A stretch of 58,913 nucleotides of DNA. It comes from Bacteroidetes bacterium QS_9_68_14 (GTDB taxonomy: Bacteria; Bacteroidota; Rhodothermia; Rhodothermales; Salinibacteraceae). Under the pieces are notes generated by a model. It saw nothing but the letters and a program-made list of their open reading frames with translations, did no database searches and was not told the origin of the DNA. Each line of letters starts with the position of its first letter. Positions within the stretch are counted from its first letter, which is position 1. The position numbers were made by a program, and so were the translations under genes. This document shows positions 1-58,913 of the stretch, in pieces. The stretch is taken from the NCBI GenBank assembly GCA_003022535.1, contig PXTT01000019.1, positions 1 to 58,913 on the forward strand, read 5' to 3'.

Positions 1-1
1 T

Positions 2-343
2 TCGACCGACGCGCGCATCGTGCGGCCCAACAACCGCGAGTACACCCTCGAAAACGGCAAGAGGATCTACGTCCTCGCCGACGGGCGCCTCGTCAACCTC
101 GCCGCTGCCGAAGGACATCCCAGTGAGGTAATGGACATGAGCTTCGCCAACCAGTTTAGTGCCCACCTCGACCTGGTGCAGCGCGCCGAGCGCGGCGACG
201 AGCTCGACGACCACGTCTACGACATCCCGCAGGAGATGGACGAGGAAATCGGCCGCAAGAAGCTGGCGACGATGGGCATCGACATCGACTCGCTGACCGA
301 GGAGCAGGAAGTCTACGCCACCGACTACTCGGCGGGTACGTGA
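2..343 (+). CDS. ahcY: adenosylhomocysteinase, C-terminal part (5' end outside window)
   Basis: The 113 visible codons match the C-terminus of S-adenosylhomocysteine hydrolase, a cytosolic NAD-dependent enzyme that splits S-adenosylhomocysteine into adenosine and homocysteine in the methyl cycle. Family hallmarks seen are the [16 protein letters not shown]-like stretch (here [19 protein letters not shown]), followed by [14 protein letters not shown], and the late [15 protein letters not shown] block with LTEEQ. The frame is open from base 2, so the gene is cut by the window edge rather than truncated. The usual C-terminal Tyr-rich tail (YRY) is replaced by TDYSAGT. A strong hairpin terminator follows 46 nt after the stop. 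Confidence 0.93.
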
Positions 344-388
344 GTCGGCAGATGATGAGTTGAGGATCGTTGCTACAGTAGCAACGCG

Positions 389-428
389 AAAAGCCGCTCC
401 GGGCCCCCGTGCTCGGGGCGGCTTTTCT
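389..428 (+). terminator. rho-independent terminator of ahcY
   Basis: The left arm AAAAGCCGCTCCG pairs with CGGGGCGGCTTTT around a C/G-rich loop, and the right arm ends in TTTTCT. It lies 46 nt after the ahcY stop and upstream of the DoxX-like gene on the same strand. Confidence 0.75.
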
Positions 429-553
429 CTGGGTGAACGGGGCGCAAATGCCCGGCAAAGAGACGGTGAGTTGGAGGCATGAGCGCACCTCGCCCGCGCA
501 CCCGGTCGTAAGGAAGATGTGCGCTGCCTCTTCCCAATGTGCGAGGCGCTACT

Positions 554-1033
554 ATGACCTCCGTTTTCCGAAGAGTGCTCGGCTCCGAGCGCTTCGAGCA
601 GGTAGACCGCGTCATCGCCAGCACCATGCGGCGCTATGGTGTGCGTACCCTCCGCTACGCGCTGGTAGTGGTGTTCGTCTGGTTCGGCGTCTTGAAGCCA
701 CTGGACCTGAGCCCAGCCGAAGAGCTGGTCAAGCGCACCGTCTACTTCCTCCCGGCTGACGTATTTTTCCCGATCCTGGGCTGGTGGGAAGTAGCTATCG
801 GCGTGGCTCTCTTGTTTCGCCCGCTCGTGCGCGTGGCGCTCTTTCTGCTCTTCACGCAGATGGTGGGCACGTTCCTGCCGCTGGTGATTTTGCCAGACGT
901 AGTGTGGACGCAGTTCCCCTACGCGCTGACCACCGAGGGGCAGTACATTATCAAGAACCTCGTCTTGATCGGCGCGGCGCTGGTGGTGGGCGGAAGCGTG
1001 CGCGAGGAGAGCCGGCCCGAGCGGCAGCTGTGA
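554..1033 (+). CDS. DoxX/DUF417-like integral membrane protein
   Basis: A protein of 159 residues with four predicted membrane helices: VVVFVWFGVLKPL near residue 40, FPILGWWEVAIGVALLF near 80, ALFLLFTQMVGTFLPLVIL near 105, and NLVLIGAALVVGG near 140. The layout and the LRYALVVVFVWFG / GWWEVAIG pattern fit the DoxX-like / YkgB (DUF417) group, whose molecular role is unsettled. The ATG at 554 was chosen over an upstream GTG at 539 because the protein then starts directly before its basic amphipathic segment. It stands alone between the ahcY terminator and the convergent Coa1-like gene. Exact family assignment is inferred from helix pattern and motif memory. Confidence 0.72.
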   Translation: MTSVFRRVLGSERFEQVDRVIASTMRRYGVRTLRYALVVVFVWFGVLKPLDLSPAEELVKRTVYFLPADVFFPILGWWEVAIGVALLFRPLVRVALFLLFTQMVGTFLPLVILPDVVWTQFPYALTTEGQYIIKNLVLIGAALVVGGSVREESRPERQL

Positions 1034-1065
1034 GGAGGCACGCTGCGGCCGCTGGAAGGAAGATC

Positions 1066-1090
1066 CGGAGAAGGCGAGCACGCCCTCTCC
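1066..1090. terminator. possible hairpin between convergent genes
   Basis: GGAGAAGGC and GCCCTCTCC face each other across a five-base loop in the 97-nt gap between the convergent DoxX-like and Coa1-like genes. A T-rich stretch (ATTTTCTTTCC) follows about 20 nt later on the plus strand. This is a weak call. Confidence 0.3.
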
Positions 1091-1130
1091 CACCTTCCCA
1101 TCCTCGCATTTTCTTTCCGCCTCCCAGTCC

Positions 1131-1664
1131 TCACTCCTTGTATCGCGGCGGCACTTCGAGCGCGGGCGCGTCGCCACGGCCCTGCTTTTCGCGCTGGCGC
1201 TCTTTTTCCAGAAGGCTCAAGCGTACGTTGTTGTCGGCCACCGTGAGGGTGAGCGCCGAGAAGACCCACGTGCCGCCGGCTTTCCCCGCCTCTGCGCGCA
1301 GGACGCCCTCGCGCCCCGTCGGCCCACTGACGGGCACAGCGAGGCGCGCGCTGTCGGCCCCAACGTGGCCACGCACCCACCACCCTGCCTCGACAGGCGC
1401 CCCCAGCAAGCGCGTGGCCGACTGGTTGGCACGCAGGCGCTCCATCGCCCGGCGGTAGGGGGCGGACTGGCGGTCGGGGCGCACGGCGAAGAGGTAGAAC
1501 GCGGCGGCCACGAGCGCGCTGGCCAGGAGCAGGCCGCCGGCGCCGCGCCACAGCCAGCGGCTCGTGAGCCAGCGGAGCGGGTTCCAGGGCGAACGCTTCG
1601 TCGGCACGGCGGCGGGCAAGCGGGGCTTCCGAACGAGTACTTCCAGGGCGGGCACGCCGAGCAT
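1131..1664 (-). CDS. Coa1-like cytochrome oxidase assembly factor family protein
   Basis: A protein of 177 residues with one membrane helix near residues 40-62 (GGLLLASALVAAAFYLF). The C-terminal domain contains the conserved pattern of the Coa1/Tim21 group: LRANQSATRLLGAPVEAGW, then SARLAVPVSGPTGREG, then GTWVFSALTLTV. Bacterial members are membrane-anchored proteins of unproven role, often assumed to help oxidase assembly. The start is the ATG at 1664, placed as TAAAATG relative to a TAA in a third frame. Its whole length overlaps, in another frame, an extension of the upstream HMG-CoA lyase reading frame, which suggests a frameshift in that gene rather than true overlap. Confidence 0.68.
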   Translation of the reverse strand: MLGVPALEVLVRKPRLPAAVPTKRSPWNPLRWLTSRWLWRGAGGLLLASALVAAAFYLFAVRPDRQSAPYRRAMERLRANQSATRLLGAPVEAGWWVRGHVGADSARLAVPVSGPTGREGVLRAEAGKAGGTWVFSALTLTVADNNVRLSLLEKERQREKQGRGDAPALEVPPRYKE

Positions 1665-2521
1665 TTTAGCTTGCCGGGAAAGCGCTTCTCGAGAACGTCT
1701 TCCACGCGGCGCGCGGCGGCGGCCACGCGGCGGTAGTCCACGCTCGTCTCGCGGCCGAGCTGCTCGAAGAGGTAAGCGGTGTCCTCGGTGGCAACATTGC
1801 CGGCCGCGCCGTGGACGAACGGGCAACCGCCCATCCCCGCCAGCGACGTGTCGAAGCGCTCGACGCCCGCCTCCAGGGCCGCGCAGACGTTGGCCAGCCC
1901 GAGGCCGCGCGTGTCGTGCAGGTGTAGCACCAGCGGCACGCCGGGGGCCGCTTCGCGTACCGCCTCCACGCGGCGGCGCACCATCTGCGGATTCGCCATG
2001 CCGGTCGTGTCCGCCAGCGAGAGCGACTCGAGCGGGTACTGCGCGAAGCGCTCCGCCAGCGCCGTCACCTGCGCGAGCGGCGTGTCGCCGGGCGCCTCGT
2101 AGCCGAAAACCGTCTGAAAGCCCATCTGCACCGACAAGTCACGCGCGAGCGCCCACTGGGTCATCTCCTCGGCCTCGGCCGCGGCCTCGGTAGCGCTCAT
2201 GCCCGCGTTGTCTCGGCTGTGCCGGTCGTGCGTGGCGATGGAGAGATCCGCCTGCTCCAGACCGGCGTCGCAGAGGCGCTCCAGACCGCGCTGGTTCAGG
2301 GCCAGCCCGGCGTAGGTGACGCCCTCGCGCTCGGGCAGGCGGTCGACTACTTCTTCGGCATCTTTCATCTGCGGCACCTTTCGCGGGTGCACGAACGATG
2401 TGACTTGGATGCGCCGCAGTCCTGCATCGGCGAGCGCTTCGATGATTTCGGCCTTCACCCGGGTCGGGATGAACTGATCTTCGAACTGAAACCCGTCGCG
2501 CGGGCCGACTTCGCAGAGCAT
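1217..2521 (-). CDS. hydroxymethylglutaryl-CoA lyase (reading frame over-extended at 3' end)
   Basis: A TIM-barrel lyase that cleaves HMG-CoA to acetyl-CoA and acetoacetate (leucine breakdown). Visible hallmarks: EVGPRDGFQ near the N-terminus (divalent metal and substrate site), SLADTTGMANPQ, LHLHDTRGLGLANV (metal-binding HxH), and the signature GMGGCPFVHGAAGNVATED with its catalytic Cys near residue 240. The family domain ends near residue 285 (RVEDVLEKRFPGKL). The frame then runs 150 more codons with no family resemblance, across the entire Coa1-like gene in a different frame. Dropping one base near 1675-1685 would give a stop (TAA) directly ahead of the Coa1 ATG, so a base-call or real frameshift near the 3' end is likely. 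The start at 2521 follows a G/T-rich low-complexity leader. Confidence 0.85.
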   Translation of the reverse strand: MLCEVGPRDGFQFEDQFIPTRVKAEIIEALADAGLRRIQVTSFVHPRKVPQMKDAEEVVDRLPEREGVTYAGLALNQRGLERLCDAGLEQADLSIATHDRHSRDNAGMSATEAAAEAEEMTQWALARDLSVQMGFQTVFGYEAPGDTPLAQVTALAERFAQYPLESLSLADTTGMANPQMVRRRVEAVREAAPGVPLVLHLHDTRGLGLANVCAALEAGVERFDTSLAGMGGCPFVHGAAGNVATEDTAYLFEQLGRETSVDYRRVAAAARRVEDVLEKRFPGKLKCSACPPWKYSFGSPACPPPCRRSVRPGTRSAGSRAAGCGAAPAACSWPARSWPPRSTSSPCAPTASPPPTAGRWSACVPTSRPRACWGRLSRQGGGCVATLGPTARASLCPSVGRRGARASCAQRRGKPAARGSSRRSPSRWPTTTYA

Positions 2522-2524
2522 TCT

Positions 2525-2570
2525 TGGGTGTGGGAGTGTGGGGGTGCGGGAGTGCGGGGGAGCGGGCGGG
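2525..2570 (+). repeat. G/T-rich low-complexity leader with many G-runs
   Basis: Degenerate repeats of TGTGGGAG / TGCGGGAG give at least six runs of three or more G on the plus strand. The tract sits immediately upstream of the leftward HMG-CoA lyase start. It could fold as a G-quadruplex in the template strand; this is an inference from the runs only. Confidence 0.5.
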
Positions 2571-2625
2571 AAGGAAGGCTTCGAAGCAGAAACGCTCCCT
2601 CCTCTCCTCAGACCTTCTCACCTTC

Positions 2626-3198
2626 CTACCGCACCAGCTCGTACAGCTCGGCAACGGGAATTTTCAGGTCAAACGCCTCGGAGCGCAACACATCATCCAT
2701 GCTCTCGAAGTAGCGTAGCGCCCACTCGTTCGCGCCGGTGCGTACATACTGGTCCACGCGCACCTTCTCGACGCGAACCAGCCATATTTCGCGTATGGAC
2801 GACATCTCCTGGTAGGCGGGCAGCTTCCAATTCATGTCCTTCGCCGCTGTACTCTCCGAAATCACCTCCACGACGAGTTCAGGGTTCTGGAGCGAGGGCG
2901 GATTCTCGTCGGTGTAGCGCCCGTCCACGCAGTGCGCCACCACGTCGGGATAGACGTAACGCGGCGGCAGATGCACGCGCTGGTCGGACTGCGTGACGTG
3001 ACCGCCGCGCGGAACGAGCGCGTTGCCCAGGTGCCGCGAAACGTTGTGCGCAACCTGATTGTGCTCCGGCGTGGCCCCGGCCATCGGATAGATGCGGGAG
3101 CCGTCGTATTCCCAGCGTCGGCCTTCCTCGGCGGCTTCGTCGAGGGCGAGGTACTCGGCGCGCGTGTATTCGAGCGTTCGGGCGGCAGGAGCCGGCAT
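2626..3198 (-). CDS. Uma2 family putative restriction-endonuclease-fold protein
   Basis: A protein of 190 residues of the Uma2 (DUF820) family, which has a PD-(D/E)XK nuclease fold. Seen are the N-terminal YTRAEYLALDEAAEEG block, GATPEHNQVAHNVSRHLG, the active-site strand YPDVVAHC, and ELVVEVISESTAAKD with a following Lys in WKLPAYQ, then IREIWLV. Length is normal. Such proteins are highly multiplied in cyanobacteria and Rhodothermia, and their biological role is unknown. The ATG at 3198 is chosen; a GTG nine bases upstream (3207) is the alternative. It lies alone between two leftward genes. Confidence 0.85.
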   Translation of the reverse strand: MPAPAARTLEYTRAEYLALDEAAEEGRRWEYDGSRIYPMAGATPEHNQVAHNVSRHLGNALVPRGGHVTQSDQRVHLPPRYVYPDVVAHCVDGRYTDENPPSLQNPELVVEVISESTAAKDMNWKLPAYQEMSSIREIWLVRVEKVRVDQYVRTGANEWALRYFESMDDVLRSEAFDLKIPVAELYELVR

Positions 3199-3244
3199 GG
3201 CAAGCACGCGGGGACATGAAGGAAAAGAGCGGCCACGCCGTGGC

Positions 3245-4888
3245 CTACGCTTGCTGCGCCGCAGCCTCGCTTCGGGTCGCCGCGGCGGCTCGCTTGGCCG
3301 CGGCGCTGAGGTCGAATGTCTCGGCTGGGTCGAAGCGGAACGAGCGATGCTGCCAGTCGCTGGAGCCGGCGGGCTCGTACTGCTCGCGGTAGAACTGGGG
3401 CCGCGCCGCGAGGTCCGCCAGCGCCTCGGCGGCGTAGTCTACGTCGGCGGCGGTGTTGTAGAGGCCCAGCGAGGCGCGCACCATGCCGGGCTGCTCGTAG
3501 CCGGGCCGCTCGCCGGACTGGGCGCTCACGACCGCCGCTGCATCGCCCGGGGCGGAGTCGTCGCACGAAGCCGAAGCCGGCGCCCCGTCGCCGCTCGCAG
3601 GGGCCGCGCTACCCCCGCCGGCGCGGCCCAGCAGCTGGCGCACCAGCGGCTGCGCGCAGAAGCACTCGTTGCGCATGGCAATGCCGAAGTAGTCGTTCAG
3701 GGCCGCGGCCACGAGGCCGTGCGGGAGCGCGTCGAGGTTGAACGTCATCACGCCGATGCGCTCCACCTCGCTCAGGTCGGGCGAGCCGTAGAGGGTGAGG
3801 CCGTCGATCCCGGAAAAGCGCGTGAGGGCGCGTTGCGTCAATTCGCGCTCGTGAGCGGCGACAGTGTCCATGCCCACGCGCTGAAGGATGCGCAGCGTGG
3901 CCGCCAGCAGGAAGGCGCCCGGCAGGTTGGGCGTGCCCGCCTCCTCGCGCTCGGGCAGGCGGTCGGTGATCTCGTAGCTCCCCGTCTCCACGCGGCTGAC
4001 GATGCCGCCGCCCACCTCCTGTGGTTCGCGCTCTTCGAAGAGCTCTTTGCGCGCCACGATGATGCCGGGGCTGCCGGGCGCGTAGATCTTGTGCCCGCTC
4101 AGGCAGACCACGTCGAGGGCGTGGCCGGTGTCTGCGTCCCAGATGGGAATGGGCATGTGCGCGGCACTCTGGGCGGCGTCTACCACGACCCGCGCGCCAG
4201 CTTCGTGCGCCAGGCGGGCGACCCGGCGCACCGGGTTGGCCACGCCCGTCACGTTCGAGGCGGAGGTGAGGGCCACGTACGCGAGCCGGCCGGCGTGCTC
4301 GGCAATCGCCTCTTCGAGCGCCTGCACGTCCACGCGCCCGGCCTGCCCGTCCGGGTCGGTCTCGAGGGGGACGTGGACGACCTCGCGGGCGTGCTTGCGG
4401 TGCGGCAGGTCGTTGGCGTGATGCTCCATCACGGAAGTGATGACCACATCGCGGGCGCTCTCGCCACGCTGCGAGTCGCCACGCTCGCCGGGCGCGGGCA
4501 GGAGCTGGCGCGCCATGCGGTTGAGGCCCGCCGTGACGCCGTGGCCGCAGAAGACGGCCGTGTACTGCTCGGGGTCGGCACCGACGAAGTCGAGCACGGC
4601 CTCGTGGGCCTCCTCGTAGGCGCGCGTCATGACGTGCGCGCCGAAGTGCAGCTTCGAGTGCGTGTTGGCGTAGTGGCCCAGGGCCTCGCGCATCACGCGC
4701 GCGGCGGGACGCAGGCGCAGGTTCGAGGCCGCGCTGTCGAGGTAGGTGCGGCGTTTTTGCTCGCCGGTGGCCAGCTCGTACTCGGCGTCGAGGCCGTCGA
4801 AGGCCGGCTGGAGGGCGTCGAGCAACGCGCGGCCGTCGCCGTGCGAAGGCGATTCGGCAACAGTCGAGGAAGCGGTCGGCGCAGGCAT
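3245..4888 (-). CDS. cysteine desulfurase-like class V aminotransferase
   Basis: A PLP-dependent enzyme of 547 residues. Typical class-V features: RTYLDSAASNLRLRP at the substrate end, VFCGHGVTAGLNRMA, HHANDLPHRK, VVVDAAQSAAHMPIP (PLP-ring Asp) and SGHKIYAPGSPG with the Schiff-base Lys. NECFCAQPLV in the C-terminal third carries Cys residues where SufS/Csd enzymes place the persulfide Cys. It is about 130 residues longer than SufS. Part of that is an Ala/Ser/Gly/Asp linker (from GRAGGGSAAP to SAQSGERPG) inserted just after that Cys loop. No suf or isc genes adjoin, so a selenocysteine-lyase or other class V role is possible. The word AGCAACGC lies 9 nt upstream of the ATG. Confidence 0.78.
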   Translation of the reverse strand: MPAPTASSTVAESPSHGDGRALLDALQPAFDGLDAEYELATGEQKRRTYLDSAASNLRLRPAARVMREALGHYANTHSKLHFGAHVMTRAYEEAHEAVLDFVGADPEQYTAVFCGHGVTAGLNRMARQLLPAPGERGDSQRGESARDVVITSVMEHHANDLPHRKHAREVVHVPLETDPDGQAGRVDVQALEEAIAEHAGRLAYVALTSASNVTGVANPVRRVARLAHEAGARVVVDAAQSAAHMPIPIWDADTGHALDVVCLSGHKIYAPGSPGIIVARKELFEEREPQEVGGGIVSRVETGSYEITDRLPEREEAGTPNLPGAFLLAATLRILQRVGMDTVAAHERELTQRALTRFSGIDGLTLYGSPDLSEVERIGVMTFNLDALPHGLVAAALNDYFGIAMRNECFCAQPLVRQLLGRAGGGSAAPASGDGAPASASCDDSAPGDAAAVVSAQSGERPGYEQPGMVRASLGLYNTAADVDYAAEALADLAARPQFYREQYEPAGSSDWQHRSFRFDPAETFDLSAAAKRAAAATRSEAAAQQA

Positions 4889-5107
4889 GGCGGAGGAGCG
4901 TTGCTCAGGAGGAAAGTGAAGCCGCTGCGCGCGTTTGTATGCACAGCGGCGGCGCAGGATGCACGCGCCCGTAGGCAGCCTGCGTGGCGCTGAGCTTCCC
5001 GGGCGTGTCGCCGGCGCGTCGTCGTGGCGCAAAAGGAGGAGGGAGCGCGCGCAACGTTGGGGAAGGGCCGCGCCGAGGCGGGCGAGGCCGCATCGCTGCT
5101 CGATTGT

Positions 5108-6790
5108 CTACTCCCCCTCCTCCTCGCCGTTTTCTTCCTCCACCACGATCTGCTTGCGCAGCCGCGCGACGGGGATCGAAAGCTGCTTGCGATACTTCGA
5201 GACGGTGCGCCGCGCGATTTTAAACCCTCGCTCCGAGAGCCGGTCGGCCAGCTTCGAATCGCTCAAAGGACTGGTCTTGTCCTCGTCGTCGACGATCTGC
5301 TGGAGGATGGCCTTCACCTCCTTGTTGGAGACCTCTTCGCCGCTCTCGGTTTCGAGGCCCTCCGAAAAGAAGTATTTGAGCTCGTAGACGCCCCATTCGG
5401 TCTGGACGTACTTGCCGTTGACCACGCGGCTGACCGTGGAGATGTCCATCTCGATGATCTCGGCGATGTCTTCCAAAATCATGGGCTTGAGGTTGCCCGG
5501 CCCCTGCTTGAAGAACGCCTCCTGCTCCTGCACGATGGCGTCCATGACCATCGTCATGGTGTGGCGGCGCTGGTTGATGGAGTTGATGAACCAGCGCGCG
5601 GAGTCGAACTTGTCTTTTAGAAAGTCGCGTGTTTCCTCGTCTACGCCTCCTTGGGTCGGCGGGCCGCCGCCCGTGGGCGCGTTGCCGGGAGCGCTGTTTT
5701 CGCCCGGCTCGGCGGCCGAAGAGGCGCCAGTGCCGGCCACGTCAGGCGTATCATCGGCGGCGGGCGTGGCGCCGGACTGGCCGTTTTCTTTCTTGCGCTT
5801 CTTTTGCTCGGCCGAGAGCTCTTCGAGCATCTGGCGGTACTGCTTAGAGATGTGCAGCTTCGGCGCGTTGCGCCCGTTAAGCAAGATGACGAACTCCCCG
5901 TCCACCCAGCGCACCGTGAAGTCCGGCGTGATGTAGTTTTCCTGCGCGGTGAACGAACCTTCGCCCGGCTTGGGGTCGAGCCGCTGCTTGACCAAGTCGA
6001 AGGCTTCTTTGAGCTCCGCGTCACTGACGCCGAGGCGCTTGGCGAGCTTGCCAAAATGCTTCATGGTGAACGCCTCGTAATGCTCGCGCAGCATCTCCAT
6101 GGCCACGCCGCGCCCGGTGGTGTCCTCCGGCAGGTGCTCCAGCTGCAGAAGCAGGCACTCCTGGAGGTCGCGCGCGGCGATGCCGATGGGGTCGAGCTGC
6201 TGGATCTGCCGCAGGACGCGCTCGACGTCGTCTTCGTCCAGCTCCGTCCCGTGGTTGAAGAGCACGTCGTCGATGATCGACTCGATGGGCCGGCGCAGGT
6301 AGCCGTCCTCGTCGATGGAGCCGATGATCTGGTCGGCGATCAGCTCGTCCTCCTCGCTGAGGTTCGAGAAAGTAAGCTGGTCGCGCAGGTCCTCGGCGAT
6401 AGTGGAGGTCGCGCGCATCGGCTTCTCGCGGTCGTCGTCCTCGCCCCCGCCGCCGCCATCGACGTTGGCCTTGTAGCCGTAGAGGTCCTCGCTGGAGTTC
6501 AGCAGGTCCTCCCAGTCGAACTCCTCGTCCTCGTCGATTTCGACCTCGCTCTCGGTCTCGGCGTCGAGTTCGTGCTCGCGCTCGTCTTCGAGGCGCTCCT
6601 CCTCGGTCAGGCCCTCTTCTTCCTCGCGCTCCTCTTCGGTCAGGCCCTCCTCCAGAAGCGGGTTGGCCTCCATCTCATCCTTGATGCGTTGCTCGAGATC
6701 GAGCGTGTTGAGTTGCAGCAGCTTGATGTACTGGATCTGCTGCGGACTGAGCTTCTGCTTGAGCTTTTGCTCCTGCTTGAGGTTGAGCAT
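5108..6790 (-). CDS. rpoN: RNA polymerase sigma-54 factor
   Basis: A 560-residue sigma factor that directs RNA polymerase to -24/-12 promoters and needs AAA+ activators. Region I is clear at the N-terminus ([20 protein letters not shown]). An acidic region II follows (runs of Glu/Asp, residues 50-110), then the core-binding and DNA-binding parts. The RpoN box is [20 protein letters not shown] near the C-terminus. A 60-residue Gly/Pro/Ala-rich insert ([13 protein letters not shown] onward) interrupts the DNA-binding half, making it longer than the usual 480-500 residues. ATG 6790 is set by region I; the frame stays open far upstream but antisense to ruvB. Divergent from ruvB. Confidence 0.95.
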
Positions 6791-7109
6791 AGGGCAAGCG
6801 GTAAGGAGGCTTCCAGAACGGCGGCGACGCGCGCCCGGCAGAGGAGAGGTGAAGAAACCGGGCGCGCTTCTAAACCTGCCGCCGAACCAATTGTTTGGCA
6901 AGCATCTTGCTGGCGGCGGGCTTTTGCGGATCGCGGACGGCGCGCTCGCTGCTGCTCGCCTGGTGGGGGACGGTTTTCCCGCGGCTACCGCCGCCGGCCC
7001 CCGGAGAACCATTTGCCACTCCCCGCTTACGGCCGCGGCCACACGGCACAACGCGGCGGCCCGGTCGTACCTTTCCGGCAACGTAGCAATGCAGCAACGC
7101 CGCTCCCGC

Positions 7110-9701
7110 ATGGCCGACGACGCCCCCCTCCCGCCTGACGACGACGCCTCCTCCGACGTGCTCTCTCCCGACGCCGGGGCCGAGGAAGAAGCGCTCGAAA
7201 CGACCTTGCGCCCCTCGCGCCTGGAGGGCTTTGTGGGCCAGCCGAAGATCAAGGAGAACCTGCGCGTCTTCATGACCGCCGCCCTGCAGCGCGGCGACGC
7301 GCTCGACCACACGTTGCTGTTCGGGCCGCCGGGGCTGGGCAAGTGCATCACGCCCGACAGCCTCGTGCTCACTGGGCAGGGGCTCGTGCCCTTCCGTGAA
7401 CTGATTCCGAACGACCTAAAGCCGGGCACGAGCTGCCCGCTCGAAGCGGAGGTGTTCGGCACAGAAGGACTGGAGAAGACCTCGCACGTCTACGCCAGCG
7501 GACGCACGTCCACGCGCCGCGTCACGACGCGCTCTGGCTTCGTCCTCGAAGGGACGCCGCAGCATCCGGTGCGCGTGGCCACGCCGCAGGGGCCGCAGTG
7601 GAGGCGGCTCGACCAGCTCGAGGCGGGCGACCCCGTGGCCATCGGGCGCGGTACGGAATTGTGGGCGGACGACGTCCACCGCACGTTCTGGACGCCGGAT
7701 GCGCCTGCCGACCGCCGCCATCGCATGGAAGCGCGCGTCGGGCGGTTGCACGCGGCACTGGCCGATGCGCTGGATCGTCCGCCGGCGGCCGTAGAGTTGC
7801 GCTCGGCGTACTGCGCGATGCAAGAGATCACCGCTTCGCCCACGCCGGAGCAGACGGCCCACCGCCTCGGCCTGCCCCTCGCAGACGGCAACGCCGTGGC
7901 AACGGTCGCCCAGCCATGGGATCGGGTAGCCTCCGGCTTTACCAGATTGAACGACGGCCGCCGCTCACTAACGCTCGACGCGGACTTGGCCTACCTCCTT
8001 GGCGTGCTGGTCGGGGACGGGAACTGGGAGCGCGGGGCGAACGCGCCCGCCTTCACCATTACCTGCGACGAAGCCGCCATGCAGGAAGAACTGCGGCGCG
8101 TGAGCCGAGAGGCGTTCGGCAAGGCGCCGGCGGTGCAAACGTGTGGCGACCGGACCGCCAAGCTACGCTTTAGCCAAAATCAGGGCAAGGCCTGCCTGCG
8201 GCTGGGAAGCGAAGCCGCCGGTGCGTGGGAGAAGGAAATCCCTTCGGCCGTGTTGACCAGCCCGCGGGCGGTGGTCGTCGGCTTTCTTCAGGGCCTCTTC
8301 GACGCCGACGGCCATGCGCGGGAAGACGGCGTGGAGCTGGGCACACGCTCCGAAGCGTTGGCCCGGCAGGTGCAGCTCGTGCTGGCGAACCTCGGCATCG
8401 TCGCTTACCGCAGCACGAAGGAACGCGCCGGAACGCTTTTTCAGGTGCTCTACGTCGGCGGGCGTGACGCCCTGCGGTTCTACGAGGAGGTAGGCTTTCG
8501 CTTGGAGCGCAAGTACGCCCGGCGAGAAGCCCTTCGCCAGAAGGAGCGTGGCTGGAGTCGATGCGGTCTCGTGCCCGGTGCCAATGGGCCGCTCGCTGCG
8601 CTCCTCGACAAAACGACCCCGCATTCGCGCGCCGTCCACAAGACGTTCAGCCACGTGAAGCGGGGCGACCGCGTCCCCTCACGACAGCAGATCAAAAAGT
8701 ACTTGGACCTGCTTCCCGACAGGGTGCGCAGAGAGCCGGAGTACGAAACGATTCAGGCGCTGACCGACCCGCACGTGCTCTGGGACGCGGTGGCCGAGGT
8801 CGAGGAGGACGAGGCCGAAACGTTCGACTTCGTCGTGCCGGGCACGCACTCGTTCGTGGCAAATGGGTTTTACAACCACAACACCACGCTGGCCCACATC
8901 ACCGCCGAGGAGATGGGCGCGAAGATTGTCACGACCAGCGGCCCGGTGCTGGAGAAGCCCGCCTCCCTCTCCGGCGTCCTGACGAACCTCGAGGAGGGCG
9001 ACGTGCTCTTCATCGACGAGATTCACCGGCTCGCCTCGGTCGTCGAGGAGTACCTCTACTCGGCGATGGAGGACTACCGCATCGACATCCTCATCGACAG
9101 CGGGCCCAGCTCGCGCACTGTGCAGGTCAAGCTCAAACCCTTCACGCTCGTGGGCGCGACCACGCGCAAGGGGCTGCTCACGGCCCCGCTCCGCGCGCGG
9201 TTCGGGATCGACCTGCGCTTTGACTACTACCCGGCCGAGGTGCTGCAAGAGATCGTCGAGCGCTCCGCCGGCATCTTGAGCATCGAGATCACTGACGACG
9301 GGGCCTTCGAGGTCGCGCGCCGCAGCCGCGGGACGCCCCGCGTGGCCAATCGCCTGCTGCGCCGCACGCGCGACTTCGCCGAGGTGGAAGGCGAAGGCGT
9401 CATCACCGAAGACATCGCCGACCACGCCCTCGGCGCCCTCGACGTGGACGAGGAGGGCCTCGACGACATGGACACCCGCATCCTGCTGACGCTGATCGAG
9501 AACTTCGGCGGCGGCCCGACGGGGCTGAACAACCTCTCCGTCTCGGTCGGCGAGAATGCCGGGACCATTGAGGAGGTCTACGAGCCGTACCTCATCCAGG
9601 AAGGCTTCATGGAGCGCACGCCGCGCGGGCGCATCGCCCTGAGGCGCGCTTATCACCACTTCGACCTCACGCCGCCGGAGGAAGAAGACTTGTTCGGCTG
9701 A
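7110..9701 (+). CDS. ruvB: Holliday junction branch-migration ATPase RuvB with in-frame intein
   Basis: The precursor is 863 residues; without the intein, RuvB is 350, the normal size. RuvB forms hexameric rings that drive RuvA-bound Holliday junctions. Seen: [18 protein letters not shown], Walker A GPPGLGK directly split by the intein and completed by [12 protein letters not shown], Walker [12 protein letters not shown], the sensor/arginine region [19 protein letters not shown], and the C-terminal winged-helix end [18 protein letters not shown]. Start at ATG 7110; an in-frame ATG at 7089 is an alternative and precedes the word AGCAACGC. The far upstream continuation of the frame is antisense to rpoN and is not part of the gene. 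No activity is expected before protein splicing because the P-loop Lys and Thr are separated. Confidence 0.95.
7344..8882 (+). other. intein in RuvB P-loop (Hint domain plus LAGLIDADG endonuclease)
   Basis: The intein covers 513 codons, precursor residues 79-591. It begins with Cys1 ([17 protein letters not shown], block A). Block B is GTPQHPVRV with the T-x-x-H motif. It ends with [18 protein letters not shown] and the terminal NHN, giving the penultimate His, final Asn and a +1 Thr: a class 1 intein. Two LAGLIDADG-type helices lie in the middle, [14 protein letters not shown] (intein residue about 215) and [15 protein letters not shown] (about 312), both with their catalytic Asp. All splicing and cutting residues look intact, so both protein splicing and homing are predicted to be functional. 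Confidence 0.95.
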
Positions 9702-9914
9702 GCGTCGAGTGTTCGCGGGCCGCCGAAAAACTCTCAACGTCCCCCTCCGACTTTCAGCACCCACGATACAGCAACGCCCCGGCCGCCGCGATGGCGTGCC
9801 GAGGCGAAGACTGTGCAAGCAGTGAGTCAGGTGGGGATGATTGGTTGGACGGGAGAGGTGGAAAGCGTGCCGGCACGGCGGGTTCCGCGGCGGGTGGGCC
9901 GGGGCGAGGTGGCG

Positions 9915-10109
9915 TTACTCCTCATTGTCGTCGTCGCCCCTCGTCTTCTCTTTGGCGTCGTGAAGCTTCTGCTTGGCCTCGCCTTTTTTCTGCTCGGCCT
10001 CTCCCTCGCGCTTCATTTCGTCGTCCCTGCTGAGGGCGCCGGCGGCCTGTTTGGCGCGGCCTTTGGCTTCCTCTTTGAGTCCTTCGTCTTGCTGGTCTCT
10101 CTCTGGCAT
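9915..10109 (-). CDS. CsbD family stress-response protein
   Basis: A 64-residue, highly charged helical protein with the CsbD pattern (GLKEEAKGRAKQAAGALSRDD, then GEAEQKKGEAKQKLHDAKE). CsbD proteins accumulate under general or osmotic stress; their biochemical function is unknown. The ATG at 10109 is preceded on its strand by GAGGAGG about 8 nt upstream, one of the few good Shine-Dalgarno sites in the window. In-frame upstream codons to 10160 lack family similarity. It is divergent from fdxA, and no operon partner is visible. Confidence 0.85.
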   Translation of the reverse strand: MPERDQQDEGLKEEAKGRAKQAAGALSRDDEMKREGEAEQKKGEAKQKLHDAKEKTRGDDDNEE

Positions 10110-10360
10110 AGAAACCTCCTCGGGGGCACGTTGTGAGTGGATTGCGCTCGCCCGTTGCAATCGCCTCTGCGTAACGCCGGTTTCCCGACAGCCTTCTGTA
10201 AGTGTGCTGTAAGTGTGAGATTTCGTGAAGGGCGTGGGCCCCGAACGCTCGCCACGCGCATCGCGGAACGCGACCGCCGGCTGTCGGCTTAGTATCGCCC
10301 CGTCGCCCTCGTATCTTGGCCACGCCCTGTTTCCCTTCTCTCCCCCTTCCCGCGAACGGA

Positions 10361-10705
10361 ATGCCGTACGTCGTCGCCGAGCCGTGCATCGGCTGCAAAT
10401 ACCAGGATTGCGTCGAGGTCTGCCCCGTGGATTGCTTCTACGAAGGGCCCAACTTCCTGGCCATTCAGCCGGAGGAGTGCATCGACTGCAACGCCTGCGT
10501 GCCCGTGTGCCCCGTCGAGGCGATCTACCCCGACGACGAGCTGCCCGAGAAGTGGAGCCACTACATCCAGTGGAACGAGTACCTGGCCAACCAGTGGCGC
10601 GAGATGGGCTACAACATCACCGAGATCGGCGAGATTCCCGAAGACGCCGAGGACTGGGAGGGCGCCGAGAAAAGCGAGCGGGACATCCTGACGTGGGACG
10701 TGTGA
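10361..10705 (+). CDS. fdxA: 7Fe ferredoxin FdxA
   Basis: A 114-residue electron carrier with one 3Fe-4S and one 4Fe-4S cluster. Cysteines C9, C12, C17, C21, C25, C40, C43, C46 and C50 are visible in CIGCKYQDCVEVCPVDC and CIDCNACVPVCP. By the known FdxA arrangement, C9, C17 and C50 hold the 3Fe cluster, and C21, C40, C43 and C46 the 4Fe cluster. The conserved FYEGPNFLAI stretch is present, and the acidic C-terminal tail (residues 58-114) is typical of this group. Start at ATG 10361. It is monocistronic: a perfect hairpin lies directly after the stop. Confidence 0.95.
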   Translation: MPYVVAEPCIGCKYQDCVEVCPVDCFYEGPNFLAIQPEECIDCNACVPVCPVEAIYPDDELPEKWSHYIQWNEYLANQWREMGYNITEIGEIPEDAEDWEGAEKSERDILTWDV

Positions 10706-10706
10706 G

Positions 10707-10724
10707 CGAATCCGTGCGGATTCG
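10707..10724 (+). terminator. hairpin after fdxA
   Basis: CGAATCC and GGATTCG form a perfect 7-bp stem with a GTGC loop starting two bases after the fdxA stop. There is no T-run, so termination strength is uncertain. It lies between convergent fdxA and gcvP. Confidence 0.45.
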
Positions 10725-10795
10725 GACGGCAGACGACGGACCGTAGGCGGCAGTTCTTCAGTCCGCAAGAAAGTGCGTCGGGGATAGCGCGTGGC

Positions 10796-13771
10796 TCATG
10801 CCTCGCCGTTCTGGGCATGGCCGTTCTCGCTGTACGCCTCCACCGGCGGGCAGGCGCAGACCAAGTTGCGGTCGCCGTAGGCGTCGTTCACGCGGCGCAC
10901 GCATGGCCAGAACTTGCGCTCGCGCACGAACGGGGCCGGGTAGGCGGCCTTCTCGCGCCCGTAAGGCTGCGCCCACTCGTCGGCGCAGACGAGCTCGGCG
11001 GGGTGCGGGGCGTTCGTCAGCACGTTGTCGCCCGAGTCGGCATGGCCGTCCTCGACGGCCGCCAGCTCCTCGCGGATCCCCGCCATCGCCTCGATGAAGC
11101 GGTCCAGCTCGGCCTTCGACTCGCTCTCGGTGGGCTCGACCATCAGCGTGCCGACCACCGGCCAGCTCATCGTGGGCGCGTGGAAGCCGTAGTCCATCAG
11201 GCGCTTGGCCACGTCTTGCTCGCTGACCTCGATTCCTTCTCGGAAGGGGCGCAGGTCGAGAATGAACTCGTGAGCCACGCGGCCCTCACGGCCCGTGTAG
11301 ACGATGTCGTAGTGCTCGGCGAGGCGCTCCTTGAGGTAGTTGGCGCTCAGGATGGCCGCCTCGCTCGAAGCGGTGAGGCCCTCGGGGCCCAGCATCTTGA
11401 TGTAGGCCCACGAGATGAGCAGGATCAGCGCGCTGCCGTGCGGAGCCGCCGAGACAGCGGGAATCGCGTTGCTGCCACCGACGCTGTCGTCGAGCGAGTG
11501 TCCCGGCAGGAACGGCGCGAGGTGGTCTTTCGCGCAGATCGGCCCGACGCCCGGCCCGCCGCCGCCGTGCGGGATGCTGAACGTCTTGTGCAGGTTGAGG
11601 TGGCACACGTCGATGCCGTACTCGCCCGGGCGGCAGAGGCCCACCTGCGCGTTCATGTTGGCCCCATCCATGTAGACCTGGCCGCCGTGCTCGTGGATCA
11701 CCTCGGTGATGTCGAGGATGTCCTCTTCGAAGACGCCGTGCGTGGAGGGATACGTCACCATCAGCGCGGCGAGGGCGTCGGCGTGTTCTTCCGCTTTCTC
11801 GCGCAGGTCGTCCACATCGATGTTGCCCTGCTCGTCGCAGTCTACCGTCACCACATTCATCCCAACCATCGAAGCGCTGGCGGGGTTGGTCCCGTGCGCG
11901 CTCTCGGGGATGAGGCACGTGTTGCGGTCCTCGTCGCCGTTGGCGCGGTGGTAGGCGCGAATCATCAGGAGGCCCGTGTATTCGCCGCTCGCCCCGCTGT
12001 TGGGCTGAAGGGAGACGCCCGGCAGGCCGGTGATCTCGGCGAGCGCGTCGCTCAATTCTTCGATGACGGTGTGGTAGCCGTCGTTCTGATCGGCAGGCGC
12101 GAAGGGGTGTTGCCCCGCGAACGCCGGCATCGTGATGGGCATGAGCGCGGCCGTCGGGTTGAGCTTCATCGTGCACGACCCCAGCGGGATCATCGAGTGC
12201 GTCAGCGAGAGGTCTTTTTCGCTGAGCGCGTGGATGTAGCGCATCATCTCCGTCTCCGACTGGTGTTCGTGGAAGACGGGGTGCGTCAGGAAATCCGTCT
12301 CGCGCGGCTGGCTTCCGTCGTAGCCGCCCGGCACGTCCTCGGCGAGGTTGTCCGTGCGCAGCGCGTGGCCGTTCTGCGAGACCTCCGACGCGAAGAGCTC
12401 CAGCAACATGTCCACCTCTGCGGGACCCGCCTGCTCGTCAAGCGCGATGCCGACGGAGCCATCGTTGTAGTAACGCAGGTTGAGGTTTTCCTGCTCGGCA
12501 CGCTCGCGCAGGTCGTCAGTGCGCGTGTCCTCCGGAAGGTCGAGGCGCAGCGTGTCGAAGTAGTCGTCGTGGCGCACGGCCACGCCCAGCTTTTGCAGGC
12601 CCTCTGCCAAGATGCGCGTGAGGCGATGGATGCGCCCGGCGATTTCTCGGAGCCCCTCGGGCCCGTGATAGACGGCGTACATGCCGGCCATCACGGCGAG
12701 GAGGACCTGCGCGGTGCAGATGTTCGACGTGGCGCGCCCCCGGCGGATGTGCTGCTCGCGCGTCTGAAGCGCCATGCGAAGCGCGCGCTCGCCGTCCGCG
12801 TCTTTCGAGACGCCGATCATGCGACCGGGCACCTGGCGCTTGAACTGCTCGCGGCATGCGAAGAAGGCTGCGTGCGGGCCGCCGTAGCCCATCGGCACGC
12901 CGAAGCGCTGCGAGGAGCCGACGCACACGTCCGCGCCCCACTCGCCGGGCGCTTCGAGCAACGTGAGCGCCATCAGGTCCGCCGCGCAGGCGACGAAGGC
13001 GTCGTTTTCGTGAGCGCTTTCGCAGAGGCCTTCGTAATCGCGCACCGCGCCGTCGGTGGTCGGGTACCGCACGAGCGCGCCAAACGCCTCTTCGCCGAAG
13101 TCGAAGTCGCGGACGTCGCCGACGACGACCTCCACGCCGATGGGCTCGGCGCGGCCTTTCACCACCTCGATGGTCTGCGGGTGGCAGTCTTCATCGACGA
13201 AAAAGAGGTCACCCTTCGCCTTGCGCGAGCGGTCGAGCATCATCATCGCCTCGGCCGCGGCAGTGGCCTCATCCAGCAGGCTCGCATTGGCGATCTCCAG
13301 CCCCGTCAGGTCGATGGTAACGGTCTGGAAGTTGAGAAGCGCCTGCAGCCGCCCCTGCGCGATCTCGGCCTGGTAGGGGGTGTACTGCGTGTACCAGGAC
13401 GGGTTTTCCAGAATGTCGCGCTGGATGACCGGCGGCGTCACCGTCGGGTGATAGCCCATGCCGATAAATGAGCGCGCTTCCTCGTTCTCTTCCCCCAGCG
13501 CGCGGGCCTGCTCCAGCAGGTCGCTCTCGGTGAGCGCCTCGGGCAACTCCAGCGGACGCTCGGTGCGAATGGCCGCGGGCACGGCCTCGTCGACGAGCGC
13601 GCCCAGCGAGTCGGCGTCGAGCTCGCCCAGCATGGCCTCGACCTCCTCGGGCGAGGGGCCGACGTGGCGCGGCGTGAACTGATCCGGGTGCGCGAGCGAG
13701 CCACTGGGCGGCGCGGTGGGGCGGGCAACTCGGTGGCCGGTCGCGGGATCGCGTTGCAGGTCAGTAGGCAT
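10796..13771 (-). CDS. gcvP: glycine dehydrogenase (decarboxylating), P protein
   Basis: A 991-residue single-chain P protein of the glycine cleavage system. It decarboxylates glycine with PLP and passes the aminomethyl group to the lipoyl H protein. N-terminal half: RHVGPSPEEVEAML, MGYHPTVTPPVIQRDILENP, YTPYQAEIAQGRLQALLNFQ. C-terminal half: SMIPLGSCTMKLN, LQPNSGASGEYTGL, PESAHGTNPASASMVGM, YMDGANMNAQVG and the PLP-lysine motif HLNLHKTFSIPHGGGGPG. It matches the usual length of about 950-990. The ATG at 13771 comes about 30 codons before the conserved FTPRHVGPS. No gcvT/gcvH adjoin. I see no glycine riboswitch in the 187-bp divergent gap to thiD. Confidence 0.96.
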   Translation of the reverse strand: MPTDLQRDPATGHRVARPTAPPSGSLAHPDQFTPRHVGPSPEEVEAMLGELDADSLGALVDEAVPAAIRTERPLELPEALTESDLLEQARALGEENEEARSFIGMGYHPTVTPPVIQRDILENPSWYTQYTPYQAEIAQGRLQALLNFQTVTIDLTGLEIANASLLDEATAAAEAMMMLDRSRKAKGDLFFVDEDCHPQTIEVVKGRAEPIGVEVVVGDVRDFDFGEEAFGALVRYPTTDGAVRDYEGLCESAHENDAFVACAADLMALTLLEAPGEWGADVCVGSSQRFGVPMGYGGPHAAFFACREQFKRQVPGRMIGVSKDADGERALRMALQTREQHIRRGRATSNICTAQVLLAVMAGMYAVYHGPEGLREIAGRIHRLTRILAEGLQKLGVAVRHDDYFDTLRLDLPEDTRTDDLRERAEQENLNLRYYNDGSVGIALDEQAGPAEVDMLLELFASEVSQNGHALRTDNLAEDVPGGYDGSQPRETDFLTHPVFHEHQSETEMMRYIHALSEKDLSLTHSMIPLGSCTMKLNPTAALMPITMPAFAGQHPFAPADQNDGYHTVIEELSDALAEITGLPGVSLQPNSGASGEYTGLLMIRAYHRANGDEDRNTCLIPESAHGTNPASASMVGMNVVTVDCDEQGNIDVDDLREKAEEHADALAALMVTYPSTHGVFEEDILDITEVIHEHGGQVYMDGANMNAQVGLCRPGEYGIDVCHLNLHKTFSIPHGGGGPGVGPICAKDHLAPFLPGHSLDDSVGGSNAIPAVSAAPHGSALILLISWAYIKMLGPEGLTASSEAAILSANYLKERLAEHYDIVYTGREGRVAHEFILDLRPFREGIEVSEQDVAKRLMDYGFHAPTMSWPVVGTLMVEPTESESKAELDRFIEAMAGIREELAAVEDGHADSGDNVLTNAPHPAELVCADEWAQPYGREKAAYPAPFVRERKFWPCVRRVNDAYGDRNLVCACPPVEAYSENGHAQNGEA

Positions 13772-13958
13772 CGGCGACAGCGGGTAGAATACGGAAGAAA
13801 AACTACGGGCGCCTGAACGAGGCGGTCGGGCGGCGGTTCTGCCAAAATGGTGTTGGGGCGTTGGGGAATTTTGGCGTGGGAAAGGCTTATTCGATGGAGC
13901 GGACACGCTTCGAGCACCATCCACCATCTACCATCCAAAACCCCCACGACCCGCAAAT

Positions 13959-14849
13959 ATGCCCGCTCTCGACGCCCCCGACCCGCCACGCGCTACCGGC
14001 GCGCCGCCCTGTCTCACCATCGCCGGGAGCGACCCCAGCGGCGGGGCCGGGATGCAGGCGGACCTAAAGACCTTCGCTGCGGCGGGCGCCTACGGCATGG
14101 GCGCGCTCACCGTGGCCACCGATTGCACCACGCGCAGCGGCGTGGACGAGGTGCGCGCGCTCGAGCCGGCCTTCGTGCGCCACCAGATCGACCGCGTGGC
14201 CGGCGACGTCGCCCCGACGGGGGTGAAGACCGGCATGCTCTTCAGCCAAGCGATCATCCGCACCGTAGCCCGGGCGGCTCGGGAGCACGGGTGGGGGAAA
14301 GACGCGCAGACGCCCTTCGTTGTAGACCCGGTGATGACGACCCGCGCGGGGGAGCGCCTCCTCTCCGACGGGGCGGAAGGGGCGATGCGCGAGGCGCTGC
14401 TTCCGCTGGCGACGGTGGCCACGCCGAGCCTGCCGGAGGCTGAGCGCCTCACGGGCCGCGACGTGCGCTCCCGCCGGGCGATGCGCCAGGCCGCCGAAAA
14501 GATCCTCGACCTCGGCGCGGAAGCGGTCGTCGTCACCGGCGGGCACCTCGGGGCGGGCGAGCCAGCCGTCGACCTGCTCCTCGACGCGGACGGGAAGGCC
14601 TGGCTCGAGGCCGAGCGGGTCCCGCGCACCGTGCGCGGGGCCGGCGATGCCTTCAGCGCGGCACTGGCGGCGGGCCTCGCCGAAGGGCACGCTCTGCGCG
14701 AAGCTGCCGAGCGCGCCAAAACCTACGTCACCGGCGCGATTCGCCACGCGCCCGAGCGCAGCGGCAGCGGCGCAGGCCGCCCGCTGTGGCACGAATGGCA
14801 ACGCTTCGTGGAAGAAGCGGGCAACGCCGCGGCCCCCGCGGGGGCGTGA
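13959..14849 (+). CDS. thiD: hydroxymethylpyrimidine/phosphomethylpyrimidine kinase
   Basis: A 296-residue ribokinase-fold enzyme phosphorylating HMP and HMP-P in thiamine pyrophosphate synthesis. Motifs: CLTIAGSDPSGGAGMQADLKTF at residues 18-39 (substrate site), VDPVMTTRAGERLL, LATVATPSLPEAERLTG, and GGHLGAGEPAVDLL. VRGAGDAFSAALAAGLA contains the catalytic Asp of the GTGC/GAGD anion hole. Length is slightly above the usual 265-270 because of extensions at both ends. No TPP riboswitch is visible upstream. It lies divergent from gcvP and is followed after 72 nt by a glutamine amidotransferase on the same strand, with which it may be co-transcribed. Confidence 0.93.
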   Translation: MPALDAPDPPRATGAPPCLTIAGSDPSGGAGMQADLKTFAAAGAYGMGALTVATDCTTRSGVDEVRALEPAFVRHQIDRVAGDVAPTGVKTGMLFSQAIIRTVARAAREHGWGKDAQTPFVVDPVMTTRAGERLLSDGAEGAMREALLPLATVATPSLPEAERLTGRDVRSRRAMRQAAEKILDLGAEAVVVTGGHLGAGEPAVDLLLDADGKAWLEAERVPRTVRGAGDAFSAALAAGLAEGHALREAAERAKTYVTGAIRHAPERSGSGAGRPLWHEWQRFVEEAGNAAAPAGA

Positions 14850-14921
14850 GCGAGCCAGTCTTCGTAGAGGGGGAGAGGGCGTTCGCCCGAACAGCCACGC
14901 TACCTGCCCTCCCACGCTCTC

Positions 14922-15668
14922 GTGCCCTCACGCCCCGCCGACGTTCTCATTCTCCAGCACGTGGCCGCCGAGCCGCCCGGCCTCATCGGCGAGGCGCTGG
15001 CCGGGCGCGGGCAGCCCACCCGCACGGTGCGGCCCTTCGCCGGCGACGCGGTGCCCGGCTCGCTCGGGAGCGCCACCGGTCTCGTCGTGATGGGCGGGCC
15101 GATGAGTGCGGGCGACCTCGACCGGTACCCTCCCCTGCGCGCCGAGCTGGCGCTGATCGAAGAGGCCCTGCGCAGCGGCGTCCCGGTGCTGGGCGTCTGC
15201 CTGGGCAGCCAGCTGATCGCGCGCGTCCTGGGCGCCGACGTGACGCCAGCCCCGCAGCAGGAAATCGGCTGGGGCGGCGTGGCCCTCACCGACGCGGGGG
15301 CCGAGGACCCGCTCTTCGCAGGCGTGCCGCGGCGCTTCACGGCCTTCCACTGGCACGGCGACGCCTTCGCGCTCCCGGCCGGCTGCGAGCGCCTCGCATG
15401 GAGCGCCCAGACCGACTGCCAAGCCTTCCGCTACGGGGCGCCCGAGCGCGGCGCTTACGGGCTGCTCTTCCACCTCGAAGTCACGCCGGGGATCGTGCAG
15501 AGCATGACCGTGGCCTTCGCGGGCGAACTGGCGGCGAACGACCTCGACGCGGCGACCGTGCGGGAGGGGGCCGCCGCGCACCTGCCGGCCACGCAGCAGA
15601 TCGGCCGCCGCGTCTTCGGGCGCTGGGCCGGACGCGTGGCGCAACGCGCCGAGCACGCCGCGCAGTGA
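14922..15668 (+). CDS. type 1 glutamine amidotransferase-like protein
   Basis: A 248-residue class I GATase. GLVVMGGPMSAGD, then VPVLGVCLGSQLIA with the nucleophilic Cys (GVCLGSQ elbow), then FHWHGDAF and LLFHLEVTP with the His of the triad. This matches the stand-alone GMP-synthase-like GATase group (YfeJ / GuaA-like), whose substrates are mostly unknown. GTG at 14922 is the only reasonable start, directly before the first beta strand (RPADVLILQHV). It follows thiD by 72 nt on the same strand. The gene is convergent with rnc 42 nt away. Confidence 0.87.
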   Translation: MPSRPADVLILQHVAAEPPGLIGEALAGRGQPTRTVRPFAGDAVPGSLGSATGLVVMGGPMSAGDLDRYPPLRAELALIEEALRSGVPVLGVCLGSQLIARVLGADVTPAPQQEIGWGGVALTDAGAEDPLFAGVPRRFTAFHWHGDAFALPAGCERLAWSAQTDCQAFRYGAPERGAYGLLFHLEVTPGIVQSMTVAFAGELAANDLDAATVREGAAAHLPATQQIGRRVFGRWAGRVAQRAEHAAQ

Positions 15669-15710
15669 GCGCGGCCTGGCAGAGCCTGTGGGAGCGCCGC
15701 GGGCCTCGCG

Positions 15711-16466
15711 CTACTCGCGCAACGCTTCGAGGGCCTCGCGGGCCGCGCGTTGCTCTGCCTCTTTTTTGCTGGCGGCCGTGCCGGTGCCCTGTACCTCGCC
15801 TTCTACGAGCGCCTCGACGGTGAAGGTGCGGTCGTGCGGCGGGCCTTCGCGCGCAGCCACGCGGTAAGCCGGATGCACAGGGCGACGCGCCTGCACGTGC
15901 TCCTGCAGGCGGCTCTTGTAGTTCGGGCCACCATCGGCCAGCGACTGGGCGAGGGCGTCCACGTCGGTGGGGGCGAGCACTTCTTTTCGGACGAGGGAGC
16001 GCGCTGCGCCGGCCTCGAGGTCGAGGTAGACGGCCCCGACGAGCGCCTCGAAGGCGTCGGCCAGGACGGCCTGGCTATGGCGCGCGCCTGAGCGGTCGGC
16101 GTTCTCACTCATGCGTAGGTGCGGGCCCAGCCCCAGGCGCTCGGCGCAGCGGGCCAAGGCCTGCTCGCTGACCATGCGGGCCCGCAAACGCGAGAGCGCA
16201 CCCTCGCTCTTATCGGGAAAGCGGTGGAAGAGCGCCTCGGCGACTTCGGCGCCTAACAGGGCGTCGCCCAAGAACTCCAGGCGCTCATTCGAGCGTGCGG
16301 GGGCGGGGTCGCCGCCGGGACCGGCCGCCTGCTGCTGCGGCCCGCGCGTGAGCGAGCGGTGCGTGAGCGCCTCGGCGTAGAGCGCCGGCTCCTCGACGGC
16401 ACGCCCCACCAGCGCTTCGAGCGCCGAGCGGTCGGGGGCGTGGCGGTCGTCGGGAGCGTCGGGCAT
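15711..16466 (-). CDS. rnc: ribonuclease III
   Basis: A 251-residue double-strand RNA endonuclease that processes rRNA precursors and other duplexes. The catalytic signature NERLEFLGDALLG and the second acidic cluster AVLADAFEALVGAVYLD are complete. A C-terminal dsRBD follows: NYKSRLQEHVQARR, then GTGTAASKKEAEQRAAREAL. ATG at 16466 gives a standard N-terminus; a GTG at 16511 would add 15 residues. The fatty-acid genes that often adjoin rnc in Bacteroidota (acpP, fabF) are not here. The 254-nt gap upstream contains two GCGTTGC words and the 16-mer GTAGGTGGCGAATGGT. Confidence 0.93.
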   Translation of the reverse strand: MPDAPDDRHAPDRSALEALVGRAVEEPALYAEALTHRSLTRGPQQQAAGPGGDPAPARSNERLEFLGDALLGAEVAEALFHRFPDKSEGALSRLRARMVSEQALARCAERLGLGPHLRMSENADRSGARHSQAVLADAFEALVGAVYLDLEAGAARSLVRKEVLAPTDVDALAQSLADGGPNYKSRLQEHVQARRPVHPAYRVAAREGPPHDRTFTVEALVEGEVQGTGTAASKKEAEQRAAREALEALRE

Positions 16467-16618
16467 GACAGGAGCGCGCACGCTCGGCAGGCCGGCGGGG
16501 TTTCGGGACACGGCGCTCCCAGGCGGCCACGCCTCGGTGCGGTCTCGAACGGCAATGTTTGTTCATGGCTGCTGCTTGCCGGGACGGAGGCGGCGTGGCT
16601 TCCGAAAAAATGAGCATG

Positions 16619-16634
16619 GTAGGTGGCGAATGGT
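16619..16634 (+). repeat. intergenic 16-mer GTAGRTGGYGRATGGT, copy 1
   Basis: GTAGGTGGCGAATGGT lies in the rnc upstream gap. Related copies are at 13916-13931 (minus), 44256-44271 (plus) and 44310-44325 (minus), all in intergenic regions. Confidence 0.45.
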
Positions 16635-16720
16635 TTTCAGGGCGCCGACGCGTTGCCAAACGTCCCGTGCGTTGCTCAAAAACACCTGTCGAGACGGCCC
16701 CGGGCGGCAGGCCACGCCTG

Positions 16721-17350
16721 CTACGCGCCGGGATTCGCGTCTTGCTTGATGAGCGTCATGCGGCGCGTCTCGACGCCGGCGGATGTTTCCAGCCGGTACA
16801 GGTAGGTGCCGCAGCCCAGCGTCCGCGCGTCGAAGGTCACGGCATAGGTGTCGGGCGTGAGCCGCGCGTCCACCAGCGTCTCGACGTGGCGTCCCATCAG
16901 ATCGTAGACGCGGAGGCACACGCGCCCGGTCTCTTCCACGCGGTAGGCAATCGTGACCTCAGCTCCGAACGCCAGCGGGTCGTCCTGCTCGGGGGCGAGA
17001 AGCGTGGCCGGTTGCCCGGATGAAGACGCCTCGGGGGCGCCGCCATCGCCCTCTGAGGCCGTCTGCGGCTGGGCAGGCACCTGCGTGCTCCTCGGGGGCG
17101 GGGGGCGGTCCGGCACGAACGAACGGAAGGTTGAGCATTCAAAGACGGTTTGCGCCGAAGGCCCCCGCCAGAAGCAGGGCGTGGCGCTCGCCCCCGGCGT
17201 CGCAGGCGCGCCCTGCCAGACGGCAAAGGATGTACCGCATCGCTCCGTTGCTCCGCAGGCGACCTGTGTATCCGTTTTCGTTTTCTGGCGGCGCGCCGGG
17301 AGCGTAGAAACGAAAGCGCTGCCGTGAAAACGTAATCCTCCTTCCCTCAC
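16721..17350 (-). CDS. orphan type IX secretion sorting domain, probably a gene remnant
   Basis: Only the last 85 residues of this frame look like protein: AFGAEVTIAYRVEETGRVCL, VYDLMGRHVETLVDARL, then YAVTFDARTLGCGTYLYRLE and a final RRMTLIKQ. That is the Por/type IX secretion C-terminal sorting domain, which directs export and cell-surface attachment in Bacteroidota. The upstream 120 codons (from a GTG at 17350) are compositionally unlike a passenger domain, and no signal peptide is seen. Either the passenger has been lost or this is a short secreted peptide starting later, at a GTG near VPDRPPP. The LamG protein at 23284 has the same kind of tail. Confidence 0.45.
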   Translation of the reverse strand: MREGGLRFHGSAFVSTLPARRQKTKTDTQVACGATERCGTSFAVWQGAPATPGASATPCFWRGPSAQTVFECSTFRSFVPDRPPPPRSTQVPAQPQTASEGDGGAPEASSSGQPATLLAPEQDDPLAFGAEVTIAYRVEETGRVCLRVYDLMGRHVETLVDARLTPDTYAVTFDARTLGCGTYLYRLETSAGVETRRMTLIKQDANPGA

Positions 17351-17605
17351 CAGCTTGCGCGGCCCTCCGGCGACAGCGGACTCGCGCGAGCCGAGGCGCG
17401 GAAACGCAAGGACCCCGCGCCTCCGCGGGCGGGCGAGGCCTCACGTTGTCGCCAGCGCGCGCGACGTGCGACTCACCGCGCGAGCGTGCGATCGGTGCGC
17501 GCCGGGGGAACCCGCCCGCGAAGGCGGGGCGTACGTTCTCCCACGTCTTTGTGCCTAGCCACGCCGAAGTACGCCCTTCGGGATTCGGCGTGGCGCCACC
17601 GCCCC

Positions 17606-17692
<87 letters not shown>

Positions 17693-17897
17693 CTCTTCGC
17701 GTCGTGTTCGCGGCCGCCGCGACGCCCTTCCCTGCCCCGTAGCGGCACCGCGTAACGATCCAGCAGCGCCTTTCGTCCAGCTCAGGCTCTCGTCCAACCC
17801 GGGTGCGTCTTCAGAAGGAAGTAGGCGCCCGGTACGCGGCCCATTACGCTTTTCGCTTCCGCCTCTCTTCTCGACGTCTCGGGCTCTCCTTTCTGCC

Positions 17898-19469
17898 ATG
17901 CCGCCTCTTCGGTTTCTTCGCTGTCTCGGTTTTCTCGTTGCCGCCACGCTGCTGGGAGGAGAGTTCCCCGCTCATGCCCAGCAGCAACAGCAGCAGAACG
18001 AGATGGAGGCGCCCCCGCCGTCCCCGGGCGAGACCGGCGACGCCGCGCCCCCCGACACCAGCGAGGCCATCACCTACGAAGACGCCATTCGCATGGCTCT
18101 GGAGCGCAACTACCGGCTTCGCCAGGCGCGCAACGATGTGGCTACGCGGTCGATCAGCGTGGACCAGAACCGGGCGGAGTACTACCCCAACCTCAACGTC
18201 TCGGTCGGCGGCAGCCGCGACTTCGGGCGCAACTTTAGCCAGAGCGAGGGCGGAATCATTAGCCAGACGTCGAACTCGGCCAATTTTGGGGCCTCTTCCA
18301 ACCTTCTGCTCTTCGACGGCTTTCGGCGCGACGCCACGCTCGACCGAGCGCAGGCCCGCACCGAGGCGGCCGGCAACACGCTGCGGCGCACGCGCCAGGA
18401 CGTCGTCTACCAGGTGCTCGAGCGCTACATTGGGCTGGCGCAGAACCGCGCGCTCGTGGAGGTGCGCCAGGAGCAGCTCCAGCTTCGCCAGGACCAGCTC
18501 GACCAGACGCGCGCACAGATCGAGGTGGGCGAGCGGGCCCCCTCGGCGATCTACCAGCTTCAGGCCGACGTAGCCTCGGCGCGGCAGCAGCTCCTGCAGG
18601 CGCGGCGTGACGCGCGCATCTCCAAAACCGAGCTGGTGCGCCTGCTGGTGCTCGACCCGTTCGGGGACTACACCTTTGCGACCGAGGGGCTGCGCAGTCG
18701 CCTCGACACGTCGGGCACTGGCGCGCAGGCGCCCCGGCGGTACCGCCTGGAGGACCTGCTGGCCACCGCCTACCAGGAGCGCCCCGACCTGCGCGCCCAG
18801 CGCGCTTCCATCAATGCCGAGGAGCAGAGCGTGCGCGCCGCCCGCGCCAGCTGGTGGCCCAGCCTCCGCCTCTCAGCCAGCTACGGCAGCAGCTACTACA
18901 GCCTCTCCCAGCGCCCCATCGAGGGCACCGGCGCCCCTCCCGAGACGGTCCAGATCACGCCCGAGGGGGGCGGCGCCCCCGTCGAGATCCCGGTGCCCGG
19001 CACCGGCCAGCAGCCGGACTTCGAGCGGACCAGCTTCTTCGAACAGCTCGACGCGCGGCGCGGCGGCAGCATCAGCCTCAGCTTTAGCTACCCGCTCTTC
19101 GACCGTTTTCAGCGCAGTTACGAGATCGAGCAGGCGCAGGTGCAGCTCGAAAGCACTCGTTTCCAGAAAGAGCTCCTGCGCCAGAACATCGCCGTGGAGG
19201 CGCGCCAAGCGCTGGTGAGCTACCGCGACGCGCGCACCTCCCTGGAGGTGGCCCGCAAGCAGCTCGAGGCCGCGCGCCAGGCGCAGGAGGCCGCTCAGCA
19301 GCGTTACCGCCTCGGCGCGGCCACCTACGTGGAGCTCGCCGAGGCCAACGCCGCTCTCGCCGACGCGCGCACCGCGCTGGTCAACGCGCAGTTCGACCTG
19401 CTTCTGCAACGGGAGAACATCGACTACATCACCGGCACGCTCGACCCCGAGTCCCCACTCGCGCCCTGA
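17898..19469 (+). CDS. TolC family outer-membrane efflux protein
   Basis: A 523-residue outer-membrane channel component. A signal peptide covers residues 1-27 (FLVAATLLGGEFPAHAQ). Two OEP repeats follow: ITYEDAIRMALERNYRLRQARNDV near residue 60, and EDLLATAYQERPDLRAQRASI near residue 285. Each is followed by long coiled-coil helices (EVRQEQLQLRQDQLDQTRAQ; ARKQLEAARQAQEAAQQRYRLG) and the TYVELAEANAALADARTALV end block. It is first in an operon with a membrane-fusion protein and an ABC ATPase, so it most likely forms a MacAB-type tripartite exporter. The 204-nt gap after tRNA-Ser should contain the promoter; no -35/-10 is evident. Confidence 0.92.
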   Translation: MPPLRFLRCLGFLVAATLLGGEFPAHAQQQQQQNEMEAPPPSPGETGDAAPPDTSEAITYEDAIRMALERNYRLRQARNDVATRSISVDQNRAEYYPNLNVSVGGSRDFGRNFSQSEGGIISQTSNSANFGASSNLLLFDGFRRDATLDRAQARTEAAGNTLRRTRQDVVYQVLERYIGLAQNRALVEVRQEQLQLRQDQLDQTRAQIEVGERAPSAIYQLQADVASARQQLLQARRDARISKTELVRLLVLDPFGDYTFATEGLRSRLDTSGTGAQAPRRYRLEDLLATAYQERPDLRAQRASINAEEQSVRAARASWWPSLRLSASYGSSYYSLSQRPIEGTGAPPETVQITPEGGGAPVEIPVPGTGQQPDFERTSFFEQLDARRGGSISLSFSYPLFDRFQRSYEIEQAQVQLESTRFQKELLRQNIAVEARQALVSYRDARTSLEVARKQLEAARQAQEAAQQRYRLGAATYVELAEANAALADARTALVNAQFDLLLQRENIDYITGTLDPESPLAP

Positions 19470-19593
19470 GCCCGCGGTATGGCTGTTGAACGTTCGGGGT
19501 TGAAGCTCCCCTCAACCTTGACGCTTCGGCCCGCGCACGGGCACGGCACGTCGTGCCCCTCTTTCCTCTTTTGCCCTCCCGCTAACCCAACCG

Positions 19594-21060
19594 ATGGCCC
19601 AGCAGCAAAGCGCCACGCAGCGCATTCTCAAAGTCGCCGGGGGCCTGGCCGTCGTGCTCGTTCTGGCCCTCGGCGTCTCCTGGTGGATGGGCTGGCTCGG
19701 CGGGGGCGAGGAAGGGAAGCGCGTGGAGACTACCGAGGTGCAGCGCCGCGACATCACGCAGACAGTCACGGCCTTCGGGCGCGTGCAGCCGGAGCGCGAG
19801 ATTACCATCAGCCCCGACGTGCCCGGTGAGATCATCGCGTTGCCCGTCGAGGAGGGGGAGCGTGTGCAGCGCGGGGAGCTCTTAGCGCAGATCGAGGCCA
19901 AAGACTACGTGGCGCAGACGCAGCAGCGACGCGCGGGCGTGCAACAGGCGCAGGCCGACCTCCAGGGCCTGAAGGCCGACTCGGCACAGGCCCGCCAGGA
20001 GTACGAGCGGAAGAAAAAGCTCTTCGAGCAGGAAATGATCTCACGCCAGGAGTTCGAGACCGCCGAGACCGCCTACGAGCAGGCCGTCGCGCAGCTTCGC
20101 TCGGCGCGGTACAGCGTCGACCAGGCGCAGGCCCGCCTCCAGGAGTCCCGCGAGCAAGTGCAGCAGACGTCTATCTACGCGCCCATTGGCGGGGTCGTGA
20201 GCCGCCTGAACGTGGAGGAGGGCGAGCGCGTGGTAGGCACCGACCGCCAGCCCGGCACCGAAATGATGCGCATCGCGCGCCTCGACCAGATGGAAGTGGA
20301 GGTGGACGTCAACGAAAACGACGTGGTCAACGTGGCCAACGGCGACACTGCAGCCGTGGAGGTGGACGCCTATCCCGACCGCTCCTTCGAGGGCATCGTG
20401 ACCGAGATCGCCAACTCGGCGCGCGTGAGCGGCCAGGGCACGCAGGAGCAGGTGACGAACTTCCCTGTCACCATTCGCCTGACCTCTCCGCACAACCAGC
20501 GTCCCCAGCAGGCAGCGCCCGGCAACGCCGCGCCCAGCTCGGCGTCCGACTCGGCCACGGGCCGGGCGGGCTTGCAGCAGCGGGAGGCTCGCTTCGGGCC
20601 GCAGGGCATGCCCACCTTCCGCCCGGGCATGAGCGCCACGGTCGACATCTCCACCGAGACCGTGACCGACGCGGTCTCGGTGCCCATCGGGGCCGTGACC
20701 GTGCGCGACTTCAACGACGTACAGCCCCGGCCGGACAGCACCGACGGCGAGAGCGGCAACGCGCTGAAGCAACGCGCTGGGCGCAGCGGCGGCGAGGGCG
20801 GCTCCAGCGGGCGCGCGGAAGACCTGCGCCAGGTCGTCTTTCTCGCCGAGGAGGGCGAGGCGCGCATGGCGGAGGTCGAGACCGGCATTTCCGACCAGAC
20901 GCACATCTACGTGCGCTCGGGGCTGGAGGAAGGCCAGACTATCGTCACCGGGCCATACCGCGCTATCCGCGAGGGGCTGCGCCCCGGCATGGCCCTGCGC
21001 ACCCCCGGCGGCGGCAAGGGCGGCGGAGAAGACAGGCCGGCCACCACTGCGGCGGAGTAG
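19594..21060 (+). CDS. efflux periplasmic adaptor subunit (MacA/HlyD type)
   Basis: A 488-residue adaptor that bridges the inner-membrane ABC transporter and the TolC channel. N-terminal anchor helix at residues 15-32 ([16 protein letters not shown]). Lipoyl half-motifs: [19 protein letters not shown], and later [20 protein letters not shown] coiled coil lies between them (residues 100-190), followed by beta-barrel and membrane-proximal domains. A disordered Gly/Ser/Arg stretch (residues 370-410) precedes [23 protein letters not shown] 19594 lies 124 nt after tolC. The length is above the usual 370-400 because of two flexible inserts. Confidence 0.9.
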
Positions 21061-21077
21061 GGCGCCTCACGCCGCCT

Positions 21078-21107
21078 AACGTCCAAGACTGGAGGTTTGA
21101 CGTTTTT
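21078..21107 (+). terminator. terminator-like hairpin inside the efflux operon
   Basis: AACGTC and GACGTT face each other 18 nt after the adaptor stop and are followed by TTTTT. Because the ABC ATPase gene continues on the same strand 70 nt later, it may act as a partial terminator. Confidence 0.35.
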
Positions 21108-21179
21108 CCTTCCGGTTGGCCCAGCGTTGCGGCCCGACGAACCGTTGACCTTCCGCTTTCAACCCTCAACCCCACCCGC

Positions 21180-21965
21180 ATGGAACCTGCCGCTGCGCCC
21201 GCTGCCAACGGCCCCCGCTCGATGATCGACATCACGGGCGTCTCGAAGGTTTACCAGATGGGCACGGAAGAGGTACACGCCCTCGACGAGGTGAGCCTGA
21301 ACATCGCAGAGAACGAGTACCTTGCGATCATGGGGCCCAGCGGCTCGGGCAAGTCCACGATGATGAACATGCTCGGCTGCTTGGACACGCCGACCCGCGG
21401 GACGTACTTTCTCAACGGCGAGAACGTGGGCGGGATGACCGAAGACGAGCTCGCGGCGTTGCGCAACCGTGAGATCGGGTTCGTCTTCCAGACGTTCAAC
21501 CTGCTGCCGCGCGTGACGTGCGTGCAAAACGCCGAGCTGCCCTTGATCTACGGCGGCGTCGCGCGCTCGGAGCGCCGCGATCGCGCCCGGGAGGTGCTGC
21601 GCGAGGTAGGCCTCGGGGAGCGCCTGGGCCACAAGCCCAACGAGCTGAGCGGCGGGCAACGCCAACGCGTGGCCGTGGCGCGGGCGCTGGTCTCGCGCCC
21701 ATCCATCATCCTCGCTGACGAGCCGACCGGCAACCTCGACACCGAAACCGGCGACGACATCATGCGCCTCTTCGAGACGCTCTACCGGCGTGGCAACACG
21801 ATCATCGTCGTCACCCACGAGCCGCCCATCGCGGGCCACGCGCGCCGCATCGTCCACCTGCGCGACGGCCGCATCGAGCGCGACGAGGCGGTGGACGACC
21901 CGGTCCTCGCGGGCGCGAACCTCGACGAGATGGAGGGCGGCCACCGCAACGGCGAGCCGGCGTGA
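21180..21965 (+). CDS. ABC transporter ATP-binding protein (MacB/LolD type)
   Basis: A 261-residue ABC ATPase of the MacB/LolD/FtsE branch. Walker [10 protein letters not shown] (residues 52-60), Q-loop [12 protein letters not shown], signature [15 protein letters not shown], Walker [14 protein letters not shown], and H-loop [10 protein letters not shown]. It most likely energises the tripartite exporter encoded by the two preceding genes, but the FtsX-like permease usually found next is absent from this position. Instead a toxin-antitoxin remnant follows. The permease may be elsewhere, or may have been displaced. ATG 21180 leaves a 15-residue lead before [11 protein letters not shown]. Confidence 0.93.
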
Positions 21966-22056
21966 GCGGCGTCTGCGAACCGCCCGCCCGGCGCGCGAGC
22001 GTTCGACCTGCGCGTTGCTTTTCAAAGGCCGCTCTGCGAAAGCCTCCCGCCTCGCC

Positions 22057-22350
22057 ATGACAGACACGACCCAGAAGCTCATCGCCGAGCCGGAGGCCGA
22101 GCTCGACCGGCTCCCCGAGGACGAGCAGGAAGAGCGCGCCGCCTCCTACCTCGACGACGTGCGAAGCCGCCCTTCGCCGCGCCGAGCGTCAGATGAGGAG
22201 AGCGAGAGGCTGTACGAGTCGTTCCGGATCCTGCGGGACGCCGAGCTCGACCTTCCCCCGGACTACTCGGAGACGTACGAGGAGCGCCTTCATGCATGGA
22301 GGAGCGGCAGATGGCGAATGACGTCTTTCTCGACACTGGCCACGTCGTAG
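22057..22350 (+). CDS. antitoxin-like small protein of a PIN-type toxin-antitoxin pair
   Basis: A 97-residue acidic helical protein. KLIAEPEAELDRLPEDEQEERAASYLDD-type N-terminus resembles antitoxins that pair with PIN ribonucleases. The middle ELDLPPDYSETYEERLHA block is, from memory, the C-terminal toxin-binding end of such antitoxins. The frame runs about 13 codons past the start of the downstream PIN remnant (22311), so the natural stop may have been lost. GCGTTGCT lies 38 nt upstream of the ATG. Assignment is by context and motif resemblance. Confidence 0.5.
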   Translation: MTDTTQKLIAEPEAELDRLPEDEQEERAASYLDDVRSRPSPRRASDEESERLYESFRILRDAELDLPPDYSETYEERLHAWRSGRWRMTSFSTLATS

Positions 22351-22410
22351 CGCTCGCGGGCAGACTGCGGCTTCGAGCAGGCCGGCTTCAGCGCGTTGCT
22401 GCGCTCGTAG
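22311..22410 (+). pseudogene. PIN-domain toxin collapsed by internal deletion
   Basis: ATG 22311 begins MANDVFLDTGHVVALA, the first strand of a VapC/PIN ribonuclease with its catalytic Asp. After about 17 codons the sequence jumps, in another frame, to FEQAGFSALLRS followed by TAG. That is the typical C-terminal end (HFEQAGFxALL) of the same PIN family. About 100 codons between, including the other acidic active-site residues, are missing. The toxin is therefore dead while the preceding antitoxin frame survives. Confidence 0.6.
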
Positions 22411-22466
22411 GAGTTGCTGCGCTCGCAAGAGCCGAGCCCCCGCGCTCTCACGCCCCCGCGCTCAGG

Positions 22467-23147
22467 TCACAGCTCCATCGTCTCGCCAAAGCCAAGGACG
22501 CGCGTGTCGTAGTTCTCGGCGTCCATCGCGGCGCGCCAGTCGCCGAGGTCTACCTCGATGGGCGGGAACGTGTCGTAGTGCAGCGGCACCGTCAGTGCCG
22601 GGTCGATCATCGTGACCGCATCGACGGCCTTGTCGATGCCCTGCGTGAAGCAATCGCCGATGGGCATCAGCGCGAGGTCCACGTCGTGGTCTTCGCCGAT
22701 CCACCCCATCTCGGCGAAGGGGGCCGTATCGCCGGTGTTGTAGAGGCAGGCGCCCTCCACATGCAGGATGTGGCCGTTGGGCGTGCCGCCGTAGGTGCCG
22801 TCGGGGAAGCTGGAGGTGTGGCGCGCGTGCGTCGCCTCGATGGTGCCCCATTCGTAGTTTATCGAGCCGCCCTCGTTGAGCGGCTGCACGTTTTCGTGGC
22901 CGTGCTCCTGGGTGAGGTAGTTGGTGATCTCGAAGTTGGAAATCACCAGCGCCCCGGTGCGCTCGGCAATGGCGGGCGTGTCGCCCCAGTGGTCGAAGTG
23001 CGCGTGCGTCAGCAAGATCACGTCCGCGCTCACGTCGCCCGGCGCGACGTTGGTGTGCGGGTTGTCCGTGAAGAACGGGTCGGTGAGGATCGTCTGGCCC
23101 TTCGTCTCGATCTGAAACGTCGAGTGGCCGAAGTACGTCAATTCCAT
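22467..23147 (-). CDS. UPF0173 metal-dependent hydrolase (metallo-beta-lactamase fold)
   Basis: A 226-residue protein that matches the UPF0173 (YtkL) family length. Hallmarks: MELTYFGHSTFQIETKG at the start, ILTDPFFTDNP, the metal motif LLTHAHFDHWGDTP (HxHxDH), TPNGHILHVEGACLYNTGDT, ALMPIGDCFT, and VPLHYDTFPPI with the last metal-binding His. The substrate is unknown for the family. The start at ATG 23147 places the first beta strand at residue 2. The gene stands alone, convergent with the toxin-antitoxin remnant and codirectional with the LamG protein upstream. Confidence 0.92.
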   Translation of the reverse strand: MELTYFGHSTFQIETKGQTILTDPFFTDNPHTNVAPGDVSADVILLTHAHFDHWGDTPAIAERTGALVISNFEITNYLTQEHGHENVQPLNEGGSINYEWGTIEATHARHTSSFPDGTYGGTPNGHILHVEGACLYNTGDTAPFAEMGWIGEDHDVDLALMPIGDCFTQGIDKAVDAVTMIDPALTVPLHYDTFPPIEVDLGDWRAAMDAENYDTRVLGFGETMEL

Positions 23148-23283
23148 GCTGCGGGTGACGTTGCTGAGAGTGAACGGGTGAAAGCCGCGCGCTTGTAAGA
23201 AAAGGCGAGGCGGAAGTTCGGATCGGGCCGCGGGGGCTGGAGGCAACGCGCCGAGACCCCCCAGGCGCCCATGTCTCCGAGCA

Positions 23284-25086
23284 CTACTTCACCAGCGTCA
23301 TCTTGTGCGTGTAGGTCTGCCCCCCAGCGCGCAAGCGCACGAAATACGTGCCGCTCGCCAGGTCCTGCGGGCGGAACGTTACCTTTTTGTGGCCGGTGCT
23401 CTGGCGCTCGTCCAGCAGCGTGGCCACGCGCTGGCCCGTCAGGTTCCACACCGCCAACTGTACGCGCGCTCCCTCGTGGAGCTGGTAGGCGATGGTCGTC
23501 TCCTCGCTGAACGGGTTGGGAAAGTTGCCCACCAGCGTGGCGCCCTGCTCCGGCTCGTCGGGGGGCGCTCCCCGCCCCACCTTGATCGTGCCGCTGGCGC
23601 GCTCGGTGCCCCCGGGAAACTGCTGGCGGACGCGATAGAAGACGACCCGGGCCGGGGCCTGCGCATCGGTGAACGTGTAGCGGCGGCGGCCGTCCTGGGC
23701 CTCGCGGCGGCCCACCTCGCGGAAGGTCTCCCCGTCGGTCGAGCGCTCGACGACGAAGGTGCCGCGCCCAGGCGCCTGCCACGAAAGCGACACGGCCCCG
23801 GCGACGCCGCGCTGGCCCTCCTCAGACGGCTCTTCTTCTTCCTCGCGTGCGCGCAGGTTCGTGATGGGAGCGTAGGAAAAAGGTAGCCCGGCGCGCACGC
23901 GCTCCACGTCCGGCGGCACGTCGCCATCCACGAGCGGGGGCGGCCACGCCTCGCCCTCGAAGGAAAGCCCGGCCGTACCCGGCTCCCCGGCGTCCAGCGG
24001 CGCGCCCGGCGCGGTCGCAGGGCGGGGCTGACGCATGGCGCGCCACACAGCACGCGCGCCGCGCGCCTGCGGCCAGAGGCGCACCTCATCGAGCTGCCCG
24101 GTAAAGCCGCCCGTCGGCGAGGCGGTCGTATCGGGCCGTTGGCTGGCCGGCCGGCGCTGCGGGAGGCGCCCGCCCAGCGCGACGTGCTCGCGGCTCGGCT
24201 CCAGCGGGACGGTGCCGCGCAGCGAGTCCACCGCCACCCCGTCGAGGTACAGACGCGTGCGCCCGGCTTCGGGGTCGTGCGTGACGGCGACATGGTGCCA
24301 GGTCCCGTCGGCCACGGGCTTCGCGCTGGCCATCGACTCGTGGCGGCGTGGGCGGCCCCGGTAGTAGCGCAGTCGCCCGCCCGCCCCGATGACCAGCTCC
24401 AGCGGGTACGGGCGCTCTTCGGCCCCATCCCAGGTGGAGAGCACGACCTCACCGAGGCCAGTCGTCTTGAGCCACGTCCCCACAGTGAAGGGAGCGCGCG
24501 TAGAGAGCGAGGGCAGCCGCGCGCGGCTCAGCAGCAGCGGCGCCTCGGCGCCCCGGAAGGAGAGCACGCGGTTCCCGTCACCGGCCGGCGCCGCCTCCCG
24601 TTCTTCTTCGACCACTACCTCCTGCTCCAGACGATGCGCCCGCAGGCGGCGCTCGCGTTGCTCGGCACGGTAGGTGAACGGGAGCAACGCCCACTCCACG
24701 CGGCCCGGGCGCTTGCCAGTACGCACGCGAAGCACCAGCTCCACCGGTCCCTGAAGCGTCCGCCCCGCGCCGATGAAGTACGTGTCCTCGCGGCCGTCCG
24801 CCGGGCGCACCGTGAGCGGGGCGCGCCGCGCGCCGCCGCTCTGCAGGGCGGCCGCGCCTTCGAGGCGCCAGCCGGACGGCAGCTCCGCGTAGAGCCCGTC
24901 CACGGGCGGGGTACCTTCCCACCGCGCGAAGAGATTGACCGTCTGCTCCGCCGGCACCTCGCGCGGATCGGTCGGGGCCTCGGCAAACTGCGCGCGGGCC
25001 ACGTCGCTCCCCGTCGCCAGCAGCGCGAGCACCGCCCCCAGCAGGGCGCCCAGCGCGTGGCCGGCTCGGCAGGTGCGTATGCTCAT
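23284..25086 (-). CDS. secreted LamG-domain protein with type IX sorting domain
   Basis: A 600-residue exported protein. Signal peptide at residues 1-34 (GALLGAVLALLATGSDVARAQ). A LamG/concanavalin-like lectin module at about residues 190-350 contains PFTVGTWLKTTG, GTWHHVAVTHDPEAGRTRLY and DEVRLWPQARGARA. A fibronectin-III-like module follows at about 420-500 (VSLSWQAPGRGTFVVERSTD). The C-terminal sorting domain is NFPNPFSEETTIAYQLHE, VWNLTGQRVATLLD and GTYFVRLRAGG, ending KMTLVK. It is predicted to be exported by the type IX system and surface-attached; the ligand is unknown. ATG 25086 starts the signal peptide. AGCAACGC lies 22 nt upstream. Confidence 0.86.
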   Translation of the reverse strand: MSIRTCRAGHALGALLGAVLALLATGSDVARAQFAEAPTDPREVPAEQTVNLFARWEGTPPVDGLYAELPSGWRLEGAAALQSGGARRAPLTVRPADGREDTYFIGAGRTLQGPVELVLRVRTGKRPGRVEWALLPFTYRAEQRERRLRAHRLEQEVVVEEEREAAPAGDGNRVLSFRGAEAPLLLSRARLPSLSTRAPFTVGTWLKTTGLGEVVLSTWDGAEERPYPLELVIGAGGRLRYYRGRPRRHESMASAKPVADGTWHHVAVTHDPEAGRTRLYLDGVAVDSLRGTVPLEPSREHVALGGRLPQRRPASQRPDTTASPTGGFTGQLDEVRLWPQARGARAVWRAMRQPRPATAPGAPLDAGEPGTAGLSFEGEAWPPPLVDGDVPPDVERVRAGLPFSYAPITNLRAREEEEEPSEEGQRGVAGAVSLSWQAPGRGTFVVERSTDGETFREVGRREAQDGRRRYTFTDAQAPARVVFYRVRQQFPGGTERASGTIKVGRGAPPDEPEQGATLVGNFPNPFSEETTIAYQLHEGARVQLAVWNLTGQRVATLLDERQSTGHKKVTFRPQDLASGTYFVRLRAGGQTYTHKMTLVK

Positions 25087-25376
25087 CGTAGACGGGCCGC
25101 CCGCGGTAGCAACGCCCGGGCCGCACGAGACGAGAAGAAATGCAACGAGAGCAGGCCGCGCCTCGGGGCGGGGAAGCAACTCTCAAAGCAGCGGCGAAAA
25201 TAGACGCCGCGCGCGAAAGTGTCAACGCTCGGGCGCGCCTCGGGGCCTGCGGTTTTGCCGAACTGTGCTCTGCGCGGGCTGAACGGTTGCTGGCCGGCGG
25301 TGCTTTACGAGATGGCTCTCGGGCGTTATCCTTGAACCTGCCTATTCTTGCTCTTCTGTTCGACTGGGCCCATTTC

Positions 25377-25895
25377 ATGCCTCCCGGCGACGACATTCCC
25401 CTTCAGGGCACGCACCCGGGCGACGGCCCCGACGACCCGCTCACCTCGAGCGTGCGCGCGCAGCAGCCGCCCGATCCCACCCCGCGCGCCGAGCGCGTGG
25501 CCGATGACGCCGACGAGGCGTCCCACGGGGACTCTTCCGAAGACGCCTCCGAAAGCCCCGGCGATCTGGGCGAATATCGTCTCTCGCGCGACCCGGCCTC
25601 CGGGCGCTACCGCATGAGCCTGCACCCCCCGGCGGAGGAAAGCGAGTCGCCCGGCGGCGGCTTCCGCGAGATCAGCCGGCATTCCTCGCCGCAGGAAATG
25701 AGCGACGCCCTCGACGGCGAACTTCCCGACGGGCCGCGCTTCGTCGTTCTGGAAGACACCGAGACTGGCGCGGTGCGCATGGGTCGCGGCAACGAGCTGG
25801 ACAACTGGCCGGCTGGCGGCTACGACCAGGCGACCGTCTTCGAGAGCGAAGACGAAGCTGCTGCCTATCTCGAAAAGCAGCGCGGCAACGCCTGA
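25377..25895 (+). CDS. hypothetical acidic protein
   Basis: A 172-residue acidic protein with no recognised family. A disordered Asp/Pro/Ser-rich half (residues 1-65) precedes an ordered part: GEYRLSRDPASGRYRMSLHP, RFVVLEDTETGAVRMGRGN and the end block DQATVFESEDEAAAYLEKQ. No membrane segment or signal. ATG 25377 was chosen because the in-frame upstream sequence is compositionally noncoding. It lies divergent from the LamG gene (290-nt gap) and is monocistronic as far as can be seen. Codon use matches neighbours. Confidence 0.65.
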   Translation: MPPGDDIPLQGTHPGDGPDDPLTSSVRAQQPPDPTPRAERVADDADEASHGDSSEDASESPGDLGEYRLSRDPASGRYRMSLHPPAEESESPGGGFREISRHSSPQEMSDALDGELPDGPRFVVLEDTETGAVRMGRGNELDNWPAGGYDQATVFESEDEAAAYLEKQRGNA

Positions 25896-25950
25896 CGCTC
25901 ATTTCCGAGCGGCATCCGTCGCTGCGGCGTGGCGCGGGCGATCGCGCCAT

Positions 25951-26043
25951 GCGAGGAGGTCCTCGCCCGGCGCCTTCGAAGACGTGCGCGCCCTCGCCGG
26001 CCTCCTGCCCTACCTCAGCGACGACCTCACGATGGTTGCGCTG
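25951..26043 (+). pseudogene. possible tail remnant of a PP2C/SpoIIE serine phosphatase
   Basis: A short frame reads FEDVRALAGLLPYLSDDLTM followed by VALAVSG. This resembles the end of RsbU/SpoIIE phosphatases, where DD-(L/M)-T before a hydrophobic strand carries the last metal-binding Asp. No upstream body exists and no start is near, so it is at best a remnant. Confidence 0.25.
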
Positions 26044-26109
26044 GCGGTTTCAGGGCGGAGGTTTCAGGTCGAAGGTGCAGCAGTCGGCTCCTCCAGCCCC
26101 CGCGAAGCG

Positions 26110-28302
26110 TCACGCCTCTTCCGGCGTCCAATGGCGGGCCACGAGCATCTCTGCGACCAGGAGCGCGAGGGCCAGCGCCAGAAACACGTCCCACAGCTCG
26201 CGCCCGGCCTGCCCGGCGCGGAGCATGCGCGTGAGGTTCGCCTCTCCGGCGGGGCCCGAGAGCACCGCCACATCCTCGATCCCCAGCGCCTTGCCGATGC
26301 GCGCGGCAGCCTCCTCGGGGTCGGCGGCGCGCACGTCCGACTCGGCGGGGTCGAGGTTGAGGGCCACGCGCCGCACCCGGTCGCCGCCCTGGCGCACCTC
26401 GTAGACGCCGGGCGTGCGCAGGCGGCCGCTCGTCTGGAGCAAGGTGGCCCCGAAAAGGCGCTGCTGCCGCGGCGTGACCTCCTGCCCCTGCGGCCCAACG
26501 AGACGAAGCGCGGCGTCCGCGTCGCCCTCAGCCGCGCGCACCCGGATCTCGCCCGGCTGGCCGGCCGTGAGCGTCTGGGCGCGCCGGCCCCCGTTCGCAG
26601 AGAGGTAGAAGAGCGAGCGGTACAAGAGCGGCACGAAGAGACCGCGCGTCGGCAGGTCGCTCCACGCCTCGCTCGGCGCGGCGGCCATGAAGAGCGTGGC
26701 CCCCTGCCCATGGCGAATCTCCTGCAGGAAGGGGCGTCCGTTCGTGAGATGAATCAGCGTCTGCTCGCCCGCAGCGCCCGCATCGTAGTCAGCCACGCGG
26801 TAGAGGGCCGGGCGCTCCACTCGCGGCCCCGACGCGCGCGACGGGTCGAAGACGCCCTCGAAGAGCGGGTGGTCGGTGTCCACGCGCTCGAAGCTGGTGA
26901 CGGGCCGCTGCGGCTGGCTCGCGCTGCTGCTTTCGCTGAGCCCGGTGATCTGCCCGCCGCCCAGCCGGCCCAGGAGGGCGTTGTAGTCCGCACGCGCCCC
27001 GCCGGCAAACGAGCGCGGGAACAGGAGCAAGCCGCCGCCCCCTTCCACGAAGCGGCCCAGCGCCTGGCGCGTCCCGCTGGCCAGCGACCGCGGTCCCACC
27101 AGCACCACCGCATCGTAGGTCGAGAGGTCCGTCCCCGCCAGCCGTCCCTCGCCGATGGTGGTCGTCTGGAAAAGGCTTTCCTGCCCGGCCTCGCTGCGTC
27201 CCGAGGCCAGCGCCAGCTCCACGTAGCGCGTGGCCTGGCCCTGCCCGCGCACCAGCAGCACGCGCCGCTCGCGGGGCACGTGCAAGACGAAGTGGCGCGT
27301 GTCGTCGGCGGGGAAGCCGCCTGCGCCCTCGATCTCGACGCGGGCGGGCCGCCAGCCGCGACGCCGGGGCGTCACGGTGAAGGAGACCGTTTGCGAGGCC
27401 CCCGGCTGGAGGTCGGCGGTGGTCCGAGCCACGCGCTGCGCGTTGCCCTCCGCGCCGAGGTACACGCTCGCGCCGACGCCTTCGCGCGCCTCCGTGCCAT
27501 AGTTTTCGAGCGTGGCCGTGACCTGCGCCGGCTCGCCAGCCTCCACGATGCGGCTCTCGACGGAGACATCGGTGACGGCCACGTTTTGCGGCGCCCCCCC
27601 GCCGACGGGCACCAGAGCGGCGCGCAGGTTCTCGCTTGCTTCGGGACCGCTCCCCGATTCCTCGGCGAGCGTGTCGGTGAGGGTGCTGCGTTGCAGGTCG
27701 GTAAAGAGGTAGAGCGCACGGCCCCCGGTACGGCCCGACTCGGCAAGGCGGCGCGCGGCCTGGCGGGCCGTGCGCGCCAGCGGGGCCGCCCCGGCCTGCG
27801 CCTCAACGCCGGAGAGCGCCTCGCGGGCGGCCCCGGCGTTGCGAAAGGTCCCGCGCTGGCCTTCGCCCCGGCCGGCGGTGGCGCTCAGGCGCAGGCGGTC
27901 GCCGGGGCGCATCTGGCCGGCCAGCGCCTCCGCGCGGTCCTTCGCCCGGCGCAGGGCGGTCTCTTGCCCGCCCGCGCGGCGCGTCATCGAGAGCGAGTTG
28001 TCCACCACCGCGGCCATTGCAGTCGGCGCCCGCGCCGCGCCCCCCGCCGACTGCGCGATATCGGGGCTGAGGACCGGCTGCGCAAACGCCAGCGCCAGGC
28101 ACGCTACCGCCAGGACGCGCAACGCCAGGAGCAGCCACCGCTTCAGCCTCAGACGCTGCATGGTGCGCTCCTCGACCTGCCGCACGAACGCCAGCGAGGA
28201 GAAGTCCACGCGGCGGGGCCGCCGCAGGTTGAAGAAGTGCACCGCGACGGGGACGGCCGCCGCCGCCAACCCCATCAGCATCCACGGGTTCAGGAAGCTC
28301 AC
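26110..28302 (-). CDS. BatA-domain membrane protein with von Willebrand-like domain
   Basis: A 730-residue inner-membrane protein. The BatA N-terminus MSFLNPWMLMGLAAAAVPVA, followed by HFFNLRRPRRVDFSSLAFV, contains the first helix. A second helix lies at residues 57-75 (LLALRVLAVACLALAFAQPV). A VWA-like domain with MAAVVDNSLSM (MIDAS-type DxSxS variant) spans about residues 95-235. Then a CARDB-like beta domain (VTATLENYGTEAREG), a GATase-like/DUF4159-like central part (TYDAVVLVGPRSLASGT), and a last helix (LWDVFLALALALLVAEML). Related proteins occur with MoxR-BatABCD clusters in Bacteroidota, but here no bat genes adjoin. GCAACGC lies 37 nt upstream of the ATG. Confidence 0.85.
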   Translation of the reverse strand: MSFLNPWMLMGLAAAAVPVAVHFFNLRRPRRVDFSSLAFVRQVEERTMQRLRLKRWLLLALRVLAVACLALAFAQPVLSPDIAQSAGGAARAPTAMAAVVDNSLSMTRRAGGQETALRRAKDRAEALAGQMRPGDRLRLSATAGRGEGQRGTFRNAGAAREALSGVEAQAGAAPLARTARQAARRLAESGRTGGRALYLFTDLQRSTLTDTLAEESGSGPEASENLRAALVPVGGGAPQNVAVTDVSVESRIVEAGEPAQVTATLENYGTEAREGVGASVYLGAEGNAQRVARTTADLQPGASQTVSFTVTPRRRGWRPARVEIEGAGGFPADDTRHFVLHVPRERRVLLVRGQGQATRYVELALASGRSEAGQESLFQTTTIGEGRLAGTDLSTYDAVVLVGPRSLASGTRQALGRFVEGGGGLLLFPRSFAGGARADYNALLGRLGGGQITGLSESSSASQPQRPVTSFERVDTDHPLFEGVFDPSRASGPRVERPALYRVADYDAGAAGEQTLIHLTNGRPFLQEIRHGQGATLFMAAAPSEAWSDLPTRGLFVPLLYRSLFYLSANGGRRAQTLTAGQPGEIRVRAAEGDADAALRLVGPQGQEVTPRQQRLFGATLLQTSGRLRTPGVYEVRQGGDRVRRVALNLDPAESDVRAADPEEAAARIGKALGIEDVAVLSGPAGEANLTRMLRAGQAGRELWDVFLALALALLVAEMLVARHWTPEEA

Positions 28303-28392
28303 CGGCGCAGAAGCAGGGCGCGCTTGGGCGGGGAAAGAGCAACGCGCCTCCTGCTACTCGACGCCGCCCGGCGGTGTTGCGCGCGGACCGCA

Positions 28393-28409
28393 CCGAGTGG
28401 CCCGCACCA
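28393..28409 (+). repeat. 17-nt repeat CCGAGTGGCCCGCACCA, copy 1
   Basis: An exact 17-mer shared with 33827-33843, where it interrupts a uvrA fragment. Here it lies between the BatA gene and a nucleotidyltransferase remnant, about 140 nt upstream of the latter. Confidence 0.5.
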
Positions 28410-28533
28410 TGGAAGCGAGTATTCTTGGGGGCGCTGGAGGCGTTCAGCGAGCGGCTTTCGGCTGTCCGTGGTTAAGCCTTTCGAGCCCTGACGGCTGAAG
28501 GCCGACGGCCAAAAACGGGAACGCCGCCCTTCG

Positions 28534-28926
28534 CGTGTTGGTCTTCGACGGCGTCCGATGGTTCCCATCACCGCCTGCTGCTGGAGCCCTCCCGGGAAAA
28601 CACCGAGCGCGTTCGCAATGCGCTGGAGATTTTGCCCGACGGGGCCGCGCGCGACGTGGGAGACGGCGACCTGGAGCAGTTCACCGTCGTCCGCATGGCC
28701 GACGAGACTGCCCGTGGACCTGGTGCTCGAAACGGCCGGTCTCTCCGTCGCAACGGCCGGTCTTTCCTTCGCTGAGAGCGAGATCGAGCATCACGAAATC
28801 GAGGGCGTCTCCGTCCCTTTTGCCTCCGCGCGCCTGCTGCTGAAAATGAGGCAAACGGGGCGCGGGAAAGACGCGCTCGACCGGATGTTTTTGGAGCAGA
28901 AGGTTGAGCGCGAGGACAACGGGTAG
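28534..28926 (+). pseudogene. frameshifted nucleotidyltransferase-like remnant
   Basis: The first frame reads HHRLLLEPSRENTERVRNAL, then EILPDGAARDVGDGDLEQFT and VVRMADE. Near 28709 the frame shifts and continues LPVDLVLETAG, then EIEHHEIEGVSVPFASARLL and LLKMRQTGRGKDALDRMFLE to TAG at 28926. This order is that of stand-alone nucleotidyltransferase proteins that end in a KQTxRxKDxxDxxFL block. The expected DLDLLV metal-binding strand has decayed to SHHRLLLE, and a 15-nt duplication (ACGGCCGGTCTyTCC twice near 28730-28765) adds residues. Intact members are often parts of toxin-antitoxin pairs. Confidence 0.55.
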
Positions 28927-29074
28927 CGACCCGCTCTCGGCTTTCGGCGGTCAGGCGTTTCAGGACGAGACTGACGGCTGCCCGCTGAGCGCCGCATCAC
29001 TGGCGGCGCTGGTGCATAGGAGAAAGGGGCCCCACCGCCCCGCTTTTTCGCTTGCGAAGCAGTTCCCGTCGCCG

Positions 29075-31919
29075 ATGGCCCAGACGACCGAGACGGTTCC
29101 TCCCCGCACGCCCGTCATTGCGAACGTTGAAGCGCGCACCGGCGGCAACGGTGCCCCGGCCAGCGAAAACGGCCGCGGCGCGCGGCAACGCGCCGAGAAG
29201 CACATCGTCCTGCGCGGCGCGCGGCAGCACAACCTCAAGGGTGTGGACCTCGATCTGCCGCGCGGCGAGATGATCGTCTTCAGCGGGCCCAGCGGCTCGG
29301 GCAAGTCCAGCCTCGCCTTCGACACGATCTACGCTGAGGGCCAGCGCCGCTATGTCGAGAGCCTGAGCGCCTACGCGCGCCAGTTCCTCGAGCGCATGGA
29401 CAAGCCCGACGCCGACCTCATCACGGGGCTGGCGCCGGCCATCGCCATCGAGCAGAAGGCGCCCTCCAAAAACCCACGCTCGACCGTCGCCACGCAGACG
29501 GAGATCTACGACCACCTGCGCCTGCTCTTCGCGCGGCTGGGCACCACGATTTCGCCGATCAGCGGCGAGGAAGTCACGAAAGATACGCCTCGCTCCGTCG
29601 CGCTGGAGACCGAAGACGCGTTGCCGGACGGGGAGAAGTTTTACCTGTGCTTCCCCGTCCCCGAGCACAGCGGCTGGTCGCTGACCGACGAGCTGGAGTC
29701 GCTTTTTAAAAAAGGCTTCGCGCGCCTGCTTCTGCTTCCCACCGAGAAGCAACGCGGCAAGGGCGAGGTGCCCGAGCTGATCGACCTGAACGAGAAGCCG
29801 CCGGAGAAGGCCATCTACTACGGGCGCGACCGGCTCCTGGTGCTGGTAGACCGCCTGGGCAACCGGCCCGGCGACGAAAGCACCCGCTCGCGCATGGCCG
29901 ACAGCGCCGAGCAGGCGTTTAACGAAGGGCAGGGGCGTTGCTCAATTGTGACGCGCTCGGGCGAGACCCGCCTAAACTTCAGCGCCTTCTTCGAGCGCGA
30001 CGGGATGCGCTTCGAGGAGCCACGCCCGCTCCTCTTCTCGTTCAACAGCCCGCTGGGCGCGTGCCCGGAGTGCGAGGGCTTCGGGCGCGTCCCCGGCATC
30101 GACCCGGACCTCGTCATTCCCAACAAGCGCCTCTCGATCCGCCAGGGCGCCCTCGCCCCCTTCCAGAGCGACAAGTGGTCGAAGCACCTGCGCGCCCTCG
30201 TCCGCGTGGCCGCCGACGAGGGGATCGACATCGACGCGCCATACCGCGACCTGCCGGCGGAGACGAAGCGCCTCATCTGGGAGGGCAAGGGCGACTACAT
30301 CGGCGTGGAGGGCTTCTTCGACTTCCTCGACTCGAAGTCCTACAAGATGCACTACCGCATTTTGCGGGCGCGCTACCGGGGCTACTCGCCGTGCCCGGCG
30401 TGCGACGGGACCCGCCTGCGCGACCAGGCGCGCTACGTGCAGGTCGGCAAGAAGACCATCGGGGAAATTGGAAAAATGACGACCCGCGAGGCGCGCGATT
30501 TTTTTGAGAACCTGGAGCTGACAGAGCACCAGCAGGATGAAGCGGGCCGCGTGATCGAAGAGCTTCGCAAGCGCAGCCGCTACCTCGTGGACGTGGGGCT
30601 GGACTACCTCACGCTCGACCGCTTGGCGCAGACGCTCAGCGGCGGGGAAGCGCAGCGCATCAACCTGTCCACGTCGCTGGGGTCCTCGCTCGTCGGCAGC
30701 CTCTACGTCCTCGACGAGCCGACCATCGGGCTCCACCCGCGCGACAACGACCGCCTGATCGACATCCTCCACCGCCTGCGCGACCTGGGCAACACGGTGC
30801 TGGTGGTAGAGCACGACCCGGCCACGCTCGGAGCGGCGGATCATCTGGTGGACTTGGGACCCGGCAGCGGGCGCTACGGCGGCGAGGTGATCTTTCAGGG
30901 GACTTTCGAGGAGATCAAAGAAGACGAGGACTCCCTCACCGGGCGCTACCTGAGCGGGCGCGAACAAATCGAAGTCCCCGAGCGGCGCGCGATGGACGAG
31001 GAGCGCGCCATCGTCGTCCGGGGCGCGCGGCAGCACAATCTCGCGGGGATCGACGCGGCGTTCCCGCTGGGGGGCATCGTGTGCGTGACGGGCGTCAGCG
31101 GCTCGGGGAAATCGACGCTCGTCGAGAACACGCTTTTCGAGGGACTGCGGCGGCAGCTGGGCGAGGAAGGCGACGCGAAGGTTGGCCAGCACGACGCCAT
31201 CGAGGGCGCCGGGCGCGTCGGCGCGGTCGAGATGGTCGACCAGAGCCCCATCGGCCGCTCTCCGCGCTCCAACCCCGCGACCTACACGAACGCCTTCGAC
31301 GGCATCCGCAAGCTGCTCGCCGGCACGCGCACGGCCAACCTGCGGGGGTTGGACAAAGGCTACTTCTCGTTCAACACGCCGGGCGGGCGCTGCGAAAACT
31401 GCGAGGGCGAGGGGGTCGTCAAGGTCGAGATGCAGTTCCTGGCAGACATCCACCTCGAGTGCGAGGTGTGCGGCGGCACGCGCTACAAGCAGGACGCCCT
31501 CGAAGTCAGGTACGGCGGCAAGAACGTGGCCGACTTCTTGGCGATGACCATCGACCCTCTCGCTGGGGCAGCCGTCCACGACGCTCAGCGGTGGAGAGGC
31601 GCAGCGCATGAAGCTCGCCTCCCACCTCAGCGGCAACGCCACGGAGGGGACGCTCTACCTCTTCGACGAGCCGACGACGGGCCTGCACTTCGCCGACATC
31701 AAGCAGCTCCTCTCGGCCTTCCGGCAGCTCGTGGAGGCGGGTCACTCCGTCGTCATCGTCGAGCACAACCTCGAAGTCCTCAAGAGCGCCGACTGGATTC
31801 TCGACCTAGGGCCGGAGGGCGGGCACCGCGGCGGCGAGCTCGTCTGTGCGGGGCCGCCGGAGCGCGTGGCCGCCTGCGACGAGAGCCACACGGGGCGCTT
31901 TCTGCGCGAGGTGTTGTAA
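29075..31919 (+). pseudogene. uvrA: UvrA excinuclease ATPase gene broken by a ~77-nt gap
   Basis: UvrA is the damage-recognition ATPase of nucleotide excision repair. The frame from ATG 29075 reads cleanly through ABC module I ([20 protein letters not shown]; zinc cysteines CPECEGFGR and [31 protein letters not shown]) and into module II (GVSGSGKSTLVENT; CENCEGEG; CEVCGGTRY). At about 31556 it should continue from [11 protein letters not shown] into roughly 29 codons leading to [15 protein letters not shown]. Only about 10 nt are present, so the frame is lost. The remainder, [19 protein letters not shown] to RFLREVL, is intact in another frame up to TAA 31919. The missing piece is part of the ABC-II signature domain. 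A sequence error or assembly gap is possible. Confidence 0.85.
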
Positions 31920-31976
31920 GAACGAAACGTGCAGCGCTTCCCTTTGCAACGCGCTTTTCAGGAGAGAACGAAACCC

Positions 31977-33146
31977 ATGAGCCACTGGCTGCGCTCGATC
32001 AAAATAGAAGGCTACCGCCCCTTCCGCGAGTCAGACATTCCGCTCGGCTCGCTCGAGGTCATCGCCGGGGCGAACGGATCGGGCAAGTCGAGCCTGCTGG
32101 AGTTTCTGCGGTTTCTGCGCAACGCCGTGCACAGCGAGATCCCACCGGAGATCGTCGCTGGCTCCGTCGGGCAACGCATCTTTCACGCCGGCGGGCCGGA
32201 GCGTTTTCGCTGGACGCTGGAAGTGGATACGGGATATCCCGTCCCGTTGCTTTACGAGGGCGAACTCATGGGGCCGGTAGGCCAAACGCACGTCTCGCGC
32301 GAGTCGGTCAAGACCGCCCGCCCGCTCGACGAGCAATACGACCAGCCGTACATCTACATGGACATTGAAGAGCGCGAGGGCGTCGTAAATGAAGAGGGAG
32401 ATCTGACGCGACAGAAAATCGCACTCAAGCGCCCGAACCAATTGGCGCTGGGCACGATGACCAATCCCGACCTCGGCACGCTCTACGCGTTGCGGGACTA
32501 CATTCATGCGTGGCGGTTCTACAGCTCGTTCAATATCGACAACGAGGCCATTCGCCAGTCGGTGCCGCTCCAGCAAGACCCCGTGCTGCATGAAGACGCC
32601 GGCAACCTCAGCTCCGTACTTCACCACCTGATGACGGAGCACCGGAGCGCCTTCGACGAGTTGGAGCACTACCTGCGCATGGTGGTGCCCGGCTTCGAAG
32701 GTCTCAGCGTCAAGGCGCGTGGCGGGCCGGGCGAGGTCATCGCGTTCTGGAAGGAAGGCGGAATCGATGACGAACTTCGCCTGTCCGACCTCTCCGACGG
32801 CACGCTCCGCCTGATCTGCTGGATCGCGCTGGCTGTGCAGCCGAATCCCCCGACGCTGGTGTGCATCGACGAACCCGCGCAGGGCGTGCACCCGCGCACG
32901 CTTCCCGTGCTGGCCGGGTTGTTCGAGAAAATGGCCGAGCGCACGCAGGTCCTGCTGGTTACGCACGCCTCGTACTTCTTGGCGCAGTTCGACGTGAGCG
33001 ACGTCGCGGTGATGCGCAAGGAGGACGGCGCGGCGCACTTCCTCAAACCGGAAGATTCGGAGGCGCTGCGGCACAACCTCGAAGATTTCGGCGCGCAGGA
33101 AATGGAGACGATGCATCGCAGCGACGAACTGGAACGCCTCGCATGA
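31977..33146 (+). CDS. AAA family ATPase (OLD/SMC-like) of a two-gene defence-like module
   Basis: A 389-residue ABC-type AAA ATPase (AAA_15/AAA_21 group). N-terminal HWLRSIKIEGYRPFRESDIP and Walker A GANGSGKSSLLEFL at residues 31-44. DELRLSDLSDGTLRLICWIA is the signature-like block. Walker B is PTLVCIDEPAQGVHP, and the switch His is in VLLVTHASYFLAQFD. No membrane segment. Proteins of this type are often the sensing ATPase of anti-phage or toxin modules (OLD, PARIS, Septu-like). The stop overlaps the next start in ATGA, implying translational coupling to the DUF4276 gene. It begins 57 nt after the broken uvrA; GCAACGC lies 25 nt upstream. Bacterial immunity is inferred, not shown. Confidence 0.85.
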   Translation: MSHWLRSIKIEGYRPFRESDIPLGSLEVIAGANGSGKSSLLEFLRFLRNAVHSEIPPEIVAGSVGQRIFHAGGPERFRWTLEVDTGYPVPLLYEGELMGPVGQTHVSRESVKTARPLDEQYDQPYIYMDIEEREGVVNEEGDLTRQKIALKRPNQLALGTMTNPDLGTLYALRDYIHAWRFYSSFNIDNEAIRQSVPLQQDPVLHEDAGNLSSVLHHLMTEHRSAFDELEHYLRMVVPGFEGLSVKARGGPGEVIAFWKEGGIDDELRLSDLSDGTLRLICWIALAVQPNPPTLVCIDEPAQGVHPRTLPVLAGLFEKMAERTQVLLVTHASYFLAQFDVSDVAVMRKEDGAAHFLKPEDSEALRHNLEDFGAQEMETMHRSDELERLA

Positions 33147-33796
33147 GCACCGGGAAACGGCTGATCGTCTACGTCGAAGGGCGCTCCGACGCGCTCGCGC
33201 TGCGTGCCCTGCTCGCGCCGCTTCTCGACCGGAAACTCCGCGAAGACGGTGCGCGCGTCGAGTTCTTCGAAGCGCCTGCCGGCGACCGCAAGGAATCGGT
33301 GCTCATGCGCGTGCCCCGCAAGGCGGCCAACATCCTGCGCGGCGATCCGCAGGCACTCGTCGCGGCGCTTCCCGACCTGTACCCGCCCAACAAGGCCTTC
33401 GACCACGAAACCGTCGAGGAGCTGCGGAGCGGCATTCGAAAACACTTCCGAACGTGCCTGCGCGAAAAGGGAATAGACGACGAACGCATGGAGCGTCGCT
33501 TCAAGGTGTTCTGTTTCAAGCACGACTTCGAGGCGCTCGTGCTGGCGGCCCGCGACGCGCTCCTACGTCATCTCGACGCGGACGCGTTTGCTACGTCGTG
33601 GCACACGCCGGTAGAAGATCAAAATCACGACAAGCCCCCGAAACGGATCGTCGAGGAACTGTTCGCGGCGCACGACCGGAAGTACGTCGAAACGGTGGAT
33701 GCGCCGCGCATTCTCGGCAACGCGCACTACGAGACCGTCGTTGAGCGATGCCCGCAATGCTTCGCGCCATTCGTGGACTTTCTGGCGGGTCTCTGA
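33143..33796 (+). CDS. DUF4276-like protein, partner of the AAA ATPase
   Basis: A 217-residue soluble protein. KRLIVYVEGRSDALALRALL at residues 5-24 resembles the first TOPRIM motif (invariant Glu after a beta strand), and FKHDFEALVLAA near residue 123 the later acidic motif. The overall pattern (VPRKAANILRGD, LYPPNKAFDHETVEELRSGI, HDKPPKRIVEELF) fits DUF4276, a family repeatedly found beside AAA ATPases. By analogy with OLD and PARIS it could be the nuclease effector. Its ATG overlaps the ATPase stop by four bases. Immediately after its stop begins a second copy of the uvrA 3' end. Confidence 0.78.
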   Translation: MSTGKRLIVYVEGRSDALALRALLAPLLDRKLREDGARVEFFEAPAGDRKESVLMRVPRKAANILRGDPQALVAALPDLYPPNKAFDHETVEELRSGIRKHFRTCLREKGIDDERMERRFKVFCFKHDFEALVLAARDALLRHLDADAFATSWHTPVEDQNHDKPPKRIVEELFAAHDRKYVETVDAPRILGNAHYETVVERCPQCFAPFVDFLAGL

Positions 33797-33826
33797 CCTT
33801 CAGCCTTTCGGCAGCTCGTGGAGGCG

Positions 33827-33843
33827 CCGAGTGGCCCGCACCA
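33827..33843 (+). repeat. 17-nt repeat CCGAGTGGCCCGCACCA, copy 2
   Basis: Identical to 28393-28409. It is inserted in the codons for EAGHS of the uvrA fragment, where the intact copy at 31733-31747 reads straight through. Confidence 0.55.
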
Positions 33844-33940
33844 CGGCCACTCCGTCGTCATCGTCGAGCACAACCTCGAAGTGCTCAAGAGCGCCGACTG
33901 GATCCTCGACCTCGGCCCCGAGGGCCGTCGCGGCGGCGAG

Positions 33941-33978
33941 CTCGTCTGCGCGGGGCCGCCTCGTCTGCGCGGGGCCGC
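33941..33978 (+). repeat. 19-bp tandem duplication in the uvrA fragment
   Basis: CTCGTCTGCGCGGGGCCGC occurs twice back to back. The single-copy version is at the equivalent place of the upstream uvrA 3' end. The duplication shifts the frame, confirming this copy is dead. Confidence 0.85.
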
Positions 33979-34163
33979 CGGAGCGCGTGGCCGCCTGCGA
34001 CGAGAGCCACACGGGGCGATTTTTGCAGGACGTGCTGTGACGCACCCGGGTTTCCAAGACGTGCGGGACCTCAAGCAGTACGTGCTCGACGACGACAGTC
34101 CCGAAAGCGACACGCACGGGACCGTCCAGCAACGCGCTCCCGGCGTGGCCTTATCGAAGCGGG

Positions 34164-34325
34164 TCAGCGGTGCTTGCCATCTTTGTTGCTGGAGGAAAGG
34201 TTGTGGCGGCCCTTCTTGCGGCGATTTTTGAGGGTCTGCTTGCCGCTCTTGCTCTTGGAACGGGAGCGGAAGCCGTTCTGCTTGGACCGCTTTTTCTTGG
34301 AAGGTTGGAAGGTGCGCTTCGGCAT
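34164..34325 (-). CDS. rpmH: 50S ribosomal protein L34
   Basis: A 53-residue basic protein. [20 protein letters not shown] followed by [20 protein letters not shown] is a clear L34 pattern, with a slightly longer C-terminal tail ([13 protein letters not shown]). L34 sits in the large subunit near the peptide exit tunnel. In most bacteria rpmH is next to rnpA and dnaA; here rnpA does not follow, and dnaA lies 14 kb away. The region directly downstream is the uvrA remnant. Start at ATG 34325; AGCAACGC lies 42 nt upstream. Confidence 0.93.
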
Positions 34326-34467
34326 GATCGGTCGGGGGTGATGTGAGATGCAAGTGAGCGAAGAGGAGCAACGCTGCAGGCGCGCCAGTGTTTGCCGAGC
34401 ACGCCGGAGGCACAGGCCGGACGTGGAACCTCGTGGGAGGCGGCGCATTGCCCGGACGCCCAAGCAA

Positions 34468-34539
34468 GCGGGGATAGCTCAGCGGTAGAGCGTCACCTTC
34501 CCAAGGTGAGGGTCGCGGGTTCGAATCCCGTTCCCCGCT
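34468..34539 (+). tRNA. tRNA-Gly (anticodon CCC)
   Basis: 72 nt. Acceptor GCGGGGA pairs with TCCCCGC, discriminator T. The anticodon loop TTCCCAA between TCACC and GGTGA gives CCC. D-arm GCTCAGCGGTAGAGC and T-arm GCGGGTTCGAATCCCGT are canonical. CCA not encoded. First of three tRNAs on this strand. Confidence 0.95.
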
Positions 34540-34613
34540 CTGTGTTGGAGCGTTCAGCCGTCAGCGTTCCGCTTTTCAGCTTAGAAGAGTTGACGGTTGG
34601 ACGCTCCCGAGCC

Positions 34614-34684
34614 GGCGCCGTAGCCAAGTGGGAAGGCAGAGGCCTGCAAAGCCTCCATCGGCGGTTCGATTCCGCCCGGCGCCT
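34614..34684 (+). tRNA. tRNA-Cys (anticodon GCA)
   Basis: 71 nt. Acceptor GGCGCCG pairs with CGGCGCC, discriminator T. Loop CTGCAAA gives GCA. T-arm GGCGGTTCGATTCCGCC is canonical. It probably shares a transcript with the flanking tRNAs. Confidence 0.93.
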
Positions 34685-34702
34685 CCTCTGCGCGGCTCCC
34701 GC

Positions 34703-34740
34703 CAGCCGTCAGCGCTCCGCGTTACAGTCCGCGTTACAGC
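34703..34740 (+). repeat. spacer repeats between tRNA genes
   Basis: CAGCCGTCAGCGCTCCGC here matches CAGCCGTCAGCGTTCCGC at 34555-34572 with one difference. The same spacer also holds two close copies of CCGCGTTACAG. The inverted core TGACGGCTG recurs at 28489 and 28972. Confidence 0.5.
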
Positions 34741-34795
34741 TTTCCCTCGCGCAGGGCCGAAAGCAGCGGCGGACTCGCAACAGGCTTACCAGTTT

Positions 34796-34869
34796 GGGCG
34801 ATTAGCTCAGCGGCCAAGAGCGTCTCCCTTACAAGGAGAAAGTCGGTGGTTCGAGTCCACCATCGCCCA
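34796..34869 (+). tRNA. tRNA-Val (anticodon TAC)
   Basis: 74 nt. Acceptor GGGCGAT pairs with ATCGCCC, discriminator A. Loop CTTACAA between TCTCC and GGAGA gives TAC. T-arm GGTGGTTCGAGTCCACC is canonical. A hairpin terminator follows 27 nt later. Confidence 0.94.
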
Positions 34870-34895
34870 CTTCGCGAAACCGACCTGCGCCCTGA

Positions 34896-34933
34896 GCGTC
34901 TTCTGCACTCCGCAGAAGGCGTTTTGGGTTTTG
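34896..34933 (+). terminator. rho-independent terminator of the tRNA Gly-Cys-Val cluster
   Basis: GCGTCTTCTGC pairs with GCAGAAGGCG around a short loop and is followed by TTTTGGGTTTT. It ends the tRNA transcript ahead of the convergent mscS gene. Confidence 0.8.
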
Positions 34934-35092
34934 CCCCGCACCCGGCGCGCTACGCCGTCTTGAAAAAGCGACTTGGGAGAGCCCGAGGATACGATTTCCT
35001 CTGAAGCCCGCGCCGTGCAGCTTCGCGCCCGCACTGCACCGCGGCCGCGATTGGCACGGCAACGCCGTCGCGCGCAACGGGCAGGCACGTAG

Positions 35093-36259
35093 CTACGACG
35101 ACGAGACGGCGCCCCCTTCCGCGCCGCCGCTGCCGGGGGAGGGCTCCTGCGCGTCTGGGCCGCTGGCGGGGCCAAGCCGCCCGTCGCCGCTGCTGTCCCG
35201 CTCGCGCATCTCGGCACGCACCCGCGGCAGGGCCCCCGGGCACTCTCGCTGCACGAAGGCGATCATCTCCTCGCGCACCTTGCAGCGCAGGCCCCAGAGC
35301 TTCGGGGCGCTCTCGGCGCTCTGCAGGAGGCGCACCTCCACGGCACGGTCGCTCGCGTCGGTCACTTGCAGGCCCGAGGCGCGCCCGTCGAAGTCCTCGC
35401 ACTCCTTCAGGACGCGCTGGTGCTCGTCGCGCAGCACCTCGACGGGCACGGTGTAGTCCACGTAGAGGTAGACGGTGCCCATCAGGTCTGCGGTCGTGCG
35501 CGTCCAGTTCTGGAACGGTTTTTCGAGAAAGTCGCTGACGGGCACGACGATGCGGCGCTGGTCCCACACGCGCACCACCACGTAGGTGAGTGTAATTTCC
35601 TCAATCCGGCCGAACTCTCCCTCCACGATGACCACGTCGTCGAGGCGAATGGGCTGGGTGATTGCCAGCTGGATGCCGGCCAGCAAGTTGGCGAGGGCTT
35701 TCTGCGCGGCCAGGCCGATGACCAGTCCGGCCACGCCTGCGGAGGCCAGCAGCCCCGTTCCAATCTCGCGGAACGCTTCGTAGTGCATCAGAATGGCCGC
35801 CAGGGCGAGCACCGCGATCACGACCACGGCGATGCGCTTAAGGATCTTCGCCTGCGTGAGCACCTTGCGCGCCTGCAGGTTGTCGCTCTCGCCGAGGTCG
35901 CTGCGCTCCACGAGCAGGTCTTCGAAGGCGCGCACCACGCCGATGAGCATCCACGCGATGGCGACCACCGCCGCGAGGTAGAGCAGGTCGCTGAGAAACA
36001 GGATCGAGGCGTCGGTCAGCGCGACGGCAATCGTGGGGAGCCACAGGCGCACTACGATCAGCGGCAGCAGCAACGCCAGGGGGCGCCGCACCTGGTCCAG
36101 GAGCGCCTGCTGGAAGATCATCACGCGCGGCATCCCGGTCGTCAGGCGGTTAACCACGCGGAAGAGCAACCAGTGCAGTACCAGGCCGATGACCACGGCG
36201 ATGACCAGCGCGATGACGGCGCTGAGCGTGGGGCCGACTGCGTCGAGAAGCAGGTTCAT
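35093..36259 (-). CDS. MscS family mechanosensitive ion channel
   Basis: A 388-residue inner-membrane channel that opens under membrane tension. Four predicted helices: residues 10-32 (AVIALVIAVVIGLVLHWLLF), 60-80, 90-110, and 145-165 with ILMHYEAF. The pore helix is GLLASAGVAGLVIGLAAQKA, followed by LANLLAGIQLAITQPIRLDD and the beta domain DVVIVEGEFGRIEEITLTYV, the MscS signature. The cytosolic vestibule ends in a disordered acidic/Gly tail. ATG 36259 is set by the first helix. It is relevant for osmotic down-shock, plausible in a halophile. It is convergent with the tRNA cluster and divergent from the small membrane protein. Confidence 0.93.
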   Translation of the reverse strand: MNLLLDAVGPTLSAVIALVIAVVIGLVLHWLLFRVVNRLTTGMPRVMIFQQALLDQVRRPLALLLPLIVVRLWLPTIAVALTDASILFLSDLLYLAAVVAIAWMLIGVVRAFEDLLVERSDLGESDNLQARKVLTQAKILKRIAVVVIAVLALAAILMHYEAFREIGTGLLASAGVAGLVIGLAAQKALANLLAGIQLAITQPIRLDDVVIVEGEFGRIEEITLTYVVVRVWDQRRIVVPVSDFLEKPFQNWTRTTADLMGTVYLYVDYTVPVEVLRDEHQRVLKECEDFDGRASGLQVTDASDRAVEVRLLQSAESAPKLWGLRCKVREEMIAFVQRECPGALPRVRAEMRERDSSGDGRLGPASGPDAQEPSPGSGGAEGGAVSSS

Positions 36260-36439
36260 GGGAGAAAGGAGCAGCGGGGGCAACAGGGCGAAAGGAGGAC
36301 TGAACGGTAAAGTATGGATGAATCCGCTTGACTTCCACCGTTTCTTTTCCCTTCCTGTGACAATCCCACTCGCGGCTGACAGTCCCACTCGCGGCGCCCT
36401 GCCGCCCGCTTCGCTCTCGTCCCTACCTCGCGCGCCCTC

Positions 36440-36703
36440 ATGCCGGAAAACGATGCCCCGCCGCCGCCCTCGCTGACCCGAGCGTTGCTCTCGTGGGTGG
36501 GCCTCTCGGTCGTCTTCGTGGTCGGCGGCGGGCTGGGGGCCGGGCTCGTGACGCTGCTCTACGAGGCCGTCGTGGGCACCCCGTTCAGCGACTTGCTCTA
36601 CGCGGTGATCTTCGGCGGCATCGGGCTGGTGGCCCACCGCACCGCGCGCGCTTCCTTGCGGCGGCGCAGGCGCGCGGCCGGCGCGTCTCGTAGTCGTCGT
36701 TAG
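36440..36703 (+). CDS. small membrane protein
   Basis: An 87-residue hypothetical protein with two predicted helices (WVGLSVVFVVGGGLGAGLVTLL at residues 18-39 and LLYAVIFGGIGLVAHRTA at 51-68) and a strongly basic tail of Arg residues. No family recognised. ATG 36440 directly precedes the Pro-rich N-terminus. It lies divergent from mscS (180-nt gap) and convergent with the DUF6438 lipoprotein. Confidence 0.55.
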   Translation: MPENDAPPPPSLTRALLSWVGLSVVFVVGGGLGAGLVTLLYEAVVGTPFSDLLYAVIFGGIGLVAHRTARASLRRRRRAAGASRSRR

Positions 36704-36760
36704 CGATGATGGGCCACGCGGCGATGCGTGGCGTGGCCGGCAGCGCCCTCGCCAGCGTCG

Positions 36761-37366
36761 CTACTCGCCGGTCCACCGCGCGGTGCCGACGATGGCGTCC
36801 ACGCTGTCCTCCAGCGCGGCGAGCCGCACGAGGCGGTCGGCGCGCTTCAGGTCGCCGTCCTCGGTGCGCCGCGCGTAGCAGCCGTGGTAGTGCTGCACCC
36901 GTTGCCGCCGCTCCTCCTCTCGAAACGACGTGCGCACCGTCGGGAAGTCAGGCATCCAGACGGCGCACGCCTCGCCGCCGCGCCCGTAGCTGCGCTGGTA
37001 GCCGAAGTAGTCGGCCGCGCGAAAAGCCTCGGCCAGGCGCTCGACCTTCGCGTTGCTGATCTGAGTGCGCACAGTGTCGGTAACTTCGACGTAATTGCGC
37101 CCGTTGTAGACCACACGCCCACTGCCGAAGACAGTAAGCGTGTAGCTGGGGCACGGACCGAAGCAGGTGCTGCGGTCGAGCGTGAGGAGCGTGTCGGCGC
37201 GGGGGTTCGCGGCCACGCCGTCGGCGGCCGCGGCGTTGCTGTCGGCGGGAACCGCGGTGCTGGTGTTGCCGGCGCGAGGCGCGCACCCGGCGGCGGCCAG
37301 GAGGAAGGCGGCAAGGGCCGCCAGGGCGGCGAGCAACGCGACGAGGCGAGTGGGCGAAGGAAGCAT
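36761..37366 (-). CDS. DUF6438 domain lipoprotein
   Basis: A 201-residue predicted outer-membrane or periplasmic lipoprotein. Signal residues 1-27 with lipobox LLAAAGCA. The domain begins TLLTLDRSTCFGPCPSYTLT, then VFGSGRVVYNGRNYVEVTD, AEAFRAADYFGYQRSY and the end VDAIVGTARW. The Cys pair in CFGPCPSY is the mark of DUF6438, a family of unknown function. The start at ATG 37366 provides the signal peptide. It is monocistronic. Neighbours are a small membrane protein and the helicase remnant. Confidence 0.82.
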   Translation of the reverse strand: MLPSPTRLVALLAALAALAAFLLAAAGCAPRAGNTSTAVPADSNAAAADGVAANPRADTLLTLDRSTCFGPCPSYTLTVFGSGRVVYNGRNYVEVTDTVRTQISNAKVERLAEAFRAADYFGYQRSYGRGGEACAVWMPDFPTVRTSFREEERRQRVQHYHGCYARRTEDGDLKRADRLVRLAALEDSVDAIVGTARWTGE

Positions 37367-37628
37367 GAGTCCGGGACGGGACGTTGGGGAGAAGGAAGCG
37401 CTGGTCGCATCGCCCACCAACCGCGCAATGATGATGCCTTCGCGCCCTCTCGAGTCGCAGAGACGCGCGGCGTCGCTCCTTCGGCGCGGGCTACTCCTTG
37501 CCCGCCCGGCGCTCCATGCCGACGATCTCGTCAACTGCGTTTTCGAGCAGCAGGAGTGCTCTCAGGCGCTCTGAGCGTCGCGGACCGCCGTTCGTGAACA
37601 GAGAGAAGCGTGCCGGCGGCCTCAGCAG

Positions 37629-39049
37629 CTACGCCGCGCCGTTTTCACTCGGGCCGCCCTCCGGCTCCGGCCCGGCGGGGGCGTGCTGCACGTGCTCGAC
37701 GTAGACGTCATCGAGGAGCATAGCGAAGAGCTCCGGCTGCTCCTTCGCCAGCTCTTCGGCCAGCGGGAGGAAGCGTGTCATGCGCTCGCGCTTCTCCTCG
37801 GGGAGGTGGCGTCGACGCTCCTCCAGCGCCACGGTGAGGCGCTCGTCGACGCGTTTCTCGACCTCTTCTTCGCTGGGTAGTTCGTGGCGGTGCAGGTCCA
37901 CGCCGTAGCGCTGGGCGGCGCGCTCGAGCTTGTGCTCGTCTTCCAGCGTCGCCAGGGTGATCGCAACGCCCGTCTTGCCGGCCCGCGCGGTGCGGCCCGA
38001 GCGGTGGATGTAGTACTCGTAGTCCTGCGGAGGTCCCCGTCGCGGATGCGCTTCATGGCCTCCTCCCGGTTTTTCTGCGAGAGGTCCCCGCTGATCTGGT
38101 CGGCGTTCTGGCCCTGGTTTTGCAGAAACTGCGACAGGTAGCGCACCTCGCGTTTGGTGTTGGCAAAGATTAGGGCCGAGTCGGGGTTTTCGTGCTCGAT
38201 CAGTTCCAGCAGCGCGCGGTCTTTGTCCATCTGGCCGACCAGGTAGTAGCGGTGATCGATGTCCTCGACGCTCTCCTGGCCGCTACTGAGCGAGAGAAAG
38301 CCCGGGTCGGTCAGAAACTCACGGCCCAGCGAGCGCACCTTCGCCGGCACCGTGGCGCTGAACATGTAGGACTTGCGGCCCTCCGGCAGATACTCCTCGA
38401 TGTCCTGCATGGCCGGGTAGAAGCCCATCGAGAGCATCTCGTCGGCTTCGTCGAGGACGAAGTGGCTCGCCTTTCCCAACGAGAAGTTGCCGCTCTCCAG
38501 GTGGTCGAGGATGCGCCCGGGCGTGCCGATGATGACCTGCGCGCCCTCGTCGAGAGCCTCGAGCTGCGGCCCGTAGCTGACACCCCCGTAGATGAGGGCC
38601 GCGTCGAGCTCGTTGGTCTCGGCGGTAGCGGTCTTCATCTGATCGAACTCATGGTGGATCTGCCGCGCGAGCTCGCGGGTCGGCGCGAGGATTAGGACCT
38701 GCGGATGGTCCTCTTCGGCCGCAAGCACCTTGAAGAGCGGCAGGAGGAACGCCCCCGTCTTGCCGGTGCCGGTGCGCGCCTGCACGATGAGCTCGCGGCC
38801 TTCCAAGAGGTACGGAATCGCGCGCTTCTGTACGGGCATCAGTTCCGTCCAGCCCATCGCGTGGAAGGCCTGGCGGACGATGCCGGGCAGGTCCCCAGCA
38901 GTGGTGGCGTCCAGCGGCGGGTCGGGCTCTCGAAAGAAATCGCCGCTCTCGCGCTTGGCCTCCTTCTGGCCACGCGAGGTGAGGTCTACGGACTCGAAGT
39001 AGCTGGCGGCGCCCGTCTGCTGCGCAGCGGCGGAGTCGTTGGGGGGCAT
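37629..39049 (-). pseudogene. DEAD-box RNA helicase gene with a ~79-nt out-of-frame gap
   Basis: From ATG 39049 the frame encodes an RNA helicase: Q-motif GWTELMPVQKRAIP, motif I ARTGTGKTGAF, Ia PTRELARQ, II VLDEADEML, III FSATVP and IV ALIFANTKREV. After KRIRDGDLR (about 38027) motif V and its surroundings (about 27 codons expected between GDLR and DYEYYIHRSGRT) are missing except for two bases. Motif VI HRSGRTARAGK and the tail to TAG at 37629 continue in another frame, including an acidic extension (ELPSEEEVEKRVDERL). Without motif V and the correct frame no active helicase is made, unless this is a sequencing gap. Confidence 0.85.
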
Positions 39050-39533
39050 CGGCGGCGGAGGTGATACAAGGAAGCTGGGCGTGCAGCAACGCGACGAGCC
39101 GGCCCAGCGTTCACGGGGGGCGCGTGGCGGACGTAGACGTGCGAAGTGATCCGAGGTACAACGTATTCGTGTCGTTCACTCGCCACGTTCACCGCGAGGT
39201 GGGGGTGGATGGTTGGTCGTAGAGGGCGTGGCTTCGCGCTGCCCCCCCTTTTGCGCTTGGGAAGCTATTCTCCACCTGCGACTCGCTATCTACGGCCAGC
39301 TGGCGCCGACCTTTTCGCCGTCCTGTAGGCAATCTCGCAGACCCATCCACGTACCGGGCCGGGCGCTACGTAGAGCGTATAACAGAAGCGTCAAAAACGG
39401 GCCGTCGCGCGATTCCGCGCGGGTGAACGGAACGAAATTGGCGGCGTTTGCAGGATGAGCGGGAAGTCCTTCTTCGACCCATGGCAACGCTTTCGGGCGT
39501 TGCTTTTTCCCTTAGCAACACGCCGTGCCCGTC
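39050..39533. other. 484-nt intergenic region between helicase remnant and msrAB
   Basis: No convincing gene. It contains AGCAACGC at 39085-39092, 36 nt upstream of the helicase start, and a 65-codon minus-strand frame (39290-39487) without recognisable similarity. A GCAACGC/GCGTTGC hairpin lies at 39484. Confidence 0.5.
39484..39508 (+). terminator. GCAACGC/GCGTTGC hairpin with T-run
   Basis: GCAACGC and GCGTTGC form a perfect 7-bp stem around TTTCGG, followed by TTTTT. It looks like an intrinsic terminator but lies only 26 nt upstream of the msrAB ATG on the same strand, so it may be an attenuator or the end of an upstream transcript. Confidence 0.6.
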
Positions 39534-40838
39534 ATGACACATCTTCGCAGCAACGTTGCCCTTGCCCTCCCGGCCCTGCTCGTGCTGGGTCTTGCCGCCC
39601 TGCTCACGGGGTGCTCGGAGCCGCAGGCGCAGGTCACCGCCAGCAGCGACGCGGCCACGCAGCGCGACGCGGACGCCCCCGTGCCCGACTCGCTGAAGCA
39701 GGCCACCTTCGCGGGCGGCTGCTTCTGGTGCACCGAGGCGGCCTTCCAGAAACTCGATGGCGTGACGCGCGCGGTCTCTGGTTTTAGCGGCGGCACGTCG
39801 CCAAACCCGACCTACGACGCCGTCGCCGGCGGTCAGACGGACTACGCCGAGGCCGTGCAGGTGACGTACGACCCCGACGCGATCACCTACGAGCGCCTGC
39901 TGACGGCCTACTGGCACCACATGGACCCGACTGACGCGGGCGGGCAGTTCGCGGACCGCGGCAGCCAGTACCGCCCGGTCATCTTCTACCACAATGCCCG
40001 TCAGCAGCGCCTGGCCAAGCAGTCGAAGCAGGCCCTCGCGCAGAGCGGGAAGTTCAGCGAGCCCATTGTGGTGAAGATCCAGCCGATGGACCGCTTCTAC
40101 GCGGCGAAGGCGTATCACCAGGATTACTACAAGAAAAACCCGACCGAGTACAAGCGCTACTACGAGGGCAGTGGGCGCGGCCCCTTCGTGCGCGAGACGT
40201 GGGGCGACGCGGACGGCAGTGCCGTCACGGCCACCAGCGACGCGGCGACGGGCGAGGGCGCGACGATGCAAAGCGCCTCCAGCGGTGGCGGCGGGCCGTC
40301 CGCGCCGCGCGCGGCCCCTGCGGCCCACGCGGCCACGCAGCAGCAGGCCACGCAGCAAGCGACCTACGCGCGCACCGCCCCGCCGTGGTCGGACTTCGAG
40401 ATGCCCTCCGACGCGAAGCTGCGCGAGCGCCTTACGGACATGGCCTACCGCGTGACGCAGGAGGACGGTACCGAGCCGCGCGGGTACAGCGACCTGCTCG
40501 ACAACAAGCGCGCGGGCATCTACGTGGACGTGGTCAGCGGGGAGCCGCTCTACTCCTCGAAGGCTAAGTTCGACAGCAACACCGGCTGGCCCAGCTTCTA
40601 CGAACCGATCGACGAGAAGTACGTCGTCGAAAAAGAGGACCGCAGCCTCGGGATGGTGCGCACGGAGGTGCGCTCGAAAATCGCCGACTCGCACCTCGGC
40701 CACGTCTTCGACTGGAACGGCACGCCGGAGGTACCCACCGGCAAGCGCCACTGCATCAATGGGGCGGCGCTGGAGTTCATCCCCGCCGACCAGCTTGAGG
40801 AACGCGGCTACGGGATGTACGCGGATGACTTCGACTGA
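39534..40838 (+). CDS. msrAB: fused peptide-methionine (S)/(R)-S-oxide reductase lipoprotein
   Basis: A 434-residue exported fusion repairing oxidised methionines. Signal with lipobox LLTGC (Cys27) predicts membrane anchoring. MsrA domain: GGCFWC at residues 61-66 with nucleophile Cys63, then GFSGGTSPNPTYDAVAGGQT, YWHHMDPTD and YHQDYYKKNP. After a disordered Ala/Ser/Gln linker (about 230-280) comes the MsrB domain: AYRVTQEDGTEPRGYS, SSKAKFDSNTGWPSF, DSHLGHVFDW and RHCINGAAL with its catalytic Cys. The CxxC zinc pairs of many MsrB proteins are absent. A GTG at 39525 is an alternative start. Confidence 0.95.
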   Translation: MTHLRSNVALALPALLVLGLAALLTGCSEPQAQVTASSDAATQRDADAPVPDSLKQATFAGGCFWCTEAAFQKLDGVTRAVSGFSGGTSPNPTYDAVAGGQTDYAEAVQVTYDPDAITYERLLTAYWHHMDPTDAGGQFADRGSQYRPVIFYHNARQQRLAKQSKQALAQSGKFSEPIVVKIQPMDRFYAAKAYHQDYYKKNPTEYKRYYEGSGRGPFVRETWGDADGSAVTATSDAATGEGATMQSASSGGGGPSAPRAAPAAHAATQQQATQQATYARTAPPWSDFEMPSDAKLRERLTDMAYRVTQEDGTEPRGYSDLLDNKRAGIYVDVVSGEPLYSSKAKFDSNTGWPSFYEPIDEKYVVEKEDRSLGMVRTEVRSKIADSHLGHVFDWNGTPEVPTGKRHCINGAALEFIPADQLEERGYGMYADDFD

Positions 40839-40914
40839 AAATTGGCCGTTGCAAATGGGCGATTGGGGAGCGCCCAGAGGCCAACTCGCAGTTTTCGATC
40901 GCTAGTTTTCAGTC
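40833..40914. terminator. nested inverted repeat between convergent msrAB and fabG
   Basis: The outer arms GACTGAAAA and TTTTCAGTC and the inner arms TTGGCC and GGCCAA nest around a third stem (GGGCG / CGCCC). The left arm includes the msrAB stop. A/T-rich outer arms on both sides suit bidirectional termination. Confidence 0.6.
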
Positions 40915-40917
40915 CCA

Positions 40918-41667
40918 CTACATCGCCAGGCCGCCGTCCACGTGCAGCACGTGGCCGGTGATGTAGCTTGCGGCGTCGGAGGCGAGGAAGAGCACCGCCT
41001 GCGCCACGTCCTGCGGGTCGGCGGGGCGGCCCAGCGGCACCTGCCCTTCCATTGCCGCGCGGGCGCGCTCAGGCATCGCGTCGGTCATGTCGGTCTCGAC
41101 GTAGCCGGGCGCCACGACGTTGACGGTCACGCCGCGGCTGGCCAGCTCTTTGGCAAGGCTCTTCGAGAAGCCGACGACGCCGGCCTTCGAGGCGGCGTAA
41201 CTCGTCTGTCCCGGGTTGCCGGCCACGCCGACCACCGACGAGAGGTTGACGATGCGCCCCTCACGCTGGCGCATCATCGGCTTGTAGGCGGCCTTCGCGT
41301 AGTTGAAGACGCCCTTGAGGTTCGTCTCCATCGTGGCGTCCCAGTCCTCCTCGCTCATGCGCAGGAGCAGCCCGTCGCGCGTGATGCCGGCGTTGTTGAT
41401 TAGCACGTCGAGCGCGCCGAACTCGCCCGTGACGGCCTCGACGACCTCGGCGGCGGCGTCCGTGTCGGCAGCGTCGCTCTGGTAGCTCTGCGCCTCGGCG
41501 CCGCCCTCGGCGAGCTGGGCCTCGATCTCGGCAGCGGCCTCCTCTGAGGAGCGGTAGGTGAAGGCCACGCGCGCCCCAGCTCGGGCGGCGGCCTCGACGG
41601 TGGCGCGGCCGATGCCGCGCGTGCCACCGGTGACGAGAACGCTCTTTCCAGACAGGTCAAACGGCAC
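40918..41667 (-). CDS. fabG: 3-oxoacyl-[acyl-carrier-protein] reductase
   Basis: A 249-residue SDR enzyme reducing beta-ketoacyl-ACP with NADPH in fatty-acid elongation. Cofactor site TGGTRGIG (residues 13-20), NNAG at 91-94, and catalytic tetrad N116, S144, Y157 and K161 (YAASK). PGYVETDMTDAMP and the C-terminal GHVLHVDGGLAM are FabG-specific. GTG at 41667 gives a standard N-terminus (PFDLSGKSVLVTGG); an ATG at 41718 would add 17 unlikely residues. It belongs with the leftward fab block, but is separated from fabD by a lipoprotein gene and its remnant. Confidence 0.94.
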   Translation of the reverse strand: MPFDLSGKSVLVTGGTRGIGRATVEAAARAGARVAFTYRSSEEAAAEIEAQLAEGGAEAQSYQSDAADTDAAAEVVEAVTGEFGALDVLINNAGITRDGLLLRMSEEDWDATMETNLKGVFNYAKAAYKPMMRQREGRIVNLSSVVGVAGNPGQTSYAASKAGVVGFSKSLAKELASRGVTVNVVAPGYVETDMTDAMPERARAAMEGQVPLGRPADPQDVAQAVLFLASDAASYITGHVLHVDGGLAM

Positions 41668-41749
41668 GTGCGGAACGGAGGGGGGAGGGAAGGGAGAGGA
41701 AATGAGGGCGTGTTGCATCGCGGCGCAGGCGGGGCGCGCACGGAGCGGG

Positions 41750-42145
41750 GCGCCAGGCGCTGCTCGGGAGGCGAGGCGGGCCCGTCCTCGCCTTTTTCCG
41801 GGAATGTTCGGGGGAAGGCGAGTGGGCTGATACCGACGCAGGGCCCAGTCCGCAGATACAGCTCGAGGGGGTCGGTGTCAAGTGAGTCGCGGCCCTCCTC
41901 GGTGTAGCGGTCGAACAGAAATCGGTTGCTCACACATAGAGGAACCGGGGCTCACCGTCGGCAGCCGTTCGCCGGGGCCCTGAGTCGATGCGCACCGGCT
42001 GATAGGGGCGTCTCTGCCTGTTCTGGAGCGACACCAGCGCGTTTTTCGAGCCGGAGGTGGGCCATCGAGTCGGGCCGGTGCGACGTCTCTTCTTGTCCGT
42101 GCGTGCAGGCGCGGGTCAGGTAGCGTGGCCTCGTCTACGTTGTGG
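41750..42145 (-). pseudogene. decayed tandem copy of the adjacent lipoprotein gene
   Basis: Scattered frames match the intact gene at 42266-43084. RPDSMAHLRLEKRAG corresponds to DPDSLAHLKLVGKDG. YQPVRIDSGPRR corresponds to YEPVRIVSTAPL. SNRFLFDRYTEEGRDSLDTD corresponds to HNQIFFDRYTEDGTDLLDTE, and TFPEKGEDGPASPPEQ to TFPERAAPVASPSEQ. About 130 codons in the middle are missing and at least two frame changes and a stop occur. It fills most of the gap between fabG and the intact gene. Confidence 0.7.
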
Positions 42146-42265
42146 CTCGCCCCCGATTTTCCCAGGGCAGCACCCCGCGAGCGCGCGTAGCGCATGGGCG
42201 CAGCGAAGAAATGGGTAGCGGAACAGACGCTCCGCGCATGGCCCTCTTCCCGTCAGGTCGCCGGG

Positions 42266-43084
42266 TTAGCGTTCCTCCAAAGACACCTGTTCGGAGGGCG
42301 ACGCCACGGGCGCAGCGCGCTCGGGGAACGTCCAGGTGAAGTACTCGGCGTGATCCGTGTAGAGGCGTAGCTCCTCGGTATCCAGCAGGTCGGTTCCGTC
42401 TTCGGTGTAGCGGTCAAAGAAGATCTGGTTGTGCCCGTAGAGCGCCTGGCGCCCTGCCTGGTACGCTTCCAGCGGCGCGGTGGACACGATGCGCACCGGC
42501 TCGTAGCGCGTGTTGTCTCCGTCGCGCAGGTAGACGCGCTGGCCGGCGCTGTCGAGCTGGAGGGCGCTCAGGTCGAGACGCCGCCGGGACCGCGTGAACA
42601 CGAACACGTCGATCTGGAGCGTGCTGTCGTAATCGGCAGTGCGCTCCTCGATCATGTCGCGCGCGAGGTCCTTCGAGAGCGTCTGGACGCCACGCTCTGG
42701 AATCAGCGAAGCCAGCGAGAGCTCTTTGCTCCAGAGCATGGCGTGCGTGCGAAAGTACGCCCCGGTGCCGCCCTGCTGGGCCGCACTCCACTCCGTCAGC
42801 AACGCCCGATACGACTTGTCGAGCTGAAAGTCGATCTTGCCGTCTTTCCCCACGAGCTTCAGGTGCGCTAGCGAATCAGGGTCGTGCGCCAGGTTGCGGG
42901 TGCTCGGCAACGCGCGGGTAGCAACTTCGCCCTGGCTTACGTCGAAGTCGTCCTCGGCACGCTCCCCGAAGAGCGTGGCGCATCCCGCCGCGAGCACGAG
43001 CGCGAGCAGCGCCCCGCCCCAGAGCGGAAGGTCGCGCTCGAGAACGGGGGGGCCGCCGGGCAGACGGTACGAGGAATCATTCAT
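42266..43084 (-). CDS. hypothetical lipoprotein
   Basis: A 272-residue protein with an N-terminal hydrophobic segment and lipobox-like LVLAAGCA (residues 28-35). The mature part has no recognised family; it contains DPDSLAHLKLVGKDGKIDFQ, LTEWSAAQQGGTGAYFRTHA, LQIDVFVFTRSRRRLDLS and FFDRYTEDGTDLLDTEEL. It looks like a beta-rich periplasmic or outer-membrane-attached protein. ATG 43084 precedes a short cytoplasmic lead (SSYRLPGG). A decayed copy follows directly, so the gene was once in tandem. Placement between fabD and fabG is unusual. Confidence 0.6.
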   Translation of the reverse strand: MNDSSYRLPGGPPVLERDLPLWGGALLALVLAAGCATLFGERAEDDFDVSQGEVATRALPSTRNLAHDPDSLAHLKLVGKDGKIDFQLDKSYRALLTEWSAAQQGGTGAYFRTHAMLWSKELSLASLIPERGVQTLSKDLARDMIEERTADYDSTLQIDVFVFTRSRRRLDLSALQLDSAGQRVYLRDGDNTRYEPVRIVSTAPLEAYQAGRQALYGHNQIFFDRYTEDGTDLLDTEELRLYTDHAEYFTWTFPERAAPVASPSEQVSLEER

Positions 43085-43136
43085 AAGAAAAGCCGGGGGA
43101 AGGCGGAAAGGAGCGCGCCCGTAAAGCCGGTATGAA

Positions 43137-43157
43137 GCGGCGTTGCTTCAACGCCGC
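43137..43157. other. perfect 9-bp hairpin containing GCGTTGC
   Basis: GCGGCGTTG and CAACGCCGC form a perfect stem with loop CTT in the 117-nt gap upstream of the lipoprotein gene and downstream of fabD. There is no T-run on either strand. Confidence 0.55.
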
Positions 43158-43201
43158 CCCCGGCTGGAAGGTTCACTTCTTCTCGCGCGCGTCCTGCTTC
43201 G

Positions 43202-44182
43202 CTACCCCAGCGCGTCGAGGTCCTCGGCCGTGCCGGCCTGGGTGATCTCCACGCCGCGCCCCAGCGTGCGGCGCGCCAGCCCGCTGAGAACGCGGTCCGC
43301 GCCCACTTCCACGAATCGCGTGGCCCCGGCGGCGTGCATTGCCTCCAGGGAGGGCGCCCAGCGCACCGGCGAGAGCAGTTGCTCCAGGAGCGCCGCGCGG
43401 AGGGCCTCCGGCTCGGTGGTCGCCTCGGCGGTGACGTTGAGGTAGACCGGGCAACGCGGCTCGCTGATCTCCAGCTCGGAGAGCTCTTCGGCGAGCCCGT
43501 CGCGCGCGCCACGCATCAGCGGGGAGTGGAAGGCTCCGCTCACCGGCAGGGAGATCGCTCGCCGCGCGCCGCGTTCCTCGCAAAGCGTGGCGGCCGCCTC
43601 GACGGCCTCCGCGTCCCCGCTGATGACGATCTGGCCGGGCGCGTTGTAGTTGGCCGGCTGCACGACGCGACGGGTCGCGTCGCTGCCCCCCTCCTCGCGC
43701 GTCACGTCCTCGCACACCGCTTCGAGCGCTTCCGCCTCCATCCCGATGATCGCGGCCATCGCGCCGGGGCGCTCCCCGCCTTCGCCGCGCTCGCCTTCGT
43801 CGGTAGCGGCCATCAGCTCGCCGCGGCGGCGCACCACGCGCAGGCCGTCCTCGAAGGCGACCGCCCCGGCCGCTGCCAGCGCGCTGTATTCGCCGAGGCT
43901 GTGGCCGGCGGTCATGTCCGGGGGCGCGTGGCCCTGCGCCTCCAGAACGGCCATCGCTGCGAGGCTGTGCGCGTAGAGCGCCGGCTGCGTCACCTCCGTT
44001 TGTTTGAGGGCGTCCTCCGCCTCCTCGCCCTCGCCGAACATGATCTCTGTGAGGGCGAAGCCGAGCACCTCGTCGGCGTGGTCGAGACGCGCGCGTGCCT
44101 CGTCGAACTGCTCGTAGAGCGCGTGGCCCATGCCCGCTTCTTGCGAGCCCTGGCCAGGGAAGAGGTAGGCGGTCTTGCTCAT
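43202..44182 (-). CDS. fabD: malonyl-CoA:ACP S-malonyltransferase
   Basis: A 326-residue enzyme loading malonyl groups on acyl carrier protein. LFPGQGSQEAGMGHALYEQF at residues 7-26 and the nucleophile elbow TAGHSLGEYSALAAAG with Ser95. QPANYNAPGQIVISGD and VSGAFHSPLMRGA carry the catalytic His (equivalent of His201). SPVRWAPSLEAMHAAGATRF comes near the end. Length is typical, apart from short acidic inserts (DEGERGEGGERPG). It is preceded 170 nt upstream by fabH, in the conserved plsX-fabH-fabD order. ATG 44182. Confidence 0.96.
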   Translation of the reverse strand: MSKTAYLFPGQGSQEAGMGHALYEQFDEARARLDHADEVLGFALTEIMFGEGEEAEDALKQTEVTQPALYAHSLAAMAVLEAQGHAPPDMTAGHSLGEYSALAAAGAVAFEDGLRVVRRRGELMAATDEGERGEGGERPGAMAAIIGMEAEALEAVCEDVTREEGGSDATRRVVQPANYNAPGQIVISGDAEAVEAAATLCEERGARRAISLPVSGAFHSPLMRGARDGLAEELSELEISEPRCPVYLNVTAEATTEPEALRAALLEQLLSPVRWAPSLEAMHAAGATRFVEVGADRVLSGLARRTLGRGVEITQAGTAEDLDALG

Positions 44183-44255
44183 GGGATGGCGTTTTCTCGG
44201 AGAGGAGCCTTGCTGCTTTTTGGCCGGCGTGTTCGTTCGTTCGTGGACGGGGATC

Positions 44256-44325
44256 GTAGACGGGGAATGGTTTTCCCATGCCACGACGGGCAGCGCCTGC
44301 TACGCGAGAACGATCCACCATCTAC
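44256..44325. repeat. paired 16-mer repeats in the fabH-fabD gap
   Basis: GTAGACGGGGAATGGT (44256, plus) and the inverse of GTAGATGGTGGATCGT (44310-44325, minus) face each other, giving an imperfect inverted repeat. Each resembles 16-mers at 13916 and 16619. GCAACGC follows at 44336. Confidence 0.45.
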
Positions 44326-44352
44326 CCTCGAGCGAGCAACGCGAGCGGACGA

Positions 44353-45438
44353 TCAACGACCCGCAGACGCTTCCTCCTGCTCGCCTGCGGCATGCCCCTC
44401 GGTCCCGTCGTAGGCCCACGTCAAGAGCCCTGCGCCCCACGTGTAGCCCCCGCCGAAGGTCGTCAGGATCAGACGGTCGCCTTTGCGCAGGTCGGCCTCC
44501 CAGTCGTGCAGGCAGAGCGGGAGAGTGGCGGCGGTGGTGTTTCCGTACTCCCCGATGTTCATCATCGCCTTCTCGAGCGGGAGCCCCATCTGGTGGGCGG
44601 TGGCCTCGATGATGCGGCGGTTGGCTTGATGCGGCACGAGGTAGTCCACGTCCTCGGGCGTCAGGTCGTTGCGCTGCATGACCGTCAGCGACGCCTCGGC
44701 CATGCGCTGGACGGCCTGCTTGAAGACGGGGCGCCCGTTCTGTTTCAGAAAATGGTCGCGCCGGTCCAGGCTCTGGTGGGTGGGCGGCTGGCGGCTTCCC
44801 CCGCCGGGCTGGCAGAGGTTCTCCCACTCGCTTCCGTCGACGCGCTGATGCATGTCGCGGAGGCCGTGGCCGTCGCGGCTCGGCTCGAGGAGCACCGCCC
44901 CCGCCCCGTCGCCGAAGAGGATGCACGTCGAGCGGTCGGTGTAGTCGACGATGCTGCTCATCTTGTCAGCCCCAATGACGAGGACCTTCTCGCACTGCCC
45001 GCTGGCCACGTGGCCCGCGCCGGCGCCCAGAGCGTAGAGAAACCCGCTGCACGCGGCCGACACGTCGTAGCCGAAGGCGCCCGTAGCCCCCAGCTCATCC
45101 TGCACGAGGCAAGCAGTGGATGGGTAGAACATGTCCGGCGTAACGGTACCCACGACGATGGCGTCGAGCTCCTCGGCCGCGAGGCCGCGCTTGTCGAGCA
45201 GCTCCTCGGCGGCGCGCGTGGCCATGTAGGAGGTGGCCTTCTCGGGGTCGCGCAGGATGCGGCGCTCGCGGATGCCGGTGCGCTTCTGGATCCACTCGTC
45301 ACTGGTGTCGACCATGCCCTCGAGGTCGGCGTTGGTCAGGCACCTCTCGGGCAGAAAGTGGCCCACGGCGGTGACGGTGGCGGTCCGGCCGGCCGGCAGA
45401 CCGTCGTCGGTCGCGGCGGGAGCGGGCGAAGCGGGCAT
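44353..45438 (-). CDS. fabH: 3-oxoacyl-[acyl-carrier-protein] synthase III
   Basis: A 361-residue KAS III starting fatty-acid synthesis by condensing acyl-CoA with malonyl-ACP. Catalytic triad visible: Cys130 in DVSAACSGFLYAL, His270 in YLVPHQANRRI, Asn300 in GEYGNTTAATLPL. Also DEWIQKRTGIRERR and FGDGAGAVLLEPS near residue 175. C-terminal GGGYTWGAGLLTWAY is typical. An extra 20-residue acidic/Gln tail and a 15-residue N-terminal lead lengthen it. It lies between plsX and fabD in the classical order. Confidence 0.96.
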   Translation of the reverse strand: MPASPAPAATDDGLPAGRTATVTAVGHFLPERCLTNADLEGMVDTSDEWIQKRTGIRERRILRDPEKATSYMATRAAEELLDKRGLAAEELDAIVVGTVTPDMFYPSTACLVQDELGATGAFGYDVSAACSGFLYALGAGAGHVASGQCEKVLVIGADKMSSIVDYTDRSTCILFGDGAGAVLLEPSRDGHGLRDMHQRVDGSEWENLCQPGGGSRQPPTHQSLDRRDHFLKQNGRPVFKQAVQRMAEASLTVMQRNDLTPEDVDYLVPHQANRRIIEATAHQMGLPLEKAMMNIGEYGNTTAATLPLCLHDWEADLRKGDRLILTTFGGGYTWGAGLLTWAYDGTEGHAAGEQEEASAGR

Positions 45439-45585
45439 TCGCGTGCGGAGGCGTGAGTCGTGAATGTGGTGGATCGCGGATTGCGCTCGTCTGCTGCGCG
45501 TCTCACTGCCACGCCTCCTCTGCCCGTAGGAGCCTATTTCGGGAGCTCATTTTTTGCATTGGAGACGCGCCATGGCACGTCTCTA

Positions 45586-46635
45586 CTACTGCGCCTCCGC
45601 CGATGCTTCCTCGAAGGCCGCGGCGATGGCCTGCGGTACGTCCTGCCCGGCCACCTCGGCGGCCGAGAGGATCATGCGCTCGACCGCGCGGGCCGAGGAG
45701 CTGCCGTGGCCCACGAAGACGCTGCCCTGCACGCCCAGGAGCGGGACGCCCCCGCGCGCCTCATAGTCGAAGGGTTCCTGCACGCCTTCGAGCACGCTCT
45801 TCACAGCGGCGGCTTCCTGGCGCGAAAGGCCCTGCTGCTCAATTTCGCGGCGCACCATTTCGTTGAGTAGCGTCGTGGCAATGCTTTCGCCGAACTTGAG
45901 GGTGATGTTGCCGATGAACCCGTCGCAGACGACCACGTCGGCGGCGTGGGCGAGCATGTCGCGCCCCTCGACGTTGCCAGCGAAGTCGAGGTCGGGCTGC
46001 TCGGCAAGCAGGTCGTAAGCGGCACGCGTCTGCTCGTTGCCCTTGCCCGGCTCCTCGCCCACGTTCAGCAGGCCCACCGTGGGCCCGGGGCGGTCCCACA
46101 CGCGGCGGGCGTAGACCACCCCCATGCGGGCAAACTGCGTGAGGTGTGCGGGGCGGCAGTCCACGTTCGTGCCCACGTCTATCAGCAGGCAACGCCCCTC
46201 CAAGGTCGGCACGACGCCCAGCACGCTGGGGCGGTCTACGCCCGGCAGGCGCCCCAGCGTGAAGAGCGACGCGGCCATGATCGCGCCGGTGTTGCCCGCA
46301 CTGGCGAAGGCGTCGGCCTGCCCGCCCTGGCACGCCCCGAGGCCACGGTGCATCGAAGACTGCTGCTTTTGCTTGACGGCCGCGGCCGGCGCCTCCCCCA
46401 TCCCGATCACGTCGGGCGCGTGGACCACGCGAATCGCCTCCGCCAGTTCTTCCCCGAGCCCGACGAGGGCCTCGTCGAGGGCTGCTTGCGCGCGCTCCTT
46501 AGGGCCGAAGAGGAGCACCTCGATCGCCTCGCCGTTTTCGCCCCTCGACGACCGGACGGCCCGAGCGGCCCCCTCGGCCACGACGCCCGGCGCGTCGTCC
46601 CCGCCCATCGCGTCAACTGCAATTCGTCGAGACAT
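45586..46635 (-). CDS. plsX: phosphate acyltransferase PlsX
   Basis: A 349-residue peripheral membrane enzyme making acyl-phosphate from acyl-ACP for phospholipid synthesis. RIAVDAMGGDDAPGVVAEGA starts at residue 4, then ADAFASAGNTGAIMAASLFT, RCLLIDVGTNVDCRPAHL and VVVCDGFIGNITLKFGESIA. GVPLLGVQGSVFVGHGSSSA is at the end. These are all PlsX hallmarks and the length is normal. ATG 46635 is fixed by the first strand. It lies downstream of rpmF and upstream of fabH on the same strand, as in many bacteria. Confidence 0.97.
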   Translation of the reverse strand: MSRRIAVDAMGGDDAPGVVAEGAARAVRSSRGENGEAIEVLLFGPKERAQAALDEALVGLGEELAEAIRVVHAPDVIGMGEAPAAAVKQKQQSSMHRGLGACQGGQADAFASAGNTGAIMAASLFTLGRLPGVDRPSVLGVVPTLEGRCLLIDVGTNVDCRPAHLTQFARMGVVYARRVWDRPGPTVGLLNVGEEPGKGNEQTRAAYDLLAEQPDLDFAGNVEGRDMLAHAADVVVCDGFIGNITLKFGESIATTLLNEMVRREIEQQGLSRQEAAAVKSVLEGVQEPFDYEARGGVPLLGVQGSVFVGHGSSSARAVERMILSAAEVAGQDVPQAIAAAFEEASAEAQ

Positions 46636-46865
46636 AGGGAGGCGGCGTCGGGACCGAGGACCGGAGAGGGCGAGCAGACGCGCGCAGATCAGCGCGCGGC
46701 AACGGGCGTCAATATAAGAAGGCCGTGCTGAGAAGCAACAGCGCGGCCTTTGTGAAGCGTTGACGTAGGCCCTTCGGGCCTGGACGGCAGCGGTCCTCGC
46801 AAGCGCCGACATTGGCGCCTCGAAAGCGAGCTGCTCACGGTCTGCGGTCGGCCGCCCGCCCCGCT

Positions 46866-47063
46866 TCAGTACACGAGATCGTCTTCGGGCTCGACGACCT
46901 GGCGGCCGCGGTAGTAGCCGCACTGCGGGCAGGCCCGGTGCATGACCTTAGGCGTGTCGCAGTTGGAGCAGTCCATCATCTGTGGCAGCTCGACGCTGTC
47001 GTAATACTTCGCGCGGCGCTTGCGCGTGCGCGATTTCGAGTGGCGGCGTTTCGGGACAGCCAT
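46866..47063 (-). CDS. rpmF: 50S ribosomal protein L32
   Basis: A 65-residue zinc-ribbon ribosomal protein. MAVPKRRHSKSRTRKRRAKY, then DCSNCDTPKVMHRACPQCGYYRGR with all four zinc cysteines (CxxC and CxxC). The tail EPEDDLVY is acidic. It lies in the conserved DUF177-rpmF-plsX order. The 230-nt gap to plsX holds no recognisable gene. Confidence 0.97.
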   Translation of the reverse strand: MAVPKRRHSKSRTRKRRAKYYDSVELPQMMDCSNCDTPKVMHRACPQCGYYRGRQVVEPEDDLVY

Positions 47064-47132
47064 TTTGAGCGGGTGGAGAGTTGGGAGTGGGAGAGTCTGT
47101 GAGTGCAGGCGCGGCTCGGCGAATCGTCGCTC

Positions 47133-47774
47133 TTACGAGTCGCCCCCGTTGCGCAGTTCGCGTAGCTTTTCGAAGCGCGGGTCCGCCGGCGCGTCGGGAT
47201 CGCGGTCGGGCTCGCCAAAGACAGTGTCGATCTCTTCATCCTCAGCACCGGGGGCCACCTTGCGCTGTGGGATTGCCAGAAGCAGCGTATCGCGCACGGC
47301 GTTGGTGAGGTCAAGGTGGCGCGCGCCCGGCGGCAGCTCCCGCAGTTCGTCGTGGTCGTTGCTCTCCTCGGGAGCGCTACGGCCCGGGGCGGCAAAGAGA
47401 ATGGCATAGTGTCCTTCGAGCGGTTCGTCGAAGCGCCGGAGCGTGCGGTCGCAGGTCAGCGTGGCGGTGGTGCGCGCCTCGAACGTCACGAGCGCCTCGT
47501 CGGGCTGGTAGTCGAGCACGGCATCAACCTGCACAGGGCCGAAGGTCGCGTCCTCCGTTACGGGGTTTATCTCGCCGCCCGAGGTGCTTTCCGAGACGCT
47601 CTCTTTCTCTTTAGTTTTTTCTTGTTCGCCGGGGGTGTCGTCGCCGGCCACCTCTTCTTCGAGCGCCTCGGCTTCGACCGTACGCGTGATGTGATGCACT
47701 CCGGGCTCCAGCGACGAAAGATCGATCTGAAACACGACCGGACGCGGCGTGGGAATTAGAGCGTGCGAAGACAT
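47133..47774 (-). CDS. YceD/DUF177 family protein
   Basis: A 213-residue protein of the DUF177 family that is co-transcribed with rpmF in many bacteria and is linked to 23S rRNA accumulation. FQIDLSSLEPGVHHITRTVE at the start, then QVDAVLDYQPDEALVTFEAR, TATLTCDRTLRRFDEPLEGH with the conserved Cys, and LDLTNAVRDTLLLAIPQRKV near the end. A 45-residue acidic insert (EEEVAGDDTPGEQEK onward) enlarges it. ATG 47774; GCAACGC overlaps the position directly upstream of the ATG. Confidence 0.88.
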   Translation of the reverse strand: MSSHALIPTPRPVVFQIDLSSLEPGVHHITRTVEAEALEEEVAGDDTPGEQEKTKEKESVSESTSGGEINPVTEDATFGPVQVDAVLDYQPDEALVTFEARTTATLTCDRTLRRFDEPLEGHYAILFAAPGRSAPEESNDHDELRELPPGARHLDLTNAVRDTLLLAIPQRKVAPGAEDEEIDTVFGEPDRDPDAPADPRFEKLRELRNGGDS

Positions 47775-48680
47775 GGCAACGCCCTCACCGGGGCCCGTGT
47801 TTCTGCCTGACGCCCCCCAGCATTTGTTTCGCTTGCTCTTTGCAAGGAGCCCCACCTCGCCTCTTCGGGGCCGTTCGGCACGCGCGGGACCGGGGGGCGA
47901 GGCGGAGCTCCGCACCGAGAGCCGGACCCGTGCCCTGCTCGCGTATCTGGGGCGGAGTGCTGAACGTTCTCCTGTGAAAATGCCGGGCGGGTGCTTGACG
48001 TTGCCGAAAAGCATCGTTAACATAGGAGGGCCTGAAAATCAGCCCCTGCCCTGCGCCCTCCGGTGCGCCGGCAGTGCGCCGCGCGCGAGTCGGTCTTTTT
48101 CGCCCTCCAGCCTCAGCCCGCGCTCTCCTGCGCATCGGCGGGGCGTTCCCGTTTCAGGCGGCCCGAGCGGCCTGTTGCCGAGCCGGGCCCTGCCGGCGGC
48201 TACGTGGGCCGTTTCGGCCTCGTATGCCCCCGGTGTGAGCGACCTGTGGATAACTGCGCGGGGCGCCAGGCGCGACTCAGACTGCCTCCTGTTGACGTGC
48301 TCTGCGTTGTGTAAAACCACGGGCGGCAACGCCAACCCGCTCTGCGGCAACCGTTTACCTCGTTGATAAAATGTGTACGGCCTGAGTGAGGTGGGGAAAA
48401 TGGGCCTCTTTCTCGCTTTCGCTTTCGCCGGGCGCGGACCCTGACGTGGAAAAGGCGCCCCGCTCGTTGCCACCAGCCGCGCAGAGCGCCGAACCTGCGG
48501 TGCGAATGCCGTCCCCCCGCGCCGGTCGCTCGCCTCGCAACGCCCGGCGCTGCGTGCCTCGGTCCCACGTTGCCCTGCCCCGCGCCACCGGCCGGGCGCG
48601 CTGCTGTTTCCGTATCCACTTTCCCGACGCTCATTCACCACCGCGCCGCGCCGGCGTGGCCCGTCCCTGTCCCCCCTTGC
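47775..48680. other. 906-nt gap upstream of dnaA, candidate replication origin
   Basis: No credible gene on either strand. It contains an exact DnaA box (48245), a one-mismatch box TGTGTAAAA (48308-48316), a weaker GTATCCACT (48612) and an A/T-richer spot GTTGATAAAATGTGTAC near 48363. Genes to the left run leftward and dnaA-dnaN run rightward, as expected at an origin. GC skew was not computed. Confidence 0.45.
48245..48253 (-). promoter_or_regulatory. DnaA box
   Basis: TGTGGATAA is the exact complement of the consensus TTATCCACA, 428 nt upstream of dnaA. Confidence 0.6.
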
Positions 48681-50308
48681 ATGGAGCCGTCCGATCCCGC
48701 TGCGCCCGCCTCTGCCGAAGCGGCCTGGCACGCTTGCCAGGACATCATCCGTGACAACGTGAGCCGGCAGAGCTACAAGACGTGGTTCGAGCCGCTCGAG
48801 GCGATGAGCCTCGACGAGGAAGGCGGCCTGCGGCGCCTGACGGTGAAACTGCCGAGCCGCTTTTACTACGAGTGGCTGGAGGAGCACTACTTCGGCCTCC
48901 TTCGCAAGACCGTTACAAAAGTCCTCGGAGACAACGGGCGGCTTTTCTACGAGGTCGTCATCGAGAAGCCCAAAGGCGGCCACGAGGAACACGAGGGTTC
49001 AGAGGGGGCGTCGATGCGGCTGCCGGCGCGGCCCTCCCCGGCGCAGACGCCGGCCAGCCCGACCCTTCGCGTCGCCCCGAGCGGCAGATGCGTGCCGGCC
49101 GCCCCGGCAGCGGGCCGGGCGAAGAGGGCGCCTCGTCGGCGGAGGCCCCACGAGACGCTTCGCAGCAGCAGGGCCCTCCGCAGCAAGGCGCTTCGCAGCA
49201 GCAGGGCGAGGAAAGCGGCGACGTGCCGGTCAAGAATCCCTTCGCCATCCCCGGCCTGCAGAAGGCAGACGTAGACCCGCAGCTCAACGATAGCTACACG
49301 TTCGAGCGCTTCATCGAGGGGGACTGCAATCAGCTCGCGCGCGGAGCCGCCTGGGCGATCTCGCAAGCGCCGGGCACCACGCGTTTCAATCCGTTTCTCA
49401 TCTACGGTGGCGTGGGGCTGGGCAAGACGCACCTCATTCAGGCCATCGGTAACTACGTCGAGCGGCAGGGCGCAGGCAGTCAGACGGTGCTCTACGTCTC
49501 CAGTGAGCGGTTTACGACCGAGTTTGTGCGGGCCATCCAGAACAACCGCATCAACGAGTTCTCGATGTTTTACCGCCAGATCGACGTGCTGATCGTCGAC
49601 GACGTGCAGTTCTTTAGCGGCAAGGAAAAGACCCAGGAAGAGTTCTTCCACATCTTCAACGCCCTCCAGCAGAACGGCAGGCAGATCGTCCTCAGTGCCG
49701 ACCGCGCCCCCCGCGAGATCGACGGCATCGAAGAGCGCCTGCTCAGCCGCTTCCAGCAAGGCCTGGCGGCGGACGTGCAGCCGCCGGAGCTCGAAACCCG
49801 CATCGCCATCCTGCGGCGCAAGGCCGAGGACGACGGCATCGAGCTGCCCGAGGAGATCATCGAGTTCATGGCGCACAACATCAAAAGCAACATCCGCGAG
49901 CTCGAGGGCGCCTTGATCCGGCTGATGGCGCACGCGAGCCTTCACCAAGACGACCTCGACCTCTCGCTGGCAAAGGACGTGCTGGGCGACCTCGTCAGTG
50001 AGCGGCGCTCCGCCCTGACCGTCGAGGAGATCCAGCGCATCGTGTGCGAGCACCTGTCGGTTGAGGAAGACGCCCTGCGCGGCAAGACGCGCAAGCGCGA
50101 CGTGGTGCGCGCCCGCCAGATCGCCATGTACTTCTGCAAAAAGCGCACCGACCACTCGCTAAAGACCATCGGCCTGCACTTCGGCGGGCGCGACCACTCG
50201 ACGGTGATCCACTCCAACAACCGCGTGGAAGAGCAGATGGAGGTGGACCCCGAGTTCGAGAAGACCGTCGAGGACCTGCGCCGCAAGATCGACTTGCGTA
50301 GCCGGTGA
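48681..50308 (+). CDS. dnaA: chromosomal replication initiator DnaA (one-base frameshift in linker)
   Basis: DnaA binds origin boxes and melts oriC. Domain I reads from ATG 48681: AWHACQDIIRDNVSRQSYKT, WFEPLEAMSL, RFYYEWLEEHYFGLLRK, up to about residue 105. The frame then changes. Domain III reads in another frame: NPFAIPGLQKADVDPQLNDS, YTFERFIEGDCNQLARGAAW, Walker A GGVGLGKTHLIQAIG, Walker B VLIVDDVQFFSGKE, LLSRFQQGLAADVQPPELET. Domain IV ends with the DNA-binding signature (RDHSTVIHSNNRVEE) at TGA 50308. Adding one G to the G5 run at 48996-49000 joins both parts into a continuous Gly/Ala/Gln-rich linker. Since the gene is essential, a homopolymer base-call error is the likeliest explanation. 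Confidence 0.9.
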
Positions 50309-50532
50309 GTGGAGGCGGGCGTTTGGAGGCGCCGGGGGGTGGAGGCGAGCGACCAGGAACGGAAGTCTCGAAAAGAGAGAAATGCGCTCGCCTGACGCTA
50401 GCGCATTGCCGGCGCGATGCCTCACGGGACGCTTCCCACACCCGCCTCCCTTGAACACAGAACGCTGGACCCGGCGGCGCCCTCCCGCGTACCCTTGCAT
50501 TCACATTTGCCCCACAACCCCGCTGCCCTGCC

Positions 50533-51723
50533 ATGAAATTTACCGCTTCCAGCGCCGACCTGCTCGACGCGCTCAACACCACGAGCGGGGCCGTTCCCTC
50601 CAAGAGCACGCTCCCGGTCCTCGAGTGCATCCTGTTTGAGAACAAGGAGGGCGCGCTCCTCCTCAGCGCGACGGACCTGGAAATCTCGATCACGCAAGAG
50701 GTGTCCGATGTGCAGTTCGCCGCCAACGGCGAGGCGGGCCGCGACGAGGCCGTGGCCGTGCCCGCGCGCCGCCTGATCGACACGCTACGCGCGTTGCCGG
50801 ACCTGCCCGTGACCTTCACCGCCGAGGAGGGCGACGGCGAAGGCGAGGACCAGATCGCCGTGCGCCTCGAGACCGACCAGGGGGAGTACAAGATGGTCGG
50901 CCACGACGGGGCGGACTACCCCGACCTGCCGGAGCTGGAAAACGAGGAGCAACGCATCGAGCTGGAGAGCAGCCTGCTGAGCCGCGCGATCAAGAAGACC
51001 AGCTTTGCGGTCAGCCAGGACGCGCTGCGGCCCGCGATGATGGGCATCTACTTCGAGATCGGGCCCGAGGAGGGCCGCACCGTCGCTACCGACGGGCACC
51101 GCCTCGTGCGCCTGACGATGGACGAGCTGGTCAGCGAGGAGGAGCTGACTTTCATTGTGCCCGAGAAGGGGCTCTCGCTGGCGGGGCGCGTGGCCTCTGG
51201 CCAGGCCACCGGCGAGGGCGGCCTCTGCACGATCAGCGTGGGCGAGGGCCACGTGGGCTTCAACTTCGGCGAGGCGCAGGTGATGGCCCGCCTGATCGAC
51301 GAGACGTACCCCGACTACGGAGCCGTCATCCCCGACGAGAACGAGAAGACGCTGACGGTGGGCCGCGAGACGCTCCTGGCGGCGGTGAAGCGCGTAGGGC
51401 TCTACTCCTCCTCTACGACCAACCAGATCCGCCTGGAGATCGAGGCGGACCGCCTCGACATCAGTGCCGAGGACATCGAGCGCTCCTCGCGGGCGCACGA
51501 GGAGGTGCGCTGCGACTTCGACGGCAAGGGGGAAAGCGAAATGACCATTGGCTTCAACGCCAACTACCTGACGGAGGTGCTGAGCAACCTGACTGGCGCG
51601 GACGACGTGGTCTTCCGGCTCTCCACGCCCAACCGCGCCGGCATCGTCACCCCCGAGGAGCAGGGCGAGAACGAAGACCTGCTGATGCTCATCATGCCGG
51701 TGATGCTGAACACATATGCGTAG
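50533..51723 (+). CDS. dnaN: DNA polymerase III sliding clamp beta subunit
   Basis: A 396-residue ring clamp. MKFTASSADLLDALNTTSGA and STLPVLECILFE start domain 1. LSRAIKKTSFAVSQDALRPA and MMGIYFEI are in domain 2, DGHRLVRLTMDE in the same domain. The C-terminus PEEQGENEDLLMLIMPVML ends in the hydrophobic-cleft MPVML-type motif. Length is slightly above the usual 370-380 because of acidic inserts. It follows dnaA after 224 nt on the same strand. The integron remnant begins 36 nt after its stop. Confidence 0.95.
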   Translation: MKFTASSADLLDALNTTSGAVPSKSTLPVLECILFENKEGALLLSATDLEISITQEVSDVQFAANGEAGRDEAVAVPARRLIDTLRALPDLPVTFTAEEGDGEGEDQIAVRLETDQGEYKMVGHDGADYPDLPELENEEQRIELESSLLSRAIKKTSFAVSQDALRPAMMGIYFEIGPEEGRTVATDGHRLVRLTMDELVSEEELTFIVPEKGLSLAGRVASGQATGEGGLCTISVGEGHVGFNFGEAQVMARLIDETYPDYGAVIPDENEKTLTVGRETLLAAVKRVGLYSSSTTNQIRLEIEADRLDISAEDIERSSRAHEEVRCDFDGKGESEMTIGFNANYLTEVLSNLTGADDVVFRLSTPNRAGIVTPEEQGENEDLLMLIMPVMLNTYA

Positions 51724-51759
51724 GAGGCGCCTGGCGCGGGGCGCTGGAGAGCAACGCGG

Positions 51760-51930
51760 TCACTGGGCGTGGAGGCGGTCGAGAGGGCTTTTCGCGCCGG
51801 GGCTGCCGGCGACGTACATGTAGATCATGGCCACCTTTACATCTTCGTGCCCGAGGAGGCACTGCACGGTGCAGGTGTCGTGTCCGCTCTCCGGCAGGTG
51901 CGTGGCGAAGGAGCGGCGGACAGCGGGGCC
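51760..51930 (-). pseudogene. degenerate C-terminal stub of an integron integrase
   Basis: The minus strand reads HGPAVRRSFATHLPESGHDT, then CTVQCLLGHEDVKVAMIYMY and VAGSPGAKSPLDRL, ending in TGA. This matches the catalytic end of IntI-type tyrosine recombinases (HTLRHSFATHLLESGYDIRT, VQELLGHKDVSTTMIYTHV, VRSPLDRL). The His of LLGHEDV survives, but the nucleophile Tyr-Thr-His context has become YMYV, and the HTLRHS block is HGPAVRRS. Nothing of the N-terminal 250 residues can be found upstream. Its orientation, opposite to the cassettes and adjacent to the array, is the normal integron layout. Confidence 0.75.
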
Positions 51931-52123
51931 ATGAGAGGACAGGTTTGGGATGATGTGTTTCCGACGGGGGTGTGCGAGCGTATTGAGCAGACAGGGGCCT
52001 CGTTCATGCTATACGCGTGCTCTCACGTAGGATCAACCTATATCGCAACTCGGTGGCAGCATACGGGTTAGGGGGTCCGATGCCGATCCTACCGGGCGCG
52101 TGATGCATAATTGTAGGTTATAC
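51931..52123 (+). other. attI-like region with first recombination core
   Basis: Between the integrase stub and the first cassette, the core GTTATAC (52117-52123) lies in TAGGTTATACCGC. No paired 5' arm typical of attC was found here, which fits an attI site rather than attC. GGATCAACC and GGGTTAGGG nearby could be weak integrase-binding sites. Confidence 0.45.
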
Positions 52124-52789
52124 CGCTCAGGCACGCTCACAGAAAACCGAACTCATGGTAAACCCCTTACCTTCGCCGCCGCACTTCTTTTCTTCGTTGG
52201 CTTTTGCCGGCCCTCGCCGGTTCAGGCGCAGACCGACACAGGAGTTGAGATCCGTCTGGACACGTCACGGGCGGCGGAAGGTCGAAAGCAACTGAAGCGA
52301 CTTCTGCGCGAATACGACCTCGAACCGTGGCTCTCCACGCGAAAGGTTCTCATCAAACCCTACGCCCGTTCACACAGCCACCCTGTGCTGCGACTCAACA
52401 CCAAGTTCGTGAACGACGACGAAAAAGCACTTTCCACTTTCCTACATGAGCAAGCGCATTGGCACGAGGAAGCCCACAAAGAGGCCGTCAACGACGCTAT
52501 CGACCAGCTTCGAGAGCACTACCCAGATCCACCCAACCACGAAGAAATTGGCACACGCTCTGAATACAGCACGTACCTGCACCTGATCGTAAATTGGCAG
52601 GAACTGGACGGAATGGCGCAGTACGTAGGTGAGGAGAAAGCGCGAGAGGTTCTGTCGTCTCTGGACCGATACGAATGGATTTACGGACAGGTGCTCCAAG
52701 ACACGAGCGAGATCGGAGCGATACTGGCCGAACACGGCTTGCTCATTACACCGGGAGAAGGACTGGTGGTTGAAGCAGATGAACAATGA
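52103..52789 (+). CDS. cassette 1: exported zincin-like protein (HExxH)
   Basis: About 228 residues. A hydrophobic signal-like segment (LTFAAALLFFVGFCRPSPVQAQ) is followed by a domain with FLHEQAHWHEE (HExxH, residues about 115-119) and a later Glu-rich SEYSTYLHLIVNWQELDGMA, a gluzincin-like arrangement. No family recognised; a metal-dependent peptidase is an inference from the motif. The only in-frame ATG ahead of the signal (52103) lies before the integron core at 52117. So the start would come from attI-side sequence, or a non-ATG start is used. The next ATG (52154) is in another frame. Confidence 0.6.
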   Translation: MHNCRLYRSGTLTENRTHGKPLTFAAALLFFVGFCRPSPVQAQTDTGVEIRLDTSRAAEGRKQLKRLLREYDLEPWLSTRKVLIKPYARSHSHPVLRLNTKFVNDDEKALSTFLHEQAHWHEEAHKEAVNDAIDQLREHYPDPPNHEEIGTRSEYSTYLHLIVNWQELDGMAQYVGEEKAREVLSSLDRYEWIYGQVLQDTSEIGAILAEHGLLITPGEGLVVEADEQ

Positions 52790-52792
52790 GCA

Positions 52793-52923
52793 GTATAACC
52801 CAGCGTTGCACCTGACCCTTAGCGTTGCTACTTTCTGCTATGCTCACAGCTCCGTCAAACGTCTTTGCCGACTGAATAGCGCTCACGCCGGAGACGCCAG
52901 CGCAGGTGAACTCACAGTTATGC
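52793..52923 (+). repeat. attC site 1
   Basis: 5' core GTATAAC (52793-52799) and 3' core GTTATGC (52917-52923). Inner arms GCGTTGCACCTGA and CGCAGGTGAACTC are partly complementary. 131 nt. Confidence 0.8.
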
Positions 52924-52948
52924 AGCGCACCTAATAGCTACTTCCAAC

Positions 52949-53299
52949 ATGAAGACGTACGCCCGAGTCGTCTGGCCAGAGCAAAGAGAGGCGATAGAGG
53001 AGGATAAGGTCGTCCCCACCAACCACAACAGGTGGAGTAATGATAATGATATTGTCGGAGTCACATATGAACCGGGTACAGTTGTGATGTTGTGGGACCT
53101 TGAGAAGGAATTTGGTGGAATGCTATCTAGATGGATTGAGGGGCAAGTAAAGGATCATGGCGGTTGTTATTTGCTAAAATTCGAGGCTGATATAGAAACG
53201 GAAATGGATATGACTGGATGGGGACAGTTTGGATCAGTCGTACACGAAGGGCCAATCGACCTAGAAGAAGTAAACATTATTGAGTACGAAAAAGTATAA
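52949..53299 (+). CDS. cassette 2: hypothetical protein
   Basis: A 116-residue soluble acidic protein: MKTYARVVWPEQREAIEEDK, NDNDIVGVTYEPGTVVMLWD, EKEFGGMLSRWIEGQVK, ending IDLEEVNIIEYEKV. No family recognised. Its A/T-rich codons (ATA, AGA, TTA used freely) contrast with the GC-rich chromosome and mark it as acquired. It begins 26 nt after the attC 1 core; the next core starts at 53294, overlapping the last two codons and stop (GTATAAC contains TAA). Confidence 0.7.
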   Translation: MKTYARVVWPEQREAIEEDKVVPTNHNRWSNDNDIVGVTYEPGTVVMLWDLEKEFGGMLSRWIEGQVKDHGGCYLLKFEADIETEMDMTGWGQFGSVVHEGPIDLEEVNIIEYEKV

Positions 53300-53347
53300 C
53301 ATAAAGATAGTTAATTGGTACAACACTATAGTAAACAAAAGTTATGA
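53294..53347 (+). repeat. attC site 2 (short)
   Basis: 5' core GTATAAC (53294-53300) includes the cassette 2 stop. 3' core GTTATGA (53341-53347) includes the cassette 3 start ATG. Only 54 nt, shorter than the usual attC range, with an AT-rich middle and weak ATAG / CTAT arms. Confidence 0.55.
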
Positions 53348-54093
53348 AATGTGCACTATGCCTAGAAGATAAGAAGCTTAGAAAATCTCATATAATACCA
53401 GAGTTCTTCTACAAGCCGATATACGAGGAGGATCCGGAGAGATATTTTGGAGTTTCGACCGATTCGTCAGAGGGAATTGACCATAGGCAGCAGGGAATTT
53501 GGGGCCGCCTATTGTGTGGGGATTGCGAACAACATTTGAGTAAATGGGAGGACTATGCCAGCACTCTGCTTTACCAGAGGGCTCAAGTTCAGGAGATCTC
53601 TATTGGACTCAGAGTAGTCAACGTAGAATACGAAAAGTTTAAGCTTTTTCTGCTCTCTTTGCTTTGGCGTGCCGGTGCTACCAGCAGGAAGGAGTTTAGT
53701 GAGGTATCTCTTGGTCCACACGAGGAGAAATTGCGAAGGATGCTTATCGAAAGCGAACCAGGTCCGCCGGAGAAGTATGGATGCATGCCAGTACTATGTC
53801 CAAAGTATAAGGACCTCTTACAGAAGATGATTATCTCGCCGGACACCGTTAAGGTAAGAGCACATCACGTTGTGCGATTCCTCCTTGGAGGGCTGTTTTG
53901 GAATTTTTTCGTGTCCAGCCACACACCATCGATTGCCTCCGACGGTATTTTCCTGACCGAAGGTGGTGAACTCACAATTCTGGCGGAGTCAGAATTTACC
54001 AGCGATTACATTGAACAACTTTATAGGCGCTGGAAGGACTCTGGCAATCTGGACGATCTGAGTGACAAATTTGGCGCCAATAACGCTGCATAA
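53344..54093 (+). CDS. cassette 3: Cys/His-rich HNH-like protein
   Basis: A 249-residue protein starting MKCALCLEDKKLRKSHIIPE, then FFYKPIYEEDPERYFG. The CxxC, SHIIP and later LLCGDCEQHLSKWE (CxxC-4-H) form the zinc and histidine pattern of HNH_5-like endonucleases. The helical C-terminal two thirds (FKLFLLSLLWRAGATSR; HHVVRFLLGGLFWNFFVSS) is unassigned. Nuclease activity is inferred. The start ATG lies inside the attC 2 core GTTATGA; the stop TAA (54091) lies inside the attC 3 5' core GCATAAC. Confidence 0.7.
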   Translation: MKCALCLEDKKLRKSHIIPEFFYKPIYEEDPERYFGVSTDSSEGIDHRQQGIWGRLLCGDCEQHLSKWEDYASTLLYQRAQVQEISIGLRVVNVEYEKFKLFLLSLLWRAGATSRKEFSEVSLGPHEEKLRRMLIESEPGPPEKYGCMPVLCPKYKDLLQKMIISPDTVKVRAHHVVRFLLGGLFWNFFVSSHTPSIASDGIFLTEGGELTILAESEFTSDYIEQLYRRWKDSGNLDDLSDKFGANNAA

Positions 54094-54278
54094 CCTTCGC
54101 TAGAGGTGACGGAAGGCTGATGCCACCATCGATCGAAATGCGTTCGGAGGTTTTGACTTCGCCGTTCGAGCGCGCCTCAGCCAGTGAATGGAAACTCCGG
54201 CTAGCGCGGTTATTTCTTGTTAGACGGCGCTCTGGTTGGCGTTTTCCCGCCGTCCGCACCTCAGCTAAATCGTTATGC
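54088..54278 (+). repeat. attC site 3 (possibly two merged sites)
   Basis: 5' core GCATAAC (54088-54094). Two 3' cores are possible: GTTAGAC (54219-54225), which fits the classical GTTRRRY consensus, and GTTATGC (54272-54278). Arms CGCTAG / CTAGCG pair with the first. GAGGTGACGG and CCGTCCGCACCTC pair with the second. GACGGC/GCCGTC lies between the two cores. Confidence 0.7.
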
Positions 54279-54309
54279 GTCTCATCGCTTACTAACGCCT
54301 TTCCGAATC

Positions 54310-55860
54310 TTGGCGGATACTTACGATTCGAAAGCAATTACCGGAAGCGTGTATGAAGCAATTCAATCCTGTACGAAGTTCGAAAACTCACCGATAACTG
54401 GAAGTTGGACCCAAGAGATAGTGTCGAACGTGATTTACGACGAACGCCCATTTTATAGAACGATCGAATGCGTAGGTACGCTTTCTTCGGGAGGCGAAAA
54501 AGTTGATAACCTTCAGATCGAAATCGAGTATTCGGAGACAAAGCCAGACACCATTCGAGGTACTGTCATCGGATCAGCCGAAGATAGTGCTCGGATTATG
54601 AGGCTCTCTTCAGGCCCCGATGAGTGGAAACTTGTAGCTGAGGACTCACGCGGCGGTGGGGAATTCCGGTTATTTAGCGATACGGTGGCAGTGACCTCAA
54701 TGGCAATGATGTGGAACTCGGATCAAAAGCCGGTTCGTCCGATTCTCCGGTTCGAATTACTGGACTTCAGGAAAATCCGAACCTTTTCGAAAAGTCAGGA
54801 ATCGGAACCTCGCCGTCTACTTTATTTTCTGGATGGTCCGGAGCGCCCTTGGGAAGGAGCCATTCAGCGGGAGATCTCTGATGGAGGAGAATTTATTTAC
54901 CAGAATAGCTACCTTGATCTCGATCTTCGATCTCCCTTGAGGCTGTTCGTAACTAAGGAACTCTTCACTGACCAGGATCCAGACGATTCCTCCACGAGCC
55001 TTCGGACGCATGTTCCGATGTTGGGGGTATCCACCGATGCTCCGGAGGCAGAGCTTTCGACAGATAGATTTGTAGAACGAGCTGACCAATTACTCGAAGA
55101 CGTTTTGCTTTTGATGTCTCTCGGCTCCAAGCAGTGGTCCGTCTGGTTCGCCTCACAGCTCATCGTTCCTGGCAATCTTATTCAGGATCGCGTTCAAACG
55201 ACATCCCGAACGGTTTCCAACCAAGAGCCAGCTGAGAACATGGTCCCGGTCCCACCTAGCGATGCACTTGACTTCCTCCAAACCGTCCTGCCTCGGTACA
55301 GAGACTTTCGAAGAGAAGGTTGCGCCATGAAAACTGCTATTCAGACAACTCTTGCAAGCAGAGAGGAAGATTACGTCGAAAGCCAGTTCCTGAGTCTCTT
55401 CACTGCACTGGAAACACTGAAAAATATTTTTGCAGAACAAGAAGGTTTGGTAACTCTGCTGGATCAGGACACCTTTGAGGAAATGAGAAGCGACCTGAAA
55501 GATGTGGTTCGGGAACACATAGGTGGTGATGAGAACAGCGATCTGCGTAAAGAAATCTACAAATCGATGTTCGGCCTGAACAGACCATCCCTTCAATCAC
55601 TCCTTAACGGGATGTTCGAAAAATACGATACAGGAATTGAGGATCTGTATCCTCAAGACAAAAAATCAACTCTTAAAGACACGCGAAACAATCTCGTTCA
55701 TGGGAGAGGTGCACCTGATGATACAAGTAAACTGACAAATGAAATCCTCCGGCTCCAGGCACTCGTCAATCGACTTATACTGCGTATGCTAGGATGGAAT
55801 GACGTTTCTCAGTGCCCACCTGATTCAAGAAAAAGCCGTCTCAAAGGTTGTAGGGCATAA
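54310..55860 (+). CDS. cassette 4: large HEPN-domain protein
   Basis: About 516 residues. The N-terminal half is beta-rich and unassigned (GSWTQEIVSNVIYDERPFYR; IEIEYSETKPDTIRGTVIGS). The C-terminal half is helical (ESQFLSLFTALETLKNIFAE; DLKDVVREHIGG). It ends with DTRNNLVHGRG, the R-x4-H active-site motif of HEPN ribonucleases, near residue 460. The architecture resembles ApeA/HEPN abortive-infection proteins; function is inferred. No ATG follows the recombination core in frame, so TTG at 54310 is the best start. The stop TAA lies inside the next core GCATAAC. This is the largest cassette gene here. Confidence 0.68.
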   Translation: MADTYDSKAITGSVYEAIQSCTKFENSPITGSWTQEIVSNVIYDERPFYRTIECVGTLSSGGEKVDNLQIEIEYSETKPDTIRGTVIGSAEDSARIMRLSSGPDEWKLVAEDSRGGGEFRLFSDTVAVTSMAMMWNSDQKPVRPILRFELLDFRKIRTFSKSQESEPRRLLYFLDGPERPWEGAIQREISDGGEFIYQNSYLDLDLRSPLRLFVTKELFTDQDPDDSSTSLRTHVPMLGVSTDAPEAELSTDRFVERADQLLEDVLLLMSLGSKQWSVWFASQLIVPGNLIQDRVQTTSRTVSNQEPAENMVPVPPSDALDFLQTVLPRYRDFRREGCAMKTAIQTTLASREEDYVESQFLSLFTALETLKNIFAEQEGLVTLLDQDTFEEMRSDLKDVVREHIGGDENSDLRKEIYKSMFGLNRPSLQSLLNGMFEKYDTGIEDLYPQDKKSTLKDTRNNLVHGRGAPDDTSKLTNEILRLQALVNRLILRMLGWNDVSQCPPDSRKSRLKGCRA

Positions 55861-55978
55861 CACGTCGCTACACCTGACGAAAAGAGGAGGTCAGTTTGCT
55901 TTCCTTGGATATTGGTACTTCCATTGCTCTCAACAGTGGAAGTGCCACGACTTTTCGCAGGTGAGATTTCCGTTATGG
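55855..55978 (+). repeat. attC site 4
   Basis: 5' core GCATAAC (55855-55861), arm CGCTACACCTGACGAAAAG, central stem ACTTCCA / TGGAAGT, arm CTTTTCGCAGGTGAGA, 3' core GTTATGG (55972-55978). 124 nt. This is one of the best-formed sites of the array. Confidence 0.85.
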
Positions 55979-56057
55979 GTCCCTCTCTGAATCTCTATCC
56001 CTTGACGATTACGTTAAGCTAACTCCCAAGCTTCTCGTTACTGAAAAGACATAGCAC

Positions 56058-56885
56058 ATGGAAGGAGAAGCCCCCGGCAATTGGCTAACGCAGATCAACA
56101 GTATTGGACCATGGATTCTTTCTCTACTGGCACTCCTGCAAGTATGGGTTTTGGAGGCATGGAGGAAGTGGCGGACGGGAAAAATAGAAATCCATGCAAA
56201 CCAAGTTGAAGTAGGTTATGGAGCACTCGGACCTGTTTTTTCTATCTTCGGCACCCTGAGATGTACTCGCAACGATGTTTTCGTGGAAGAGGTGCGGGCC
56301 CAACTTGTTAAGGAGAGGGATAATGCGAAACACTCATTTACGTGGTTGGCGGTTAGACCGACGACAGTTTCCGTAACCGGCGAAAGTCAGGAAGAGCTGG
56401 AAATAGCATCGGCTTTTCAGGTGAAGAAAGGGAATACAAGAAAATTCGGGTTTCTCTTTCACGAAGAGAGATTTCGAGAAGAGCATCGTCCAACGCTCGA
56501 AGAACTTGAGCAACAGTGGATAGAATATTATAGAGATTCAAGCGAGCAAATCATTGATCAAGCAAACGGAAACAACCAGCAAGTCCCTGACCGAGCCACG
56601 CTTTCCCAGCACATTTTTAATAGGTTTGTTGAGGATGGACATACAACCGACGAGTACACTGAAATGGATAGGGCCTGCTATTGGGAAGAAGGTGAGTATA
56701 GGGTGACAGTCAAAGTAGACTCCTCAAATCCAGACGAAGTATTCGAAAAATATTTTTCATTTGATTTGTATGAAAGAGAGGCAGAGGCTCTTAGAAATAA
56801 TTCAATGGTGGCAATTAGGGAGACCTGTAACCAGCCACATAACTACCAATTTGCATATCCTAATCTCGAAAAGGTCGAAGAATAG
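56058..56885 (+). CDS. cassette 5: hypothetical membrane-anchored protein
   Basis: 275 residues. A single N-terminal helix (IGPWILSLLALLQVWVLEAW, residues 17-36) is followed by a large soluble domain: KIEIHANQVEVGYGALGPVF, FSIFGTLRCTRNDVFVEEVR, an acidic helical middle, then EEGEYRVTVKVDSSNPDEVF. No family recognised. With the basic WRKWR after the helix, the bulk is predicted to face the cytoplasm. AT-rich codon use (ATA, AGA, AAT) again differs from the chromosome. It begins 80 nt after the attC 4 core. Confidence 0.68.
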   Translation: MEGEAPGNWLTQINSIGPWILSLLALLQVWVLEAWRKWRTGKIEIHANQVEVGYGALGPVFSIFGTLRCTRNDVFVEEVRAQLVKERDNAKHSFTWLAVRPTTVSVTGESQEELEIASAFQVKKGNTRKFGFLFHEERFREEHRPTLEELEQQWIEYYRDSSEQIIDQANGNNQQVPDRATLSQHIFNRFVEDGHTTDEYTEMDRACYWEEGEYRVTVKVDSSNPDEVFEKYFSFDLYEREAEALRNNSMVAIRETCNQPHNYQFAYPNLEKVEE

Positions 56886-56889
56886 AGAC

Positions 56890-57077
56890 ACATAACACTC
56901 CGATACAGCTGACAAGGGGCAGGTGCCGGTTTTGATCGAGGTCACCGACGCGGGTTCGTCTTCGCTGGCCCGGCGTGCTCACGCCGTGGGATGGATACTT
57001 CGGCGGGCGGAGTCGTTTAGCCGAGTAGCTCCGATTTAACGAAGAAAAGCCCCTTGCAGCTGAGCTTCACGTTATAC
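56890..57077 (+). repeat. attC site 5 (long)
   Basis: 5' core ACATAAC (56890-56896), arm CAGCTGACAAGGGGC, arm GCCCCTTGCAGCTGAG, 3' core GTTATAC (57071-57077). 188 nt, longer than usual, with GC-rich middle material (GCGTGCTCACGCCGTGG). Confidence 0.8.
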
Positions 57078-57155
57078 GGCCCTGGTGCCGAAGCAACGAG
57101 AACGAAAAGAAATCGACCGACGACCCCAAACAGACTTTTTACTTGCCACAGCGTC

Positions 57156-57347
57156 ATGGTTACCGAATCCGAAGTCCAGACCAAAGACGATTTGGAGCGC
57201 CGAAACAAGGCGTGGAAGCACTGCGCCGAGCGTGAAGACTATAGGTGCGCTATCTGCGGGCAGGTGCCGCCTTACGGTGAGCGGGAAATCTACTTTGAGA
57301 GCGGACTCTGTGGTTTCCACGCTCACACGCTCAACAAGGACGACTGA
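57156..57347 (+). CDS. cassette 6a: small Cys/His protein
   Basis: A 63-residue protein MVTESEVQTKDDLERRNKAW, ending with CAICGQVPPYGEREIYFESG and LCGFHAHTL. The CxxC and C-x2-H-x-H arrangement suggests a zinc site, possibly a minimal HNH-like or zinc-ribbon fold. No family recognised. It shares its cassette with the lipoprotein gene 57 nt downstream, with no attC between them. Confidence 0.55.
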   Translation: MVTESEVQTKDDLERRNKAWKHCAEREDYRCAICGQVPPYGEREIYFESGLCGFHAHTLNKDD

Positions 57348-57404
57348 ATCAGGCCGTCTGTAAATCGTACGGAACACCATTTTCAAAACTTTACTTTCCT
57401 GTCC

Positions 57405-57779
57405 ATGCGATTCGCTTCGACCGGATTACTTCTCGCACTTGCTTTGTTGATCGCCGGATGCGATAGCAACAGCTCCGAGGACGGAAACGAACCGCCCGTT
57501 ATTGAGGAAATACTTGTCAACCCATCAACGGTTGAACCCTCACGAGGTGCTGAATTGACAGCCGTAGCAACCGATCCAGAAGGGGAAGAGCTAAGTTATT
57601 TCTGGAGCAGCGACGGTGGTAAAATAGAAACTGGTCTTTCGTCCTATTCGACCACCACGAACCCTGCACAATGGGAGTCACTGGACGAAACCGGGGATTA
57701 CGAGATCAAATGTACGGTGAGCGATTCGGAATCGACTGCCAGCAAAACCGTTACGGTCGAAGTGCGTCAATCGAATTGA
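57405..57779 (+). CDS. cassette 6b: lipoprotein with PKD/Ig-like domain
   Basis: A 124-residue protein. Signal and lipobox LLIAGCDS (Cys22). The mature part has one Ig/PKD-like fold: PPVIEEILVNPSTVEPSRGA, ELTAVATDPEGEELSYFWSS, DETGDYEIKCTVSDSES, TVTVEVRQ. The order of strands (PxxxxxxxxxP, DPEGxxLxYxWxxxxG, GxYxxxxxVxD) is typical of cadherin-like/PKD surface modules. It is likely exported and membrane-anchored. The stop lies four bases before the next attC core. Confidence 0.8.
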   Translation: MRFASTGLLLALALLIAGCDSNSSEDGNEPPVIEEILVNPSTVEPSRGAELTAVATDPEGEELSYFWSSDGGKIETGLSSYSTTTNPAQWESLDETGDYEIKCTVSDSESTASKTVTVEVRQSN

Positions 57780-57782
57780 GCC

Positions 57783-57908
57783 GTACAACCAATCATTGCA
57801 GCCGACCGTGGGCTGTCGGCTCCCAGACGCGCGCCAGCATCACAAAAACCTCGTCACTACGATTTGAAAGTGATCGCTTCCCACGGCGGCTGAATTCTGC
57901 CGTTATAC
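57783..57908 (+). repeat. attC site 6
   Basis: 5' core GTACAAC (57783-57789), arm GCAGCCGACCGTGGG, arm CCCACGGCGGCTGAATTC, 3' core GTTATAC (57902-57908). 126 nt, with strong arm pairing. Confidence 0.87.
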
Positions 57909-57929
57909 CAATTCCTCCAAGGCTGTGGC

Positions 57930-58667
57930 ATGAGCTGTATTTTTTGCAAGGAGGAGGTTGGCTCCGAGCATGAGGAGCATATACTTCCTGAATCATTGGG
58001 TGGCAAGGACTGGGCAGTGTTGCCAGAAGGCCTCGTTTGTGAGAAGTGCAACCAATATTTTGGTGCGAAGGTCGAGTCGCCTGCCTTAAGCAGTTTTCCT
58101 TTCCTCCCATTTCGGTTGTTCTTGCAAATCCCGACCAAGCGGGGTAAAGCTCCACGTCAGCAGGTAACCATCGGTGAGATTATGTCGAGTGGTATCCCTG
58201 GGGTGGTTGGTGCTAACCCCAGGGATGATGAAATCGAAACTGGCATTCGTGAGGAGAATGTCACCCAGATGCGAATCAGAGCAGAAGTGACTGAGCCGCT
58301 TGCAGTCAGCAGACTTTTGTTGAAAATGGGTTTGGAAGTCGTAGCTGCTGACAATGCCGAAGATGCGCTATCTGAAAAATTTGATGAGGCCAGGAAATTT
58401 GTGAGGGCTCCCGCGACGGGCTCAGAATGGTGGTTTTTGATGGTTACAGATCATGATTCTCTGTTTCGTAAACTCAAACAAGGGGTAACATGTCAGGAGT
58501 GGTTCGAAGGTTTAAAGTTGGAAGTTGTGGATGAGCAAGGAGCCGAAGTATTTCACCTTCAGCTCATAGACATGCATTTCATTACGCCGCTCGAAAGAAG
58601 AGTTGGCCCACCAGACATGTCAGACCTCTCCGAACCAAAGTACAGGCTCTTCAACCCGGTGTGTTGA
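57930..58667 (+). CDS. cassette 7: HNH endonuclease-like protein
   Basis: A 245-residue protein. MSCIFCKEEVGSEHEEHILP, followed by ESLGGKDWAVLPEGLVCEKC and NQYFGAKVES, is an HNH_5-type fold: CxxC, EHILPESLGG (the H-I-P catalytic block) and CxxCN. The C-terminal two thirds (VSRLLLKMGLEVVAADNAED; EWWFLMVTDHDSLF) is unassigned. It could be a defensive or mobile nuclease; this is inferred. ATG 57930 lies 22 nt after the recombination core, and the stop precedes the next core by five bases. Confidence 0.78.
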   Translation: MSCIFCKEEVGSEHEEHILPESLGGKDWAVLPEGLVCEKCNQYFGAKVESPALSSFPFLPFRLFLQIPTKRGKAPRQQVTIGEIMSSGIPGVVGANPRDDEIETGIREENVTQMRIRAEVTEPLAVSRLLLKMGLEVVAADNAEDALSEKFDEARKFVRAPATGSEWWFLMVTDHDSLFRKLKQGVTCQEWFEGLKLEVVDEQGAEVFHLQLIDMHFITPLERRVGPPDMSDLSEPKYRLFNPVC

Positions 58668-58672
58668 GATTG

Positions 58673-58781
58673 GTATAACCTCCATTGCAGCCGACGACGG
58701 TGATGCCCTTTTGCAAAATTGATTCTTCCTCGGCTCTCTCCATGCGTCGAAGCCCGTCGCGGCTGAATTTCCACGTTATGC
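58673..58781 (+). repeat. attC site 7
   Basis: 5' core GTATAAC (58673-58679), arm GCAGCCGACGACGG, arm CCGTCGCGGCTGAATTT, 3' core GTTATGC (58775-58781). 109 nt. Its 3' part closely resembles site 6. Confidence 0.87.
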
Positions 58782-58823
58782 CGCTGCCTTTACAAGCAGG
58801 CGCACTTGCCGTAGCTTTGAGCC

Positions 58824-58913
58824 ATGAGAGTTCAGCGCGTTTACATCGAGACGTCCGTCGTCGGCGGCTGCTTTGACGAAGAGTTCGCGCCGTGGTCGAA
58901 CGGACTGATGAAA
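58824..58913 (+). CDS. cassette 8: PIN-domain protein, N-terminal part (cut by window edge)
   Basis: Thirty codons visible: MRVQRVYIETSVVGGCFDEE, then FAPWSNGLMK. The opening strand with ETS(V/I)xxGxF(D) is typical of a PIN-domain subgroup, in which the Asp/Glu of the first strand binds metal. The antitoxin, if any, would be beyond the window. ATG at 58824, 42 nt after the attC 7 core. Confidence 0.6.
   Translation, partial: MRVQRVYIETSVVGGCFDEEFAPWSNGLMK

Follow-up and report, generated by a model that had tools for sequence, protein, structure and literature searches.

An integron with a damaged integrase directly downstream of dnaN in an uncultured bacterium

Introduction

How does an integron come to lie directly beside dnaA-dnaN, and can its cassettes still be exchanged? 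These questions are raised by a stretch of DNA for which a first, sequence-only reading had proposed a chromosomal integron with seven attC sites and eight rightward cassettes, either frozen or served in trans. For recombination, the integron integrase IntI uses attC in the form of its folded bottom strand (PMC5371416, PMC11023631), and sedentary integrons mostly keep this strand on the template of the leading strand (25 of 30; PMC5371416).

The window analysed here is the whole stretch of 58,913 nucleotides, which is the entire contig C12 of the bin G000 (1.76 Mb, 76 contigs, 56% complete). Bins like this one presumably derive as a rule from hypersaline material, and the host is an uncultured, probably salt-loving bacterium. 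A DnaN-based search gave Bacteroidetes bacterium QS_8_68_28 and SW_4_67_19 as the nearest public relatives. The genus has three known members, G000 and the sister genomes G001 and G002, and all three assemblies are interrupted within the array or close to it. Other genomes named individually below (G013, G015, G020, G023, G024, G035, G038) are relatives outside the genus.

Results

The array starts about 0.4 kb beyond the end of dnaN (position 51723) and shows the anatomy of an integron (Table 1). An intI remnant is divergent from the cassettes, attI lies between this remnant and the first cassette, and sites with R''/L''/L'/R' architecture are clustered at the cassette ends in one orientation. 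Since attI, attC and intI are all homologous to those of intact integrons of the family, the assignment as a chromosomal integron is supported. Its position beside dnaA-dnaN, which recurs in the sisters, could be confirmed. All seven cassettes read rightward, two of them (cassettes 2 and 5) carry two ORFs each, and the GC content of 49.5% in the array versus 68.4% before it bears out that the cassettes are AT-richer. Having two or more attC sites but, in their vicinity, no IntI that exceeds the profile cut-off, the locus also has the make-up of a CALIN.

Table 1. Features of the integron and of the presumed origin side, in order of position in the window.
Feature	Position	Strand	Description
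DnaA-box-like sites	48245..48316	-	upstream of dnaA; TTATCCACA at 48245, TTTTACACA at 48308
intI remnant	51772..51948	-	C-terminal 59 codons; TIGR02249 positions 257-315, E 5.7e-13
intI 5'/attI region	51949..52123	+	91% identical over 177 bp to G001
cassette 1	52124..52792	+	ORF 52100-52789, secreted-looking protein, HEQAHWHEE motif
attC1	52793..52923	+	131 bp; R1 covariance model E 2.3e-7; 82% identity to full G013 attC; bottom-strand fold -20.5 kcal/mol
cassette 2	52924..54087	+	ORFs 52949-53299 (116 aa), 53344-54093 (249 aa)
doubtful site	53294..53347	+	54 bp, core pair GTATAAC/GTTATGA, between the two ORFs of cassette 2
attC2	54088..54278	+	191 bp class; blastn 75% over 192 bp to full G020 attC, E 2e-28; bottom-strand fold -39.0 kcal/mol, R and L arms paired
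cassette 3	54279..55854	+	about 504 aa protein (ORF 54346-55860), C-terminal Apea-like HEPN domain
attC3	55855..55978	+	124 bp; R1 E 2.8e-12; 81% identity to G020 attC, 80% to G013
cassette 4	55979..56889	+	ORF 56058-56885, 275 aa, N-terminal hydrophobic segment
attC4	56890..57077	+	188 bp class; blastn 78% over 189 bp to full G024 attC, E 1e-37; fold -34.7 kcal/mol
cassette 5	57078..57782	+	ORFs 57159-57347 (62 aa, CxxC), 57405-57779 (124 aa, lipoprotein-like, PKD-type domain)
attC5	57783..57908	+	126 bp; R1 E 2.5e-10
cassette 6	57909..58672	+	HNH_5 protein, 245 aa (57930-58667); PF14279 E 2.8e-12
attC6	58673..58781	+	109 bp; R1 E 1.4e-11; 79% identity to G024 attC
cassette 7	58782..58913	+	cut by contig end; begins MRVQRVYIETSVVGGCFDEEF

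We scanned for outer cores and inner arms occurring in pairs and found six sites in the array, all on the + strand and in a single orientation, where 0.74 were expected and 300 dinucleotide shuffles gave a maximum of four. The other 51.7 kb contained one such site, also on the + strand. For the covariance search that had been suggested as a check, we built the model R1 from 27 attC, all lying next to an integrase and taken only from other genera of the family. The arms of these training sites were paired in 88.5% of cells, compared with 73% in shuffles and 32–41% when slid, and 14 of 21 pairs had changed on both sides. When both strands of the window were searched, R1 recovered four of the six sites (attC1, attC3, attC5 and attC6; E 2.8e-12 to 2.3e-7). 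All four are cassette junctions, and the rest of the window gave no further match. Rfam at gathering thresholds returned tRNAs only.

The two sites missed by R1, attC2 and attC4, probably exceed the length limit of the model; with filters off, the long sites were lost as well and only weak partial matches appeared. As sites of 188–191 bp were absent from the R1 output, we used blastn to test them. Compared to individual attC of other genera, five of the six sites matched with 75–82% identity, the exception being attC5. The attC lineages are thus common to several genera. All six bottom strands folded into arm-paired structures (−15.6 to −39.0 kcal/mol), and in the minimum-energy fold of attC5 the inner arms are paired and the outer cores unpaired. 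An attC class of 188–192 bp is recurrent across genera of the family, and its interior sequence is conserved besides the arms (alignment A2, which includes attC2 and attC4). In G005 (contig C1) and other relatives, attC matches are spread over several chromosomal places, at least five in G005, and many are distant from intI. Integrase-less arrays look common in the family. In the available part of G000, R1 found no attC off the contig analysed here.

The seventh attC of the sequence-only reading could not be confirmed. The 54 bp between the two ORFs of cassette 2 are in a position that fits an attC and carry R''/R' cores, and a comparable core pair occurred in only 0.6% of mononucleotide shuffles of the same segment. 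It forms no stem (fold −1.6 kcal/mol), R1 gave no support (best E 5.2 with filters off), and blastn against the relatives yielded no match. Lacking stem, model and blastn support, the site may be a relic or chance, and we count six attC, with cores and arms, and seven cassettes. A check for more cassettes to the right had been suggested; the contig ends at 58913, inside cassette 7.

The integrase stub described earlier was confirmed by the profile match in Table 1. It retains the LLGH and MIY motifs and has lost about 256 N-terminal residues; with 49 bits against a cut-off of 265 for TIGR02249, it falls short of the full-length, catalytic integrase of a complete active integron. The remnant shares 73% identity with the C-terminal end of intI in G001; relative to this gene, 798 bp are missing. 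The junction lies at about 51912–51920, and GGCGGA occurs at both edges of the deletion (microhomology). Differences to G001 are even over the codon positions (9/5/7 in 45 codons); dnaN, compared in the same way, is constrained (22/18/95 in 394 codons). The codon pattern shows a remnant that appears to be free of purifying selection, in a sample that is small and in a comparison where the G001 intI may itself decay. Together, the loss of 798 bp and the even drift support the earlier view that the array is frozen, as far as self-encoded activity is concerned. An intact intI elsewhere in the genome, which the sequence-only reading had left room for, was not found by profile search in the G000 contigs (56% complete).

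The attI core (ATAATTGTAGGTTATAC, about 52107–52123) has counterparts outside the genus: the core ATAATTRTAGGTTATRC stands in the same position upstream of intact intI genes in G013 (first integron) and G020, and likewise before the G015 intI, which is interrupted by a single internal TAG.

Both sister genomes also carry intI beside dnaN. In G001 it is near-complete but spread over two frames, is separated from dnaN by about 24 bp and points in the same direction as the remnant in the window; its single frameshift could be an assembly error. In G002 an intI stub of about the last 36 codons lies beside dnaN, followed by unrelated sequence and the contig end, and MIS replaces MIY, with serine for the catalytic tyrosine. 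Further along in G001 (L063, contig C46, 870–1439), past the first cassette and an attC-like site, there is an N-terminal fragment of another integrase, different from the first; after it come an attI-like GCATAAACTCAGTTATG and an ORF for a lipoprotein. G001 possibly has two tandem integrons beside dnaN.

Full-length IntI was found in 24 of 60 relatives, several of which have more than one. In the class, 76 of the 146 genomes sampled had a full-length IntI over the curated cut-off; integron integrases are common there, in contrast to the few that appear in published surveys. Among the matches listed for relatives and class sample, intI directly beside dnaN was seen only in this genus: there was no case in the 57 relatives outside it and none in the class sample. 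An integron on the origin side is therefore unusual within the sampled relatives, as had been supposed. The nearest case outside the genus among these matches was G123, in which about 14 kb of a single contig separate intI and dnaN and the scan detected no attC cluster. On larger or complete contigs of the class, judged by eye, intI and dnaN positions range widely, and we make no claim of an origin-proximal bias of integrons in the class. A literature search in a partial library gave no earlier report of an integron beside dnaA, dnaN or the origin.

We placed the origin by gene order and two DnaA-box-like sites only. TTATCCACA at 48245 is the only exact copy in the window. With one mismatch allowed there are two sites versus 2.2 expected, a chance-level number, so that it is their position that speaks for them; upstream of dnaA they likely mark the oriC side. 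The GC skew around dnaA is flat and was of no help. Provided that the origin lies upstream of dnaA, the array would follow the leading-strand-template rule of sedentary integrons. The dnaA gene itself (48681–50308) is split over two frames, domain I versus the rest, and the shift falls within the linker (about 49000–49100); in G001 it is a single frame, and the two-frame state in G000 is probably a sequence or assembly error.

The protein of cassette 3 matched Pfam PF18739 (E 2.3e-7) and Cas13-ApeA of PADLOC (E 8.2e-9). This HEPN_Apea protein is a candidate defence gene and had no homologue in 59 related genomes. The cassette 6 HNH_5 protein has a partial, distant relative in G023, and cassette 5 matched PKD (E 5.6e-6) and K319L-like PKD (E 3.9e-7). 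No confident family was found for cassette 1 (Pfam/NCBIfam-type profiles) or for either ORF of cassette 2, the second of which shows by eye a zinc/HNH-like CxxC...SHIIP pattern and has distant relatives in G035 and G038. Cassette 4 had no Pfam match and NCBIfam matches below the cutoff only. The 30-residue fragment of cassette 7 had no NCBIfam match; we take its start to be reminiscent of PIN-domain proteins. For the ORF of cassette 1 no clear in-frame start is evident: the frame already runs open from an ATG at 52103 inside the attI region, and the ATG at 52155 is out of frame. This is either an attI-cassette fusion or a frameshift. The three cassette proteins searched in the sister genomes (those of cassettes 2, 3 and 6) had no homologue there. 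Cargo absent from the sisters, on attC types common to other genera, would fit cassette exchange in a shared pool.

Discussion

Our data make it very probable that a sedentary chromosomal integron took up its place immediately downstream of dnaN before the three known species of the genus separated, and that its capacity for recombination is now being lost. It had the normal anatomy, with intI toward dnaN, then attI, and then cassettes facing away from intI; if the origin is upstream of dnaA, the replication fork travels the same way. The cassettes would stem from a pool common to related genera, taken up by IntI acting on folded bottom-strand attC and on attI. The integrase gene has since been damaged in each species: a 798-bp deletion destroyed intI here, one sister has a frameshift in it, and the other a truncated copy. 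As intI is destroyed in G000, the array is no longer shuffled by its own enzyme, and would now be a fixed cluster of accessory genes, whose present immobility and expression we infer. The dnaN-adjacent location in three species argues against a mobile integron (class 1-3). Since G000 is incomplete and the contigs of the genus are broken near the array, an intact intI or a longer array may exist elsewhere.

Such an intact intI would matter for the view that the array is still mobile, its attC and attI being recombined in trans by an IntI from another part of the genome or from a mobile element. The cores and arms of attC and attI are intact, full IntI is common in relatives, in several of them more than once, about 44% of the G000 genome is unseen, and the first cassette at the same attI differs between G000 and G001. 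However, the available part of G000 holds neither a second IntI nor any other attC, and G001 may have had its differing cassette before the integrase was lost. We regard service in trans as unlikely.

It is quite improbable that the location itself is adaptive, be it through co-replication, a higher cassette copy number or early replication controlling how attC folds. The location is common to the three known members of the genus, and the attC bottom strands would be on the leading-strand template if the origin is upstream of dnaA, as in most sedentary integrons (PMC5371416). Yet damage to the integrase in each of the three genomes is at odds with selection for an active integron at this site, and in complete genomes of the class intI lies at widely differing positions relative to dnaN. 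Origin-proximal gene dosage matters mainly in fast growers, and the dosage effect would be weak if the host is slow-growing. An extended version, to which we give very little credence, is an integron platform at the origin where early co-directional replication would control attC folding or cassette dosage and which would be served in trans by integrases of related halophiles sharing attI and attC. If true, a dnaN-origin platform would persist with integrases from the halophile community.

Metagenome assembly and the breaking of the array contigs could point to a binning or assembly artefact at the dnaN-integron junction; we consider this extremely improbable, because two separately assembled sister genomes have the same dnaN-intI junction and the attI region of G001 is 91% identical. 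That the sites are a dispersed, REP-like palindromic family without attC identity, as their form of imperfect palindromes between genes might suggest, can practically be dismissed, since the covariance model search contradicts it: the sites stand only at cassette junctions, show one orientation, the attC architecture and an extra unpaired base in one arm, belong to a family that is also seen next to intact integrases of other genera, and have no counterpart elsewhere in the window.

The decaying sedentary integron that we favour is of a type already known; what is new is its place beside dnaN, together with damage to the integrase in three genomes. This genus-wide address with integrases damaged in three different ways offers a natural series for the study of integron decay. 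For Salinibacter ruber M1, a halophile placed in Bacteroidetes and probably related to the host, the IntegronFinder 2.0 paper reports a complete integron (PMC9024848), compared with the decayed one described here. A remnant in Treponema phagedenis is like our array in that attC and cassettes have outlasted intI at a conserved locus; it differs in that no intI was found there, and in phylum and locus (PMC3607928). The CALIN, the IntegronFinder class of attC clusters lacking an integron-integrase, is likewise an attC array without functional integrase. In contrast to a CALIN, attI and an intI stub remain here, which marks the array as a decayed complete integron and not an isolated cluster. The closest parallel is the integron downstream of ilvD in Xanthomonas, which is found genus-wide and whose intI has often been inactivated while the array became stable (PMC12444791). 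That system has another address (ilvD, not dnaN), belongs to another phylum and is documented in hundreds of complete genomes (PMC12444791), and it shares with the array described here the decay of an integron into a fixed array of genes.

Follow-up and report, generated by a model that had tools for sequence, protein, structure and literature searches.

An integron cassette of a Salinibacteraceae bacterium encodes a divergent HEPN protein of the Apea group

What kind of protein is encoded by the open reading frame (ORF) at 54310-55860 of the window (the whole stretch of 58,913 nucleotides that was analyzed), how is its gene carried, and what might it do? The gene lies on the forward strand and runs from TTG 54310 to a TAA that ends at 55860, giving 516 amino acids without an internal stop. 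Its start codon is uncertain. The reading frame is open from 54217, and both full-length relatives described below start about 40 residues inside the aligned N-terminus, so that GTG 54349 and GTG 54430 are possible alternatives to TTG 54310; the first 40 or so residues counted from the TTG may not be translated. The GC content of the gene was 48% (GC3, 47.5%), whereas the dnaN-like gene next to the array has 67% (GC3, 93%), and by this measure the HEPN gene looks foreign to the local chromosome.

The gene was found to occupy an integron cassette (54273-55972, forward strand) that extends from the G/TT point of the upstream attC to the G/TT point of its own attC. The bounding R' heptamers are GTTATGC (54272-54278) and GTTATGG (55972-55978). 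The first belongs to the attC-like site closing the upstream cassette (54088-54278; score, 15), whose bottom strand folds to a hairpin, and the second to the attC-like site of the HEPN cassette itself (55855-55978; score, 14), which also folds and holds the stop codon TAA at 55858-55860. Altogether, six attC-like sites were found from 52793 to 58781, all in one direction on the forward strand. Five reached the threshold of the pairing scan (score of at least 14), namely, the two sites above, that of the first cassette in the array (52793-52923), and those at 57783-57908 and 58673-58781, the latter being the last in the contig. The sixth, after the cassette at 56058-56885, is a hairpin at 56890-57077 that was found by eye and fell below the scan threshold. 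Against the five scan sites in this 7.2-kb region, 20 shuffles of it yielded 6 in total (0.3 each), and the other 51.7 kb of the window gave 1 site. In all five scored sites the 5' L arm carries one additional base, as is expected of attC. An Rfam scan of the cassette array returned no family. The sequence-only reading had proposed a cassette-borne, single-gene unit, and this was borne out by attC-like sites of the same orientation on either side and by the HEPN gene being the sole ORF between them.

Other cassettes of the array were also inspected, and no recognized defense genes were found in it. The product of the first cassette (52100-52789) may be secreted and contains the stretch HEQAHWHEE, which resembles a zinc-protease motif; it had no Pfam match above the cut-off. 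The cassette at 57930-58667 encodes a Cys-rich nuclease-like protein that matches HNH_5 (PF14279; E = 2.8e-12), and that at 53344-54093 encodes another, which starts by eye with a similar CxxC...H...CxxC pattern and has no model match. The cassette product encoded at 57405-57779 resembles a lipoprotein and has a PKD domain (PF00801 and related models).

The cassette array adjoins genes that we take to be the replication genes dnaA and dnaN, the dnaN-like gene lying at 50533-51723. Directly downstream of the dnaN-like gene, on the reverse strand and directed away from the array, lies a decayed integron integrase (51763-52008) that matched TIGR02249 with 49 bits at 51772-51948 and PF00589 with 33.4 bits. 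Only its C-terminal end is kept, corresponding to the final 59 positions (257 to 315) of the IntI model. This remnant was found near the array in place of a functional integron integrase, and no further integrase match was found elsewhere in the window's own genome; this genome is a draft of 76 contigs with a completeness of 56%, and thus little can be concluded from the lack of an intact integrase. In the same family, TIGR02249 gave some match in 27 of 27 genomes and a match above the cut-off in 13; the window's own genome was searched among the 27 and is not one of the 13. Matches below the cut-off were also obtained in all 14 control genomes. The truncation of IntI would be consistent with an array that has lost its integrase and in which the HEPN gene is an unexpressed cassette remnant, as would the TTG start with no obvious ribosome-binding site by eye, and it is common for cassette genes to have no promoter of their own. 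However, the 516-codon frame is intact and its stop is located in attC, an intact integrase may be missing from the draft, and the 13 family genomes with integrase matches above the cut-off also argue against an unexpressed remnant, which we consider unlikely.

The C-terminal half of the protein was identified by Pfam HEPN_Apea (PF18739), which matched 55390-55803 with an E value of 2.7e-7 and 31.6 bits, above the curated cut-off of 24.4; a second search gave 35.3 bits. The PADLOC Cas13-ApeA model matched the same C-terminal stretch (E = 8.5e-9), and the PADLOC matches of the protein consisted only of the Cas13-ApeA HEPN models of 175 to 187 residues and a weak CARF_HEPN model. The sole R-x4-H of the protein, RNNLVH (residues 459 to 464, with R459 and H464; 55684-55701), is located inside the PF18739 match at the aligned R/H position. 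By itself, R-x4-H would be poor evidence for HEPN, to which its position within the PF18739 match adds: among 20,000 residue shuffles of the protein, any R-x4-H occurred in 21%, R[NDH]-x3-H in 2.7%, and R[NDH]-x3-H within the last 150 residues in 0.8%. The earlier assignment of the motif to a HEPN domain was supported, as PF18739 spans RNNLVH above its cut-off, while the membership of this half in a named family, ApeA, had been overlooked.

Conservation of the Arg and His in homologues had been set beforehand as a test of this assignment, and it holds. R-x4-H is kept in all seven relatives having the HEPN half, as RNKLFH (L021/L014), RDILFH (L023), RNDLFH (L024), RDSLAH (L027), RNDYMH (L032), RNKLTH (L052), and RNLLAH (L053). 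When the window protein was aligned with six of these, L053 being outside the alignment, the columns without variation across the seven sequences held a Ser, an Asp, and the Arg and His of the motif; in a six-sequence alignment, one Glu (E318 of the 477-residue form) was invariant as well. In addition, the HEPN halves of the window family and of classical ApeA were matched by hhalign with a probability of 96 to 97% and scores of 59 to 68, compared with 10 to 15 for a column-shuffled C half. At the thresholds used, PF18739 gave no match to L023 (full length), L024, L027, L032, or L052. AlphaFold2 with two sequences predicted the C half to be all-helical, with the motif (residues 146 to 151 of the model) near the end of helix 142-154, at a mean pLDDT of 44.3 that is too low for the model to be relied on. 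A Foldseek search of the PDB with this low-confidence model gave nothing at an E value of ≤0.001 (best, 1.2), and no HEPN entry was named among the 50 matches listed. We conclude that the cassette product belongs, as a divergent member, with the Apea HEPN proteins.

Relatives of the protein are rare. Single-sequence searches of genome contigs, viral contigs, plasmids, and phages returned none, and among 100 related genomes the only match was the window itself. Relatives were reached only via the Pfam family and, after that, with the L014 protein and with profiles of two and three rows; further scans of viral, plasmid, and phage sequences gave nothing new. With the three-row profile at an E value of ≤0.001, the phylum gave 5 matching genomes out of 395, the class 5 out of 244, and the order of G133 2 out of 20, counts that include the window, chance rows, and weak rows. 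Full-length matches were limited to the window, G422, and G133. The closest relatives share 24 to 30% identity with the window protein and align over nearly its whole length: L014/L021, from an uncultured Aliifodinibius MAG (CAJXMW010000001.1), shows 24% identity (E = 1e-31 by phmmer against 151 ORFs), and L023, from genome G133, shows about 30%. Beside the HEPN genes of L021 and L023 the pairing scan found no attC-like sites, indicating that carriage by an integron is not shared across the family. Several candidates were rejected. L028 and L029 matched at an E value of ≤0.001 and were judged to be chance matches, the ORF of the former being outer-membrane-like and the ORFs listed for the latter including no HEPN-like one. 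L016, L017, and L020 are among the PF18739 matches and are not ApeA in appearance, and L018, with an N-terminus similar by eye, gave an hhalign probability of only 1.1%.

We also examined the neighbors of the relatives, those of L052 and L053 being read as ORFs only. A bSEFIR gene (PADLOC E = 3.3e-107) lies at a distance of 0.7 kb from the L023 gene. L027, a weaker relative, lies between the type I restriction genes EcoEI_R_C and Methylase_S, and the accessory region around L021 contains a Fic gene (PADLOC SoFic/PDC-S04), a DUF6088 gene, and a weak DUF4145 match. L024 is plasmid-borne, in Xanthomonas, and has transposases around it. Immediately after the HEPN gene of L023 and on the same strand, L041 8109-8618 encodes a 170-residue protein with a PDFAIFNQRKIIFIECLTE stretch that resembles a PD-(D/E)XK nuclease core; it had no match in Pfam or PADLOC. 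In L032, the ORF at 461-1156, which follows the weak HEPN relative at a distance of 0.3 kb on the same strand, is class III nucleotide cyclase-like by eye, and a cyclase-HEPN pair is possible there; this ORF, the one L032 neighbor that was scanned, had no Pfam or PADLOC match.

The front half of the protein (about 360 residues from the TTG; 54310-55389) showed no match in Pfam, NCBIfam, PADLOC, or PDB sequences, and it recurs fused to the same HEPN in the two other bacteria represented by L014/L021 and L023. No Pfam match to ApeA_NTD1 (PF18862) was obtained at an E value of 1 or 10, and the protein did not match the full-length ApeA-like models of PADLOC (PDC-S58). In contrast, classical ApeA of the same phylum matched PF18862 at up to an E value of 3.9e-41 and carried HEPN_Apea too, and L003 and L007 matched PDC-S58. 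Because PADLOC recognizes the HEPN half only, its full-length models would miss this protein. A beta-rich front half is plausible: an AlphaFold2 model of the full protein from two sequences confined its strands to the part preceding residue 202 and placed most helices beyond it, but with a mean pLDDT of 33.7, too low for the model to be relied on. The sequence-only reading had called this half unlike anything recognized; for database matches this stands, but about 300 N-terminal residues followed by an Apea HEPN is an architecture already described for ApeA in the available text of PMC3710099, and the protein is thus not a new kind of protein.

The protein may even be ApeA proper, with an ApeA_NTD1 that has diverged past recognition and retains the same fold and trigger. 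The parts are in the same order and of the same size, and a whole-protein profile-profile match to classical ApeA (174-460 against 166-461) begins about 130 residues ahead of the HEPN. For this pre-HEPN stretch, a six-sequence profile scored 25.8, compared with at most 13.3 in 20 column shuffles. ApeA-NTD1 is also described, in the same available text, as a domain of about 300 residues that is mostly beta strands and is abundant yet poorly conserved (PMC3710099). However, with a three-sequence profile the pre-HEPN stretch scored 11.2, with shuffles up to 12.7; the first 200 residues of the window family were not significant against classical ApeA with either profile; and hhalign of the front halves gave insignificant probabilities of 2.1% and 0.2%. 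We give this reading slightly less than an even chance. It is a narrower form of the explanation preferred below and is compatible with it. Alternatively, and tentatively, the front half could be a sensor unrelated to ApeA_NTD1, and the small family composed of the window, the Fodinibius/Aliifodinibius genome, and G133 would then couple an Apea HEPN nuclease to a new trigger, portable by integrons as a one-gene defense. Because a diverged ApeA_NTD1 and an unrelated domain are indistinguishable here, we call the protein ApeA-like rather than ApeA.

The preferred explanation, with a probability of roughly 0.6, is that the single-gene integron cassette encodes a divergent ApeA-like HEPN ribonuclease that most likely acts as a one-protein abortive-infection defense. 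HEPN_Apea homology, the conserved Arg and His, the cassette boundaries, and the presence of the entire protein in two further bacteria form its observed basis, and the ApeA family and the neighbors of the relatives point indirectly to the abortive-infection role. HEPN RNases in general are described, in the available text of PMC13405049, as dimers that cut RNA, in several defense systems tRNA, upon infection. By analogy, we infer dimerization, RNA cleavage, sensing by the front half, and defense for the window protein. In uninfected cells, the front half of about 300 residues would keep the C-terminal HEPN inactive. A phage-linked signal would bind the front half, upon which two HEPN domains would pair and their two R-x4-H motifs would make up one RNase site; host RNA, perhaps tRNA, would then be cut, translation would stop, and no phage would be produced. 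ApeA is reportedly activated by deoxydinucleotides. As the front half does not match ApeA_NTD1, the sensing step is borrowed from a family to which this half may not belong. Overall, the HEPN cassette gene seen by the sequence-only reading was confirmed, and its interpretation was supported in part, the defense role only indirectly, with the link to ApeA having been missed.

The protein could instead be a HEPN toxin that aids the upkeep of the cassette array or induces stress dormancy, with no response to phage. Stress dormancy has been proposed for integron-borne HEPN domains of the PDB 3jrt family (available text of PMC3710099), and the HEPN gene here is likewise within a cassette array and beside an integrase remnant. 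However, its cassette contains a single ORF with no paired antitoxin gene, and the 300-residue front half, which is also conserved in two further genomes, hints at a domain for sensing or control. In addition, PDB sequence searches with the window protein at E values up to 1 or 10 found neither the 3jrt chain nor any other PDB HEPN, and the relatives adjoin defense genes. We regard a toxin of this kind as improbable. If the ApeA-like protein is defensive, it would represent a second type of front half among ApeA-style HEPN effectors and would extend the integron storage of anti-phage genes to another bacterial lineage, and the two full-length relatives could serve as a ready test set for the sensing target of the front half.

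Among known systems, ApeA shares with the window protein a C-terminal Apea-family HEPN with R-x4-H, about 300 residues ahead of it, and a single protein of similar length. Restriction-modification and other defense neighbors among the relatives are a further likeness; ApeA, which has a conserved motif, is embedded in restriction-modification operons in epsilonproteobacteria according to the available text of PMC3710099. The window protein differs in a front half that is not recognized as ApeA_NTD1, in the lack of a PDC-S58 match, and in its integron cassette. The integron-cassette HEPN of the PDB 3jrt family (PMC3710099, Table 1) shares the HEPN prediction, R-x4-H, and the cassette location, whereas the window protein has a long front half and groups with the Apea HEPN; the available text of PMC3710099 treats these two as separate families. 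Literature searches that combined ApeA with integron, or HEPN with both integron and attC, turned up no account of a cassette-borne ApeA HEPN in the portions of text available. Integrons as stores of anti-phage genes are cited in the available part of PMC12444791. Compared with the anti-phage integron cassettes cited there (Darracq 2025, Getz 2025, Kieffer 2025), the window lineage shares its GTDB class with the Fodinibius/Aliifodinibius genome and not with Vibrio, and its defense is one that we infer; like them, it has a single-gene cassette with a likely defense function.
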